DNA from: a virus
Direction: 5' to 3' (one strand)
IMG/VR virus record: IMGVR_UViG_3300033149_006413
Span: 1 to 43,819 of that record
Length of the DNA stretch: 43,819 nucleotides
Each line of letters opens with the position of its first letter. Position 1 is the stretch's first letter. Shown here in pieces: positions 1-43,819 of the stretch. Below the pieces are notes generated by a model that did not search any database, had not been told where the DNA came from, and worked only from the letters and a program-made list of their open reading frames with translations. The position numbers and the translations under genes were made by a program.

Positions 1-1
1 T

Positions 2-1408
2 TTGGCCGGTTCTTGGGTTGATTGGACATCTGATGCAAGTTTGAAATTTATAACACGGCACAACTCGGGAGAGGAGAGCCATGTCGAGTTGTATGATGTC
101 AAGTTCTATCCTCATCCCCTCGACATCGACTGGTTCCAGTCCAATCCTATTGAGTTCCTGACCGATACGCTGTCCCCGAGCGGGAGCGAATACATGGACG
201 GGGATTGGGTAACTGGTTTTACTGTCCAGAATACGGGTAATCCAATCACAAACGGCAAATATGTAAGATATCCGGCAACTGCCAGTGGTAGTGCAAAACC
301 TTATTCGCTTGATTCCGCAATAGATGGTAGAAGATTTGACACTCTTAGATTTTGGATAAGGAGCTCTCAAGCAGGTAATCATCGAATCTATATTCTTACA
401 GATACGAGCAATTTAACATACTACTTAATGTCATTGACAGCAAACGTATGGACTGAAATAAATATTCCATTCCCAAATACAGATGACCCTGTTGGAGATA
501 GTGGATGGACAAGTGAAACTGGTTCTTATGACCCTTCATCAATTACAATAGTGAGATTTGTAAATAACACTGGGTCTGCAGCAGACCTTGACATTTACGG
601 TCTCCAGTTCCTGTCCTCCGAGCATGAGAAGGAGTATTTCGTCCCGCAGACGCTTGACGTGGAGTGGGATGCGGGGAATAGTAAATATGGCTCGTTCTAC
701 ATCAATCCGAACGAGAGGGCACGGCTGTACAAAGTAATCGCCGATGGGAATATCTGGATTGAGAACTGGGACATCGACTGGATGGAGAACTATCACGGAC
801 ACGGGCTGTATGGCGACCCGCAGTATCTGTATCTGGAGGCGAGCGGGGATACTGTCACATTCTATGACGATGTCTCGATTGCGGGGGCGTGCACCATCGT
901 GGCGGGGACGCTACGGGCTAAAGAGAACACACACACAATCTCGGTCGGGGGCTTACTCACGGTCAAGTCGGGCGGGACATTCGCACACTCGGCATGGGCA
1001 CCGACATCGGACTGCGAGATAGGGTCTATCGTGTGTGAGGGTGGGACAATACACTTCCCCGCAGTCTCGGGCGGGGGGAAGCTACTCATCACCGGCGAGA
1101 CGAAGAACTACGCCATCAAAGTGACGAGGAACTCCACCATATACCACCACTCGGGACACATCCAGATAGACACGCCGAGCAATACCCTCGCCATATTCAA
1201 CGAGAAAACCGTCAACATACTCGAAGTAACCTCGGGTAACGTCGTGTTCATAACGCACAAGATGAAGTATAACGAGCTGAGGGAGACCTCGGGCAGCTTC
1301 GAATACGTCGACTACACGACGAGCGAGGGCGAGAGCTACATCGATAAGGAAACCTTTATAGATGGCTTTGACAATTATATAATCGACCTAACGAGGTGCA
1401 TAAAATGA
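2..1408 (+). CDS. adhesin / tail-fibre-like protein, 3' part (5' end outside window)
   Basis: The frame is open from the window edge and no convincing start or RBS is visible, so this is a C-terminal fragment of about 468 residues. The first 35 residues match the end of a lectin-like module also seen at 43095-43180 (shared pattern D-A-x-hydrophobic, H-x-[AS]-GE-x-S). A second beta-rich, jelly-roll-like domain follows (about residues 55-200) and ends in a QFL-x3-EH signature, also found at 43660-43685. The C-terminal 200 residues are short beta repeats (TVTFYDD, TISVGG, TLRAKEN) resembling a beta-helix. Probable role: virion-borne receptor binding. Bases 235-600 are clearly richer in A+T than their flanks. 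The stop overlaps the next start. Confidence 0.6.
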   Translation: MAGSWVDWTSDASLKFITRHNSGEESHVELYDVKFYPHPLDIDWFQSNPIEFLTDTLSPSGSEYMDGDWVTGFTVQNTGNPITNGKYVRYPATASGSAKPYSLDSAIDGRRFDTLRFWIRSSQAGNHRIYILTDTSNLTYYLMSLTANVWTEINIPFPNTDDPVGDSGWTSETGSYDPSSITIVRFVNNTGSAADLDIYGLQFLSSEHEKEYFVPQTLDVEWDAGNSKYGSFYINPNERARLYKVIADGNIWIENWDIDWMENYHGHGLYGDPQYLYLEASGDTVTFYDDVSIAGACTIVAGTLRAKENTHTISVGGLLTVKSGGTFAHSAWAPTSDCEIGSIVCEGGTIHFPAVSGGGKLLITGETKNYAIKVTRNSTIYHHSGHIQIDTPSNTLAIFNEKTVNILEVTSGNVVFITHKMKYNELRETSGSFEYVDYTTSEGESYIDKETFIDGFDNYIIDLTRCIK

Positions 1409-1815
1409 GCAGAACGAGACCGGACGATGTGATAAAGATAAGCGCGCACAGAGAGGTGTGTATACTCGACGATAACACGTTCGATACGACAGGGTCCTCG
1501 GCGGAGCTACTCTCATTCATGTCAGTGGGATACAGCAGGACCACCATCTTCGTCAAGAACATACACGGCACTGACGAGCTCACCATCGACGTCGAGGTCG
1601 CACCGTATAACTCGGACGGGAGCGAGCCGACAACGCAGCAGTGGAGGAAGATAAACACCGTGGACTATCCGAAAGCGCTCGCCGCGGGTGAGTCCGACAT
1701 CATCAACCTCATAGGCGTGTATGGCTACATCCGCGTGCTCGGGCATGACAGCTCGGGCGGGGGAGGGAACAACGACCACGCGCGCATAGGAGTGATAATG
1801 ACGAGGGATGGATGA
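1405..1815 (+). CDS. hypothetical beta-rich structural protein
   Basis: This 136-residue protein is not recognised. The start is the ATG at 1405, 6 nt after a GAGGTG motif, overlapping the stop of the adhesin by 4 nt. It is beta-rich, has a Gly-rich loop (SSGGGGNN) near the C-terminus and has no membrane segment. It sits between the adhesin and the tail terminator-like gene and is translationally coupled to both, so a small virion or fibre-associated protein is likely. Confidence 0.6.
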   Translation: MSRTRPDDVIKISAHREVCILDDNTFDTTGSSAELLSFMSVGYSRTTIFVKNIHGTDELTIDVEVAPYNSDGSEPTTQQWRKINTVDYPKALAAGESDIINLIGVYGYIRVLGHDSSGGGGNNDHARIGVIMTRDG

Positions 1816-2536
1816 TATGGTTGTCACGATACAGAGCGTTTCCACACCAGCAGGGACAATCGCGTCCACCGATACACCAGAGTTTATTTGTTATATATCA
1901 GGTGACGCCCTCGCCGTATGCGTGGTCATCGATGGTCAGCTATTTCAACTTGATAGGGACCATAATGTCAGCGGGAAGTACAGCAGGAACATCCCGGCCT
2001 CGCTCATACAGGAACAGACGGACACGACAGTCCACTACGTCGCGTTCGACGCGGACCCGTCGATAGCGATTGACTCGAGCACGAGCATCACGGTGGAGCA
2101 GAGCGATTACCCCGAGCCGGTCGAGTTCGTCAAGAACTTCATCGTGAGCAACTTCAACAGGAACAGGGCGGGGAACGTAGCACTCCCCGCGGTCAAGAGT
2201 ATCACAGAGGTCAAGAGATGGGACGACGACCTCGTATACATCATCGAGCTCAAGCGCCTGCGCGAGGCGAAAGGTATCGCGTCACGGTACAAGACGATAC
2301 GGTATCCGCTCGAGATATGTATTCAGTCGAAAAGGAAGGACTGGGCGCTCAGTATCCTCGAGGAGGTGAAGCATATCTTCGAGGAGAACTATAACAACCT
2401 CGGCTCGATACACTTCGACTACGTCACGTTCCGCGACGAGGGGAAGAACGCGTCAACGAGAAGTTCAAATATCTGGAGGTATATATACAGTATCGAGCTC
2501 GTAAAGGAGTGGAAGCCAATCGCCGGAGGTGTATGA
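1808..2536 (+). CDS. tail terminator-like protein with N-terminal Ig-like domain
   Basis: The protein has 242 residues. Residues 1-95 look like an all-beta Ig-like domain. Residues 100-240 have the alpha/beta pattern of gpU/tail-terminator proteins: a first helix (EFVKNFIVSNF), a strand YIIELKR, the YPLEICIQSK strand, the ALSILEEVKHIFEENY helix and a final YIYSIELVKEW strand. Position directly before the tail tube gene fits the siphovirus order terminator-tube-chaperone-tape measure. Function is inferred from fold pattern and synteny, not from a signature motif. A second possible start is the ATG at 1817. Confidence 0.55.
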   Translation: MDDMVVTIQSVSTPAGTIASTDTPEFICYISGDALAVCVVIDGQLFQLDRDHNVSGKYSRNIPASLIQEQTDTTVHYVAFDADPSIAIDSSTSITVEQSDYPEPVEFVKNFIVSNFNRNRAGNVALPAVKSITEVKRWDDDLVYIIELKRLREAKGIASRYKTIRYPLEICIQSKRKDWALSILEEVKHIFEENYNNLGSIHFDYVTFRDEGKNASTRSSNIWRYIYSIELVKEWKPIAGGV

Positions 2537-2767
2537 ATGAAACAGAAGTACGTCAAGATTGTTTGTATATCGGATAAACCGGTATCGTATCACGAGTTCC
2601 CGGAGAAGAAGTACAGGTTCGGGGACAAAATCACGGTCACGGAGAGTGTCGCGAAATCGCTCACGAGCAGGGCGAGAATGCGCTGGGTCACGCTTGAGGA
2701 ATGGAAAAAAATAAAGAAGAGTAAAGAGATGTCATCCGTGAAAAAGAAAAAGGTGGTGCATGAATGA
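2537..2767 (+). CDS. small tail/head-joining protein (FI-like)
   Basis: This basic protein has 76 residues and starts directly after the preceding stop with GGAGGTG upstream. The pattern YRFGDKITVTESVAKSL followed by RWVTLEEW resembles short beta-hairpin proteins found beside capsid or tail genes. It also resembles the product at 39018-39233 (YFFVSGAVMEVPNGLADRL), suggesting two distant members of one family, one per structural module. The tail is Lys-rich. The specific role is unknown. Confidence 0.55.
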   Translation: MKQKYVKIVCISDKPVSYHEFPEKKYRFGDKITVTESVAKSLTSRARMRWVTLEEWKKIKKSKEMSSVKKKKVVHE

Positions 2768-4197
2768 GGAACCTTAAAGGCATCAGGACACAGGTATCGT
2801 GGGGCGAGGAGGTCCCGGTCGAACAGTCGCTCTCGGGCGGCACGGTCGAAGAGAACCAGGTCTACGGCCTCTCCGGACTCACGGAAAGCAAGTACAAGGG
2901 TCAGGTCGCGATTGTCAAGCCGAGGAGTGGCGGGAGTGTCAACGCGAAGAGGTATCACATCGTCGATAATACGACGAACGCTATCACGTTCGAAGAAGAT
3001 GTGCAGGATGACGGGCTCACCAATTCGGATACACTCATCATCACGCAGATAAACGTCACACCGGACGATATCTCCGACTACTTCGGCCCGATGGAAGAGG
3101 CGGACCTGCCCACACCGTCCGTCGAGGTACACGACGTGTGGGCGCACGGGTCGACATACCAGCCCGCGAGGCACAGCGCGGTGCAGATGAAGAGGACGTA
3201 CGAGTCGACATTCCCCGTCAAGCTCGTGAACGGGAAGCTGCTCTACCTCGGGATGGGTATGGTGTACGAGGACCCGAGCGGGTGCCAGACCAAAACGGAC
3301 CTCTCGGCGACACTGGCACAGGACACGATTATAGGGCAGAGCGTGATAACGACCAGCGCGGACCTGTCGGGTAGCCTGACAGTCGGGGACCACATCTGCG
3401 TGGATTACAGCGGGACATACCCCGAGGTCAGGCAGGTGACCGCGGTGAACGCGACGACCGTCACACTGAGCAAGCCGCTCAGGATACCGCACGACTCGGG
3501 CGCGGACCTGTACAAGGTGAGCATAGGCACCGGATACATGAAACATATCATGCTCCTCGAGGATAGCGTGCCATCGTGGACGTTCGAGGCGGTGTTCAAA
3601 GGGTACCAGCGCGCGGTCACGAACGCGGATTACGTGAACAGGTACAACGGTATCAAGGTCAAGACCCTGTCATTCAGCTCGACACCGGGCGATTCCCCGC
3701 TCCAGGTCGATATGGAGATTGCGGCGCTCAAGGTCGACGAAGGTACTACGAGGACTTCATCCGTCGATATGACAGATTACGGGGGCACGCCTTACCTGCA
3801 CAAGAAAACGACAGTGACGATAAACGGTGTGGTGTACGCACAGGCGGGCGATTTCTCGGGCTCTATCAAGCGCGAGATGACGACGAAGATTTATCACAAC
3901 GACCAGAACACAATCGACCCGTGGGAACACATCGAAGGCGAGGTCACATTCGATTTCAAGGTGACGGTCCCCCTGCATAACAGGAACTTCTACGACCTGC
4001 TCATGGACGGGACGGAGTTCGATGTCTCGTTCGAGTACGAGCGTGGGACGAATGACAAGCTATTGATAGAGTTCCTGAGATGTTACCTGACCGACGCGCC
4101 CGAGAAGCTCGTGAAAGGGGGCGAGATACCCGTCGACGTGACAGCGAGCCCGGGCGGGATGAAGATAACGGTGACAGATAATATCGAGTTCTACTGA
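2764..4197 (+). CDS. major tail tube protein
   Basis: This is a 477-residue all-beta protein. The N-terminus (NLKGIRTQVSWGEEVP) and the body (MKHIMLLEDSVPSWTFEAVF, then KVKTLSFSSTPGDSPLQVDMEI) match the usual siphovirus tube protein pattern. In that pattern, a description of the response to an input is followed by paired strands ending in a conserved V-x-F-x-F-K-V. A middle segment (residues 190-240, TVGDHICVDYSGTYPEVRQV) is probably an inserted beta domain. It lies immediately before the chaperone and tape measure genes. It is longer than the typical 150-300 residues because of inserted domains. Confidence 0.75.
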   Translation: MRNLKGIRTQVSWGEEVPVEQSLSGGTVEENQVYGLSGLTESKYKGQVAIVKPRSGGSVNAKRYHIVDNTTNAITFEEDVQDDGLTNSDTLIITQINVTPDDISDYFGPMEEADLPTPSVEVHDVWAHGSTYQPARHSAVQMKRTYESTFPVKLVNGKLLYLGMGMVYEDPSGCQTKTDLSATLAQDTIIGQSVITTSADLSGSLTVGDHICVDYSGTYPEVRQVTAVNATTVTLSKPLRIPHDSGADLYKVSIGTGYMKHIMLLEDSVPSWTFEAVFKGYQRAVTNADYVNRYNGIKVKTLSFSSTPGDSPLQVDMEIAALKVDEGTTRTSSVDMTDYGGTPYLHKKTTVTINGVVYAQAGDFSGSIKREMTTKIYHNDQNTIDPWEHIEGEVTFDFKVTVPLHNRNFYDLLMDGTEFDVSFEYERGTNDKLLIEFLRCYLTDAPEKLVKGGEIPVDVTASPGGMKITVTDNIEFY

Positions 4198-4222
4198 GAA
4201 CACGCTACGGAGGTGTATATGC

Positions 4223-4642
4223 ATGGATGAAAACGAAACGCCGGAGCTGTTCGATACCAGCGAGCTCTTCGTGAACATGAATGAGCCAAAGTTCGAAACA
4301 GCAGAATTGAAATGGAACACCGAGGACGGGCCCAGGCTCGTGAAGGTGAAGTACAAGAGTATACCATGGGCACTCTACAACCAGCTCGTGAAGGAAGCGT
4401 TCATCGAGACCGCGAACGATTCGGAGGAGTTCGAACGGGTCAAGCAGATGAAGATTCTGAAGCATATGGTCGTCGAGGTCGCGGGGAAGCCCATGACGGA
4501 GGATATGTGGGCGAGCCTCGACCACAGGTTCGGTGAAGCGCTCAGGATGATGTTCTTCCAGAACACGGGCGAGTTCAGGATTCCGAAAGAAGTCCTAAAA
4601 AACTTGATGATGGAGTTGAGGCAGGAAACAGGAAATATATGA
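4223..4642 (+). CDS. tail assembly chaperone (G-like, zero frame)
   Basis: This 139-residue acidic, helical protein lies between the tube and tape measure genes, the position of lambda G and its analogues, which bind and guide the tape measure during tail assembly. The start is ATG 4223, after GGAGGTG. Residues 31-60 (LKWNTEDGPRLVKVKYKSIPW) form a beta start followed by helices. Near the end the codons CTA-AAA-AAC contain a slippery A-AAA-AAC heptamer, and a -1 shift there joins the downstream frame without meeting a stop. Confidence 0.75.
   Translation: MDENETPELFDTSELFVNMNEPKFETAELKWNTEDGPRLVKVKYKSIPWALYNQLVKEAFIETANDSEEFERVKQMKILKHMVVEVAGKPMTEDMWASLDHRFGEALRMMFFQNTGEFRIPKEVLKNLMMELRQETGNI
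4597..4603 (+). promoter_or_regulatory. candidate -1 ribosomal frameshift site (A-AAA-AAC)
   Basis: The heptamer has exactly the X-XXY-YYZ parse in the chaperone reading frame (codons CTA at 4595, AAA at 4598, AAC at 4601). After a -1 slip, reading resumes at 4603 and passes in frame into the reading frame of the 4639-4869 ORF, giving a fusion of about 215 residues. This is the arrangement of G/GT frameshifting in siphoviruses. No strong downstream pseudoknot was seen by eye. Confidence 0.65.
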
Positions 4643-4869
4643 GTTGGAGGAGAGAGATTTACTCCGACGACCATCATGCCCGTGATGCTCCACCATTCCA
4701 ATGGTCACCGAGTAACCCGCTGATAATCATGGAGGTGATTGAGCAAACCCTACTCAACCATAATATACCCTATAATGTAATACAGGTAATGGACATCCGC
4801 GATGTGTTCCTGAAATACAGGATACTCGGCGGACTCCTCGTCCTGAACGAGCCGAAGGAGGCGCTGTAA
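4639..4869 (+). CDS. tail assembly chaperone extension (T-like, -1 frame)
   Basis: The 76-residue reading frame overlaps the end of the preceding gene by 4 nt. It could start independently at ATG 4639, but its frame is open back past the slippery heptamer at 4597-4603. It is therefore most simply the C-terminal extension of a GT-type fusion chaperone. The product contains HARDAPPFQWSPSNP followed by helices. It ends 2 nt before the tape measure start. Confidence 0.65.
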   Translation: MSWRREIYSDDHHARDAPPFQWSPSNPLIIMEVIEQTLLNHNIPYNVIQVMDIRDVFLKYRILGGLLVLNEPKEAL

Positions 4870-4871
4870 GC

Positions 4872-6437
4872 ATGGCAGAACCGGACGTCATAGGTGAAGC
4901 GGTAATCAAGCTCAAGATAGACGACAGCGAGGTGCGTAACGTAGTGAGGGGTACGATACAGCAGAAGGTAGTGTACCAGCTCGGGCCTTCGAGCGCGTAC
5001 ATACCGCCCGCAGGCAGGCTACCACCGCGTATGAGCTACCCCGCACTACCGCCGACACGCGGCGCGACGCTACCACCGTACTCGCCCGACCTCATCCCCG
5101 AGAACTCTTCGTACATGCCGCCCCCCGCGGTGAGCAAGACGGAGCAGAAGAAGATGGTGAAGAAGGTCGTAGAGATGTCCGATGTCGTCACGGGGAAGAA
5201 GGAGCCTAAGAGAAAGGCTGGTGCCGGGCTCCTCGAAGCGCTCGGGCTCAAAGGCGGCGCGCCGTACCTGCGATTCAGGAAGGGTAGGCTATACGGCGGG
5301 CTCTCCGGCCTCAACGTCCCCGCATCAATCGAGAGCCTCGCACGTGGCGAGGGTTTGCTCGGGCGTTCGAAAACTGTACAGGGCATTGCACAGGGTATAC
5401 TCCCCGCTCTCGAAAAGCTCGGTATGGCGAGTGCTGGTGCAGGTGAAGCGGCGACGAGTGGCGCAACTGCGGCGACGACCAGTGCTGCTGCTACCACTAC
5501 TACTGGCGCAATGACAGCCGGCTCACTCGCCGCTGTCGTAGGACCACTCGTCATAATCGCGGGTGCCGTACTCGCCATACTCTTCGTCGTCAAGATGATT
5601 TTCAAGTTCATTAAGGAGAGTAAGGTCACGCAGTACATGCAGAGCTATGCGGCGAGCGCTGTCGAGAACATCATGATGGCTATACTCTACGTATTCATCA
5701 ATCTGTACCAGAAGATAAAGGATATATTCAGTATAGACGTCCCCGCGGGTATACAGGCCTACATAGACGGGTTCCAGCAAATCTTCAGCATGCTGGGCTA
5801 TCTCATCGATGACACGCTGACATACATATCTACCTACGCGGAGCTCCTCGCCTTTCCGTTCATCGCTACTTACGAGTTCATAAAGGGGATAGTGAGCGGG
5901 ATAATCGGTTACTTTTCGGCTGTCGTGACACTCTTCACAACCGGGGAGAGTAAGGTATACACAGCACTCGGTAATATCCTGAGCTTCGTACTCACATTCC
6001 CGGTCAAGATGTTCCAGAAATTGACATCCCTCATCCTGAAGCTCTTGGATAGTATAATAGGTATAATATTCGACGCCATATCGCTCATCGTGGTGGGTTC
6101 GCTGAATGCTATCCTCTCCATATTCACCACGCTCGGGTTTATGTCGAAAGAGACGGCGCACGAGATAATGGAGACTGTAACGGGGGTCCTGATGGGTATA
6201 CGCGACAGTATCACATGGTTCTTCGACACGGTGAAAAGGCTATACAATACTCTCACCTCAAGTATAATACGAAGCATCGAGACCGTCATATCGACCATCA
6301 CGGGCGCACTGGACAGTATAGTCACGTTCTTCGCGAAAGCGATTGGGAGGTTACTCAGAGGCCTCGGTGACCGCATAACCGGGAAGAAGAGCGGTATCAT
6401 CTCGGGCGTGACGTCGTTTATAGGGGGTGTGTTCTGA
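4872..6437 (+). CDS. tape measure protein
   Basis: This 521-residue protein follows the chaperones. It has an N-terminal Pro-rich region (residues 40-85), a low-complexity Ala/Thr stretch (around 195-215), and long hydrophobic/amphipathic helices. The helices include a strong membrane-like segment (AAVVGPLVIIAGAVLAILFV, about 220-240) and repeated YxxI/F patterns to the C-terminus, as expected of a tape measure that also contacts or enters the cell membrane. By the usual rule of about 0.15 nm per residue, the tail would be near 80 nm. Confidence 0.8.
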   Translation: MAEPDVIGEAVIKLKIDDSEVRNVVRGTIQQKVVYQLGPSSAYIPPAGRLPPRMSYPALPPTRGATLPPYSPDLIPENSSYMPPPAVSKTEQKKMVKKVVEMSDVVTGKKEPKRKAGAGLLEALGLKGGAPYLRFRKGRLYGGLSGLNVPASIESLARGEGLLGRSKTVQGIAQGILPALEKLGMASAGAGEAATSGATAATTSAAATTTTGAMTAGSLAAVVGPLVIIAGAVLAILFVVKMIFKFIKESKVTQYMQSYAASAVENIMMAILYVFINLYQKIKDIFSIDVPAGIQAYIDGFQQIFSMLGYLIDDTLTYISTYAELLAFPFIATYEFIKGIVSGIIGYFSAVVTLFTTGESKVYTALGNILSFVLTFPVKMFQKLTSLILKLLDSIIGIIFDAISLIVVGSLNAILSIFTTLGFMSKETAHEIMETVTGVLMGIRDSITWFFDTVKRLYNTLTSSIIRSIETVISTITGALDSIVTFFAKAIGRLLRGLGDRITGKKSGIISGVTSFIGGVF

Positions 6438-6946
6438 TGTCAATCGATATCAAGTTCGTGACGGAGTCGGACGCGGCGAGTAGGCAGCACCTGAACGCGA
6501 CGCTGTACCTGAAAGTGGACTCGTGGACGTACCTCATCGACCGCGAGATTAAGCAGTACAACATGGCGATGCTGAAGAGTATAGGCACCGCGATAGGCGA
6601 TAAGACGTGGGGGACGGTCGTCACAGATTTCGGGCAGTGCACCGAGACGGTCCGGCTCACGGGGACTATCAACGAGGCGGGGACGAGCCCGGGCGAGAGG
6701 CTGCTCAAAAACAGGCAGAAGATGATGGAGATAAGCAAGTTCATCAGGATTAACGGGTTCCAGTCGGAGCGGACGTACCTGTTCATAGGCGACGAGTTCA
6801 ATAATCAGGACGGGTCACGGGCGACACTGGACTCGTCATCGGACGGTATGGAGGGTAAGATAGCGAAAGCGCAGTTCGAGTGGAAGAAAGGATACGCCAT
6901 CATGTTCGCGATTGATTTCGTGGTGGGGTACGACTTCGAATTCTGA
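6437..6946 (+). CDS. distal tail / baseplate protein
   Basis: This 169-residue beta-rich protein overlaps the tape measure stop by 1 nt. Its place between the tape measure and the large tail tip protein is that of distal tail or hub adaptor proteins. It contains GTIDEAG-like loops and a Met/Lys-rich helix (LLKNRQKMMEISKFI). No signature motif is visible, so the assignment rests on position. Confidence 0.5.
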   Translation: MSIDIKFVTESDAASRQHLNATLYLKVDSWTYLIDREIKQYNMAMLKSIGTAIGDKTWGTVVTDFGQCTETVRLTGTINEAGTSPGERLLKNRQKMMEISKFIRINGFQSERTYLFIGDEFNNQDGSRATLDSSSDGMEGKIAKAQFEWKKGYAIMFAIDFVVGYDFEF

Positions 6947-6957
6947 GGTGTGTATAC

Positions 6958-8826
6958 GTGACTGATAACACGTCGAAAGGGCTACGGGTCATACGCTTCA
7001 AGGACTTCGTAGTCGATGTATCGGGGACTACGCCATCAACGTGGAGGGCGCCGTGGAGTGTGTACAATGATAACGGTGGCTCGTGGAGTATCGTGGCGGG
7101 GAATGCGCCATACGTAGGCATCGGTAATTACGGGAATAGGTACTACGTGGGTGGTCCGCCGACTATAGGCGGGCAGAGCGATATACTCCAGTCCGCGGCG
7201 TATGGCTGGCTCGACACGGACCAGGGCCCGACCGGGGCGAGGAACGGAGTGCAGTACGATGTGATGATTAGAGTAGTGGACGGGCAGGCGTTCTTCATGT
7301 TCATGTGGGACAGCTCCGGTCTCAGCGCGTACAGGGTTCGGGTCGTGCCGGGCGAGGGCGTGTTTCTGGAGAAGAGCAACGGTGTCGGGCAGCTCTATCT
7401 CGAGGATACGTGGTTCACACTCGCGTCCGATACAGAGTGTACGATAGAGGCGGATACGGATTACTGGCTGCGTATCGAGTACTTCCCGCAGGATATCAGC
7501 TCCGAGAACCTGAAAGATGATATAGACGTCGCGGGACTGCTCCAGGTATTCGTCGACACGAGCCATTTCAAGCAGGGCCTCGGCGAGGTCGCGTATATCA
7601 GGTATCAGGACACGTACCCGCTGACGAGCGGGGATAAGATAGCCCTCGGCAGGGTCGACGCGACAGAGGTGTACTTCGACGGGATAGAGTTCTGCGACGG
7701 CTGGCTCATGGGGTTCGAGCAGTTCCTGCTGAAGAAAGATATGGGCCCGCGTGCTATATCCCAGCTCATGTTCAATTTCGTGTACGACCCGGAGCTGACA
7801 TGTATCGAGGCGGGGGATAGGGTAGAGCTATGGGTGAAGAACGTGGATAAGGATATGGAGGCGTACAGGGTCTGCGACTTCGACGGCGTGGTGAAGAGGG
7901 TGGAATGGCAGGAAGGCGGGAACGACTCGATGGTCGGGAACGCGTACGCCGTGGACGAGCTGAAGGAGTTCATGGGCGAGCACAGGGAGCACAATGTAGA
8001 CACGTCGTTCGGCGACTACTTCGGCTATCTCCAGAACCAGCTCATAGGCGAGCACGGCTACGCGAACCTGAAGAGGACCGCGTTCACTCGATTCCATCTC
8101 ATGGGCGTCAACTCCAGCGCGCTCTCGTTCGCTATCTCCGCGAACTACAACATCGCCATCACCGACTACGACTTCATCTCGCTCATGTCGTGGATATGTA
8201 ACGCGTGGTTCACGTGGAACCCCGAGGGTTTCTTCATCATGACGAGCGGGTCGATACCGACGGGGATACACATCAACCTCACCTCGACGGTGTCGGGGCT
8301 GCCGCATAGGGTGCTGTATTACAAGATACGCGGGGACCTGCTCGAGCTGTACACCCGCGTGAAGCTACTCTCCTCATCCACCACATCATACATCTCGACA
8401 GACCCGGCCCGACGCGCTCAGTACGGGTCGAGCGATTACGTGATGGTGAACAAGAAACTGCCGGCGACTGAGGCGCAGGAAGTCGCTGATAACATACTCG
8501 CGGCGTACAGCGAGGACACGTACCCGCACCTCGACCTGTACGTCCTCGGCAATCTCTCTAAGATACAGCCCGGTATGCAGATAAATGTCACACTCCCGGG
8601 CGGCGTGTTTAACGATGTGCCGATGATAGTGACACAGAAAATACTTTTCAACGGCGCGGATATCAGCGAGGACGAGGACCCGTGGCTCGTGCAGAACGTA
8701 GTGAAGCTCCGGCTCGCATACTACGACACGTCGGTGACTAAGCTGCCGCGCCTACTCCACGCGCACTCGGAGCAGAGTTATGAAGAGGCGCGTATGCGGA
8801 GGATGGAGAGGGTCAATTTCCTGTAA
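6958..8826 (+). CDS. tail tip / baseplate hub protein with lectin-like domain
   Basis: The 622-residue product uses a GTG start at 6958, eight bases after GAGGTG. Residues 20-240 have the pattern of a concanavalin/LamG-like sandwich (AFFMFMWDSSG, DYWLRIEYF, IALGRVDATEVYFDGIEF). The C-terminal half (about 260-600) resembles hub-type tail proteins (ELTCIEAGDRVELWVKN; QPGMQINVTLPGG). It is the last gene of the plus-strand tail block and ends 13 bp before palindrome copy 1. Confidence 0.6.
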   Translation: MTDNTSKGLRVIRFKDFVVDVSGTTPSTWRAPWSVYNDNGGSWSIVAGNAPYVGIGNYGNRYYVGGPPTIGGQSDILQSAAYGWLDTDQGPTGARNGVQYDVMIRVVDGQAFFMFMWDSSGLSAYRVRVVPGEGVFLEKSNGVGQLYLEDTWFTLASDTECTIEADTDYWLRIEYFPQDISSENLKDDIDVAGLLQVFVDTSHFKQGLGEVAYIRYQDTYPLTSGDKIALGRVDATEVYFDGIEFCDGWLMGFEQFLLKKDMGPRAISQLMFNFVYDPELTCIEAGDRVELWVKNVDKDMEAYRVCDFDGVVKRVEWQEGGNDSMVGNAYAVDELKEFMGEHREHNVDTSFGDYFGYLQNQLIGEHGYANLKRTAFTRFHLMGVNSSALSFAISANYNIAITDYDFISLMSWICNAWFTWNPEGFFIMTSGSIPTGIHINLTSTVSGLPHRVLYYKIRGDLLELYTRVKLLSSSTTSYISTDPARRAQYGSSDYVMVNKKLPATEAQEVADNILAAYSEDTYPHLDLYVLGNLSKIQPGMQINVTLPGGVFNDVPMIVTQKILFNGADISEDEDPWLVQNVVKLRLAYYDTSVTKLPRLLHAHSEQSYEEARMRRMERVNFL

Positions 8827-8839
8827 GCAGGGGAGGGTA

Positions 8840-8886
8840 GAATTAATTAATAACTAATTAATTATTCATTAGTTATTAACTAATTC
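8840..8886 (+). repeat. 47-bp AT-rich oriented palindrome, copy 1
   Basis: The left arm is GAATTAATTAATAACTAAT and the right arm is the complement of GAATTAGTTAATAACTAAT. The A/G difference between arms gives the element a direction. It lies between convergent genes (tail tip stop at 8826; minus gene stop at 8876-8878, inside the element). Flank GGGTA on the left is shared with copy 2 and close to GGGTTA of copy 3. Possible roles are operator, bidirectional terminator or recombination site. Confidence 0.9.
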
Positions 8887-9436
8887 TGCTCAGGAACGCA
8901 GAGTAGTCAGCGTAGAAGTTACCTTTCATATCCTTCTTCCTCTCGACCGTGACGAACGCGATGTCCTTTATCACGTCCCATGGTATCGCGTTCCCCTCGC
9001 TCGCCGTGCCCTCGACGAAGTCCTTTATCCTCACGACGTAGTAGTGATTATCCCCTCGCACGCGCTTGTTGAACACGAGCACGCCGATACCGCCGTTCTG
9101 CTCGACCGTGAGGAGCGAGTGTATCTGGTGCGGCCTGATATACCCGCGCAGGTACACCTTCTTATGCGTGCTACTCTTCACCTCCTCCGCGATGAACCGA
9201 CCCCTGTACAGCGTCCAGAAATCGCTGATTTGTTTCGGTGGCATGACGTGCGTGATAGGGAGCGCGTTACCGCAGTACGCACATTTCTTTATCTCGCGCT
9301 TGCACGTGGGACAGCGCCTGCCGATGTAGTCGCTCACGTCGTAGAACCGCGCGTGCATGAAGGTGTACCGCTTCGCCGCGTATTCTTTACCCCTGTACCA
9401 CTCCCTCTCGCTGACCTTACCCCGACGCGTGCTCAT
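8876..9436 (-). CDS. RecU-like Holliday junction resolvase / PD-(D/E)XK nuclease with zinc ribbon
   Basis: The protein has 186 residues from the ATG at 9436. After a CPTC...CAYC zinc ribbon comes a nuclease-like core: DFWTLYRGRFIAEEVKSS (E-x-K catalytic pair), then a PHQIHSLLTVEQNGGIGVLVF segment. The latter matches the HQ-x-L...GG pattern of RecU-type resolvases. The last codons and stop are supplied by palindrome copy 1. It would act in recombination or in resolving packaging concatemers. It is the last gene of the leftward operon that begins near 17.75 kb. Confidence 0.65.
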   Translation of the reverse strand: MSTRRGKVSEREWYRGKEYAAKRYTFMHARFYDVSDYIGRRCPTCKREIKKCAYCGNALPITHVMPPKQISDFWTLYRGRFIAEEVKSSTHKKVYLRGYIRPHQIHSLLTVEQNGGIGVLVFNKRVRGDNHYYVVRIKDFVEGTASEGNAIPWDVIKDIAFVTVERKKDMKGNFYADYSAFLSRIS

Positions 9437-9621
9437 TCCAATCCCACCGTCCTCCTCACATCGAGCTCGACCTCTATCTCCTGCAACCATCTCATGACAT
9501 CGTTCTGCACGAGATAGTCGGGGTCCTCCCTCATCGCGATGCGTATGACCTCCTGGAATACCTCGAGCTCGTGCGTGTTCATCCTAATCAGCGCCGCTTT
9601 CGGCGTGCTCATCACTTCCAT
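9433..9621 (-). CDS. small helical hypothetical protein
   Basis: This protein has 62 residues and is acidic and helical (VFQEVIRIAMREDPDYLVQNDVMRWLQEIEVEL). Its stop overlaps the start of the RecU-like gene by 4 nt, indicating translational coupling. It is not recognised. An alternative start is ATG 9612. Confidence 0.55.
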   Translation of the reverse strand: MEVMSTPKAALIRMNTHELEVFQEVIRIAMREDPDYLVQNDVMRWLQEIEVELDVRRTVGLE

Positions 9622-9790
9622 ACGTCATCAACTCCATGAGTATACAGAACTTGACCGCCCCCGCGCTCTTCCGCGGATGTGTGAGGACCCAGAGTATATC
9701 GATGAACCCGACCTTGTGCAGTGCCCGCTCCATCAGCTCTGGCAGCACCTGCGCGAATATGACCTGCCTGCACACCGGACACCGCTTCAG
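9584..9790 (-). CDS. small zinc-ribbon protein, start uncertain
   Basis: About 68 residues follow the phosphoesterase stop. The frame carries CPVC near the N-terminus and a helical body (LPELMERALHKVGFIDILWVL). No ATG fits. A CTG at 9790, just after GGAGGTG, or a GTG inside the CPVC codons are the only nearby options. The frame is open further upstream but would then overlap the phosphoesterase by 150 bp. Function unknown. Confidence 0.4.
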   Translation of the reverse strand: MKRCPVCRQVIFAQVLPELMERALHKVGFIDILWVLTHPRKSAGAVKFCILMELMTYGSDEHAESGAD

Positions 9791-10662
9791 CCGAACACCT
9801 CCTTGTACACGTCCTTTATCACCCCGTCCTCGACGAGCATCGTGACCCAGCCCATCTCTGTCGGCCTGAACCCGTACACCTCGCCGTATGACGAGGAGCC
9901 CTCGACATAGTTCGGGAAGAACGCGCCCGATGACGCGTACCATCTATCGTCAATATCGTAGTAGTACTTCTCGTCGTCGATGTATTTCCTGCTCGGTGTG
10001 GGGTACACGGCCTTGAGCTCGCCCTTGTGCGACACGAGCTTGAGTATGTTCGGCTTGCTCGGCGGCACGACACGCATCTTGTGTATGTGGTGCATGACGA
10101 GGAGCTCGCAGTCGTCGCCCGGGAGCCTCCTCAGCTTCTTCTTGACACTCCTGCGCTCGTTCTCCTCCATGATGTAGTCATCGTTCGCGTTCGAGCGCAC
10201 CATCCCCGACCCGTGCCAGTCGAGGACGCGGAGGTCGCCGAGTTGTGCTTTCAGGAGATAAGAAGAATCCTCGTCCTTCCCGTACACCTCCACGCCGAGG
10301 GGTTCGAGTATCAGGCGCTTCGTCACGTCGATAGTGTTCAGCACGCGCCTCTCATGATTACCCTGGATACCCCAGAGTATCCTGTCGGCGACGGGCTCGA
10401 GTATCTCGACGACGCCTCGCGCCTGTTCGCCCACGCGCTCGAGCTTGCCCATGTACTGCCCTACGATATACCTCGGGTCCGATGGCAGCATCGAGTCTAT
10501 CATATCCCCGCCGAGTGCGAGGTAGTAGTGCTTGCTCGCCCGGACCTTACGCACTGCCCTCTTCACGAGCTCCATCGGGAACCCTTTCACCGCGAAGTGC
10601 AGGTCCCCGAAGAACCCGAGTCTGTAGCTCTCCGGCACCGAATCAATCGTCACGTGTTTCAT
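9787..10662 (-). CDS. calcineurin-like metallophosphoesterase
   Basis: The protein has 291 residues with the full set of metal-binding motifs: GDLH (residues 19-22), GGDMID (51-56), GNHE (101-104), DWHGSG and MHHIH. The family includes Mre11/SbcD nucleases and phosphodiesterases. Virus-encoded members are often placed in DNA metabolism, but the substrate cannot be read here. It overlaps the upstream zinc-finger gene by 4 nt. All catalytic residues appear intact. Confidence 0.85.
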   Translation of the reverse strand: MKHVTIDSVPESYRLGFFGDLHFAVKGFPMELVKRAVRKVRASKHYYLALGGDMIDSMLPSDPRYIVGQYMGKLERVGEQARGVVEILEPVADRILWGIQGNHERRVLNTIDVTKRLILEPLGVEVYGKDEDSSYLLKAQLGDLRVLDWHGSGMVRSNANDDYIMEENERRSVKKKLRRLPGDDCELLVMHHIHKMRVVPPSKPNILKLVSHKGELKAVYPTPSRKYIDDEKYYYDIDDRWYASSGAFFPNYVEGSSSYGEVYGFRPTEMGWVTMLVEDGVIKDVYKEVFG

Positions 10663-10931
10663 GAGTTAATCACCTCCCGACATTCGTCACAAACGAGCGG
10701 TCCGCCCGGGGGCATGGGCGCGCCGCACCTGACGCACCTGCTCTCTTCCCTCATACGCTGTCGCCACTTCTTCGCGTACGCCTTACTCTTCTCCCTGCTC
10801 TTCCTGTACGACTCGTCGCCGTAGTGCTTGAGATACCACCGCCTGTGCCGGGCGTTGTCGCCGCACTCTTTCGAGCAGTAGAGTCTCCTCCCTTTCGGCA
10901 GTTTCTTCCCGCACTCACGACACCTCATCAT
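10659..10931 (-). CDS. double zinc-finger basic protein
   Basis: This 90-residue basic protein has a CRECGKK...CSKEC finger at the N-terminus, a Lys/Arg/Tyr-rich linker (HRRWYLKHYGDESYRKSREK) and a CVRCGAP...CDEC finger at the C-terminus. The pattern suits nucleic-acid binding. Tandem ATGs at 10931 and 10928 overlap the stop of the upstream gene. Confidence 0.7.
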   Translation of the reverse strand: MMRCRECGKKLPKGRRLYCSKECGDNARHRRWYLKHYGDESYRKSREKSKAYAKKWRQRMREESRCVRCGAPMPPGGPLVCDECREVINS

Positions 10932-11158
10932 CCCACCCAGCCGCAGTTGTAGCAGTACAGTCCTGACCTCTTCCCGGGTCGCGGGTATCTTCGCACCATC
11001 TTCGGGCAGCCGCATACCTTACATTCCCTGAACCCGCCGTTCTTCAGCGCGAGCTGTCGCTTCGCGTCCGGCGTCAGTTTCCCCCCTACCTTCTCGATGC
11101 TCAGTATGAGGTACCCCGATTTTCGCTCTTTCTTACTCAGCTTCGCGAGTCCGCACAT
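10928..11158 (-). CDS. zinc-ribbon protein
   Basis: This 76-residue protein has a basic N-terminal half and a C-terminal CKVCGC...CYNCGW zinc ribbon. It overlaps the SemiSWEET-like gene upstream by 22 nt and the double-finger gene downstream. Probable nucleic-acid or protein adaptor; no specific function recognised. Confidence 0.65.
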   Translation of the reverse strand: MCGLAKLSKKERKSGYLILSIEKVGGKLTPDAKRQLALKNGGFRECKVCGCPKMVRRYPRPGKRSGLYCYNCGWVG

Positions 11159-11430
11159 GTATGTCGCCTCCTTACGATGTAGATTAGAATAGTAGCATTA
11201 ACTAACAGATTTAGCGCCTGAGCGACGATGAAGGGTGCATCCCTAATATCTATCGCGTGAATGAGATAATGCACCAGCGCGAGATTAAGGAAGGTATATG
11301 TAGCTACGCTTATCCCCTTCACTTCACCGGTGCGCAGTATCTTGAGCAGTTGAGCGGGGCCTACGAGCAGGCCGAGCACGAGCCCGAGCCACCCGCTATA
11401 CTGCACGTAGAGGTGGAATATCCCCAACAT
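11137..11430 (-). CDS. SemiSWEET / PQ-loop-like small membrane transporter
   Basis: This 97-residue protein has three predicted membrane helices. The first contains GPAQLLKILRTGEVKGIS, the PQ-loop signature in which a Pro-Gln (here PAQ) is followed by K-x-x-[RK]-T-x-x-V-x-G-[IL]-S. Helices two (LNLALVHYLIHAID) and three (LNLLVNATILIYIV) follow, the size of a bacterial-type SemiSWEET that dimerises to carry sugars or other small solutes across the membrane. It is embedded in the early operon with overlaps at both ends. Such a gene is unusual for a virus. Confidence 0.7.
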   Translation of the reverse strand: MLGIFHLYVQYSGWLGLVLGLLVGPAQLLKILRTGEVKGISVATYTFLNLALVHYLIHAIDIRDAPFIVAQALNLLVNATILIYIVRRRHTCADSRS

Positions 11431-11734
11431 TCTTCGTACACTCCCTGAGCAGTTTTATGAAATCCGCGGGCACGCTCGCGGGGACACTGACCCGACTCTC
11501 GCACCTTTCGCAGAGGTGTGAGGAGCTCATCAGCGTCATGTCGGCGCCGCAGTACGGGCAGTACTCGTGCGTCGCGTATTGTAACAGTTTCTCGCGGTCC
11601 ATCGTATCATACTTTATGATATTCATTATATTTATCGCTTGCCTATGCGATATCCACGTGGGCTTGACCATCTTCTTTTTCACGCGGAGGCCGTAGCAGT
11701 CCACTTCATCCACGCCCCTGAACCAGTACTTCAT
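11396..11734 (-). CDS. zinc-ribbon hypothetical protein
   Basis: The protein has 112 residues from ATG 11734, which overlaps the upstream stop. A basic N-terminal half (LRVKKKMVKPTWISHRQA) is followed by CPYCGAD...CERCES and an acidic tail. The layout suggests DNA or RNA contact through the N-terminus. Not recognised further. Confidence 0.6.
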   Translation of the reverse strand: MKYWFRGVDEVDCYGLRVKKKMVKPTWISHRQAINIMNIIKYDTMDREKLLQYATHEYCPYCGADMTLMSSSHLCERCESRVSVPASVPADFIKLLRECTKNVGDIPPLRAV

Positions 11735-12060
11735 AGCACCATCGCCTCCTGTAGTATCTCCCCGCACTCGACACAGCGATAGCACTCATCGACATCCCCC
11801 GCCGCGTCGAGGTACGTAGATTTCTTGAACTCCCTGGCGCCGCACTTCGCGCACACCCTCTTCCTCTTCCTCGCCTCCAGCTCTACCATACTCGTCACGA
11901 GGTCGGAGAGGAATACGGGGCCGAAGTACGTGTCCTCCTTCGGCGCGAACTCGAAGCAGCCCCAGTCCTCGTTCCAGCACACGCGCCCTACGAGGGTGGT
12001 GCCACTGAACACCACGTACTCGTCCAGCCCGTGTCGTATGAAGTTCGGTCTATATGTCAT
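11731..12060 (-). CDS. zinc-ribbon hypothetical protein
   Basis: The protein has 109 residues from ATG 12060 with GGAGGTGAC upstream. The N-terminal half is beta-rich (EYVVFSGTTLVGRVCWNEDW). The C-terminal half holds CAKCGA...CVECGE. It is one of a long run of small zinc-binding genes in this operon. Confidence 0.6.
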   Translation of the reverse strand: MTYRPNFIRHGLDEYVVFSGTTLVGRVCWNEDWGCFEFAPKEDTYFGPVFLSDLVTSMVELEARKRKRVCAKCGAREFKKSTYLDAAGDVDECYRCVECGEILQEAMVL

Positions 12061-12067
12061 GTGTGTG

Positions 12068-12388
12068 TCACCTCCCGTGCAACATGTTATCGCTATACCT
12101 GCTTTTTGCACGTATTTCGCCGAGGCATGCGGCGCATACCCAGCCCAACCCTTCATGCTCGTACCTCGTGAGCCTGCCGCAGAACATGCACCTCTCCACT
12201 CTCTCGGGCTCCCCGACTAACCTCTTCGTTTCGACGCGACCATCGGCGTCGCGAGTGTGCATGTCCACCGTGAGCCACACGTCTAACCCGAACTCGTCCA
12301 GAATCTCGTCCAGTGCTCTCTCGACCCTCTCCGCGAGTCGCAGGTCCTCGCGCATGTTCTCGTAGTACGGATAGTCATAATCCTCCAT
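12068..12388 (-). CDS. zinc-ribbon hypothetical protein
   Basis: The protein has 106 residues from ATG 12388, after GGAGGTGTGAGCGGG. It is acidic and helical at the N-terminus (LAERVERALDEILDEFGLDV) with CMFCGR...CAACLG near the C-terminus. Function unknown. Confidence 0.6.
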   Translation of the reverse strand: MEDYDYPYYENMREDLRLAERVERALDEILDEFGLDVWLTVDMHTRDADGRVETKRLVGEPERVERCMFCGRLTRYEHEGLGWVCAACLGEIRAKSRYSDNMLHGR

Positions 12389-12393
12389 CCCGC

Positions 12394-12969
12394 TCACACC
12401 TCCTTCAGCGCCGTCCATCTCCTCCCCACATACACTTTCTTCTCTCTATGCTCTACACAATCTTCCAACCCGACCGCCACAATATCCCTCAGGATACCCT
12501 TCACAACCCTGGCACCTTTCTGCTTTCTCCACTCGGACAGCTCTGGCGCCTCCGCGTATCGGTGGAATCCCCAGGGATACTTAACGAACATATCCCAGTT
12601 CTTCGGCTCCTCCGCTTTCACCTCTTTCCCGACGGGGCATGGGAAGTTGCGTATGACTGTCCTGTACACGGGCTTACTCTTCACGTCCAGCCTTATCAGG
12701 CGTCGGGACCAGTAATAGATTTTCTTATCCGTCGGAGCGAGCTCGTCATGTAAGCCATCCCCATCATCGCGCTCTATCAGATGCCACTCACCATCCGAGA
12801 GCATACCATTCTTCAGCTTCACGACCCTACCAGTGATATGCGTATCCGGGTCCAGTACCCAGTCGCCTTCCCTCACCCGCTTAGCATACGGCCCATACTC
12901 CACGTAAGCCACCATGTAACATTCTACTTCCTTCGGGAGCGGCTCGTCCAGCACTTCATCAAGACACAT
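12394..12969 (-). CDS. hypothetical protein
   Basis: This 191-residue protein is not recognised. A beta-rich centre (GDWVLDPDTHITGRVVKLKNG) resembles an SH3/KOW-like or YopX-like fold, and the C-terminus is basic (REKKVYVGRRW). The coding region is slightly richer in A+T than the genes to its left. It ends 5 bp before the next gene. Confidence 0.6.
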   Translation of the reverse strand: MCLDEVLDEPLPKEVECYMVAYVEYGPYAKRVREGDWVLDPDTHITGRVVKLKNGMLSDGEWHLIERDDGDGLHDELAPTDKKIYYWSRRLIRLDVKSKPVYRTVIRNFPCPVGKEVKAEEPKNWDMFVKYPWGFHRYAEAPELSEWRKQKGARVVKGILRDIVAVGLEDCVEHREKKVYVGRRWTALKEV

Positions 12970-12972
12970 CGT

Positions 12973-13110
12973 TCACACCTCCCCATCATGAATAAGTTCT
13001 TCCAATTCTCCATACCACATCTCAACATCGGCATCGTCATAGGGGATATCGTTGTCATCACACCAGTCCCGAAATATTCTGATTATCTTATCCAATACAA
13101 TGGATGTCAT
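12973..13110 (-). CDS. small acidic hypothetical protein
   Basis: This 45-residue protein starts at ATG 13110 after AGGAGGAGGAATTGATGA and begins MTSIVLDKIIRIF. It is acidic (DDNDIPYDDADVEMW). It fills the gap between two longer genes with a stop only 3 bp from the next start, and the strong RBS supports reality. Confidence 0.5.
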   Translation of the reverse strand: MTSIVLDKIIRIFRDWCDDNDIPYDDADVEMWYGELEELIHDGEV

Positions 13111-13113
13111 TCA

Positions 13114-13494
13114 TCAATTCCTCCTCCTCAATCTACATATCTGTTGCGTGAGCCTCCTCGGCAGTACTATCACGTCGAATTCATCGACGTCGGGATTGTC
13201 GAATACGGGATAAACACAATGCTTCTCCGTGCATGTATCGACAATCTTGACAGCCCCTTTTACCTCTCCACGTTCTATCCAAACCGCGATATCTCCCACC
13301 CTCCACTTATCGGTCTTTTCATCCTTGAACTTGTATAGATATATTTTATACGGCTTTTGCTTCTCGCACTTCTCCGCTTCCTTCTTTGTTGACCATTCCC
13401 TACCACAGATATCGCATACATACATATACGCTTTTCTCGTGGCCCGAACCACTTCGGTTACTTCTCTCAACTTCTTTTTCACCATCTCGCTCAC
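13114..13494 (-). CDS. zinc-finger hypothetical protein
   Basis: This 126-residue protein has a finger-like CDICGREWSTKKEAEKCEK, a beta-rich middle (WRVGDIAVWIERGEVKG) and a basic end. Its first residues, MSEMVKKKLRE, nearly repeat those of the upstream methyltransferase (MSEMARKKLRE), and the DNA around both starts is alike. This suggests a short duplication or recombination at the gene start. Confidence 0.6.
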   Translation of the reverse strand: MSEMVKKKLREVTEVVRATRKAYMYVCDICGREWSTKKEAEKCEKQKPYKIYLYKFKDEKTDKWRVGDIAVWIERGEVKGAVKIVDTCTEKHCVYPVFDNPDVDEFDVIVLPRRLTQQICRLRRRN

Positions 13495-13530
13495 TTCCTC
13501 CTGGACAGTACTTCATCCTTGAAATTCACT

Positions 13531-14208
13531 TTAAAACCACCTTTCTATCTCTGGTATCTTTTCCATCATTCGTTTCTGGATAATGGGTTCGTAATCGGGA
13601 TTAATCTCGAACCCTAATCCTATCCTTCCAGTCTCACGACAGGCCCGAAGTGTAGTTCCACTACCAAGGAAAGGGTCAAGAACAATATCACCCGGCCTGG
13701 TGTATTTTTCGAGTATCCATTTAAATAATGCTAATGGTTTTTGAGTTGGGTGGACCTTGCCGCCATCCATATTCATTGGTCTCATTCTAAAGATTCTCGC
13801 CACTTGCAGATAAGATGTCCAAGCCATTTCACAATCTGCAAAATCACGACCATCATTTAATTTGTCCCATATTAGAAAACATTTTGTTGGCGGTAATTCA
13901 TAATAATTCCCACCCCATATAATCTGATTTTTTCCAACCCTGAAACATTCTGTTAAATCAACAGTTTTTTTATCCCATTCTGCTTGCATCTCTTTCTCTT
14001 TACAAAGACGGTGTGATTTACCTATTTTAATGCCATAGGGCGGGTCTGTAAGAACTAAATCAACACACTTGTCCGGTAGTTCCTTCATCCCTTCCAAACA
14101 GTCCATAATAGCATAAGGCTTCGGATGTGGCCACCAGTCAGGGAGACCCATATTCATTTTAAAGTCCGCTTCACCTTCTCTCAATTTTTTTCTCGCCATC
14201 TCGCTCAC
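13531..14208 (-). CDS. DNA methyltransferase, beta class (DPPY)
   Basis: The protein has 225 residues. Motif IV DPPYG (residues 55-59) precedes motif I DPFLGSGTT (178-186), the order of beta-class amino-methyltransferases that make N6-methyladenine or N4-methylcytosine. The region between carries the target-recognition part. No restriction endonuclease lies beside it, so it more likely protects viral DNA from host restriction or marks DNA. Its codons are much richer in A/T than its neighbours, a sign of recent acquisition. Confidence 0.85.
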   Translation of the reverse strand: MSEMARKKLREGEADFKMNMGLPDWWPHPKPYAIMDCLEGMKELPDKCVDLVLTDPPYGIKIGKSHRLCKEKEMQAEWDKKTVDLTECFRVGKNQIIWGGNYYELPPTKCFLIWDKLNDGRDFADCEMAWTSYLQVARIFRMRPMNMDGGKVHPTQKPLALFKWILEKYTRPGDIVLDPFLGSGTTLRACRETGRIGLGFEINPDYEPIIQKRMMEKIPEIERWF

Positions 14209-14363
14209 TCCTCCATCATGTGATGATATTCTTCACAATGTAGCGCCTCCATCACCGTCTTGAACGGGTAATGACACTGCCATATACCGAGGGTTTCGCT
14301 ATACTTTCTATACTTACACTTCTCCGGACAATCCTTTATCGGTCCTTCGTCAACAAGCATCAT
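14205..14363 (-). CDS. small Cys-rich protein
   Basis: The protein has 52 residues from ATG 14363, overlapping the stop of the upstream gene and the start of the methyltransferase. Cys and His are spaced CPEKC...CHYP...HCEEYHH, consistent with one metal site. The frame is open upstream, but that part shadows the neighbouring gene. Confidence 0.5.
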   Translation of the reverse strand: MMLVDEGPIKDCPEKCKYRKYSETLGIWQCHYPFKTVMEALHCEEYHHMMEE

Positions 14364-14563
14364 CGCTTCTCCCTCCCGTGCTTGTAGCCGTGCTCGAACG
14401 CTTCGACGTATATCTTCCGGAGCAGGTCGAACAACCAATCCGCGTGTTGCTCCGCGAGCTTCCTTCCCGTCATATCGATACCGGTACCTCCACACAGCAG
14501 ACATGTGGTGTAAGTACCGTCGGCATTTATTACTCCGTCACCTTCACACAGTTCACACTTCAT
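14360..14563 (-). CDS. DnaJ-type zinc-finger small protein
   Basis: The protein has 67 residues. CELCEGDG and CLLCGGTG form two CxxCxGxG-like motifs as in DnaJ zinc fingers, followed by a basic helix (LLRKIYVEAFEHGYKHGREKR). Possibly an adaptor protein. GGTTAGAATATG precedes the start with no strong RBS. Confidence 0.6.
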   Translation of the reverse strand: MKCELCEGDGVINADGTYTTCLLCGGTGIDMTGRKLAEQHADWLFDLLRKIYVEAFEHGYKHGREKR

Positions 14564-14575
14564 ATTCTAACCACC

Positions 14576-14965
14576 TCATCCCTTCGTCCACGTTTCCCCC
14601 TTCTCTCTCTCCCTGAAATATTCCAGCGCGTTCTTTATATCCTCGTCCGGTGAACCTTCATTGAACGCGTGGAAATAGTCCCATCCGAAGACATTTTCAT
14701 CGCCATACGTCAGGCCACCATTCACATCCGGTCTCAAATCACTATAGTCCTTACCAATATCTGGATGACCTGACGGCAATGACACATACGCCAGATTGTA
14801 TTCTCTTTCACCTTCCGACAGGTCGGTCAACCACGAAATCATCGTCAAAACCTCCGGTAGTTGCATTCCTTTCGCCTTGAATGAGGCATACCCATCTCCC
14901 TCATCTTTCCACTCACTATCAGGCCATCTCTCCGACAGTTTCTTCATCGCCCTTGTCATCTTCAT
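14576..14965 (-). CDS. hypothetical protein
   Basis: This 129-residue protein has a helical start (MTRAMKKLSERWPDSEW) and an acidic, aromatic body. It is not recognised. It overlaps the zinc-ribbon gene upstream by 47 nt. ATG 14959 is an alternative start. Confidence 0.55.
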   Translation of the reverse strand: MKMTRAMKKLSERWPDSEWKDEGDGYASFKAKGMQLPEVLTMISWLTDLSEGEREYNLAYVSLPSGHPDIGKDYSDLRPDVNGGLTYGDENVFGWDYFHAFNEGSPDEDIKNALEYFREREKGETWTKG

Positions 14966-15164
14966 CCGTATGCACCTCCCTGTCTACTTCGGTGGTCAGG
15001 AATGAGAGCACGCAATAGTCCGGCACGTCCGGCCACGGCCCGTGGATGAACTGTTTCATGCTCACACCGTTCCTGTTCTCGATACAGTGCTTGCACATCA
15101 CCCGTCGTGGCCCGGCCTGGAAGAACTCGCCTGTTATCTCGCGCTTGCACACGACACACTTCAT
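14919..15164 (-). CDS. zinc-ribbon protein
   Basis: The protein has 81 residues. CVVCKREITGEFF...CKHCIE forms a LIM/zinc-ribbon-like start, and the C-terminus is very acidic (DEDDKGDEE). The ATG overlaps the stop of the upstream membrane protein gene. Confidence 0.6.
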   Translation of the reverse strand: MKCVVCKREITGEFFQAGPRRVMCKHCIENRNGVSMKQFIHGPWPDVPDYCVLSFLTTEVDREVHTDEDDKGDEETVGEMA

Positions 15165-15340
15165 TCATCATCCCCCCACTCGATTAGCGGGACAACGAAC
15201 TCGAGCACGAGCAGCCCGGCGAATATGAAGAACCACGCGTATGACGCGCCCTCCATCACTGTCAGCACGATGAACGAGCTCGTCACCATCACGTCCACGA
15301 TGAAGAGCATGGCGAGTACGGCCCTGAGCGTCTCATTCAT
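15161..15340 (-). CDS. small two-helix membrane protein
   Basis: The protein has 59 residues and starts at ATG 15340. Two hydrophobic segments are evident: AVLAMLFIVDVMV extending into SSFIVLTVM, and SYAWFFIFAGLLVLEFVV. The C-terminus is acidic. The stop overlaps the next start and the start overlaps the ASCH gene stop, as in the rest of the operon. Function unknown; membrane insertion is inferred from composition. Confidence 0.6.
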   Translation of the reverse strand: MNETLRAVLAMLFIVDVMVTSSFIVLTVMEGASYAWFFIFAGLLVLEFVVPLIEWGDDE

Positions 15341-15717
15341 CCCTCTTCACCACCCCGAACATCCACCGGCCCGTCCAGCCACGCGAACTTTATGAGCGCG
15401 ACACGGTCTAAGCTCTCGAGCTTGCCACCGTTCAGCCTCTCCAGCTCTGCGAGGTACTCCTCCAGCGTGTCGAACCCGTCCAGTTTCGCATCCTCCTCCG
15501 TGAGCGCACAGACATGCTTGACTACGAGTGATGTGCACTTCGCCTCGCCCATTTTCTTCCCTCCGTTCCGAGGGTTGTGCCAGTACATCTGTAGCTTCAG
15601 CATCTTCTTCCAGTTATGTATCGCCCAGTCCCACCACCTGCGCCAGTTCAGCCGCGTAGTCTGGAGCTTCTCCCCCGACAGCAGTTTATCGTATAGTACC
15701 GAAAATGTTAGTAGCAT
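15337..15717 (-). CDS. ASCH (PUA-like) domain protein
   Basis: The 126-residue protein matches the ASCH layout: LLTFSVLYDKLLSGEKLQTTR at the start (G-x-K-x-x-T-x-R), a central strand SLVVKHVCALTEEDAKLDGF and the DGFDTLEEYL helix. ASCH domains are PUA-like RNA- or nucleotide-binding folds common in archaea and their viruses. A role in RNA or modified-nucleoside handling is inferred only. Confidence 0.75.
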   Translation of the reverse strand: MLLTFSVLYDKLLSGEKLQTTRLNWRRWWDWAIHNWKKMLKLQMYWHNPRNGGKKMGEAKCTSLVVKHVCALTEEDAKLDGFDTLEEYLAELERLNGGKLESLDRVALIKFAWLDGPVDVRGGEEG

Positions 15718-15723
15718 CGCGCA

Positions 15724-16044
15724 TCACCCCGCATGTAGGAACAGGAGCGACTTGAGCTTCGGCCAGCCGTATCTCTTGGGCACGTGCTCGTCATCCAGTG
15801 GTGAGCCTACCCTGATGAACCCGAGCTTATTATCGAGCTTGAGCCTGCACACCGCGATACCGACGAGCGGGTCGAATACGTCACTGACTGAGCACTTCAC
15901 CCGGGCGGTCATACGTCTATCGCGCGTCCTCGCAATACCGGACACGCGCCTCCTCTTTTTATCGACGTAGAATCGGTACTTGATATACTTCGTTTCCACG
16001 TCTATGATTGGTGGTATATGATATAGCTCCATTCGCATCACCAT
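15724..16044 (-). CDS. basic hypothetical protein
   Basis: This 106-residue, strongly basic and beta-rich protein (YIKYRFYVDKKRRRVSGIA; MTARVKCSVSD) is not recognised. The start at 16044 follows GAGGTGATGTGA. Nucleic-acid binding is plausible from charge alone. Confidence 0.55.
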   Translation of the reverse strand: MVMRMELYHIPPIIDVETKYIKYRFYVDKKRRRVSGIARTRDRRMTARVKCSVSDVFDPLVGIAVCRLKLDNKLGFIRVGSPLDDEHVPKRYGWPKLKSLLFLHAG

Positions 16045-16056
16045 TCACATCACCTC

Positions 16057-16149
16057 TCACACCACGCATGTCAGGCAGTACCCGCATCTCGGGCATCGCC
16101 TCGTGTCATCGTTCACTACCTCGCCACAGTACGGACATTCCTGCATCAT
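16057..16149 (-). CDS. 30-residue zinc ribbon
   Basis: The product MMQECPYCGEVVNDDTRR continues with CPRCGYCLTC, giving two CxxC pairs typical of a free-standing zinc ribbon. The start overlaps the upstream stop and GGAGGTGATGA lies just upstream. It is very short, but the Cys spacing and RBS support it. Confidence 0.6.
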   Translation of the reverse strand: MMQECPYCGEVVNDDTRRCPRCGYCLTCVV

Positions 16150-16532
16150 TCATCACCTCCGTCGTCGTCTGAACATGCACGCATCACCTTCCGCAAGTAA
16201 TTCAGGAACTTTCGCGCGAGTCCCTTGCTGTTCTCCGCGTGGTAGAACACGTAGTCCTCCCAGTCGTAGTACGGTGTCTCCTCGCACGCGGCCCTACGCT
16301 TTATCCCCTCGTATATAGCAATCGGGCACTTCACACAATCGTCTGCGAAGAACCTCGCGCAGAGCGGGCAGCCGAAGAAAATCCTCACATCCTCGATATC
16401 CTCTACACCGACCACCTCCGCCGCGTGAGTCTTTATATCGCGCATGTTCCCTGTCACGTCATGCTTCGTGAGGTACTCCCACAGGCGTAGCGTCTCCTCC
16501 ATCGCCGTCCTCTGCTCCTCATTCATCTTCAT
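16146..16532 (-). CDS. Cys-containing helical hypothetical protein
   Basis: The protein has 128 residues. A helical N-terminus (EETLRLWEYLTKHD) is followed by CPLCARFFADDCVKCP, a compact four-Cys site, and an acidic end. Not recognised. It overlaps genes at both ends. Confidence 0.6.
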   Translation of the reverse strand: MKMNEEQRTAMEETLRLWEYLTKHDVTGNMRDIKTHAAEVVGVEDIEDVRIFFGCPLCARFFADDCVKCPIAIYEGIKRRAACEETPYYDWEDYVFYHAENSKGLARKFLNYLRKVMRACSDDDGGDE

Positions 16533-16671
16533 CGTCGGCCCTCCTCAGCATTTCAATCACTTTACCCACGTGTTCCGCGCAGCCGAGTATCGCGACGTTC
16601 GCCCTGTCAATCCTGACGTAGCACACGGGCCCGCCGTTCCTTATCACACGTTCGCACTTTTCACAGCTCAT
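16519..16671 (-). CDS. small zinc-binding protein
   Basis: The protein has 50 residues from ATG 16671. It has CEKCERVI, a second Cys pair (CYVR and GCAEH) and an acidic tail. It fits the gap between its neighbours with overlaps on both sides. One metal site is likely; function unknown. Confidence 0.55.
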   Translation of the reverse strand: MSCEKCERVIRNGGPVCYVRIDRANVAILGCAEHVGKVIEMLRRADDEDE

Positions 16672-17041
16672 GGTAATCCACCTCGTTCAGTAGTGTCAAT
16701 TTTCGACCTTCATACGTGTTGAATGCGAACCTACCCGCGTGTGGGTGGTAGTAGTACCATATACCGAACCTCTCAATCTCCTCCAGTTGCACCCTCACGA
16801 GCATGGGCTTCTCCTCCGCAACTGCGGCGAGTGCCGACGCGAGCACTCTCGCATCCACCTCGTCCTGGAGCACCGAGAACGCGGGCGTCCTCGTCGTGCG
16901 GTGGACCTTATGGAACTTGTACTGGAACGTGCGCCCGTTCCTGAACCAGTTCGTCATGTCCCGCTTGATGACCTTGTACCCCACGACGTGTCGCGGGAGT
17001 TGGAACAGCCCGTAGTTCGGTATCTCGTACGCTATACACAT
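16661..17041 (-). CDS. hypothetical protein
   Basis: The protein has 126 residues from ATG 17041, after GGTGATGTG and overlapping the upstream stop. It is beta-rich and basic (YKVIKRDMTNWFRNGRTF) with helices in the middle (ARVLASALAAVAEEKP). Not recognised. Confidence 0.55.
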   Translation of the reverse strand: MCIAYEIPNYGLFQLPRHVVGYKVIKRDMTNWFRNGRTFQYKFHKVHRTTRTPAFSVLQDEVDARVLASALAAVAEEKPMLVRVQLEEIERFGIWYYYHPHAGRFAFNTYEGRKLTLLNEVDYHEL

Positions 17042-17250
17042 CACATCACCTTCCACCAACACTCGCAACCCCACACGATACGACCGTCATCGAGTCGAAT
17101 CTTCGGGTTCTCGTGCTGCGCCTCCACGACGAGCTTGTACAGCCATCCTTTCGAGTCATCCTCCGGCGGTACCTCCTCTCCCTCGTACGTGCCGTAGAGT
17201 GTAGTACCATCTTCGAGGAGCACAGCGACTCTATCGCCTTTCTTTGCCAT
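17041..17250 (-). CDS. small SH3-like hypothetical protein
   Basis: The protein has 69 residues. The pattern GDRVAVLLEDGTTLYGTYEGEEV then RIVWGCECWW resembles a small SH3/Tudor-like barrel. It overlaps the zinc-ribbon gene upstream by 20 nt. Confidence 0.55.
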   Translation of the reverse strand: MAKKGDRVAVLLEDGTTLYGTYEGEEVPPEDDSKGWLYKLVVEAQHENPKIRLDDGRIVWGCECWWKVM

Positions 17251-17479
17251 CGTCCATCACCTCGACGAAACATTTCTCGCACAGCACGGTGATAGGGTAT
17301 ATACCGAACGCGTCCTCGTCGAACACGATGTAGTTCTCCGCCACGCGCTCCGTACTCTCGCACCTGTCACACGTCCACGCGTAGGAGTATTTACAAATAT
17401 GTTTCACGTCTATCTCATCCCTGACACGCGCGACACGCACGTATCTCTTCCCGTTCCTGATGAATTGTTCATACGTCAT
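17231..17479 (-). CDS. zinc-ribbon protein
   Basis: The protein has 82 residues. A basic N-terminus (FIRNGKRYVRVARVR) is followed by CDRCES...CEKCF. It is the second gene of the operon, 8 bp after the stop of the first. Confidence 0.6.
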   Translation of the reverse strand: MTYEQFIRNGKRYVRVARVRDEIDVKHICKYSYAWTCDRCESTERVAENYIVFDEDAFGIYPITVLCEKCFVEVMDDGKERR

Positions 17480-17487
17480 GTGTCATG

Positions 17488-17736
17488 TCACCCCCCTCGT
17501 ATCGTGTACTTCACCGCGAGTATGAGCCTGTCCCATAGCGACGGCCTGTCCTCGCGCGTGATGTACGACCGCTCGAAAATATCGTTCTTCACGATGTATT
17601 GCTCGCCATCGACCCCTGTCACGAGCCAGTCCCCGGCCTCGCCTCGCATCCGCCCCTCGAGCGTATCCACGTACACGCGCTCTTTCAGGCGTATCGCTTT
17701 AATCGGGATAGGTTTCTTTATCGCCAATTCTTCCAT
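17488..17736 (-). CDS. first gene of early operon; small phage-type beta protein
   Basis: The protein has 82 residues. The segment VYVDTLEGRMRGEAGDWLVTGVDGEQYIVKNDIFE recalls the widespread small phage proteins with a GDW-[IL]-V-x-GV-x-GE-x-Y-x-x-K-x-DIFE core, whose function is unknown. It starts about 40 bp after the 17764-17785 promoter and has GGAGAGGTG as RBS, so it heads the operon running leftward to 8876. Confidence 0.7.
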   Translation of the reverse strand: MEELAIKKPIPIKAIRLKERVYVDTLEGRMRGEAGDWLVTGVDGEQYIVKNDIFERSYITREDRPSLWDRLILAVKYTIRGG

Positions 17737-17763
17737 ATTACACCTCTCCTATATTTTCTATAT

Positions 17764-17785
17764 GCTCATAGTATATAAAGGTAAC
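17764..17785 (-). promoter_or_regulatory. early-type BRE/TATA promoter, copy A
   Basis: On the minus strand the sequence reads GTTACCTTTATATACTATG then AGC, a BRE plus TATA box. It is 39 bp before the start of 17488-17736 and overlaps nothing but intergenic DNA. Nearly the same 22 bp occurs at 24935 and 30450, including the CTATGAG downstream of the box. Confidence 0.8.
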
Positions 17786-17786
17786 G

Positions 17787-18425
17787 TTAGACCCCTGAAC
17801 AGATATGCCTGTACGGGCAGTACACGCACCTGAACCCGACGTTCGGCACCCCGCCGCGCTTCACCTCTTCGTCGAACTTGTGTAACTTCTGAAGCCACTG
17901 CTCGTAATACTCCTCCGTCTCGTCCCATGCCACCTTCTCCTTCTTCTCGGTGCGCAGGTACACCACCACCGCGTCCCTTTTCTTCCCATCGATACGCTCC
18001 AGCAGCCGGACGTATACGGACACCTGCATCACATGTTTCTTACTCTTCTTCAGGCTCGTCTTCCAATCGACGAGCGTGTCCTCCGTGTACAGGTCGGGGG
18101 TCATGAGCACCTCCGTCCCGTCATCGAGCGTGATGACGAACTTCTTCTCGACCGTGCCCCTACCGTACTCCTCGACACTCTCGGGCGAGATATCAATCTC
18201 CTCTCTCATCACCGCGTCGAACATCTCGTTACTCATCTCGTCCCGCACCTCGTCGTACGCTATACTCTTCCGCCCGCTCTTGAGATAGTTCTCGACGAAC
18301 CTGTGCACGACGATACCGCGCGCGGTCATGAGATGCGGTTCTTTGAGCCGTTCCTTTTTCCTGTCCCTGTCGAGCACGTGCCTGCGGCTGCACCCGTCAA
18401 TTATCTCCGTCACGTGATATGCCAA
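17787..18425 (-). CDS. Cas4-like Fe-S cluster exonuclease
   Basis: The protein has 212 residues from a TTG start. C12 plus C200, C203 and C209 give the single N-terminal and three C-terminal Cys of 4Fe-4S Cas4/AddB-type nucleases. The nuclease core shows H41, then D111 (MTPD), D120 and K122 (LVDWK) and the Q134-V-x-x-Y motif. It probably processes DNA ends in viral recombination and lies next to the Sak4-like and RPA-like genes. Viral Cas4 homologues are known; no CRISPR locus is present here. Confidence 0.85.
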   Translation of the reverse strand: MAYHVTEIIDGCSRRHVLDRDRKKERLKEPHLMTARGIVVHRFVENYLKSGRKSIAYDEVRDEMSNEMFDAVMREEIDISPESVEEYGRGTVEKKFVITLDDGTEVLMTPDLYTEDTLVDWKTSLKKSKKHVMQVSVYVRLLERIDGKKRDAVVVYLRTEKKEKVAWDETEEYYEQWLQKLHKFDEEVKRGGVPNVGFRCVYCPYRHICSGV

Positions 18426-18705
18426 CTAAATCACCCCGCTTTCGCTTGAACATCGCCAACGCTCTCTCGTACTCCTTCAACATCATCTCGTACACTTTGA
18501 GCTTTATATTCTGCTCCTCCACCAGCTCCTTATCCACCAGGTCTTTCTCCCCTATCCTGTGCAGGTTCTCCCGTAGTATCCTGTTCACGACATCGCTCTT
18601 CGTGCCGGGGGGGAGCGAGTCAATCGCGTCGCTGACCTCCGGCTCGAGCGAGAACGTGTGCACCTTATACTTCACCCCGTGCCTGCTCGGCCTCGCCACG
18701 TTCAC
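18397..18705 (-). CDS. ribbon-helix-helix DNA-binding protein with coiled coil
   Basis: The protein has 102 residues. Residues 12-50 (YKVHTFSLEPEVSDAIDSL, PPGTKSDVVNRILRENL) fit a strand-helix-helix of the RHH/MetJ-Arc class. Residues 55-100 form a charged coiled coil. It could be a transcriptional regulator of the virus or an accessory factor of the adjacent helicase. It is a candidate for binding the palindromic operators, which is inference only. Confidence 0.6.
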   Translation of the reverse strand: MNVARPSRHGVKYKVHTFSLEPEVSDAIDSLPPGTKSDVVNRILRENLHRIGEKDLVDKELVEEQNIKLKVYEMMLKEYERALAMFKRKRGDLVGISRDGDN

Positions 18706-19853
18706 AGCCTCCTACCAATCTTGACTATCTGCTCCCCGTCCTTATCCTTCGTCACGATGATGGAGCCGTTGAGTTTACAGGTGTAGTACACCTTATCCAC
18801 CTCCGCGCTCGTCATCTGGTAGAACTTTTTCAGGAACCGCTTGAGCACCGACAGCTTCATCTGCCCGTCCTCCTCCTCGTCGAGTATCGATGTGAGCATG
18901 TTATCCCACACGTTCTCCCGGAGCATGTCCCTGTTATGCATCTCGTTCTCGAGCAGGCGCACCGTCTCGGTATCGATGGGTATGTCGGGGAACGTGCCGC
19001 GTGCGACGGAGAGCCCGATAGCGAGGCGCCTGTAAATCTTCTCCTCGAAATGCGGTATCCCGACCCCGTCCCTCTCCGCGATTACGTCGAAGAAATCGTT
19101 CAGCTCTTTCATGTCGAGCCTGTGCCCGCACTCCTCGGTCACGCGCTCGAACGTGCGCTCGACCTCGTCCTTCATCCCGAACGTCTGCGGGTCGCGTGTG
19201 TAGTCCTCCGCCCGTGCGAGCTCGACGTAGAGTCGCGCTTTCTTACGCCCGGGGAAGAACGTCTGGAACGAGAACCTACGCGCGAGCCCGGACTCGAGGC
19301 GTAGGGTAGTGGGTCGCATACCGACCCAGAAGGTGAAGCCTATCCCCCTGACCTCGATGGAGCCGTATGCGAGGTCCTTCGTCGCGGAGTCGGTATCGAG
19401 CGCGGTCATGAGATATATCTCGTTATTCCCCGCTCCTTCGCCCTCCATGATATATTTCAATGGCTGATAATCATCCGCCGCGACTATCCCGCGCTTGTAC
19501 CGCTCGAACACGCCATCGGTCTGCCCGTCCTTATCACGCGTGCCGAGCCATGACTCGACACTGAACGTGCTCCTGACAGATGTGGGTAGGATGGGTATCC
19601 CCGCGAGTATCCCGCTCCTCGGCTCGAGTATGGAACGGAACAGGATGGACTTGCCCCATCCACTCCCCGTGATGAACACGAGCGGGATACGGAAGTTCAT
19701 GGGGACGCCATGGTCCTTATACCCGCCCTTATCAATGTTCGCGAGGTTGAGCAGGTGCGCGCCGATGCTCGCTGATGCGCGTTCGAGGAACGACGGCGGG
19801 AGGTCGAGCTGTCTATCGTGTAGCGCCGCGCGCATTGAATCGTAAATTGACAT
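18702..19853 (-). CDS. AAA+ ATPase, putative replicative helicase or loader
   Basis: The protein has 383 residues from ATG 19853. Walker A is GSGWGKS (63-69), Walker B-like GIVAADD (122-128), a sensor-like strand FTFWVGMRP and LARRF (190-194) as an arginine-finger region. The C-terminus (KRFLKKFYQMTSAEVDKVYY) looks like a winged helix. The layout is that of MCM-like or DnaC/DnaA-like AAA+ proteins. With the Sak4-like and RPA-like neighbours it suggests the viral replication initiation machinery. The family cannot be fixed by eye. Confidence 0.65.
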   Translation of the reverse strand: MSIYDSMRAALHDRQLDLPPSFLERASASIGAHLLNLANIDKGGYKDHGVPMNFRIPLVFITGSGWGKSILFRSILEPRSGILAGIPILPTSVRSTFSVESWLGTRDKDGQTDGVFERYKRGIVAADDYQPLKYIMEGEGAGNNEIYLMTALDTDSATKDLAYGSIEVRGIGFTFWVGMRPTTLRLESGLARRFSFQTFFPGRKKARLYVELARAEDYTRDPQTFGMKDEVERTFERVTEECGHRLDMKELNDFFDVIAERDGVGIPHFEEKIYRRLAIGLSVARGTFPDIPIDTETVRLLENEMHNRDMLRENVWDNMLTSILDEEEDGQMKLSVLKRFLKKFYQMTSAEVDKVYYTCKLNGSIIVTKDKDGEQIVKIGRRL

Positions 19854-19876
19854 GTGAATGTTCCTCCGTGTGTAGT

Positions 19877-19903
19877 GCGCCGCCCTGCCCGGTCGGGCGG
19901 CGC
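19877..19903 (-). promoter_or_regulatory. strong 9-bp GC hairpin upstream of AAA+ gene
   Basis: The arms GCGCCGCCC and GGGCGGCGC are perfect complements around a 9-nt loop. The hairpin lies in the 67-bp gap between the Sak4-like stop and the AAA+ start, just upstream of GGAGGAA. It may terminate, stabilise a processed end or control translation. No T-tract follows, so an intrinsic terminator is less likely. Confidence 0.7.
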
Positions 19904-19920
19904 GTGTGTGTGTGCGGTGT

Positions 19921-20733
19921 TCATAGGTACTCATCTATGAACTCTTCTTCCGTGCCGAGCCACGGCTCTCCGAATACGAGTTCGTGCAGTATCCCGTCCC
20001 AGCTCTGGTCCAACAGGTAGGGTCTCTTCTCCGTCTTCTTCTGGAACGCGTTCTTCTCGACGCGACAGAAGATACGGTCTTTCTTGATTAGTCCGCGCTT
20101 GGGATGCACTACGCCCTGTTGTAGCTTGAGCCGGATATCGGCGAGGAACAGGAGTTTGGTATACCCGTCACGGACGCGTCTGCCCGTCGCAGTGTTGTTG
20201 ACATACTCGTCCTTCATCCGCGACGTGAATACCGTGTGCTTACCCGCCTCTTTCGATTTCACGACCAGCCAGTCCAGCTTCTGATACACGAGGGAGTACT
20301 GCACACTCCCCGCCTGTTGTGAGTAGAGGGACTTCTTCCCGGTCTCCGAGAGGGTCCACAGCTCCGCCCAATCGCGCAGGTCGCGCGAGTTATCGAACAC
20401 GATGAGCTCGACGGAGGGCTCGTTCTGGACGACGTAGTTCCAGAATGCCGCAACGTCACCCCAGTCCTTCGGCTTGAAATACTTCGTCCGCCCGAGCTTC
20501 GCCATTATATGTTCGCATTTCCCCTCCGTATCGCACATCGCCATGCTCTCTTTGAGAGCTATGGCGAAGTGGGACTTGCCGACCCCGTCCTCGCCATACA
20601 CCTCTATACAGAGCGGCGGAACCCTCCCCTCCTTGACCGTATCGAATCCGTGGAACTTCGGGACGGGGAGTTTGCCCATGTGTAGCGATGGTCCTTTCAC
20701 GCTACCACCCGAATCTCCAACGGATATCTTCAC
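19921..20733 (-). CDS. Sak4-like RecA-fold ATPase (annealing/recombination)
   Basis: The protein has 270 residues. Walker A is GEDGVGKS (47-54) and Walker B ELIVFDNS (109-116). A DTEGK motif follows the first helix, as in the phage nucleotide-binding proteins of the Sak4 group, RadA/RecA-like proteins that anneal single strands. The downstream OB-fold partner at 20736 is the usual companion. The gene begins 2 bp after its neighbour. Confidence 0.8.
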   Translation of the reverse strand: MKISVGDSGGSVKGPSLHMGKLPVPKFHGFDTVKEGRVPPLCIEVYGEDGVGKSHFAIALKESMAMCDTEGKCEHIMAKLGRTKYFKPKDWGDVAAFWNYVVQNEPSVELIVFDNSRDLRDWAELWTLSETGKKSLYSQQAGSVQYSLVYQKLDWLVVKSKEAGKHTVFTSRMKDEYVNNTATGRRVRDGYTKLLFLADIRLKLQQGVVHPKRGLIKKDRIFCRVEKNAFQKKTEKRPYLLDQSWDGILHELVFGEPWLGTEEEFIDEYL

Positions 20734-20735
20734 GT

Positions 20736-21476
20736 CTACTCCTCCTCTGCGTACACCGCTTTAGCGGAGATTGTGATGTCCCTGCCCTCTCTCTTGGTGG
20801 GGATACCTATCACGGCTACCGCGTCGCCTTCATTGAGCTCTGGAGTGCCTTCGGGCAGCCAGATTGTCACACCACCCGAGAACTTGTCCATGAGCTCGAT
20901 ACCTCCGCCGTAGTCCGTGTCGAACTTCCTGCCCACCCAGCCCTGCACGAGCACGGGGGTGTTCAGGTAGTCCCACAGGTCGTCTATGGGCACCGGCTCC
21001 AGGCTCTCGATGAGGGCTACGGGGTCAACCTGCTCGCCCTCGTACTGCTCCCACTCTCTCGACAGGACGGTGATTTTGCCACTCGCCTGTTTGTAGAGCA
21101 CGGTGAGAGCGGCGACCTGGTTCAACGGCACCGCCTTCAGCATCGCGCTCCTGTCCCTCCTGTCATCCGACCAGAAGGACAGGCGCTCGAGATGCCAGCC
21201 CCGGCCATCGAGCTGGCCGAGGTTGACGAGTGCGATTACGTCGAACACTGTCGCATCGTTCACCTGTCGCGGGTCCCCCCAGCCGAGGGGAATCACGGGT
21301 ATCTTCGCCTTATCCCCGCGCAGGACGTTCGAGTACTGTCCCTTCACGATGGATAGGGCGCCCCAATCCGAGACTCCCTTCTCCTGGTAGGTCGCCATCT
21401 CCTTCACGATATCCTCGACGCTGACACCTACGATGTCGGCGACACGGGATATTTCGTTCTCTATTTCTTCGTCCAT
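20736..21476 (-). CDS. RPA-like single-stranded DNA-binding protein
   Basis: The protein has 246 residues. The N-terminal helices (EISRVADIVGVSVEDIVKEM) resemble those of archaeal RPA-type proteins. Residues 165-245 show an OB fold (VLVQGWVGRKFDTDYGGG, VTIWLPEGT, GDAVAVIGIPTKREGRDITI). A middle domain (80-130) is beta-rich. Pairing with the Sak4-like gene supports a single-strand-binding role. No zinc finger is seen. Confidence 0.75.
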   Translation of the reverse strand: MDEEIENEISRVADIVGVSVEDIVKEMATYQEKGVSDWGALSIVKGQYSNVLRGDKAKIPVIPLGWGDPRQVNDATVFDVIALVNLGQLDGRGWHLERLSFWSDDRRDRSAMLKAVPLNQVAALTVLYKQASGKITVLSREWEQYEGEQVDPVALIESLEPVPIDDLWDYLNTPVLVQGWVGRKFDTDYGGGIELMDKFSGGVTIWLPEGTPELNEGDAVAVIGIPTKREGRDITISAKAVYAEEE

Positions 21477-21488
21477 GGTACTTACCTC

Positions 21489-22247
21489 CTATATGGGGTG
21501 ACTGTTAAACGACCACAGGCGCGGTATATCGAGATTGACTTTCTTCACAATCTCGCGTTCGAGGCCCGGGTCGAGCTCGATACCGAGTCCTATCCTGCCC
21601 AGCTCGTCGCACGCGCGTATCGTCGTGCCCGTGCCGAGGAACGGGTCGAGGACTAACTCGCCTTCGAGTGTAAAATGTTGAATGAAATAGTATGGCAGAG
21701 CCATAGGGAACACCGCACGATTTTTTGAAGAGCGAGGGGTATAATCGTGCTCGAAATATATTAAATTTGTGAAACCCCTGTCCGCCGCCCTGTGCTCGAA
21801 TATCCTCCTCCCGGCGTGCTGGCGGGAGAAGCACACGATGAACTCGTATGCGGGGTATGCCATCCCCTCGTTAATCGTCGGCTGGGGTCGTTTCGCCCAT
21901 ATGAACAGCTCCTTGAGATAGCGCTTGTAATCGTGGAACATGTCCCAGATTACCTCCCAGTTACCCCTGATGGGCTGGATGTTGAGGAACACGTAGTACC
22001 GCGATATACGGAGCATCTCGTCGAGTGAGGTGTAGAGCAGGTGCCGGTACTCGTCGTATGACAGGTTATCGCCGTACCCCTCATACTTCTCCGGCAGTGT
22101 AGTTATATTGTTGAAGTTGTACGGCGGGGAGGTGAGGCAGATATCTACCGAGTCACCCGGCAGGCCCGGGAGTATCGCGAGCGAGTCCCCTATCACGTAG
22201 GGCTTCGGCCTGCCCGGCCACCACTCCGGCACGTCGAACTTCCTCAC
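21489..22247 (-). CDS. DNA methyltransferase, beta class (SPPY, probable m4C)
   Basis: The protein has about 252 residues. Motif IV is TSPPYN and motif I DPFLGTGTT comes after it, giving beta-class order. SPPY is typical of N4-cytosine enzymes. The N-terminus (EWWPGRPKPYVIGDSLAIL) matches that of the 13531-14208 enzyme (DWWPHPKPYAIMDCLEGM), so the two are related. GTG 22247 overlaps the preceding stop and follows GGAGAGGTGG; an upstream ATG at 22268 is possible. No restriction partner is present. Confidence 0.85.
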   Translation of the reverse strand: MRKFDVPEWWPGRPKPYVIGDSLAILPGLPGDSVDICLTSPPYNFNNITTLPEKYEGYGDNLSYDEYRHLLYTSLDEMLRISRYYVFLNIQPIRGNWEVIWDMFHDYKRYLKELFIWAKRPQPTINEGMAYPAYEFIVCFSRQHAGRRIFEHRAADRGFTNLIYFEHDYTPRSSKNRAVFPMALPYYFIQHFTLEGELVLDPFLGTGTTIRACDELGRIGLGIELDPGLEREIVKKVNLDIPRLWSFNSHPI

Positions 22248-22348
22248 GCCGACCACCTCTCCCCGCATATATTACACACGAACTCTCTCATCGTGCCGAA
22301 CGTGGGTAGCTCGGTTATGTTGCTACATCTACAGTGCGGACACGTCAC
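22244..22348 (-). CDS. 34-residue zinc ribbon
   Basis: From GTG 22348 the product reads MTCPHCRCSNITEL, then CNICGERWSA, a minimal two-CxxC ribbon. It overlaps the VWA gene stop by 20 nt and the methyltransferase start by 4 nt. The tight packing supports it, though its size keeps confidence moderate. Confidence 0.5.
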   Translation of the reverse strand: MTCPHCRCSNITELPTFGTMREFVCNICGERWSA

Positions 22349-23930
22349 GGAAGACCCTCCTGATGATGTACTTGTGCAGCTCCCCGATGTCACACCGGGT
22401 GTAGTTCTCCGAGTTTTGCAGGAACTCGTACGCCTTCCCGCTCTTGCTTATATCGATGAGGTGATACGCGATACCCCGCATCGAGCAGTAGTACGCCATG
22501 CGCTCGTACCGCGACTCGCTATCGTACCTCACCGCGTCGAAGATGTCGGGCGCAATCTCGTTATCGTGGAACAGCGAACGCGTCAGCCCGAGCATCGCCT
22601 CGTTATCCGCACCGTCGGTGACAGCGATGAGCAGGTCACCCGGTCGCGCGTGCTCGGAGCGTGCGAGTACGAGCATGGAATCGAAGAGTGGCGTGTAGCC
22701 GAAGAATCTGATACCCCGGAGCACGTTCTTGACGAGCGAGATATCGCGCATGCCGAACGTGTCACAGAGTGGTGGCGCTATCTGCGCGAATGTGGAGACG
22801 GAGAACCGGAGCTCGGCCCTGTGCAAGGCTACCGCGATGGTGAGGAACGCGATGTGGGACCGACGGTCGTCCATCGAGGCGGAGGTATCGAACAGGAGCA
22901 GGACCCTGCCGTTGAACCCGCTCTTTTTCGCCCTGTTATAGATATCGGTGGGTATGTCGAAATGCTTCCGCTCGATGTATCGCTCGATATCTATCTCGAC
23001 CCCTGCGGGGGTCTGCTCATCGCGCCTGCTCATCCTGTTCCGGAGCTGGAGTAGCTCGTCCGCAATCCTGTTCACCGCGTTCATATCCTCTTTCAGCCCG
23101 CTGTCGTAAATATCCCCGTTCGAGTCCACGGCGAACTGTAGCTTCATGCTCGCCTCCGCGAGTTCCTCCACTTCCTTCAACTCCTTCTCGCCGACGTGCA
23201 ACTTCTCCGCCTCGACGAGCTCGTTCACGGGGTTGAGCCCGTCGTTGTAGTTCGCTATCTGCGTGAACGTGTACTTCCCGAGGAACATACGCGTCGCCAT
23301 GCGCGCGAACTCGGGGTCCCTCACGTCGAGCTTCTTCAGCTCATCCCCGAGCTCGGTATCGGTGCCGGGTAACGCGACACCGGTGAGCATGTAATACACG
23401 ATAGGTAGGAGCACGGTGAGCAGGTCTGTCGGCCCGTGCTCGCGCGGTGCCCCGCAGAAGGCTTGCGTATCATCGAGTGACTTGACCGCGGTGTCCCACA
23501 TATCCCTGACGAGCTCCCTCATCCCGCGGTACGTCTCCGTGCCGAGCAGGTCAACGCGGTAGTCCTCGAACATGTTCGTGGTGAACATCACGATGTTCGT
23601 CCTCACCTGACTGTACTCCGTCACTACATTGATAGGCTTTAGCTCCGTCATCACGACGTGCATGCACTCGTGCCATAGCGCATACTTCAGCTTTCGCCAC
23701 GCACGCGCGTGTGCCTCCGGCGTGTTCTTCGCCCCGAATGTAGTCATGTAATACGGTATGAAAATTATCTCACGATACGTATCGGTGCGAGGCGTGCTCG
23801 AGCTCACTTCCAGCCGTAGCTCTCTCACCTTCCCGCCCGTCCACAGCTCGGACAGCACGTCGAGCTTGCGCCTGACCAGTATAGTGTGTCTCCTGAATGC
23901 CGTATCATATAAGCGAATCGACATACTCAT
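22329..23930 (-). CDS. VWA-domain protein with N-terminal HExxH metallopeptidase-like domain
   Basis: The protein has 533 residues. Residues 86-92 contain HECMHVV, an HExxH zinc motif within a helical domain. Residues 345-500 form a von Willebrand A domain with MIDAS DTSASMD (347-353), the Thr of GYTPLFDS and TDGADNE. This domain order matches the DUF2201-type VWA proteins (putative metallopeptidase plus VWA) that act with MoxR AAA+ ATPases to remodel or activate targets. The MoxR partner overlaps it by 26 nt. All MIDAS residues are intact. The role in the virus is unknown. Confidence 0.8.
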   Translation of the reverse strand: MSMSIRLYDTAFRRHTILVRRKLDVLSELWTGGKVRELRLEVSSSTPRTDTYREIIFIPYYMTTFGAKNTPEAHARAWRKLKYALWHECMHVVMTELKPINVVTEYSQVRTNIVMFTTNMFEDYRVDLLGTETYRGMRELVRDMWDTAVKSLDDTQAFCGAPREHGPTDLLTVLLPIVYYMLTGVALPGTDTELGDELKKLDVRDPEFARMATRMFLGKYTFTQIANYNDGLNPVNELVEAEKLHVGEKELKEVEELAEASMKLQFAVDSNGDIYDSGLKEDMNAVNRIADELLQLRNRMSRRDEQTPAGVEIDIERYIERKHFDIPTDIYNRAKKSGFNGRVLLLFDTSASMDDRRSHIAFLTIAVALHRAELRFSVSTFAQIAPPLCDTFGMRDISLVKNVLRGIRFFGYTPLFDSMLVLARSEHARPGDLLIAVTDGADNEAMLGLTRSLFHDNEIAPDIFDAVRYDSESRYERMAYYCSMRGIAYHLIDISKSGKAYEFLQNSENYTRCDIGELHKYIIRRVFRDVSAL

Positions 23931-24885
23931 CTACCCCATCCTTTATCTCGTTCCCCCACTGCGAGTACACGTCTATCACCGTGTATTTCAGCGCCTGCCT
24001 CAACTCCATCCCGCCCACTATGAGCGAGCACACGGCGACTGACTCGCGTATCGACGGGCGGTAGGGCAGGTACTCCGTCTTGGACTTGCGCACGCCCCTG
24101 ACGACCTTCACCGCTTTCGCGCAGTCCGCTTTGTGTGCTGGCGGAATATCGAGCACGCTCTCGACGAGTAGTATCTCTTCCTCCAGCGACGACGGGTAAT
24201 CGACGTACACGCGTATGGCGAACCTGCTCAGTATCGCGGTGGGTAGCTGTCGCGTCCCGATGTGGTCGAGTGAATTGAGTGTCGCGACGGGCCACCAGCC
24301 CTCTTTCGCCTTGACGACGCCGTTGTGTAGGGTGAGCTCGCGCCGTGCGTCGAGTGCCTCGTCGAGCCGGAGTATCACCCCGTCATCGGCGGTCGTCAGC
24401 TCGTCGAAGCATGTGATACCGCCCTGTTTCATGGAGCGTGTGAGCAGCCCGTCCTCCCACTCGATATGCCCGTCAGCCTGCTCGACATACTTGCCCACGA
24501 TGTGGTGCTCGCGTATGCCGGCGGAGCACGGTATGTTCGTGAACGGTATGTTGTGTATGCGTGCGAATGCGGTGACCGCGAGGGTCTTGCCGCAGCCGTG
24601 CGGGCCTATGAGGAGCGTAGGTATCTTCAGCTCGTAATACCGTTCGAGCATGGGTATGAGCTTGTTATAGTCGTAGTACTCGCCGTAGCTCCGCACCTGC
24701 TCCTCCTCGTTCTCGACGTTCTTCCCCGTGTACAGGAACTTGTTCCCCATCTTCATCACGAGGCCCGTTTTCACGTAGGACTCCATCTCGGCGTACACCT
24801 CTACGATGTCGCCTCCCTCGCCACATGCGCGGAATAGCTCGCTCGCCGTGGCTTCGCCTAATTCTTTCAATTTTTCAAAATACAT
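23905..24885 (-). CDS. MoxR-type AAA+ ATPase with N-terminal winged helix
   Basis: The protein has 326 residues from ATG 24885, 8 nt after GGAGTGA (an upstream GTG at 24894 is also possible). Residues 1-55 resemble a winged helix (GEATASELFRACGEGG). Walker A is GPHGCGKT (94-101), Walker B GGITCFDE (155-162), sensor 1 VATLNS and arginine finger LSRFA. Together with the adjacent VWA protein it should form a chaperone-like remodelling pair. It is the first gene of its operon, 50 bp after promoter copy B. Confidence 0.85.
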   Translation of the reverse strand: MYFEKLKELGEATASELFRACGEGGDIVEVYAEMESYVKTGLVMKMGNKFLYTGKNVENEEEQVRSYGEYYDYNKLIPMLERYYELKIPTLLIGPHGCGKTLAVTAFARIHNIPFTNIPCSAGIREHHIVGKYVEQADGHIEWEDGLLTRSMKQGGITCFDELTTADDGVILRLDEALDARRELTLHNGVVKAKEGWWPVATLNSLDHIGTRQLPTAILSRFAIRVYVDYPSSLEEEILLVESVLDIPPAHKADCAKAVKVVRGVRKSKTEYLPYRPSIRESVAVCSLIVGGMELRQALKYTVIDVYSQWGNEIKDGVDEYVDSLI

Positions 24886-24934
24886 ATACTTCACTCCGTT
24901 GTGATAGTAGCAATACTTGCATAGAGAATTTAGT

Positions 24935-24956
24935 GCTCATAGTATATAAAGGTTAC
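24935..24956 (-). promoter_or_regulatory. early-type BRE/TATA promoter, copy B
   Basis: The minus strand reads GTAACCTTTATATACTATG then AGC. It matches copy A in 21 of 22 positions and drives the MoxR/VWA/replication operon. The surrounding 24886-24996 gap contains nothing else recognisable apart from an A/T-rich stretch at 24900-24934. Confidence 0.8.
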
Positions 24957-24996
24957 TATGAACACTTGATATGCGAATAGATTACGTGCCCCGTGC

Positions 24997-25176
24997 TCAC
25001 TTCCCACGGTACACACGTATTGTGAAAAGAGCCACTGCGAAGGCGACCTCCCGCTTGTTCTTGAGGAGCCTGCACAGTGACTCGAGTTCCGCCTCGAAAT
25101 TCATACCCGGGTAGATATGAATCTCGTGCACGAGTGTAGCTATCTGTTGCCTGCGCTTCTCATCCAGCTTGAGCAT
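24997..25176 (-). CDS. small helical hypothetical protein
   Basis: The protein has 59 residues from ATG 25176, after GAGGTTGA and overlapping the upstream stop by 17 nt. It is basic and helical (KRRQQIATLVHEIHIY; LCRLLKNKREVAFAVALF). Not recognised. Confidence 0.5.
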   Translation of the reverse strand: MLKLDEKRRQQIATLVHEIHIYPGMNFEAELESLCRLLKNKREVAFAVALFTIRVYRGK

Positions 25177-25642
25177 TCGGTTCAACCTCGACAAAGAGCA
25201 TTGGAAGTAGATACCACACGCCCAATTTAAACTCTTCGTCGTTCTCGACGCATTGCAGCAGGGTCTTTACAATCTCTGCCGTCCTCACGGTCTCCGTGAT
25301 GTCGCCCGACACACGCTTTCTCACGCGTTCGAGAATACGCTTCGATATCTGCTCGACCTCGTTCCCCGTCATCGACTTGTCGGGTACGATAGGTCTCGGA
25401 TTGTGCAGGGCGAGGATGGTCGCTGCGAACGCTTCCTCTTCCCGGGTGTACCCATCGAATGCGGAGATGTCGCCGAAGAGGTACAAGTCTGCCTTGTGTT
25501 CGTTCATATCCGCTATTACCTCCTCCGCCCTCTCATGTGTGAGGCCGAAGTGTACGGAGAGTAGTTCGTCTCCCGTGCTGTCTTTTTTCATACGGACCTG
25601 CATAGGCCCGACCTTTTCATATCCTTTCGTCATATCATTCAC
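25160..25642 (-). CDS. small early-family protein 1 (FGLTxER family)
   Basis: This 160-residue, helical, acidic protein carries FGLTHERAEEV near residue 32 and ends with a helix pair LLQCVENDEEFKLGVWYLL. The same two-part pattern recurs in four nearby genes, so it belongs to a local paralogous family. The start is GTG 25642 or ATG 25633; GGGGAGGAG precedes both. The leader holds two GC hairpins. Function unknown. Confidence 0.6.
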   Translation of the reverse strand: MNDMTKGYEKVGPMQVRMKKDSTGDELLSVHFGLTHERAEEVIADMNEHKADLYLFGDISAFDGYTREEEAFAATILALHNPRPIVPDKSMTGNEVEQISKRILERVRKRVSGDITETVRTAEIVKTLLQCVENDEEFKLGVWYLLPMLFVEVEPNAQAG

Positions 25643-25648
25643 ACTCCT

Positions 25649-25706
25649 CCCCGCAACTCGCTCTGCGCGGGGGTCAAAAATTACCCCCTCCCTTTTGACG
25701 GGGAGG
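25649..25706 (-). promoter_or_regulatory. leader with two GC hairpins before gene 25160-25642
   Basis: Hairpin 1 is CCCCGC/GCGGGG (25649-25672), ending directly against the Shine-Dalgarno. Hairpin 2 is CCTCCC/GGGAGG (25687-25706) with a TTTTGACG loop (plus-strand reading). Both lie between the TATA-like box near 25715 and the start codon, so they would be in the 5' UTR. Confidence 0.65.
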
Positions 25707-25712
25707 AGGAGT

Positions 25713-25728
25713 ATGTATATATTAGTTA
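25713..25728 (-). promoter_or_regulatory. TATA box overlapping palindrome half-site
   Basis: The minus strand reads TAACTAATATATACAT. TATATA is a likely promoter for the 25160-25642 gene, and TAACTAAT is 8 bp of the 12-bp half-site TTAATAACTAAT found in the 47-bp palindromes. A protein that binds the palindrome could block TBP here. Confidence 0.5.
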
Positions 25729-26010
25729 CCCGCCGAACAGGGAGGACGTCAGATGTATCCTCTCCATGATGTGGGGGAAGATGCAGACGGCGCAGTAGTG
25801 CGCCTCCCGCTCATCTTTCGGCACCTTCGACATGACGGTGACGAAGATGTCGGTCAGGCTAACCATCTCTTCATCCTCGCCGCCTGTCAGCTCGTCCAGG
25901 AACTCCTCGGACTTGATGTACTCGTCTATCTCCGCCGAGCGCTCCTCCGGTATCCCGAACACCACGTCGAGCATGTCGGCGTCGTGGTCGAGCTCGAATG
26001 GTAGTTTCAT
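25726..26010 (-). CDS. small early-family protein 2
   Basis: The protein has 94 residues from ATG 26010, with GGAGGTATCTC upstream. FGIPEERSAEI (around residue 17) and a C-terminal helix (REAHYCAVCIFPHIMERIHL) align with the FGLTxER family of this region. It is acidic throughout. Function unknown. Confidence 0.6.
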   Translation of the reverse strand: MKLPFELDHDADMLDVVFGIPEERSAEIDEYIKSEEFLDELTGGEDEEMVSLTDIFVTVMSKVPKDEREAHYCAVCIFPHIMERIHLTSSLFGG

Positions 26011-26267
26011 GCGAGATACCTCCATCCGCCGCATATCAGAGCGCCGAGCTCCTGTTTGTTCCCCGCTACCTCGACGAGAAGTTCGTACTTCTGCGAGCGG
26101 CTGCACGCCTCGTCGCCGTACCTCTCGTGCTGTAGCCTGGAGACCTCTGCCATGAGGGCCTCCAGCCGTTCCCTCGATGTGTCGAAGGCCTCGGACAGCG
26201 TCTCCGTGCCCAACAGCACATCGAAACCGAGTGGGCTCACGCCCACACATTTCTTTCCTTTCTCCAT
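26007..26267 (-). CDS. small early-family protein 3
   Basis: The protein has 86 residues from ATG 26267, after GGAGGAATAAG. FDTSRERLEALMAEV followed by LLVEVAGNKQELGALICGG fits the family pattern: an ER-x-x-E-[LIV] helix, then a (D/N)-x-QEL helix. It overlaps the next gene by 4 nt. This is the most divergent of the five members. Confidence 0.55.
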   Translation of the reverse strand: MEKGKKCVGVSPLGFDVLLGTETLSEAFDTSRERLEALMAEVSRLQHERYGDEACSRSQKYELLVEVAGNKQELGALICGGWRYLA

Positions 26268-26281
26268 GCTTATTCCTCCAA

Positions 26282-26401
26282 TCACTCCCACGCCTTGCGC
26301 CCACAACGGGTGCAGATGGCTGGGAATGAAGCGTTACGCATACCGCACCTCGTGCATTTCCACATGGGTGCGAAATAGTCGATGGGGTGCTTACTCTGCA
26401 C
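26282..26401 (-). CDS. 39-residue zinc ribbon
   Basis: GTG 26401 starts a product with MWKCTRCGMR and AICTRCGRKAWE, two CxxC pairs about 14 residues apart. It overlaps the upstream stop by 11 nt. The Cys spacing is regular and the stop is close to the next RBS. Confidence 0.55.
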   Translation of the reverse strand: MQSKHPIDYFAPMWKCTRCGMRNASFPAICTRCGRKAWE

Positions 26402-26867
26402 CGCCGTCATAATACTCCTCTCCCTCGACTGTCCACATGCGGTGCGCTTCCATCACGCACTCGCCGTCGTCGTACGGATGCTCATCGATGTACCACTCGA
26501 TATCGTCGGGTATCTCGATGATGGTGTAAGGATGCGCTTTAGTACCCAACTCCTCTATCGCCTGGATGAATAGAGGGTCCGTCCTCTCCACGAGATGGAG
26601 TGGCGGGATTGCATACTCCTTCACCTTCTCCGAATCGGGATACGCCCCGACATCCTTCGTGGTATACTCCCGCGCCTCCGGGAATATACGCACATCGAGT
26701 GTTCGCTGGTACTCATCCCAACGCACCCATCGCCACCTATACTCGAGCATCTGGATGACGTACGTGGTCAACTCCACGCCCTTGAGTGCGTAGTACCGCA
26801 GGATGAGGTCCCTCGGCATCCTCGCTTCAGTCCTTTTACTCAGCCAAATCTTTATACGCCCGCTCAT
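26391..26867 (-). CDS. hypothetical protein
   Basis: The protein has 158 residues. A basic N-terminus (GRIKIWLSKRTEARMPRD) precedes an aromatic-rich helical part (VIQMLEYRWRWVRWDEYQR) and an acidic C-terminal half. Not recognised; no known motif seen. Confidence 0.55.
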   Translation of the reverse strand: MSGRIKIWLSKRTEARMPRDLILRYYALKGVELTTYVIQMLEYRWRWVRWDEYQRTLDVRIFPEAREYTTKDVGAYPDSEKVKEYAIPPLHLVERTDPLFIQAIEELGTKAHPYTIIEIPDDIEWYIDEHPYDDGECVMEAHRMWTVEGEEYYDGGAE

Positions 26868-26873
26868 TCCGCA

Positions 26874-27089
26874 TCACCCCCTCCACTTCTTCCTTCTCCT
26901 CTTCGAGATGACCTGATTGGCATCTCTACTCTTCGTTCTGGCGCAGCCAGTCCGGTCCTGTCCCGCACGTGAGCCGTGTACGGAGTGTATCTCGGCCTTG
27001 CACGGGTGAAAGAGTTGTCGTCCCTTTCCATACTTATATCCCGCACGGAGGGCCTCGATAAGTTGTTTCTTCGTCCACACTATCATCAC
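26874..27089 (-). CDS. basic hypothetical protein
   Basis: The protein has 71 residues and is strongly basic, especially the last 20 residues (SKRRRKKWRG). It starts with MMIVWTKKQLIEALRAGYKY and its stop lies 7 bp before the next start. Nucleic-acid binding is plausible. An overlapping frame at 26864-27046 is judged a shadow. Confidence 0.45.
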   Translation of the reverse strand: MMIVWTKKQLIEALRAGYKYGKGRQLFHPCKAEIHSVHGSRAGQDRTGCARTKSRDANQVISKRRRKKWRG

Positions 27090-27101
27090 ACACCACCTCG
27101 C

Positions 27102-27503
27102 TCAGTAGCTGGCGAGTATCTTCGGCTTCTTCCCGTCCTTCTCCAACACGGCGTGCAGCTCCACGAAGTCAATGAACGACTGCACCGCCGGATGCTCCTC
27201 GTCTATCTCCTCGCCGTAGACGTTCTTGTAGCGGAGTATCACCGCTTTCTTGACCTCGGGGAGTCTTCGACGAAGCACGGCGTTGGGTATCACCTCGCCG
27301 TCGTAGTTCATCCAATCCTCATCTGTGAACTCCGGATGCTCTGCGAACGCCTCCGGCACGAGGATTTGTGTGGCGTAGGGCGAACCGTGGTACGCTTCAC
27401 GGAGGTATCCTACCTTCCCCGCCGTCACGTCGAAGCCGCAATACTGCGCCTCTCTCTCTTCACGTGTCATGTCCTTCCAACGGAGATATACGTCTATCCC
27501 CAT
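27102..27503 (-). CDS. hypothetical protein (GIDVYLRW-type)
   Basis: The protein has 133 residues. The start MGIDVYLRWKDMTREEREAQ and GYLREAYHGSPYAT give it a distinctive look I associate with small accessory proteins of viruses and plasmids, but no function is known to me. GAGGTGATGTGA precedes the start. Confidence 0.55.
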   Translation of the reverse strand: MGIDVYLRWKDMTREEREAQYCGFDVTAGKVGYLREAYHGSPYATQILVPEAFAEHPEFTDEDWMNYDGEVIPNAVLRRRLPEVKKAVILRYKNVYGEEIDEEHPAVQSFIDFVELHAVLEKDGKKPKILASY

Positions 27504-27680
27504 TCACATCACCTCTTCGAAGAACCCGGAGTGGCGAAGTGCCCGATAGGCCGCACGTCCGGGGGTCAGTCCTTCCTCGAACCAGTCACGATAGGGCTGG
27601 TCGGGGAGGTCGTCGCTCACAATGCCGATGTTCCTGTCGAGAGTGTTATCTAACTCCCGCATCCATTCTTCAAATTCCAT
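27504..27680 (-). CDS. small acidic phage-type protein (DLPD motif)
   Basis: The protein has 58 residues from ATG 27680, with GGAGGTGAGTAA upstream. SDDLPDQPYRDWFEEGLTP followed by an Ala-rich helix resembles a class of small phage proteins with DLPD and aromatic-acidic helices. Its leader and first codons (ATGGAATTTG) match those of the gene at 28393-28659. Confidence 0.6.
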   Translation of the reverse strand: MEFEEWMRELDNTLDRNIGIVSDDLPDQPYRDWFEEGLTPGRAAYRALRHSGFFEEVM

Positions 27681-27694
27681 TTACTCACCTCCAT

Positions 27695-27743
27695 GTCCGC
27701 ACACAACGGACTGTCACGCCCGCACGGCGTGTACCATGCGGGC
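27695..27743 (-). promoter_or_regulatory. two leader hairpins before gene 27504-27680
   Basis: Hairpin GTCCG/CGGAC (27695-27711) abuts the Shine-Dalgarno. A second, GCCCGCA/TGCGGGC (27718-27743), lies upstream. The ACAGTCCG flank of the first hairpin is shared with the leader at 28673-28693. Confidence 0.6.
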
Positions 27744-27760
27744 CGCGGTCCATGTGCGAC

Positions 27761-27807
27761 GAATTAGTTAATAACTAACTAATGATTAATTAGTTATTAA
27801 TTAATTC
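27761..27807 (-). repeat. 47-bp AT-rich oriented palindrome, copy 2 (inverted)
   Basis: Read on the minus strand it has the same arms as copies 1 and 3 (GAATTAATTAATAACTAAT left, complement of GAATTAGTTAATAAC right) and the same GGGTA left flank. The centre differs over about 10 bp. It follows directly on the stop of the Csx16-like gene. Confidence 0.9.
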
Positions 27808-28097
27808 TACCCTACCTTACGCACTTCATAGCGTGTGAGCTTGCAGCCGAAGCGCTCCAGCTCCTCGGCTGTCAGCTCTGCACCACGTTTCTCCCTCGGC
27901 ACTGACATCTCGAGATGCCAGTACTCGGCGCACTCCGCTGCGAGCTGCACGGGCAGGATACCGACGACTCTCTTCCCTCGCACGAGCTCGGGCGTTGCGT
28001 GAGTGATGACCCGCGCCTCCCCGAACTCGGGATGGTGCTTGTTGAGCCACTGCAGGGCCCCGACGTGTCTCGTCACAATCACCGTCTCCACGCTCAT
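27807..28097 (-). CDS. csx16: Csx16-like protein (type III CRISPR-associated family), putative anti-CRISPR
   Basis: The 96-residue protein matches the Csx16/VVA1548 family in order and spacing: VIVTRHVGALQWLNKH at the N-terminus, VITHATPELVRGKRVVGILPVQLAA in the centre, and EYWHLEMSVPREKRG then AELTAEEL at the C-terminus. The family occurs next to type III CRISPR loci and has been proposed to act on cyclic oligoadenylate messengers. No cas genes or CRISPR array are present here, so a virus-borne copy would most simply dampen host type III signalling. It overlaps the upstream family-member gene by 4 nt. Confidence 0.8.
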   Translation of the reverse strand: MSVETVIVTRHVGALQWLNKHHPEFGEARVITHATPELVRGKRVVGILPVQLAAECAEYWHLEMSVPREKRGAELTAEELERFGCKLTRYEVRKVG

Positions 28098-28396
28098 ATC
28101 ATCCCTCCCATTATCGATTTGAAGGAGGCGAACCCGGTCGTTAGACCGAGTATCAATTCCTGTTCGTTCCGGCAGGTCTCGATTATCACCTCGACGACTC
28201 TGCCGGCGTCCATCATGCCCTTCATCTCCGCCTCGGTGAGCACTTTCATCCCGAGCTCACTGGCGAGCTCGTTCACCCGCTCCTCCGTCAGCCCGAGGTC
28301 CTCGTAGAGAGCGCTCTCGGCGTGCTTCTTCGTGTCGAACCCGTGGAGGACGAACTTGTGCCCCCCGAACTCCTTCTCCACCTTCTCGTACTTCAT
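28094..28396 (-). CDS. small early-family protein 4
   Basis: The protein has 100 residues from ATG 28396, with GGAGGTGAAGG upstream. LGLTEERVNELASEL and VIIETCRNEQELILGLTTG show the family pattern most clearly. It is directly upstream of, and coupled to, the Csx16-like gene, so an anti-defence or early host-takeover role is possible by association only. Confidence 0.6.
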   Translation of the reverse strand: MKYEKVEKEFGGHKFVLHGFDTKKHAESALYEDLGLTEERVNELASELGMKVLTEAEMKGMMDAGRVVEVIIETCRNEQELILGLTTGFASFKSIMGGMI

Positions 28397-28659
28397 CCCT
28401 TCACCTCCTTCCCGAGCATGATGAATGCCGTGACGCACACGGTGAGCAGCCATGCGAGCTCCTGCTGGTCCTCTGCGACTTCGAGGGCGACCCGAAGTGC
28501 GTCCGCCGTCGTCATGTGTTCTCTCTTCTCCAGCCCGGTCACGAAGCCGGTCTGGAGTTCCTCCATGCGCTCATCGGTGATGCCGAACATCTCCGAGAAC
28601 GACTCGTTGGGGGTCTCGTAGAGCATGATACCCCCGGCATTTTCCTTTCCAAATTCCAT
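28393..28659 (-). CDS. small early-family protein 5
   Basis: The protein has 88 residues. FGITDERMEELQTGF and LRVALEVAEDQQELAWLL match family member 4. Its end overlaps the next start by 4 nt, so members 5 and 4 and the Csx16-like gene form a coupled trio. Confidence 0.6.
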   Translation of the reverse strand: MEFGKENAGGIMLYETPNESFSEMFGITDERMEELQTGFVTGLEKREHMTTADALRVALEVAEDQQELAWLLTVCVTAFIMLGKEVKG

Positions 28660-28672
28660 TTACTTACCTCCT

Positions 28673-28733
28673 GTCCCGATATTTGCACGGGACTGTCCCG
28701 GTATAGAGGGGGGATGCCCCAACATACTCGGGG
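28673..28733 (-). promoter_or_regulatory. leader hairpins before gene 28393-28659
   Basis: GTCCCG/CGGGAC (28673-28693) lies just before AGGAGGTAAGTAAATG. A weaker CCCC/GGGG stem lies at 28717-28733. The sequence around the first hairpin and the start codon is a close relative of the 27695 leader. Confidence 0.6.
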
Positions 28734-28747
28734 TTCCGTGCGTGACG

Positions 28748-28942
28748 TCACTTCAGGAGCTGTGCGGCGCACCTGCGAATATCGATGCGCAGTGCTCCCA
28801 TCTTGGCGAGTTTCTCGATTACGACGGGGTCGTTGAGGCACTCCATCGTGTTCATGCGGTAGACACTCCTCGCCTGTTTGTATCTCTCGTGGGAGAGTAG
28901 GAGATTTTTCAACTTCTCTTCCGCCCCGTCCACGACACTCAT
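28748..28942 (-). CDS. small helical hypothetical protein
   Basis: The protein has 64 residues from ATG 28942, overlapping the upstream stop by 4 nt. It is helical and basic (EEKLKNLLLSHERYKQARSV; MGALRIDIRRCAAQLLK). Not recognised. Confidence 0.5.
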   Translation of the reverse strand: MSVVDGAEEKLKNLLLSHERYKQARSVYRMNTMECLNDPVVIEKLAKMGALRIDIRRCAAQLLK

Positions 28943-29280
28943 TCCCACACCTCGACGACTTTATTCTCCGTATCGAGGGCCACGTGCTGGCCCTCGTGTC
29001 CCCTGCGCCGGCAACAGATGAAGGGTAGGTCGTCCGGCTTCGTCTCCCGGCAGGCCCTGTAGTAGGAATCGGGGAACACCTCCCCCTCCTCCACCCGCAT
29101 CCCCGGCTCGTACCACACATCGACAATCTTATCCTCGTCTGTCACGGCGACGTGCGCTCCCTCGTGCCCCGCCCTGCGACAGCAGAGGTAGCCGGAGTGC
29201 CTCGCCGTGCACGTCTCACTCGCCTTCTCCGGGAACTCGGGGTCCCCGGGCTCTACATACTTTCCCGTTTCGTATTCCAT
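28939..29280 (-). CDS. tandem Cys/His-module protein
   Basis: The 113-residue protein contains two copies of a module of about 35 residues. Each has a Cys, then CCRRxGHEGxHVA, then a strand K-[IV]-V-[DE]-VW. The Cys and His residues (C-x(n)-CC...H...H) suggest one zinc site per copy. Start ATG 29280 follows GAGGTGAAC and a GC hairpin. Function unknown; metal binding is inferred. Confidence 0.6.
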   Translation of the reverse strand: MEYETGKYVEPGDPEFPEKASETCTARHSGYLCCRRAGHEGAHVAVTDEDKIVDVWYEPGMRVEEGEVFPDSYYRACRETKPDDLPFICCRRRGHEGQHVALDTENKVVEVWE

Positions 29281-29296
29281 TTCGTTCACCTCGTAG

Positions 29297-29315
29297 CGCC
29301 CCGACGTGCGGGGCG
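29297..29315 (-). promoter_or_regulatory. leader hairpin before gene 28939-29280
   Basis: CGCCCCG/CGGGGCG form a perfect 7-bp stem with an ACGTG loop, ending 5-6 nt before the Shine-Dalgarno. Upstream (29316-29360) are two B-box-like strings on the minus strand, GGTTCAAGGCC and GGTTCGACCCC. Each lies in a short stem, but no complete tRNA is present. Confidence 0.6.
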
Positions 29316-29360
29316 TAGGGCTGTGCACCGGGGTCGAACCGGGCACCGGGCCTTGAACCC

Positions 29361-29510
29361 TTACAGCCTGCTGATGTATATCTCGTAGCGTCCGAGCCAG
29401 AGGGTCACGTCACGCCCCGTCACTGCGCACCCCAGCGTGAACGTGCTGGTGGTAAGCACTTCGAGGCGCATAGGCCCGACAGCATATGCTCTCCTCACGA
29501 ACCTCCCCAT
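29361..29510 (-). CDS. small beta-rich hypothetical protein
   Basis: The protein has 49 residues from ATG 29510, six bases after GGAGGTG. It begins MGRFVRRAYAVGPMRLEV and is basic and beta-rich. Not recognised. The stop TAA is followed by the T-arm-like leader of the next gene. Confidence 0.5.
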   Translation of the reverse strand: MGRFVRRAYAVGPMRLEVLTTSTFTLGCAVTGRDVTLWLGRYEIYISRL

Positions 29511-29515
29511 GCGCA

Positions 29516-29962
29516 TCACCTCCGATTGCGTGCGATTCGCATCCGCCGGATGCTCATTAATAACTCCTCGTGCTCTAACTCCGCTTGAAGGAGTGTAAAT
29601 TCCACCTCTTCCTGCGGGGTCTTGTACTTGAATTTTTCCAACTGCTTGAGCCGTTCTGCCCGGTACGCCCGTGCTCCCTCGTACGGGCTGTCGCCCAGCA
29701 GCCGCAACTCCCCGCCCTGCTCGAACGGGAAGACGGAACAGAGAGCGTTCAGGCGACGGCGCACGTCCTTGAGCTGCGGGGTCAACTCACGCAACTCCGA
29801 CTCAAGAGCCTCGACGACGGGGCCGAAGCGCGGGTCCTTGAGGCGTGTAGATAACTCCACGTCGTGAACGAGTGCGTGCGCACGGAAGGACAGGCGACGA
29901 TGCTCTATCGCCAACGAGCGTATCTCTACAGATAAAAGAACCTGAATCCGTGTTATCGACAT
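29516..29962 (-). CDS. coiled-coil hypothetical protein
   Basis: The protein has 148 residues from ATG 29962, after GAGGTGCCGC. It is almost wholly helical with heptad-like patterns (LESELRELTPQLKDVRRRLN; LLQAELEHEELLMSIRRM). Upstream ATGs in the same frame overlap the terminator of the preceding gene and are rejected. Confidence 0.6.
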   Translation of the reverse strand: MSITRIQVLLSVEIRSLAIEHRRLSFRAHALVHDVELSTRLKDPRFGPVVEALESELRELTPQLKDVRRRLNALCSVFPFEQGGELRLLGDSPYEGARAYRAERLKQLEKFKYKTPQEEVEFTLLQAELEHEELLMSIRRMRIARNRR

Positions 29963-29986
29963 AGTGCGGCACCTCATAAATCTTGA

Positions 29987-30021
29987 CAAAAAAAAATATT
30001 CGCCCCAGCATACGCTGGGGC
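29987..30021 (-). terminator. intrinsic-type terminator after gene 30040-30399
   Basis: On the minus strand GCCCCAGC-GTAT-GCTGGGGC (30002-30021) is followed by GAATATTTTTTTTT, a perfect 8-bp stem plus a run of nine T. It lies 18 bp after the gene stop. Archaeal terminators usually need only the T-tract, but this would work as either type. Confidence 0.8.
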
Positions 30022-30039
30022 TTGTCTCAGATTGGGGCT

Positions 30040-30399
30040 TCACTCCTTGAGAAGCACTTCCGATTCGTCGAGTGCTTGCCTGATGTCGTCACACGTCGGG
30101 GACTCGTCCCCTACGAAGTCCCAACGAATGAATTTCCCGTCGCCCTTGCTTTTTGCGACAGGCACAGCTTTCGGGACAGGCTTTCCCTTGATTTCTTCTG
30201 CTATCAGCGCTATGATTGAATTCAGGCGCTGGGCGTCGTTGATATTCCTTGAAACTGTCTTAGACAGTGTCATCAGGCGGGAATACCTTTTATGTTCGCT
30301 CGTCTGGCTCGTCACCTTTGCTCTTTCAAGCGCCTCTTTTGGGTCAACACCCTCAGATATCAGCGCTTCAAAGACTTTTGGGTCTATTTTCACGTTCAT
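30040..30399 (-). CDS. hypothetical early protein
   Basis: The protein has 119 residues. The N-terminal helix KIDPKVFEALISEGVDPKEALERA has the look of a short DNA- or protein-binding helix pair. The middle is helical and basic, the end acidic. It is the first minus-strand gene of the early region, with its own promoter (30450-30471), leader hairpin and terminator, so it is likely a monocistronic, strongly expressed early gene. Not recognised. Confidence 0.6.
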   Translation of the reverse strand: MNVKIDPKVFEALISEGVDPKEALERAKVTSQTSEHKRYSRLMTLSKTVSRNINDAQRLNSIIALIAEEIKGKPVPKAVPVAKSKGDGKFIRWDFVGDESPTCDDIRQALDESEVLLKE

Positions 30400-30415
30400 T
30401 TTCTTTCAACTCCTA

Positions 30416-30435
30416 ACGTGTGCCCCCGCACACGT
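30416..30435 (-). promoter_or_regulatory. leader hairpin before gene 30040-30399
   Basis: ACGTGTGC and GCACACGT form a perfect 8-bp stem with a 4-nt loop, just upstream of TAGGAGTTG. It is one of at least six similar hairpin-before-RBS leaders on this strand. Confidence 0.7.
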
Positions 30436-30449
30436 CACATGCATATTAT

Positions 30450-30471
30450 CCTCATGGTATATAAAGGTAAA
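30450..30471 (-). promoter_or_regulatory. early-type BRE/TATA promoter, copy C
   Basis: The minus strand reads TTTTACCTTTATATACCATG then AGG. It lies 57 bp before gene 30040-30399 and shares the ACCTTTATATAC-[CT]-ATGAG core with copies A and B. Confidence 0.8.
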
Positions 30472-30632
30472 ATGATATTTTTCAATGTCATTTTTTGTAA
30501 TAATGTTATGATATCGGGTCGAATTGTAACGTTTTGACAGGAAATGTGCAAAAAAATAGGCACTTTTTGAAGGGACAAACCGGAATTCCCCCTTCCTCCT
30601 CAAAATTTGCGGGAAAAATTTTACAAAACAAA

Positions 30633-30680
30633 CCTTAATAACTAATTTTCATTTCCTATTAAGGAACAAAGTGTTATATA
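30633..30680 (+). promoter_or_regulatory. operator-like inverted repeat and TATA box for 30716 gene
   Basis: CCTTAATA (30633) and TATTAAGG (30657) are perfect inverted arms, and the left one continues as the palindrome half-site TTAATAACTAAT. The box GTTATATA follows at 30673-30680, 39 bp before the start. The site is placed as an upstream activator or operator would be. Confidence 0.6.
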
Positions 30681-30715
30681 CCCACGCGCGCCATACATAC
30701 CGCGGAGGAAAACAC

Positions 30716-30931
30716 ATGAGACTGCCAACACTGCGCGACCTCATGACACAGCGCGAACGCGCACGAGCGCAAATGGCCCCGTTCAAGCCGAAAGGGTACT
30801 GCCCAATCCACGGGCGCGTCAACATGGTCAAGGTCGCGAAGCGCACGCCCCTCAACCGCGTGCACATACGCTGGGAATGCGAGGAGTGCGTCACGAGCCT
30901 ACACTCATATCGCGCCTTCAGGACAGGGTGA
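30716..30931 (+). CDS. small zinc-finger protein, first gene of plus block
   Basis: The protein has 71 residues from ATG 30716, with GGAGGAAAACAC upstream. It is basic and carries CPIHGRV and CEECVT, a likely zinc site. Its position just after the operator-like site and before the terminase genes makes it a candidate regulator of the late block, which is inference. Confidence 0.6.
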   Translation: MRLPTLRDLMTQRERARAQMAPFKPKGYCPIHGRVNMVKVAKRTPLNRVHIRWECEECVTSLHSYRAFRTG

Positions 30932-31024
30932 ACACAAAGTATTTAACCCACTACGCATATACACACCACAGGTAGTGCGGAGTATATATATGCTATGCAC
31001 ACACACAAGGGGTGAAGAGGGTTA

Positions 31025-31071
31025 GAATTAATTAATAACTAATGAATAATTAATTAGTTATTAACTAATTC
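31025..31071 (+). repeat. 47-bp AT-rich oriented palindrome, copy 3
   Basis: It has the same arms and direction as copy 1. Its central 19 bp (CTAATGAATAATTAATTAG) are the exact reverse complement of the centre of copy 1. It lies just upstream of the leaderless start of 31125 and downstream of a TATATATA string at 30982-30990. Confidence 0.9.
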
Positions 31072-31091
31072 CTACTGAAATGAGAGCGAAA

Positions 31092-31101
31092 TTTTTAATA
31101 C
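31092..31101 (+). promoter_or_regulatory. late-type promoter for terminase block
   Basis: TTTTTAATAC is centred 28 bp before ATG 31125, with no RBS in between, the spacing of archaeal leaderless promoters. It resembles the boxes at 36476 and 39531 (TTTTTATACC). Confidence 0.5.
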
Positions 31102-31124
31102 TCACATGCGCATACTACATAACC

Positions 31125-31328
31125 ATGATAACGTACGACCATGGATACAAAGTGCAGGCGAGAGAGATTAGCTCGCTCAGAAGGGTCAGAGGACGATTGT
31201 ACATCGAAGGCGAGCCCGTGTGTATAACACAGGACGGGAAGGTCATGTCAGGCTGGCTCGAGATACAGAGGATACGCAAGCTCGGGTATGAGCGCGTGTA
31301 CTGCGTGGTGGTGCCGAATGAGTGGTAA
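31125..31328 (+). CDS. small hypothetical protein before terminase
   Basis: The protein has 67 residues from ATG 31125 and is basic and beta-rich (SSLRRVRGRLYIEGEPVCI). An upstream ATG at 31080 would add a hydrophobic start but has no RBS, and the TATA-like box at 31092 lies inside that extension. The stop overlaps the TerS start. Confidence 0.5.
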   Translation: MITYDHGYKVQAREISSLRRVRGRLYIEGEPVCITQDGKVMSGWLEIQRIRKLGYERVYCVVVPNEW

Positions 31329-32070
31329 GGAACTGAAGCTGAGGAAGGACGGCGAGGTCGATATGAGACAATTCAACCCCGGGTCGAAGGTCAAGAAATC
31401 GAAACGACGCTCGCTCGAGAGAGAGATACGAGACAAGAAGATTGCGCGACTGTTCCAGTACATGAGCGCGAAAGAGATAGGTAAGATGTTCAACATCGAC
31501 GAGAGGCGCGTGTACCAGATTATAAAGGAACAGGAACGACGCGGCATCGACGAGCTGAAGGGTGAGTCGAAAGAAGTGTTCGCACAGGAAGGGCGACAGC
31601 GGCTCGAGTCACTCATCGATACCTCGCTCAAGATGATACGCGATAGCGAGGAAATCGAGGATACGGAGACGAAGCTCAAGATACGCGGCATGGCGATTGA
31701 GAAGGCGAGGCAAAGTATAGACTCATTGCACGAGCTTTATAAATACATGGGCATTTTCGCTGAACACACCGTCAACGCGAACATCAACGTGACGGAGAGT
31801 AAGGAATGGGAGAGGCTCAAAATGGCCATCATGACCTTCCTCAAATACGAGCTCGGGGTCGACCCCGCCCTGTTCTTCAATTTCATGGATAAGGTCGAGA
31901 GCGACCCGACCTACCTCGACAGGCTCGTCAAACAGGGGCCGAAAGAGGTGAAAGAGGCGGAGGAGGAGAGCGTGCTCGATGTCGAGTTCGAGGAGGTCAG
32001 TATGCACGGGGTCGAGGAATCGTACGGAAAGCGTGAGGAGGACCTCATGGATGAAATTCACGGGGGATGA
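31318..32070 (+). CDS. terS: terminase small subunit
   Basis: The protein has 250 residues. A basic N-terminus is followed by a helix-turn-helix (SAKEIGKMFNIDERRVYQII, about residues 50-70), then long helices for oligomerisation and an acidic C-terminus. The position directly before TerL, with a 20-bp overlap, supports a role in recognising viral DNA for packaging. Confidence 0.75.
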   Translation: MSGKELKLRKDGEVDMRQFNPGSKVKKSKRRSLEREIRDKKIARLFQYMSAKEIGKMFNIDERRVYQIIKEQERRGIDELKGESKEVFAQEGRQRLESLIDTSLKMIRDSEEIEDTETKLKIRGMAIEKARQSIDSLHELYKYMGIFAEHTVNANINVTESKEWERLKMAIMTFLKYELGVDPALFFNFMDKVESDPTYLDRLVKQGPKEVKEAEEESVLDVEFEEVSMHGVEESYGKREEDLMDEIHGG

Positions 32071-33658
32071 TATAGCAGAGGTCTCGTCGCTCAATCCGCT
32101 CTACGCACAGCTCAAGAAAGACGCGGCGAGAGAGAACATGGGGCTGATGACCGACTTCAGCAAGTTCGAGTACCTGATGAAACGCGCGGACAGGATTGTA
32201 ACGGAGCATCCGGAGATACTCGAGAAGTTCTACATCAAGGTCAGCCCCGTATCGGGGAAGGACCTGCGCGGGCCGAAGATTAACAAGTCGTCGCTCATAC
32301 AGACCGCGCTGTACTACAGGGCGAACCCGTGGAGGTTCGCGCACGAGGTCATAGGGCTCAACGTGATAAACAAGACCACACCGCGCGGGGTCGTGTTCAA
32401 GCACTTCACATACGAGCAGAAGATGTACCTGCGCGCAGTCCTCGACATGAGAAAGCCGAAGGTCATCGCGACGTGTAACAGGGGCGGGGCGAAAACGTGG
32501 CTCAACGCCATCTCAATCGCGCTGTTCGAGTGGGCGGTGCCGAAGGTCAAGATAACTATACTCGGGGGCTCGGACGAGCAGTCGCAGAACGTGTACAACT
32601 ACTACAGGACCTTCGTCGAGAACTCGGAGCTCATGTCACTCGTCGATGGCGAGGTGATGAAGAGGCTGACAAAGTTCAAGCACGGCGGGTACGTCAGGTC
32701 ACTCCTCGCCTCGGAGAAGAGCGCGCACGGGCCACGACCCGATATACTCTTCCTCGACGAGGTATGCGACGCCGACCCGAGGATTATCAAGGGCGCGATG
32801 CCGCAGGTCCTGACAGCGCGGGAGATGAAGATTGTCGCGACGAGCACGCCGCACAAGTACATACACATCTTCCATGACTGGTGGGACTCGGGCGAGTGGG
32901 ACAGGCATCACTGGGATGCGTACAAGTGCCCGTGGATACCGAGGAAGAATATAGAGGCGCAGAAGAAAGAGCTCACCGAGGACGAGATAGAGATTTGGCT
33001 GCTCGGTAACTTCGCGTCGCTCACAGGGTCGGTATATCGCAAGGACTTACTAAGGAAGGCGAGTAGCGAGATACGCGAGATACCCAAATCGACATTCGGG
33101 GCCGTCGGCGTTGACTGGGGGTACGAGCACCCGACGTGTATAATCTCGGGCGTGCTCGGCGAGGATGGCAGGGTCTACGTCGTGGACGAGGTCGGAATCA
33201 GGCACGGGGATATGGAAGGTATCAACGGGACGATAAAGGAGAGGTGCCGCATGGTCAACGGCGACGCGTACGTAGACAGCTCGCACATATTCAACAATCA
33301 ACAGCTCGCGAGCACGCTCTCCAGGGATACCGTGTTCTCCGTCATCCCGCTCGTGTACAGGGCGGTCAAGGACGGGCTGATACACAACGCGAAGAGGTTC
33401 CTCGAACTCGGCAGGCTCGTAATCGACCCGTCACGTACACCCAAACTCATAGAACAGCTCTTCGCGTATCATTACAAGGAAGGGACAGAGACCCCGGCGA
33501 AAGTGAATGACGACTATCACGACGCGTTCATCAACATGCTATGGGCGTTCAGGAACGTGCTCAGCACGGAGACGGAGAGGATATACGACGCGTCGGAGCT
33601 CGTCGATATGGGCAGGGGTCGAGGCGTGAACATATTCGCACCATTAAGATTTAAGTAG
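32051..33658 (+). CDS. terL: terminase large subunit
   Basis: The protein has 535 residues. The ATPase domain has CNRGGAKT (about 141-148) as a variant Walker A, LFLDEV (about 232) as Walker B and the TSTPHKY coupling motif. The RNase H-like nuclease has GVDWGYEHP, VDSSH and DDYHDA, giving three acidic residues (about 353, 407 and 487). It is the packaging motor and DNA cutter. The start at 32051 is chosen because the upstream frame only shadows TerS. Confidence 0.9.
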   Translation: MKFTGDDIAEVSSLNPLYAQLKKDAARENMGLMTDFSKFEYLMKRADRIVTEHPEILEKFYIKVSPVSGKDLRGPKINKSSLIQTALYYRANPWRFAHEVIGLNVINKTTPRGVVFKHFTYEQKMYLRAVLDMRKPKVIATCNRGGAKTWLNAISIALFEWAVPKVKITILGGSDEQSQNVYNYYRTFVENSELMSLVDGEVMKRLTKFKHGGYVRSLLASEKSAHGPRPDILFLDEVCDADPRIIKGAMPQVLTAREMKIVATSTPHKYIHIFHDWWDSGEWDRHHWDAYKCPWIPRKNIEAQKKELTEDEIEIWLLGNFASLTGSVYRKDLLRKASSEIREIPKSTFGAVGVDWGYEHPTCIISGVLGEDGRVYVVDEVGIRHGDMEGINGTIKERCRMVNGDAYVDSSHIFNNQQLASTLSRDTVFSVIPLVYRAVKDGLIHNAKRFLELGRLVIDPSRTPKLIEQLFAYHYKEGTETPAKVNDDYHDAFINMLWAFRNVLSTETERIYDASELVDMGRGRGVNIFAPLRFK

Positions 33659-33680
33659 TTATAACTCGTTGGTGATAATC

Positions 33681-35786
33681 ATGTTGGAGAAGGTACCGTT
33701 CCTCAAAGGGCTGGCGAAGAAACCGAAAGAGGCGCCGAGCAAGAAACGATACATATCCGAAGCGGTGCGACCCAGGCGCTCAACAACCACCGGCGTCGCG
33801 TTCGATAGCGAGGAGGGCTGGCTCATACCGCCACACCCGCTCTCGTACCGCGACATGTACAACCTCGCACGACTCCAGGTCAATGTACGCACATGTCTCA
33901 AGGCGCTCAAGTGGGAGATTTTCAGGAAGGGGTACAAGTGGGTGCCGAAGTGGACGGCGAAGTGTACGAAGTGCGGGACGGTGTACAAGCACCTCAACGA
34001 TAATCTGGTGTGCCCGAAGTGCGGCGGGGACCTCGTCTCACCCGACCCGAAAGAGTACGAACGCGCGGATAAGTTCCTGCTCGATGTGAACCTCAATCAT
34101 CAGACGTTCACCGACGTGCTCGAAGAGGTCGAGGATGACCTGAACATCGCCGATGACGCGTATCTCATACTCAGGAAAGAATACTTCTACGACGAGCACG
34201 GGTACATCACGAAAGGACGCGTGAAAGAGATACTCAGGGGCTCGCCCATCGTCATGAGACCCGTGTTCAATTTCAGGACGGGCGTGCCCGGGGGCAGGTA
34301 CTTCGTCTGCCCGGTGCACAGGAACAACGCGCTCGACGTGAACGCGACGAACCGCGGGTCGTGGGAGGATTACAAGGTCTCGCTCGACGAGAAGGGGAAG
34401 ATGCTCGGCCCGCCACGGTGTCCGGTATGTAACAGAGTGATGTACGACGCGCACTACGTCGCGCTCAGGGCCGAAGGCGGGGAGCCGGAGCACTACTACA
34501 TCGAGGGCGAGGTCATCAACGCGAAGAAGTACGTGAAAGGGTTCGCATACGGTATACCACCGCTCTACACCATCTGGGTCATGTCGGCAGCGCTGCTGTA
34601 CCAGGAGATATACATCAGGGACGCGTTCGAGAAACAGAGGCACCCCCGCGGCGCTATCACGGTCTCCACATCGAACCCCGGCGGGATGCTCAACATGTGG
34701 GACACGATGGTCCAGCGCGTGAAAGAGGACCCGTACTACATCCCGTTCATACCCGTCGAGGCAGGGTTCGGCGGGGGCAGGAACGAGGGGAAGATGTCGT
34801 TCGTGTCGTTCCTCGACTCGCTCCGTGAGATGGAGTACATCCCGACGAGGGACGAGTTCAGGCAGCGTATATCCTCGTTCTACGGCGTGAGTAACGTGTT
34901 CATGAACGATACGAAAGTGAGCGGCGGGATGAACACGAGCGAAGGGCTCCAGGTTATAGTCACGAACAGGTCGGTCGAGCGCGGGCAGAAGGTGTACAAC
35001 GATTACATCTTCAAACGACTCGTGCCCATGCTCGGGGTCGATAACTGGGAGCTCGTGCTGAACCCGACGGAGGAGCGCGACGTCATCAAGGAGAAACAGA
35101 CGGAACAGCTCACCATGCAGATAAATCAGATGTACCAGACGATAGGGTACGAGTGTATAAAGGACCCGCAGACAGGCGAGTGGTTCTATCGCAAGGACGT
35201 GACACAGGAGCTACAGAAGGCGATACAGGTCATGCAGATGCTCGCGGAGTTGATGGAGGGGGATGAGGTGGATGGGGTGGATGAGGATAACAGCAAGGAG
35301 AAGATGACGTCGTACCAGCCGGAGAATATAGAAGGGTTCAGTGGCGAGGCGAAGGGCGAGGTCATGACAAAGGCGAGGAGCGATGGCTCGCCGAACCTCT
35401 CCTCATCGCCCACGAGCGTGCAACAGGATGTCAGGATACCCTCCGCCGGGAACAGGAACAGGGATGCACCGGGTATGGCCGGGGGGAGCAAGAAATACAC
35501 GTGCAGGATATGCGGGAAAACGTTCGATAGCAAGGAAGAGCTCGGCGGGCACATGAAATCGGTGCACGGCGGTGCTGCGGGGAAGTTGGACATGTCGAGG
35601 GGGAGCGAGGGACAGCCGAACTACAGGCGCGGGACGATGTACAGGCGCGCGGTGCAGATAATGAAACAGTCGCAGTACTTCGATAACAACGTGATGAACA
35701 TAATAGAACAGATGTTCAGAGGGAAACAGCCGACGATACAGCAGCCACAGCCGGGCATGGGCTCGCAGCTCAATATCAAGAAGTGA
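33681..35786 (+). CDS. portal protein with zinc ribbons and C-terminal C2H2 finger
   Basis: The 701-residue portal lies between the terminase and the neck and head genes. The core contains the typical YGVSNVFMND and GLQVIVTNRSVERGQ stretches of the clip and wing. Unusual additions are CTKCG...CPKCGG (about 94-115), CPVH...CPVCN (about 208-250) and, after a low-complexity linker, a C2H2 finger CRICGKTFDSKEELGGHMK (about 607-627). The start follows a weak TTTAAGTA box 28 bp upstream, inside the TerL stop. Confidence 0.85.
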   Translation: MLEKVPFLKGLAKKPKEAPSKKRYISEAVRPRRSTTTGVAFDSEEGWLIPPHPLSYRDMYNLARLQVNVRTCLKALKWEIFRKGYKWVPKWTAKCTKCGTVYKHLNDNLVCPKCGGDLVSPDPKEYERADKFLLDVNLNHQTFTDVLEEVEDDLNIADDAYLILRKEYFYDEHGYITKGRVKEILRGSPIVMRPVFNFRTGVPGGRYFVCPVHRNNALDVNATNRGSWEDYKVSLDEKGKMLGPPRCPVCNRVMYDAHYVALRAEGGEPEHYYIEGEVINAKKYVKGFAYGIPPLYTIWVMSAALLYQEIYIRDAFEKQRHPRGAITVSTSNPGGMLNMWDTMVQRVKEDPYYIPFIPVEAGFGGGRNEGKMSFVSFLDSLREMEYIPTRDEFRQRISSFYGVSNVFMNDTKVSGGMNTSEGLQVIVTNRSVERGQKVYNDYIFKRLVPMLGVDNWELVLNPTEERDVIKEKQTEQLTMQINQMYQTIGYECIKDPQTGEWFYRKDVTQELQKAIQVMQMLAELMEGDEVDGVDEDNSKEKMTSYQPENIEGFSGEAKGEVMTKARSDGSPNLSSSPTSVQQDVRIPSAGNRNRDAPGMAGGSKKYTCRICGKTFDSKEELGGHMKSVHGGAAGKLDMSRGSEGQPNYRRGTMYRRAVQIMKQSQYFDNNVMNIIEQMFRGKQPTIQQPQPGMGSQLNIKK

Positions 35787-35791
35787 GGCGC

Positions 35792-36448
35792 ATGGCGAGA
35801 AAGAGGTTCCAACTGCCGAAAGGTATCATCAAGCTCAAACGCACATACGCGATGCTCGAAACGAGGATGCACAAGAGTAAAGGGACCATGTATTCGGATA
35901 GTATAGGCGTCATAAACTACAAAGGGATGATAGAGCTCGATATACGCGACGTGCTCAGGCTGTTCACGAAGGACATGCTCATCATGCTCAAAAAGATAGG
36001 GAATGATATAAAGGCCGAGTACAGGAAGAAGTTTTACGAGGCGCCGCTCGAGCACCTGCACATCGCACGGGCGAGGAATAACACGACACAGGGGCTCGCG
36101 AACTCGCTCGTCGTCGCGACAGAGGAGAAGTCGGTGTACGTCTACACGAACGAGAGGAACTTCAAAGCGATTGAGTACGGGTTCGATGACGTGCCGACAC
36201 TCGCACGGACGAAGGAGTGGATGGGGGAGAAAGGTATATGGGACGAGCTGGAGATAGGTAGAAGAGAGAATATCAGGGAGCCGAAGAGGTACATGGATAA
36301 AGTGGCGGGCAGGTTCAGGGACGCTATCGACAGGAACAACCCGCACTTCGGCATGTACTACCTGCACAGGGCGTACCGGGAGATAATAGAGGATAAGGAG
36401 AGGATACGCTCGCTCGGGTTCGAGGAGACGTCATGGACGGAGGACTGA
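35792..36448 (+). CDS. HK97 gp10-like neck / tail completion protein
   Basis: The protein has 218 residues. The segment IKAEYRKKFYEAPLEHLHIARARNNT, then SLVVATEEKSVYVYTNERNFKAIEYGF, matches the order of gp10-like proteins: helix, small-loop strand, then A-x-x-[IV]-E-x-G near the C-terminus. It follows the portal directly. ATG 35792 is preferred over GTG 35783. Confidence 0.55.
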   Translation: MARKRFQLPKGIIKLKRTYAMLETRMHKSKGTMYSDSIGVINYKGMIELDIRDVLRLFTKDMLIMLKKIGNDIKAEYRKKFYEAPLEHLHIARARNNTTQGLANSLVVATEEKSVYVYTNERNFKAIEYGFDDVPTLARTKEWMGEKGIWDELEIGRRENIREPKRYMDKVAGRFRDAIDRNNPHFGMYYLHRAYREIIEDKERIRSLGFEETSWTED

Positions 36449-36475
36449 AATTAATTTGAAGTCGACCCGAAAAAA

Positions 36476-36485
36476 TTTTTATACC
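36476..36485 (+). promoter_or_regulatory. late-type promoter for capsid genes
   Basis: TTTTTATACC is centred 25 bp upstream of ATG 36505, with no Shine-Dalgarno between, so the transcript is probably leaderless. The gap also contains ATTAATTTGAAG. Confidence 0.65.
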
Positions 36486-36504
36486 CCATCGAGAATCTTC
36501 AATC

Positions 36505-37857
36505 ATGCCTTTCGGACCGTTCAAGAACTTCCAGGAAGCCGTCGAGTACGCGAAGAGCCGCGGGGTGAAGAAGCCGGAGGCTTACGCCGCAGCGATAGAG
36601 CGCAGGATAAAGAACGCGAAGCAGAAGAAAGGCTTCGACTTCAACGTGGTCAAGGATGAAGAGGACGGCGATTTCATATTCGAGGCGTGGGGCACCGTCG
36701 AGATAGTCGATAAGGACGGGCAGATACTCTCCGTCGATGACATGCTCAAGCACATGCCCACACTGATGAAAAGGGGCGCGCCCATACACTTCGGGCACAC
36801 CGCACAGCACGTCGGCAAAATCATTGATTACAAGAAAGAGATGTACAAGGACGAGGAGACGGGGAAGGAGATACCCGGAATCAAGATAATGGGCAAGATT
36901 TTCGGGGACTACCCCGAGGACCTGCGCGTCAGGGACCTCATCAGGAACGGGACGGTGCAGATGGTCTCGTACGGTGGCGAGTCACACGCGAGGGAGTTCC
37001 TCGAAGGACGCGCGGGGACGGCGGAGCTGAAGAAGAAGCTGACTAACTGGGAGTGGTCGATAGTCGAGAGGGGGAAGAACATGCTGTCGAACATGACGAA
37101 GCTATTCGATGGGGGTAAGGTAACAGTCCTGGCGAAGGGTGAGGTCAGTAACGAGGACCTGCTCAAGGATGACTCGTTCAGGACCGGACTACTCCAGTCG
37201 CTCATTAATGAAGGTCTTACATTCCAGGAAGCCATGGCGACTGCCAAGGGTATCCTGGATGGCACAATAGGACAGGAGGTTGAAAGCAATATGCCTGACG
37301 AAGGAAATGCGCAGCAGAACGAAGGAGCACCCGAGGGTTCGACCATCGAGGACCTTACGAAGGGTATCGAGGACAACAGGAAATCCATCGAGGCCCTGAC
37401 AAAGGGACAGGAAGAAATCCTCGCGATGCTCAAGGGGCTGCTTGAAAAAGGAAAGGAGGAAGCGAAGGACGGGGAGGAGGAAGAGCAGAAGAAGGAGCTC
37501 GTCCTCCCGAACGACAAGAACGCGGGGAAGAAACCCAATCCCCCGGCACCCATCACGAAGGGTGCGGACGAGGACCTCTCGGACAAGATTGTCAAGGGTG
37601 TCGTGACCGCGCTCAAAGAGGTGGGGTTCACCGGAAGCGGGACTCCGGAGAGACCCGCGACCGAGAACGCGCCTGAACAGGGCGAGGGCTCTGGCGTGCT
37701 CTCACCCGAGGTCGTGGCCAAGGGCTTCGAAGAGTTCCTTTCAAGCAGGCTCCAGAAGGGCGAAGGGGAGGAGTTCTCTTTCGAGAAGATGAGAGAGTCC
37801 CTCCTCGGGGAAGAACAGAGACTAACGGTATCCCATGGAGGTGCGACAAATGAGTAG
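36505..37857 (+). CDS. prohead protease fused to scaffold domain (XkdF-like)
   Basis: The protein has 450 residues. Residues 50-230 resemble S78/XkdF-type prohead proteases: WGTVEIVDKDGQIL, GAPIHFGHTAQHVGKII (His near 94) and VQMVSYGGES (Ser near 155). Residues 255-450 are acidic, Lys/Glu-rich and coiled, as expected of an internal scaffold removed during maturation. The major capsid protein follows with an 8-bp overlap. Fusion of protease and scaffold is known in the family. Confidence 0.7.
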   Translation: MPFGPFKNFQEAVEYAKSRGVKKPEAYAAAIERRIKNAKQKKGFDFNVVKDEEDGDFIFEAWGTVEIVDKDGQILSVDDMLKHMPTLMKRGAPIHFGHTAQHVGKIIDYKKEMYKDEETGKEIPGIKIMGKIFGDYPEDLRVRDLIRNGTVQMVSYGGESHAREFLEGRAGTAELKKKLTNWEWSIVERGKNMLSNMTKLFDGGKVTVLAKGEVSNEDLLKDDSFRTGLLQSLINEGLTFQEAMATAKGILDGTIGQEVESNMPDEGNAQQNEGAPEGSTIEDLTKGIEDNRKSIEALTKGQEEILAMLKGLLEKGKEEAKDGEEEEQKKELVLPNDKNAGKKPNPPAPITKGADEDLSDKIVKGVVTALKEVGFTGSGTPERPATENAPEQGEGSGVLSPEVVAKGFEEFLSSRLQKGEGEEFSFEKMRESLLGEEQRLTVSHGGATNE

Positions 37858-38992
37858 ACCGGCATATCTCGTGACCATAGACGATTTCGAGAGGGCGTAC
37901 GGCTCGAGAGCGTTCGCCGAGAGAGTGTTCAGGTCGGATGACCCCCTGCTCACCTCAACGACCGGCGCATACGCTACGCACTACGGCGCGAAGGTATGGG
38001 CTCAGCTCAACTTCGAAACGAACCTGTTCGGTATCCTGCCGAAGGTTCCCTGGGGTCCAGAGGATGGGTGGAGAGTAATCACCGCCGCACCCAGTACTAA
38101 AGCGACTGGTGTGGCAGAGAACGGGGCTATCCCCGACACCGTGAAGCCCACCTTTGCACACGTCACCGACAAGCCCAAGTCCGTCGTGACAAATTTCAAC
38201 TCATCCGAGATTGAGATTCTGTCCGCGAAGAGAGGCCAGGCTGTCAGGTGGGAGGACCTGAGAGAGGTCATGGGCGAGTTCCACAGACAGGGTATCAACG
38301 ACATGCTGACGAAGAACAACGACGACGCGAAGGGCGCGAACGATATCTACGGCCTCGACCATATCGTCTCCTCGTACTCAGAGGTGCACAACATCTCGGC
38401 TATCGAGGCGAACAATGTCGACGTGTACGGCATCGACAGGGACGCTGCGGCTTCATGGGCTGACGCGACCGTCATACACAACAGCGGCACGCCCATCCCG
38501 CTCTCGCTGTCGAAGATAAACCAGCTCATCAGGTCCGTCTCGAAGGCGAGCGGTGTGTTCTCCACGAAGGACCTCGTATTCGTCACAGGATACGACACCG
38601 TGCAGAGATGGGGCGAGCTGCTCCAGCCGATGCAGAGGTTCGTCGATGCGAAGTTCACCCTCGGGAAGAACCTGACCGGTATAGAGAGGTGGGACGGCAG
38701 GGAAGGAGGCTTCTGGCTCCACACCTACAACGGTATCCCCATCGTGCCGAACCAGTTCGTCGAGGACAATCTCGCGCCGAACAACGGTCTCTCCCCGATA
38801 TTCCTGTTGAACCTCAACCATCTGAAGCTCTGGGTCGATGTGCCCACGGTGTACAGAGAGGTAGGGGTCTCGTACGGGAATGAACTGCTCTACGGGAAGC
38901 TCGGCGAAGAGGGCATGTACAAGACCATTCTCGATACGGTATGTACCGGCTTCTACGCGCAGGGAAAGTACAGGGACATATCGGACGAGTGA
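37850..38992 (+). CDS. HK97-fold major capsid protein
   Basis: The protein has 380 residues from ATG 37850, six bases after GGAGGTG. The body shows the alternation expected of an HK97 fold: an N-arm, a spine helix (WEDLREVMGEFHRQGINDM) and an A-domain with KDLVFVTGYDTVQRWGELL. Late strands follow (GIPIVPNQFVEDN, IFLLNLNHLKLWVDV). There is no obvious processed N-terminal delta domain, consistent with a separate scaffold. This is probably the most abundant virion protein. Confidence 0.85.
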   Translation: MSRPAYLVTIDDFERAYGSRAFAERVFRSDDPLLTSTTGAYATHYGAKVWAQLNFETNLFGILPKVPWGPEDGWRVITAAPSTKATGVAENGAIPDTVKPTFAHVTDKPKSVVTNFNSSEIEILSAKRGQAVRWEDLREVMGEFHRQGINDMLTKNNDDAKGANDIYGLDHIVSSYSEVHNISAIEANNVDVYGIDRDAAASWADATVIHNSGTPIPLSLSKINQLIRSVSKASGVFSTKDLVFVTGYDTVQRWGELLQPMQRFVDAKFTLGKNLTGIERWDGREGGFWLHTYNGIPIVPNQFVEDNLAPNNGLSPIFLLNLNHLKLWVDVPTVYREVGVSYGNELLYGKLGEEGMYKTILDTVCTGFYAQGKYRDISDE

Positions 38993-39017
38993 TGAGGAGG
39001 TGATTGATACGAAAGCG

Positions 39018-39233
39018 ATGTTGATTAGGGGCGACACCAAGGACATCCTTTACGAAGGGGTCAGATACTTCTTCGTGAGCGGTGCCGTGATGGAGGTCCC
39101 GAACGGACTCGCTGATAGGCTCGAAAGCGCGCCTAACTTCGTGGTCAAGTCGAACAGGGAGTTCGACAAGCTCATGAGCAAGGCGCGTGACAAGGGCGTA
39201 CCAGTCATCGAACTCGTCAAAGGAGGTGAGTGA
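39018..39233 (+). CDS. small FI-like / joining protein
   Basis: The protein has 71 residues from ATG 39018; GGAGGTGAT lies 12 nt upstream. YFFVSGAVMEVPNGLADRL then a helix FDKLMSKARDKG resembles the 2537-2767 product. Found just after the capsid gene, as head-completion proteins often are. Role inferred from position. Confidence 0.55.
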   Translation: MLIRGDTKDILYEGVRYFFVSGAVMEVPNGLADRLESAPNFVVKSNREFDKLMSKARDKGVPVIELVKGGE

Positions 39234-39235
39234 AC

Positions 39236-39481
39236 ATGGCCTTCTCGAGTAGCTTCATAGGAGAGTACTACAACGGCCTGCACCATGTCAAGGTCTATTC
39301 GTGGGTAGCCACTGGCGTCACGAGCGGGAACATTGACACGGGGATGAGAATCAAGTACACCATCTTCGTGAACAAGACCGCTCAGCGCGGGACCGTTGAC
39401 GACACCACGACCGACGGCAGGGTCGCGCTCACGAACCTGACCGCTGGCGACAAGGGATACGTCGAAGTGCATGGGTACTGA
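39236..39481 (+). CDS. small beta-rich head protein, possible decoration
   Basis: The protein has 81 residues, all beta, Thr/Gly-rich (VTSGNIDTGMRIKYTIFVNK; GRVALTNLTAGDKGYVEV). ATG 39236 follows AAGGAGGTGA. It lies directly after the capsid genes and before a terminator, the usual place of decoration proteins. Not recognised by motif. Confidence 0.55.
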   Translation: MAFSSSFIGEYYNGLHHVKVYSWVATGVTSGNIDTGMRIKYTIFVNKTAQRGTVDDTTTDGRVALTNLTAGDKGYVEVHGY

Positions 39482-39498
39482 ACCGCCTAACAAGAACT

Positions 39499-39537
39499 GC
39501 GGGGGTGAAACTCCCCCGCTCTTTCATTATTTTTTTA
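39499..39537 (+). terminator. intrinsic-type terminator of capsid operon
   Basis: GCGGGGG and CCCCCGC (39499-39519) form a 7-bp stem with a TGAAACT loop, followed by CTTTCATTATTTTTTT. The T-run is at the same time the upstream part of the next promoter. Confidence 0.75.
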
Positions 39538-39540
39538 TAC
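39531..39540 (+). promoter_or_regulatory. late-type promoter for adaptor operon
   Basis: TTTTTTATAC is centred 26 bp before ATG 39562, with no RBS, again suggesting a leaderless mRNA. It directly overlaps the terminator T-tract. Confidence 0.65.
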
Positions 39541-39561
39541 CACGAGCACTATTTACTATAC

Positions 39562-40563
39562 ATGCCTTACTCAATCTCGTGCGAATATGCCACGCCTAAA
39601 GAGGTCTCCGATTTCATGGGTTACGATTTTGACGAGGACAGGGACCTCGCTCAGGACAGTGGCGGTGATGATAACAAGCTATACGTCGGGAGCGCGAATG
39701 TCAAGCTGTTCACCGTCGGCGACTCCGTCAGGGTATGGGACTCGGTGAACACCGTCGGGGAGGAGGTGACCGTCACGAGTATACAGAGCGACCACGTCGT
39801 CGTCACGCCGAACATATCGGACACGTTCACGACGGATAACAACGCGAAGTTCGCAATCCTCTCCAAGTTCACGACACGGAGTAATCCCACGCGCGCATGG
39901 GTCGAGAGCGCGATACTCCGGGCACAGGAGAAGATTGACAGGTACACACACACGTCATGGCTCTCCGATGGCAGGTTCTACGAGCAGTGGTTCCCGTTCA
40001 TGCCGCATTACAGGAGACGATACCCGCTCACGACAGCCATCCCGTTCCTCCCACCCGATGTGTACTGGCACATACGCATGCCATTCGCGCCGATGCACAG
40101 GTTCGACATTGACAAGGGTGACCACCTCGACGTGTACGCGGGCACATCGTTCAAGAACTGGCTCGACCCCTCGAACGGGTACACGGAATGGGATATGGAC
40201 GACGAGAGCAGGAACAAGTCGTTCTGGGTCGATTACAAGGCGGGCGATATCTTCTTCGTAGGGCACAGGCCCGCGTACACGCTCAAAGGTGTCTACGTCA
40301 GGTACAGATACGGCGAGATTGACTACGACACGATAAGCGGGTACGACGAGACGTACACGACACGCGTGCCGCTCGAAATCAAGGAAGCAACACTCAAGCT
40401 CGTCGGGATAGAGCTGCTGTCGAGGGAGAGGTACGCTACACAGCTACCCGGCGGCGAGATTTCGGGGATGGTAGATATAAAGAGGCAGATTGAGGACTGG
40501 AAGACCGATGTCGATAACATTCTCGCACTGAAGAGAAGGTTAATTGTAGGACTGGGATACTGA
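39562..40563 (+). CDS. head-tail adaptor protein with inserted beta domain
   Basis: The protein has 333 residues from leaderless ATG 39562. The N-terminal helix (ATPKEVSDFMGYDF), then a helix with RAWVESAILRAQEKIDRYT and a C-terminal helix (EIKEATLKLVGIELLSRERY), match gp6-like connector proteins. A beta insertion (VKLFTVGDSVRVWDSV, 50-110) separates the first helices. The upstream in-frame region overlaps the terminator and is rejected. Confidence 0.7.
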   Translation: MPYSISCEYATPKEVSDFMGYDFDEDRDLAQDSGGDDNKLYVGSANVKLFTVGDSVRVWDSVNTVGEEVTVTSIQSDHVVVTPNISDTFTTDNNAKFAILSKFTTRSNPTRAWVESAILRAQEKIDRYTHTSWLSDGRFYEQWFPFMPHYRRRYPLTTAIPFLPPDVYWHIRMPFAPMHRFDIDKGDHLDVYAGTSFKNWLDPSNGYTEWDMDDESRNKSFWVDYKAGDIFFVGHRPAYTLKGVYVRYRYGEIDYDTISGYDETYTTRVPLEIKEATLKLVGIELLSRERYATQLPGGEISGMVDIKRQIEDWKTDVDNILALKRRLIVGLGY

Positions 40564-41006
40564 TGCTACTGATAGAACTGATTAGGACACTCCTCAAACT
40601 ACGGAGGAACGCGCTGTTCGGGACGACGGTAGAGGACTTCATCGAATGGTCCGTGCGTCCGGAGCGCTTCGTCGCACTCGCGCGACTGGTGCTGAGGCGT
40701 GTCGAGAGGGGCGAGACAGAGCTCGACCCGCAGTCTATTATGGAGTATTACGAGGCCGACGATAACGATTTCGCGAGGTTCGCCGCGTACGTGCTACACC
40801 ACGCGGGGTACAGGGCGTACCTCGTAGAGCACGACGACGATGTGCTGACGTGCGTGCTCATGCTGAAGGAGGGGAAGTACCTCGAGATAACGTGGGACGG
40901 TGTGAAGAAAAGGAAGAGTGTAGAGTACGATGGGAAGTGGACGGTGCGCACATGGGACGGCACGCCACTCCTCGTGAACGGGTCGATATATATCATGGGT
41001 TGGTGA
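40563..41006 (+). CDS. transglutaminase-like fold protein, possibly degenerate
   Basis: The protein has 147 residues. The segment DNDFARFAAYVLHHAGYRAYLVEHDDDVLTCVLMLKEGKYLEITWDG follows the C-x-D-x-A...G-[YF]-x-A-x-[LV]...[HW]-x-W-[VL]-E-[VI] pattern of transglutaminase-like proteins, but the Cys position is Asn/Asp and the His is not evident. It starts 1 bp inside the adaptor stop. It could be a neck component or a modified peptidase; no function is assigned. Confidence 0.45.
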   Translation: MLLIELIRTLLKLRRNALFGTTVEDFIEWSVRPERFVALARLVLRRVERGETELDPQSIMEYYEADDNDFARFAAYVLHHAGYRAYLVEHDDDVLTCVLMLKEGKYLEITWDGVKKRKSVEYDGKWTVRTWDGTPLLVNGSIYIMGW

Positions 41007-41011
41007 CGAGA

Positions 41012-41362
41012 ATGAACTATGTCGATAGGGAACAGTGTCTACGCGCGCAGAACGATATACGCGCAGAGATGAAGAGCGACAGGCGAGAGCTGTACCACCA
41101 GATTGAGGGCCTCATCAGACCGATGCACAGCGATATCAAGGATATCAAGTATCGGCTCAACGAGATGGAGAAGAGGCAGTACGACCTGCAAAAGCGGATG
41201 AGTCGTAACGGGAACGGGAAGAAACCGAGTGCGATAAGGAGCGATAACAAAATCATGCTCGATGTGAGGACGAGATGGGGGAAGGTAGTGTTCGGGGTAT
41301 CGACAACGACATTGATAGCGATTATAACGTGGCTGATTGCGAAAGTGTTAGGAGGTGTATGA
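41012..41362 (+). CDS. coiled-coil protein with C-terminal TM helix (XhlA-like)
   Basis: The protein has 116 residues. A long charged helix (HSDIKDIKYRLNEMEKRQYD) leads to one hydrophobic segment near the C-terminus (VVFGVSTTTLIAIITWLIA). The layout resembles XhlA-type lysis or holin-associated proteins and small phage membrane anchors. Position next to the adhesin also allows a virion-release role. Function is inferred. Confidence 0.55.
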   Translation: MNYVDREQCLRAQNDIRAEMKSDRRELYHQIEGLIRPMHSDIKDIKYRLNEMEKRQYDLQKRMSRNGNGKKPSAIRSDNKIMLDVRTRWGKVVFGVSTTTLIAIITWLIAKVLGGV

Positions 41363-41364
41363 GA

Positions 41365-41673
41365 ATGGCGGAAGAGATGTCGGAAAAGGAAGCGTTCAGG
41401 CAGAAGGTAGCGAGTGCGTCGGATGACGAGCTGAAGCTGGGATACGGCGCGCTGAAGCGGAAGCAGAGGCTCGCTAATGAGAGGTTGACGGAGGAAAGGG
41501 AGGATGTCGAGAACATGCTCCAGAACCCTACATACCTGAAAGCGCTCGAACAGGTCGAAGAGGCGAAGAGGGAATTATCCATCGCCTCGTGGAAGCTGGG
41601 CGTGGTGGAGGAGGAGATGCTACGACGTTTCAGACTGACGGAAGAGAATGATGGGGATTTCGATGAAGCGTGA
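41365..41673 (+). CDS. coiled-coil hypothetical protein
   Basis: The protein has 102 residues from ATG 41365, eight bases after GGAGGTG; an in-frame ATG at 41359 is too close to the RBS. It is almost all helix (LKRKQRLANERLTEEREDVE; LEQVEEAKRELSIASWKL). Not recognised. Confidence 0.55.
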   Translation: MAEEMSEKEAFRQKVASASDDELKLGYGALKRKQRLANERLTEEREDVENMLQNPTYLKALEQVEEAKRELSIASWKLGVVEEEMLRRFRLTEENDGDFDEA

Positions 41674-41683
41674 GGTGTGAACG

Positions 41684-43819
41684 ATGTTGCGGAAGGTGCT
41701 CGTGTTCGTGATGGCGTTATTCGTCGGTCTCGCCGGTGTGATGGGTGTGGAGGAGACGAAGGAGAAGCTGCCGGAGAGGAAGGAACGGTTCAAACTGAAA
41801 TGGCTCCCGACCGTCCGGCTGAAGAGGGTCAAAGAGTTGCTGGCGAAACTGCGTATACCCTGGAAGTATCCCATTGCGAGGTTCAGGCGTTGGCTGTTCA
41901 GCCCGCTCACCATGCTTATGAACGAGATAGCGGTGGGCGGTGTGGCGTGGGCGAAGGACCTCGATGTGAAGCCGAAATGCGGGTGCTGGCATACGACCGA
42001 TAACGGGGCGACGAAAGAGGCGTACTCAAACGCGACGTATAAGGAGACGTGGCCGAGCTCTGCCGATGGCGCGTATACTGACGGTGACACGATAAGCGGG
42101 GACATGAACTGGGACGTGTCCTGTGAGTCGGGCGTGGAGCATGTCTGGGTCGGGGTGGGTGAGTGCGAGCTCGCTCGGTGCAAGATGGACAATGATGGGA
42201 GTGGGACATCGACCGTGGTCACGGCCCCGATAACGGTCACGCAGAGGCAGACCATACATCTGAACATGGGCGTTAATTTCGGGACCGGAGAGGAGCGTGC
42301 GGTGATTATCCTCGGAAGGAACGGGGATGCCATCATCAAGTTCCGGGTGGACGATAACGACCTGAAGGTCAGGAACGGCGGGACATACGATACCGTGATG
42401 ACGCTTGACGGGAGCCTTCATATTTTCGATATCGTCCCCGATTTCAATGATAGCTATTTCGTGCTGTATGTGGACGGGACGATGAACGGGCGGTATGTGT
42501 TCGCAGACGGATATACGTGCAACCAACTCGATGAGGTGAAGTTCAGGATACCCGGGAACCGGACCAGTGAACTGCACTGTCATTCGATGTTCGTTGCCGA
42601 TTCGCTGGACAATATCGGGACCCAATTCTATGACACGCTGAACGAGGACACGCTGTCGAAATACACCCTCGGCGGGGATACCAACCCGACCTATGACAGC
42701 ACGGAGAAGGCTATCAAGCTGTTTGATGACACGGATGCGGATGATAAATATTCGATTATAACTTTAGTGGATGGGTTGAGAACATACAACTCAATATACA
42801 AATTCAGAGCTAAAATGGGAACCAATGATACTTCTACTGATAAATTTGCGTTTTGGTTTATGTTGGAGGCGGACGTATCTACATATGTGGATGTATTTTA
42901 CAACGCATCTACGAACCAAATATCATTGGGAAATCGAGTTGGAGGTTTTGACCTTCCAAGGGCTAACACATCATGGACACCGGTTGCCAATACCTGGTAT
43001 GATTTTGAGGTTGTGATGCTTGATACCGAAGGGTATCTCTTTATTGATGGAGTCGAAATGGCTCATATCATTTATACGAAAAAAAAGATAAGTCACGATG
43101 CTAGAATCAGGATATACGTCAAACATGATGCTGGAGAAGTATCCGAGTGGTATGTCAAGAACATCCTGATAGAGGACCTGCCGACCGTGAACGCACCGAG
43201 GAGCACACCGCCAGGGCTTCTGACGAGTGCGCTTCGTCCGGCGGTGGAGGGGACGTATTGGAGTCATTCTGGTTCATCTTCAACTATAACGTTAGAATCC
43301 GATGGGATATATGGAAATACTATAAAAGGTTCTGAAACCATTTCAGGCGATTGTATTTCAGAATATAAATTTGATAGTGTAATAGATTTTAGTAAATATT
43401 ATAGTATAAGGGCTACTGTTGAAGTCGATACTCTCACAAACGTAGATTATGTATATATAACATTAAAAAGTGGAGTGAAACAAAGAAATCAAAGAGTGAC
43501 ATCTTCCGATATATCTGCGGGTAAAAAGTATATATTTAACTTTTTGTTATCTGAATTTAATTATGAAAGTTCAGGATTTGATATTACAACCGTTGTAAGG
43601 TTGCAATTCACAGTTCATACAACTACAAGTCAATCTTTGAATACTAAAATCTCCGACATCCAGTTCCTCGGCGGGCCGGAGCACGATATACGTGGTCAGC
43701 CCTTTTACTCGTCCCCGTGGGCGGACGGGATAGACGACACGCCGGAAGCGACCCTCGGAGGCGACACCGCACCCACGTTTGACACGGACCATCTGGCGTT
43801 TGACGAGACGACAAATGCG
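41684..43819 (+). CDS. signal-peptide adhesin with lectin-like modules, 5' part (3' end outside window)
   Basis: 712 codons are open to the window edge. Residues 1-21 form a hydrophobic start (LRKVLVFVMALFVGLAGVMG), followed by a basic region. From about residue 100 come beta-rich domains and then a LamG-like module that begins TLGGDTNPTYDS (about 328) and ends near 500. Next comes a jelly-roll domain ending in QFL-x3-EH, then a second module start TLGGDTAPTFD cut by the window edge. AT-rich blocks (42745-43130, 43262-43660) alternate with GC-rich joints. Probably a receptor-binding fibre, possibly continuing at 2-1408. Confidence 0.65.
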   Translation, partial: MLRKVLVFVMALFVGLAGVMGVEETKEKLPERKERFKLKWLPTVRLKRVKELLAKLRIPWKYPIARFRRWLFSPLTMLMNEIAVGGVAWAKDLDVKPKCGCWHTTDNGATKEAYSNATYKETWPSSADGAYTDGDTISGDMNWDVSCESGVEHVWVGVGECELARCKMDNDGSGTSTVVTAPITVTQRQTIHLNMGVNFGTGEERAVIILGRNGDAIIKFRVDDNDLKVRNGGTYDTVMTLDGSLHIFDIVPDFNDSYFVLYVDGTMNGRYVFADGYTCNQLDEVKFRIPGNRTSELHCHSMFVADSLDNIGTQFYDTLNEDTLSKYTLGGDTNPTYDSTEKAIKLFDDTDADDKYSIITLVDGLRTYNSIYKFRAKMGTNDTSTDKFAFWFMLEADVSTYVDVFYNASTNQISLGNRVGGFDLPRANTSWTPVANTWYDFEVVMLDTEGYLFIDGVEMAHIIYTKKKISHDARIRIYVKHDAGEVSEWYVKNILIEDLPTVNAPRSTPPGLLTSALRPAVEGTYWSHSGSSSTITLESDGIYGNTIKGSETISGDCISEYKFDSVIDFSKYYSIRATVEVDTLTNVDYVYITLKSGVKQRNQRVTSSDISAGKKYIFNFLLSEFNYESSGFDITTVVRLQFTVHTTTSQSLNTKISDIQFLGGPEHDIRGQPFYSSPWADGIDDTPEATLGGDTAPTFDTDHLAFDETTNA

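Follow-up and report, generated by a model that had tools for sequence, protein, structure and literature searches.

The window analysed here, DNA of an uncultured virus with a length of 43,819 nucleotides (IMG/VR record IMGVR_UViG_3300033149_006413, taken over its whole length), encodes on its minus strand (27807..28097) a 96-aa Csx16 protein (PF09652/TIGR02620) of a mobile-element-type short form, which we consider, with a probability of about 0.7, to be a virus-borne cA4 ring nuclease and type III anti-CRISPR belonging to a mobile-element subfamily. A published study counted 68 type III loci and 2 of 28,114 phage genomes with Csx16 and showed that a cellular Csx16 degrades cA4, while cA3 and cA6 are not degraded (PMC12409355). 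The original prediction for this locus referred to a proposed action on cyclic oligoadenylates; that action has since been demonstrated for a cellular Csx16 with cA4 (PMC12409355). The novelty which it implied for a viral copy is smaller, since the two phage genomes of the same publication mean that viral Csx16 is not new per se. These two are presumably Drs3 and PhiF3, cultured viruses of methanogens and the only matches to Csx16 in INPHARED. The breadth of Csx16 in viruses and the existence of a separate short form appear to be new against the literature searched.

The csx16 open reading frame, for which the original prediction named no strand, runs from 28097 to 27807 on the minus strand; a stop codon interrupts this interval when it is read on the plus strand. 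Its product matches the Pfam model PF09652 Cas_VVA1548 (E=5.5e-22, 78.2 bits, cut-off 25) and the NCBIfam model TIGR02620 Csx16 (E=2e-15, 56.8 bits, cut-off 46.35) over the full length, and the PADLOC Csx16 model (E=1.1e-23) over nearly the full length. The segments TRHVGALQWL, GILPVQLAA, PREKRG and AELTAEEL occur in the order originally claimed, and the conserved residues of the family (T/S-R-H-x-G, H33, G-x-L-P and R-G-x-E-L) are all kept, at positions R10-H11, H33, G46-x-L48-P49 and R71-G72-x-E74-L75. The identification as Csx16 is thus upheld by the profile search that had been proposed for it and, judged from its sequence, the product of 27807-28097 is a full-length member of the family. 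No second Csx16 was found in the 43,819-base record, where the gene is present as a single copy.

The gene lies outside any CRISPR locus. Indeed, a whole-record profile search detected no type III RAMP gene in the window, nor did any CRISPR-like array with repeats at regular spacing turn up in it, which agrees with the absence of cas genes and CRISPR repeats noted earlier. Among the products of the record are a terminase, a portal (phrog_18178, E=4e-53), a capsid protein and a tape measure, as well as a tail tube, RecU and two N6/N4 methylases. The portal matches archaeal viruses only, namely the haloarchaeal HVTV-1/HCTV group, the Methanomassiliicoccales virus vir335 and the Methanofastidiosa virus vir519, and the capsid protein matches haloarchaeal viruses and vir519. 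Furthermore, the archaeal TATA-box-like sequence TTTATATA occurs exactly three times in the record, always on the minus strand and 36-59 bases before a leftward ORF: at 30458..30465, upstream of the leftward block holding csx16, and at the sister sites 24943-24950 and 17772-17779. This placement is as expected of archaeal promoters, and the sites are regarded as putative ones. Because of the virion genes, the archaeal-virus matches of portal and capsid and the placement of TTTATATA, the carrier of csx16 is, on sequence grounds, a tailed archaeal virus. An assignment of the host via the terminase was rejected, its matches being bacterial phages at 23-29%, whereas portal and capsid indicate archaeal viruses. 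The same virus encodes a MoxR-like AAA ATPase adjoining a VWA-like protein (22329-24894, minus strand), the latter having no match among phage records.

Three genes overlap by ATGA at each junction (28659-28393, 28396-28094 and 28097-27807), with csx16 in the final place, so that its coupling to two small genes, part of the original prediction, is confirmed, and neither neighbour belongs to a family. The first gene of the trio (28393..28659, minus strand, 88 aa) is preceded by a Shine-Dalgarno-like GGAGGTAAGTAA before its ATG; the second (28094..28396, minus strand, 100 aa), coupled directly to csx16, has only a marginal match to PADLOC CARF3 (E=0.008). Since the leftward block begins at a divergent region near 30.4-31.3 kb, csx16 probably belongs to a leftward operon expressed early. 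An AT-rich palindrome of about 47 bp (27761..27807) abuts the csx16 stop codon and is a probable boundary or regulatory element. Near-identical copies lie between transcription units at 8840-8886, 27761-27807 and 31025-31071; the arm GTTATTAACTAATTC has 7 matches against 0.04 expected, and the RNA of the palindromes folds with z of -4.5 to -6. The three palindromes are candidate terminators or, possibly, binding sites of a viral regulator.

Other small genes are found in the neighbourhood. Five minus-strand proteins (25160-25642, 25726-26019, 26007-26306, 28094-28396 and 28393-28659) appear weakly paralogous, share the pattern FGxTxERxEEL ... NxQE and may be early accessory proteins that arose by duplication within one family. 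A near-identical ribosome-binding/start region, GGAGGTRAGTAAATGGAATTTG, heads two different small genes (at 27671-27692 and 28650-28671), which suggests duplication of gene heads. In a 135-aa protein (28939-29346, minus strand), a repeat of the type C-C-R-R-x-G-H-E-G-x-H-V occurs twice and may be a metal-binding module.

Csx16 sequences were aligned, 34 from mobile elements, the window copy included, and 30 cellular, the latter mostly proteobacterial; 12 of the 30 came from unseeded profile searches and were counted as cellular irrespective of their cas neighbourhood. In this alignment the window protein lacks the 1+4-residue insertion (IxPGD, CARG) of the CRISPR-locus form, which is present in all 30 cellular copies. 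Both parts are absent in 32 of the 34 mobile-element copies, a share that is biased upward for viral copies because most seeds of the viral scans were themselves of the short form; the lack of short forms in the cellular set suffers less from this bias. The exceptions are PhiF3, with both insertions, and Drs3, with the 4-residue part. Most of the viral copies found thus form a short variant, which had gone unnoticed in the earlier note. Scores with the Pfam model were 113-140 bits for cellular copies (full-length, from the unseeded search) versus 22-78 bits for mobile copies. Several positions differ between the groups, among them 14, 59 and 61, where the window copy has A14, Y59 and H61 as the cellular form does.

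On the tree, the mobile/cellular label changes once, against 15-21 changes in shuffles, with or without the insert columns. Support is modest both for this split (77/99 with the insert columns and 67/0 without them; bootstraps 73% and 70%) and for the short-form grouping (82/71), with about 100 columns available. The window copy forms a clade (98/96) with those of plasmid P-10H_0, of IMG/VR 3300033149_003399 and of a 5.6-kb contig of a Lokiarchaeota MAG; this contig has no recognisable cas genes and was, by our own reading, counted as mobile. The best reading of these data is that mobile-element Csx16 would be a distinct short subfamily set apart from the CRISPR-locus form, with modest clade support. 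Of 227 genomes from the phylum to which the Lokiarchaeota MAG belongs, this MAG alone has the gene and, therefore, no host reservoir was found in that phylum. Literature searches returned no published paper on plasmid P-10H_0.

Seeded scans of IMG/VR also detected Csx16 in no fewer than 29 contigs besides the window (duplicates removed by contig name). These scans used small seed alignments, a 10-sequence alignment being too diverse to search with, and viral contigs scanned with the window Csx16 or the portal as a single query gave no matches. Thirteen of 28 virus records, the window included, match one terminase family, and several other terminases were seen in the flanks (PHROG scans). In a whole-record search, type III RAMP genes were found in none of 34 mobile-element records (28 from IMG/VR, including the window, two methanogen viruses and four plasmids), while four control genomes were positive. 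Around the first eight loci, the flanking ORFs encode methylases and a few other non-Cas families only, among 25 of 28 PADLOC families listed; the flanks of cellular csx16 copies are rich in Cas10, Csm3, Cmr4 and Csx1 in an overall tally across loci. One close pair of viral Csx16 genes has a dN/dS of 0.15, indicating purifying selection.

Stand-alone csx16 genes are also encoded on plasmids of Deinococcus, Allomeiothermus and Paenibacillus, and plasmid copies with cas or csm genes nearby occur in Allochromatium, Photobacterium and Aeromonas. On the Allomeiothermus plasmid pMESIL02 (L008, 5998-8013), which carries conjugation genes, the Csx16 domain is N-terminal in a 671-aa fusion. A diverged branch comprises the copies of Paenibacillus plasmid pSC2 and of a 155-kb virus contig (L010 and L016); the near-invariant R-G motif is lost there, GDLSG standing in its place, and these sequences possibly encode inactive or binding-only proteins.

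Structure prediction, which had been proposed as a check, yielded a confident fold for the window Csx16 (AlphaFold pLDDT 96.5, pTM 0.85) with alternating strands and helices. This predicted alpha/beta architecture would be compatible with the published description of Csx16 as Rossmann-like; no solved Csx16 was found for comparison. DSSP places T9-R10-H11 in the loop that leads from strand 5-8 to helix 12-21, H33 behind strand 29-31, G46-x-L48-P49 where strand 43-46 ends and R71-G72-x-E74 beyond strand 58-63; R10, H11, G46, P49, R71 and G72 hardly vary in either the mobile or the cellular group. Because each motif sits in a loop after a strand, the motifs should face the side on which CARF-like proteins hold their ligand, and this conserved face is, in the model, the predicted ligand site. 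Foldseek returned no significant match against PDB (best E 0.25; the cA4-bound CARF protein Cad1 ranked third with a non-significant E of 0.28) and none against BFVD.

By analogy with its cellular relative, the window protein probably cleaves cA4 and acts against type III CRISPR. In brief, during infection the host Cas10 complex would sense viral RNA and make cyclic tetra-adenylate (cA4); the small Rossmann-like Csx16, which is probably dimeric, would hold cA4 at the face where the conserved T-R-H, H33, G-x-L-P and R-G-x-E-L loops lie and cleave it into linear products; with cA4 removed, CARF effectors such as Csx1/Can/Cam1 would stay inactive. Viruses probably silence the type III alarm in this way, because relatives of the protein destroy cA4 and because stand-alone copies are present in dozens of viruses and plasmids. 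An anti-type III role fits this wide spread in elements that have no type III genes.

The 1+4-residue deletion, possibly near the substrate face, could alter specificity or leave a binder, and two other readings follow this line. The protein might bind a cyclic oligoadenylate, hardly cleave it and soak up the signal, as discussed for Csx15, which binds cA4 well and is slow as a nuclease (PMC13148439). The five residues missing from the short form would accord with such a sponge, which nevertheless seems unlikely: the window copy retains the residues that cellular members conserve, the authors of the Csx15 study judge sponging ill-suited to type III systems because much cOA is made, and Csx15 itself was not seen in phages (PMC13148439). 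Alternatively, the substrate could have shifted to cA3, cA6, a CBASS trinucleotide or another signal, the enzyme then countering other systems, as the consistency of the deletion in mobile copies and the inclusion of positions 14, 59 and 61 among those differing between the groups might suggest. We hold this to be quite improbable, given that the window copy has the cellular residues at these three positions and that the assayed cellular Csx16 is strictly cA4-specific (PMC12409355).

Host genes do get picked up by viruses, and csx16 could accordingly be a stray CRISPR accessory gene that is useless to its carrier. Against this stand the grouping of the window copy with mobile-element rather than cellular copies (98/96), the intact gene coupled by ATGA within a viral operon, the recurrence of Csx16 across many unrelated viruses and the purifying selection in a viral pair of relatives, which together make a mere passenger very unlikely. 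The idea of a small protein of unrelated origin with a mere likeness to Csx16 could appeal to the shortness of the sequence and to the lack of a significant solved-structure match in Foldseek, and its probability is negligible: it is refuted by the PF09652, TIGR02620 and PADLOC matches, and chance resemblance is excluded because the whole-length matches exceed the cut-offs, in Pfam with 78 bits against 25. A virus-borne cA4 ring nuclease is accordingly the reading preferred here. For the short lineage as a whole, the odds are about even that it evolved as the mobile elements' own dedicated anti-signalling enzyme in viruses and plasmids of archaea and bacteria alike, possibly faster or with other substrates than the CRISPR-locus form; it would then add one more family to the viral ring nucleases, next to AcrIII-1 and AcrIII-2.

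If the preferred reading is true, viral ring nucleases would be more common and diverse than the handful known, as the 29 further contigs from a few seeded IMG/VR scans would indicate against the 2 of 28,114 phage genomes on record (PMC12409355). The short form would also offer a contrast between a cellular off-switch and a viral weapon within one family, distinguished by a defined deletion.

In comparison with known systems, the window Csx16 resembles CRISPR-locus Csx16 (PF09652/TIGR02620) over the whole length of the family, with the T/S-R-H, H, G-x-L-P and R-G-x-E-L motifs common to both and about 31-44% identity to cellular copies, but it is viral, is unaccompanied by type III cas genes and is without the insertion. 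With Drs3 and PhiF3 it shares the situation of a stand-alone gene in a tailed archaeal virus, whereas its identity to their proteins is 33-37% and those two retain the 4-residue insertion and are not of the short form. Closer relatives, also of the short form and in records without type III RAMP genes, are the Csx16 of archaeal plasmid P-10H_0 (LC711081; 47% identical) and that of IMG/VR 3300033149_003399 (52% identical); in the stretches compared, the window proteins shared besides Csx16 are DNA methylases, on the plasmid only. AcrIII-1 (viral Crn2, DUF1874) has the same presumed job, viral removal of cA4 that blocks type III CRISPR, but is an unrelated sequence family; membership of the window protein in it was rejected, since a Pfam search relaxed to E up to 10 matched nothing but PF09652. 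AcrIII-2 (viral SAVED) and phage Crn4b are likewise virus-encoded enzymes that act, or are thought to act, on CRISPR signals, and they have other folds and belong to other families than Csx16.
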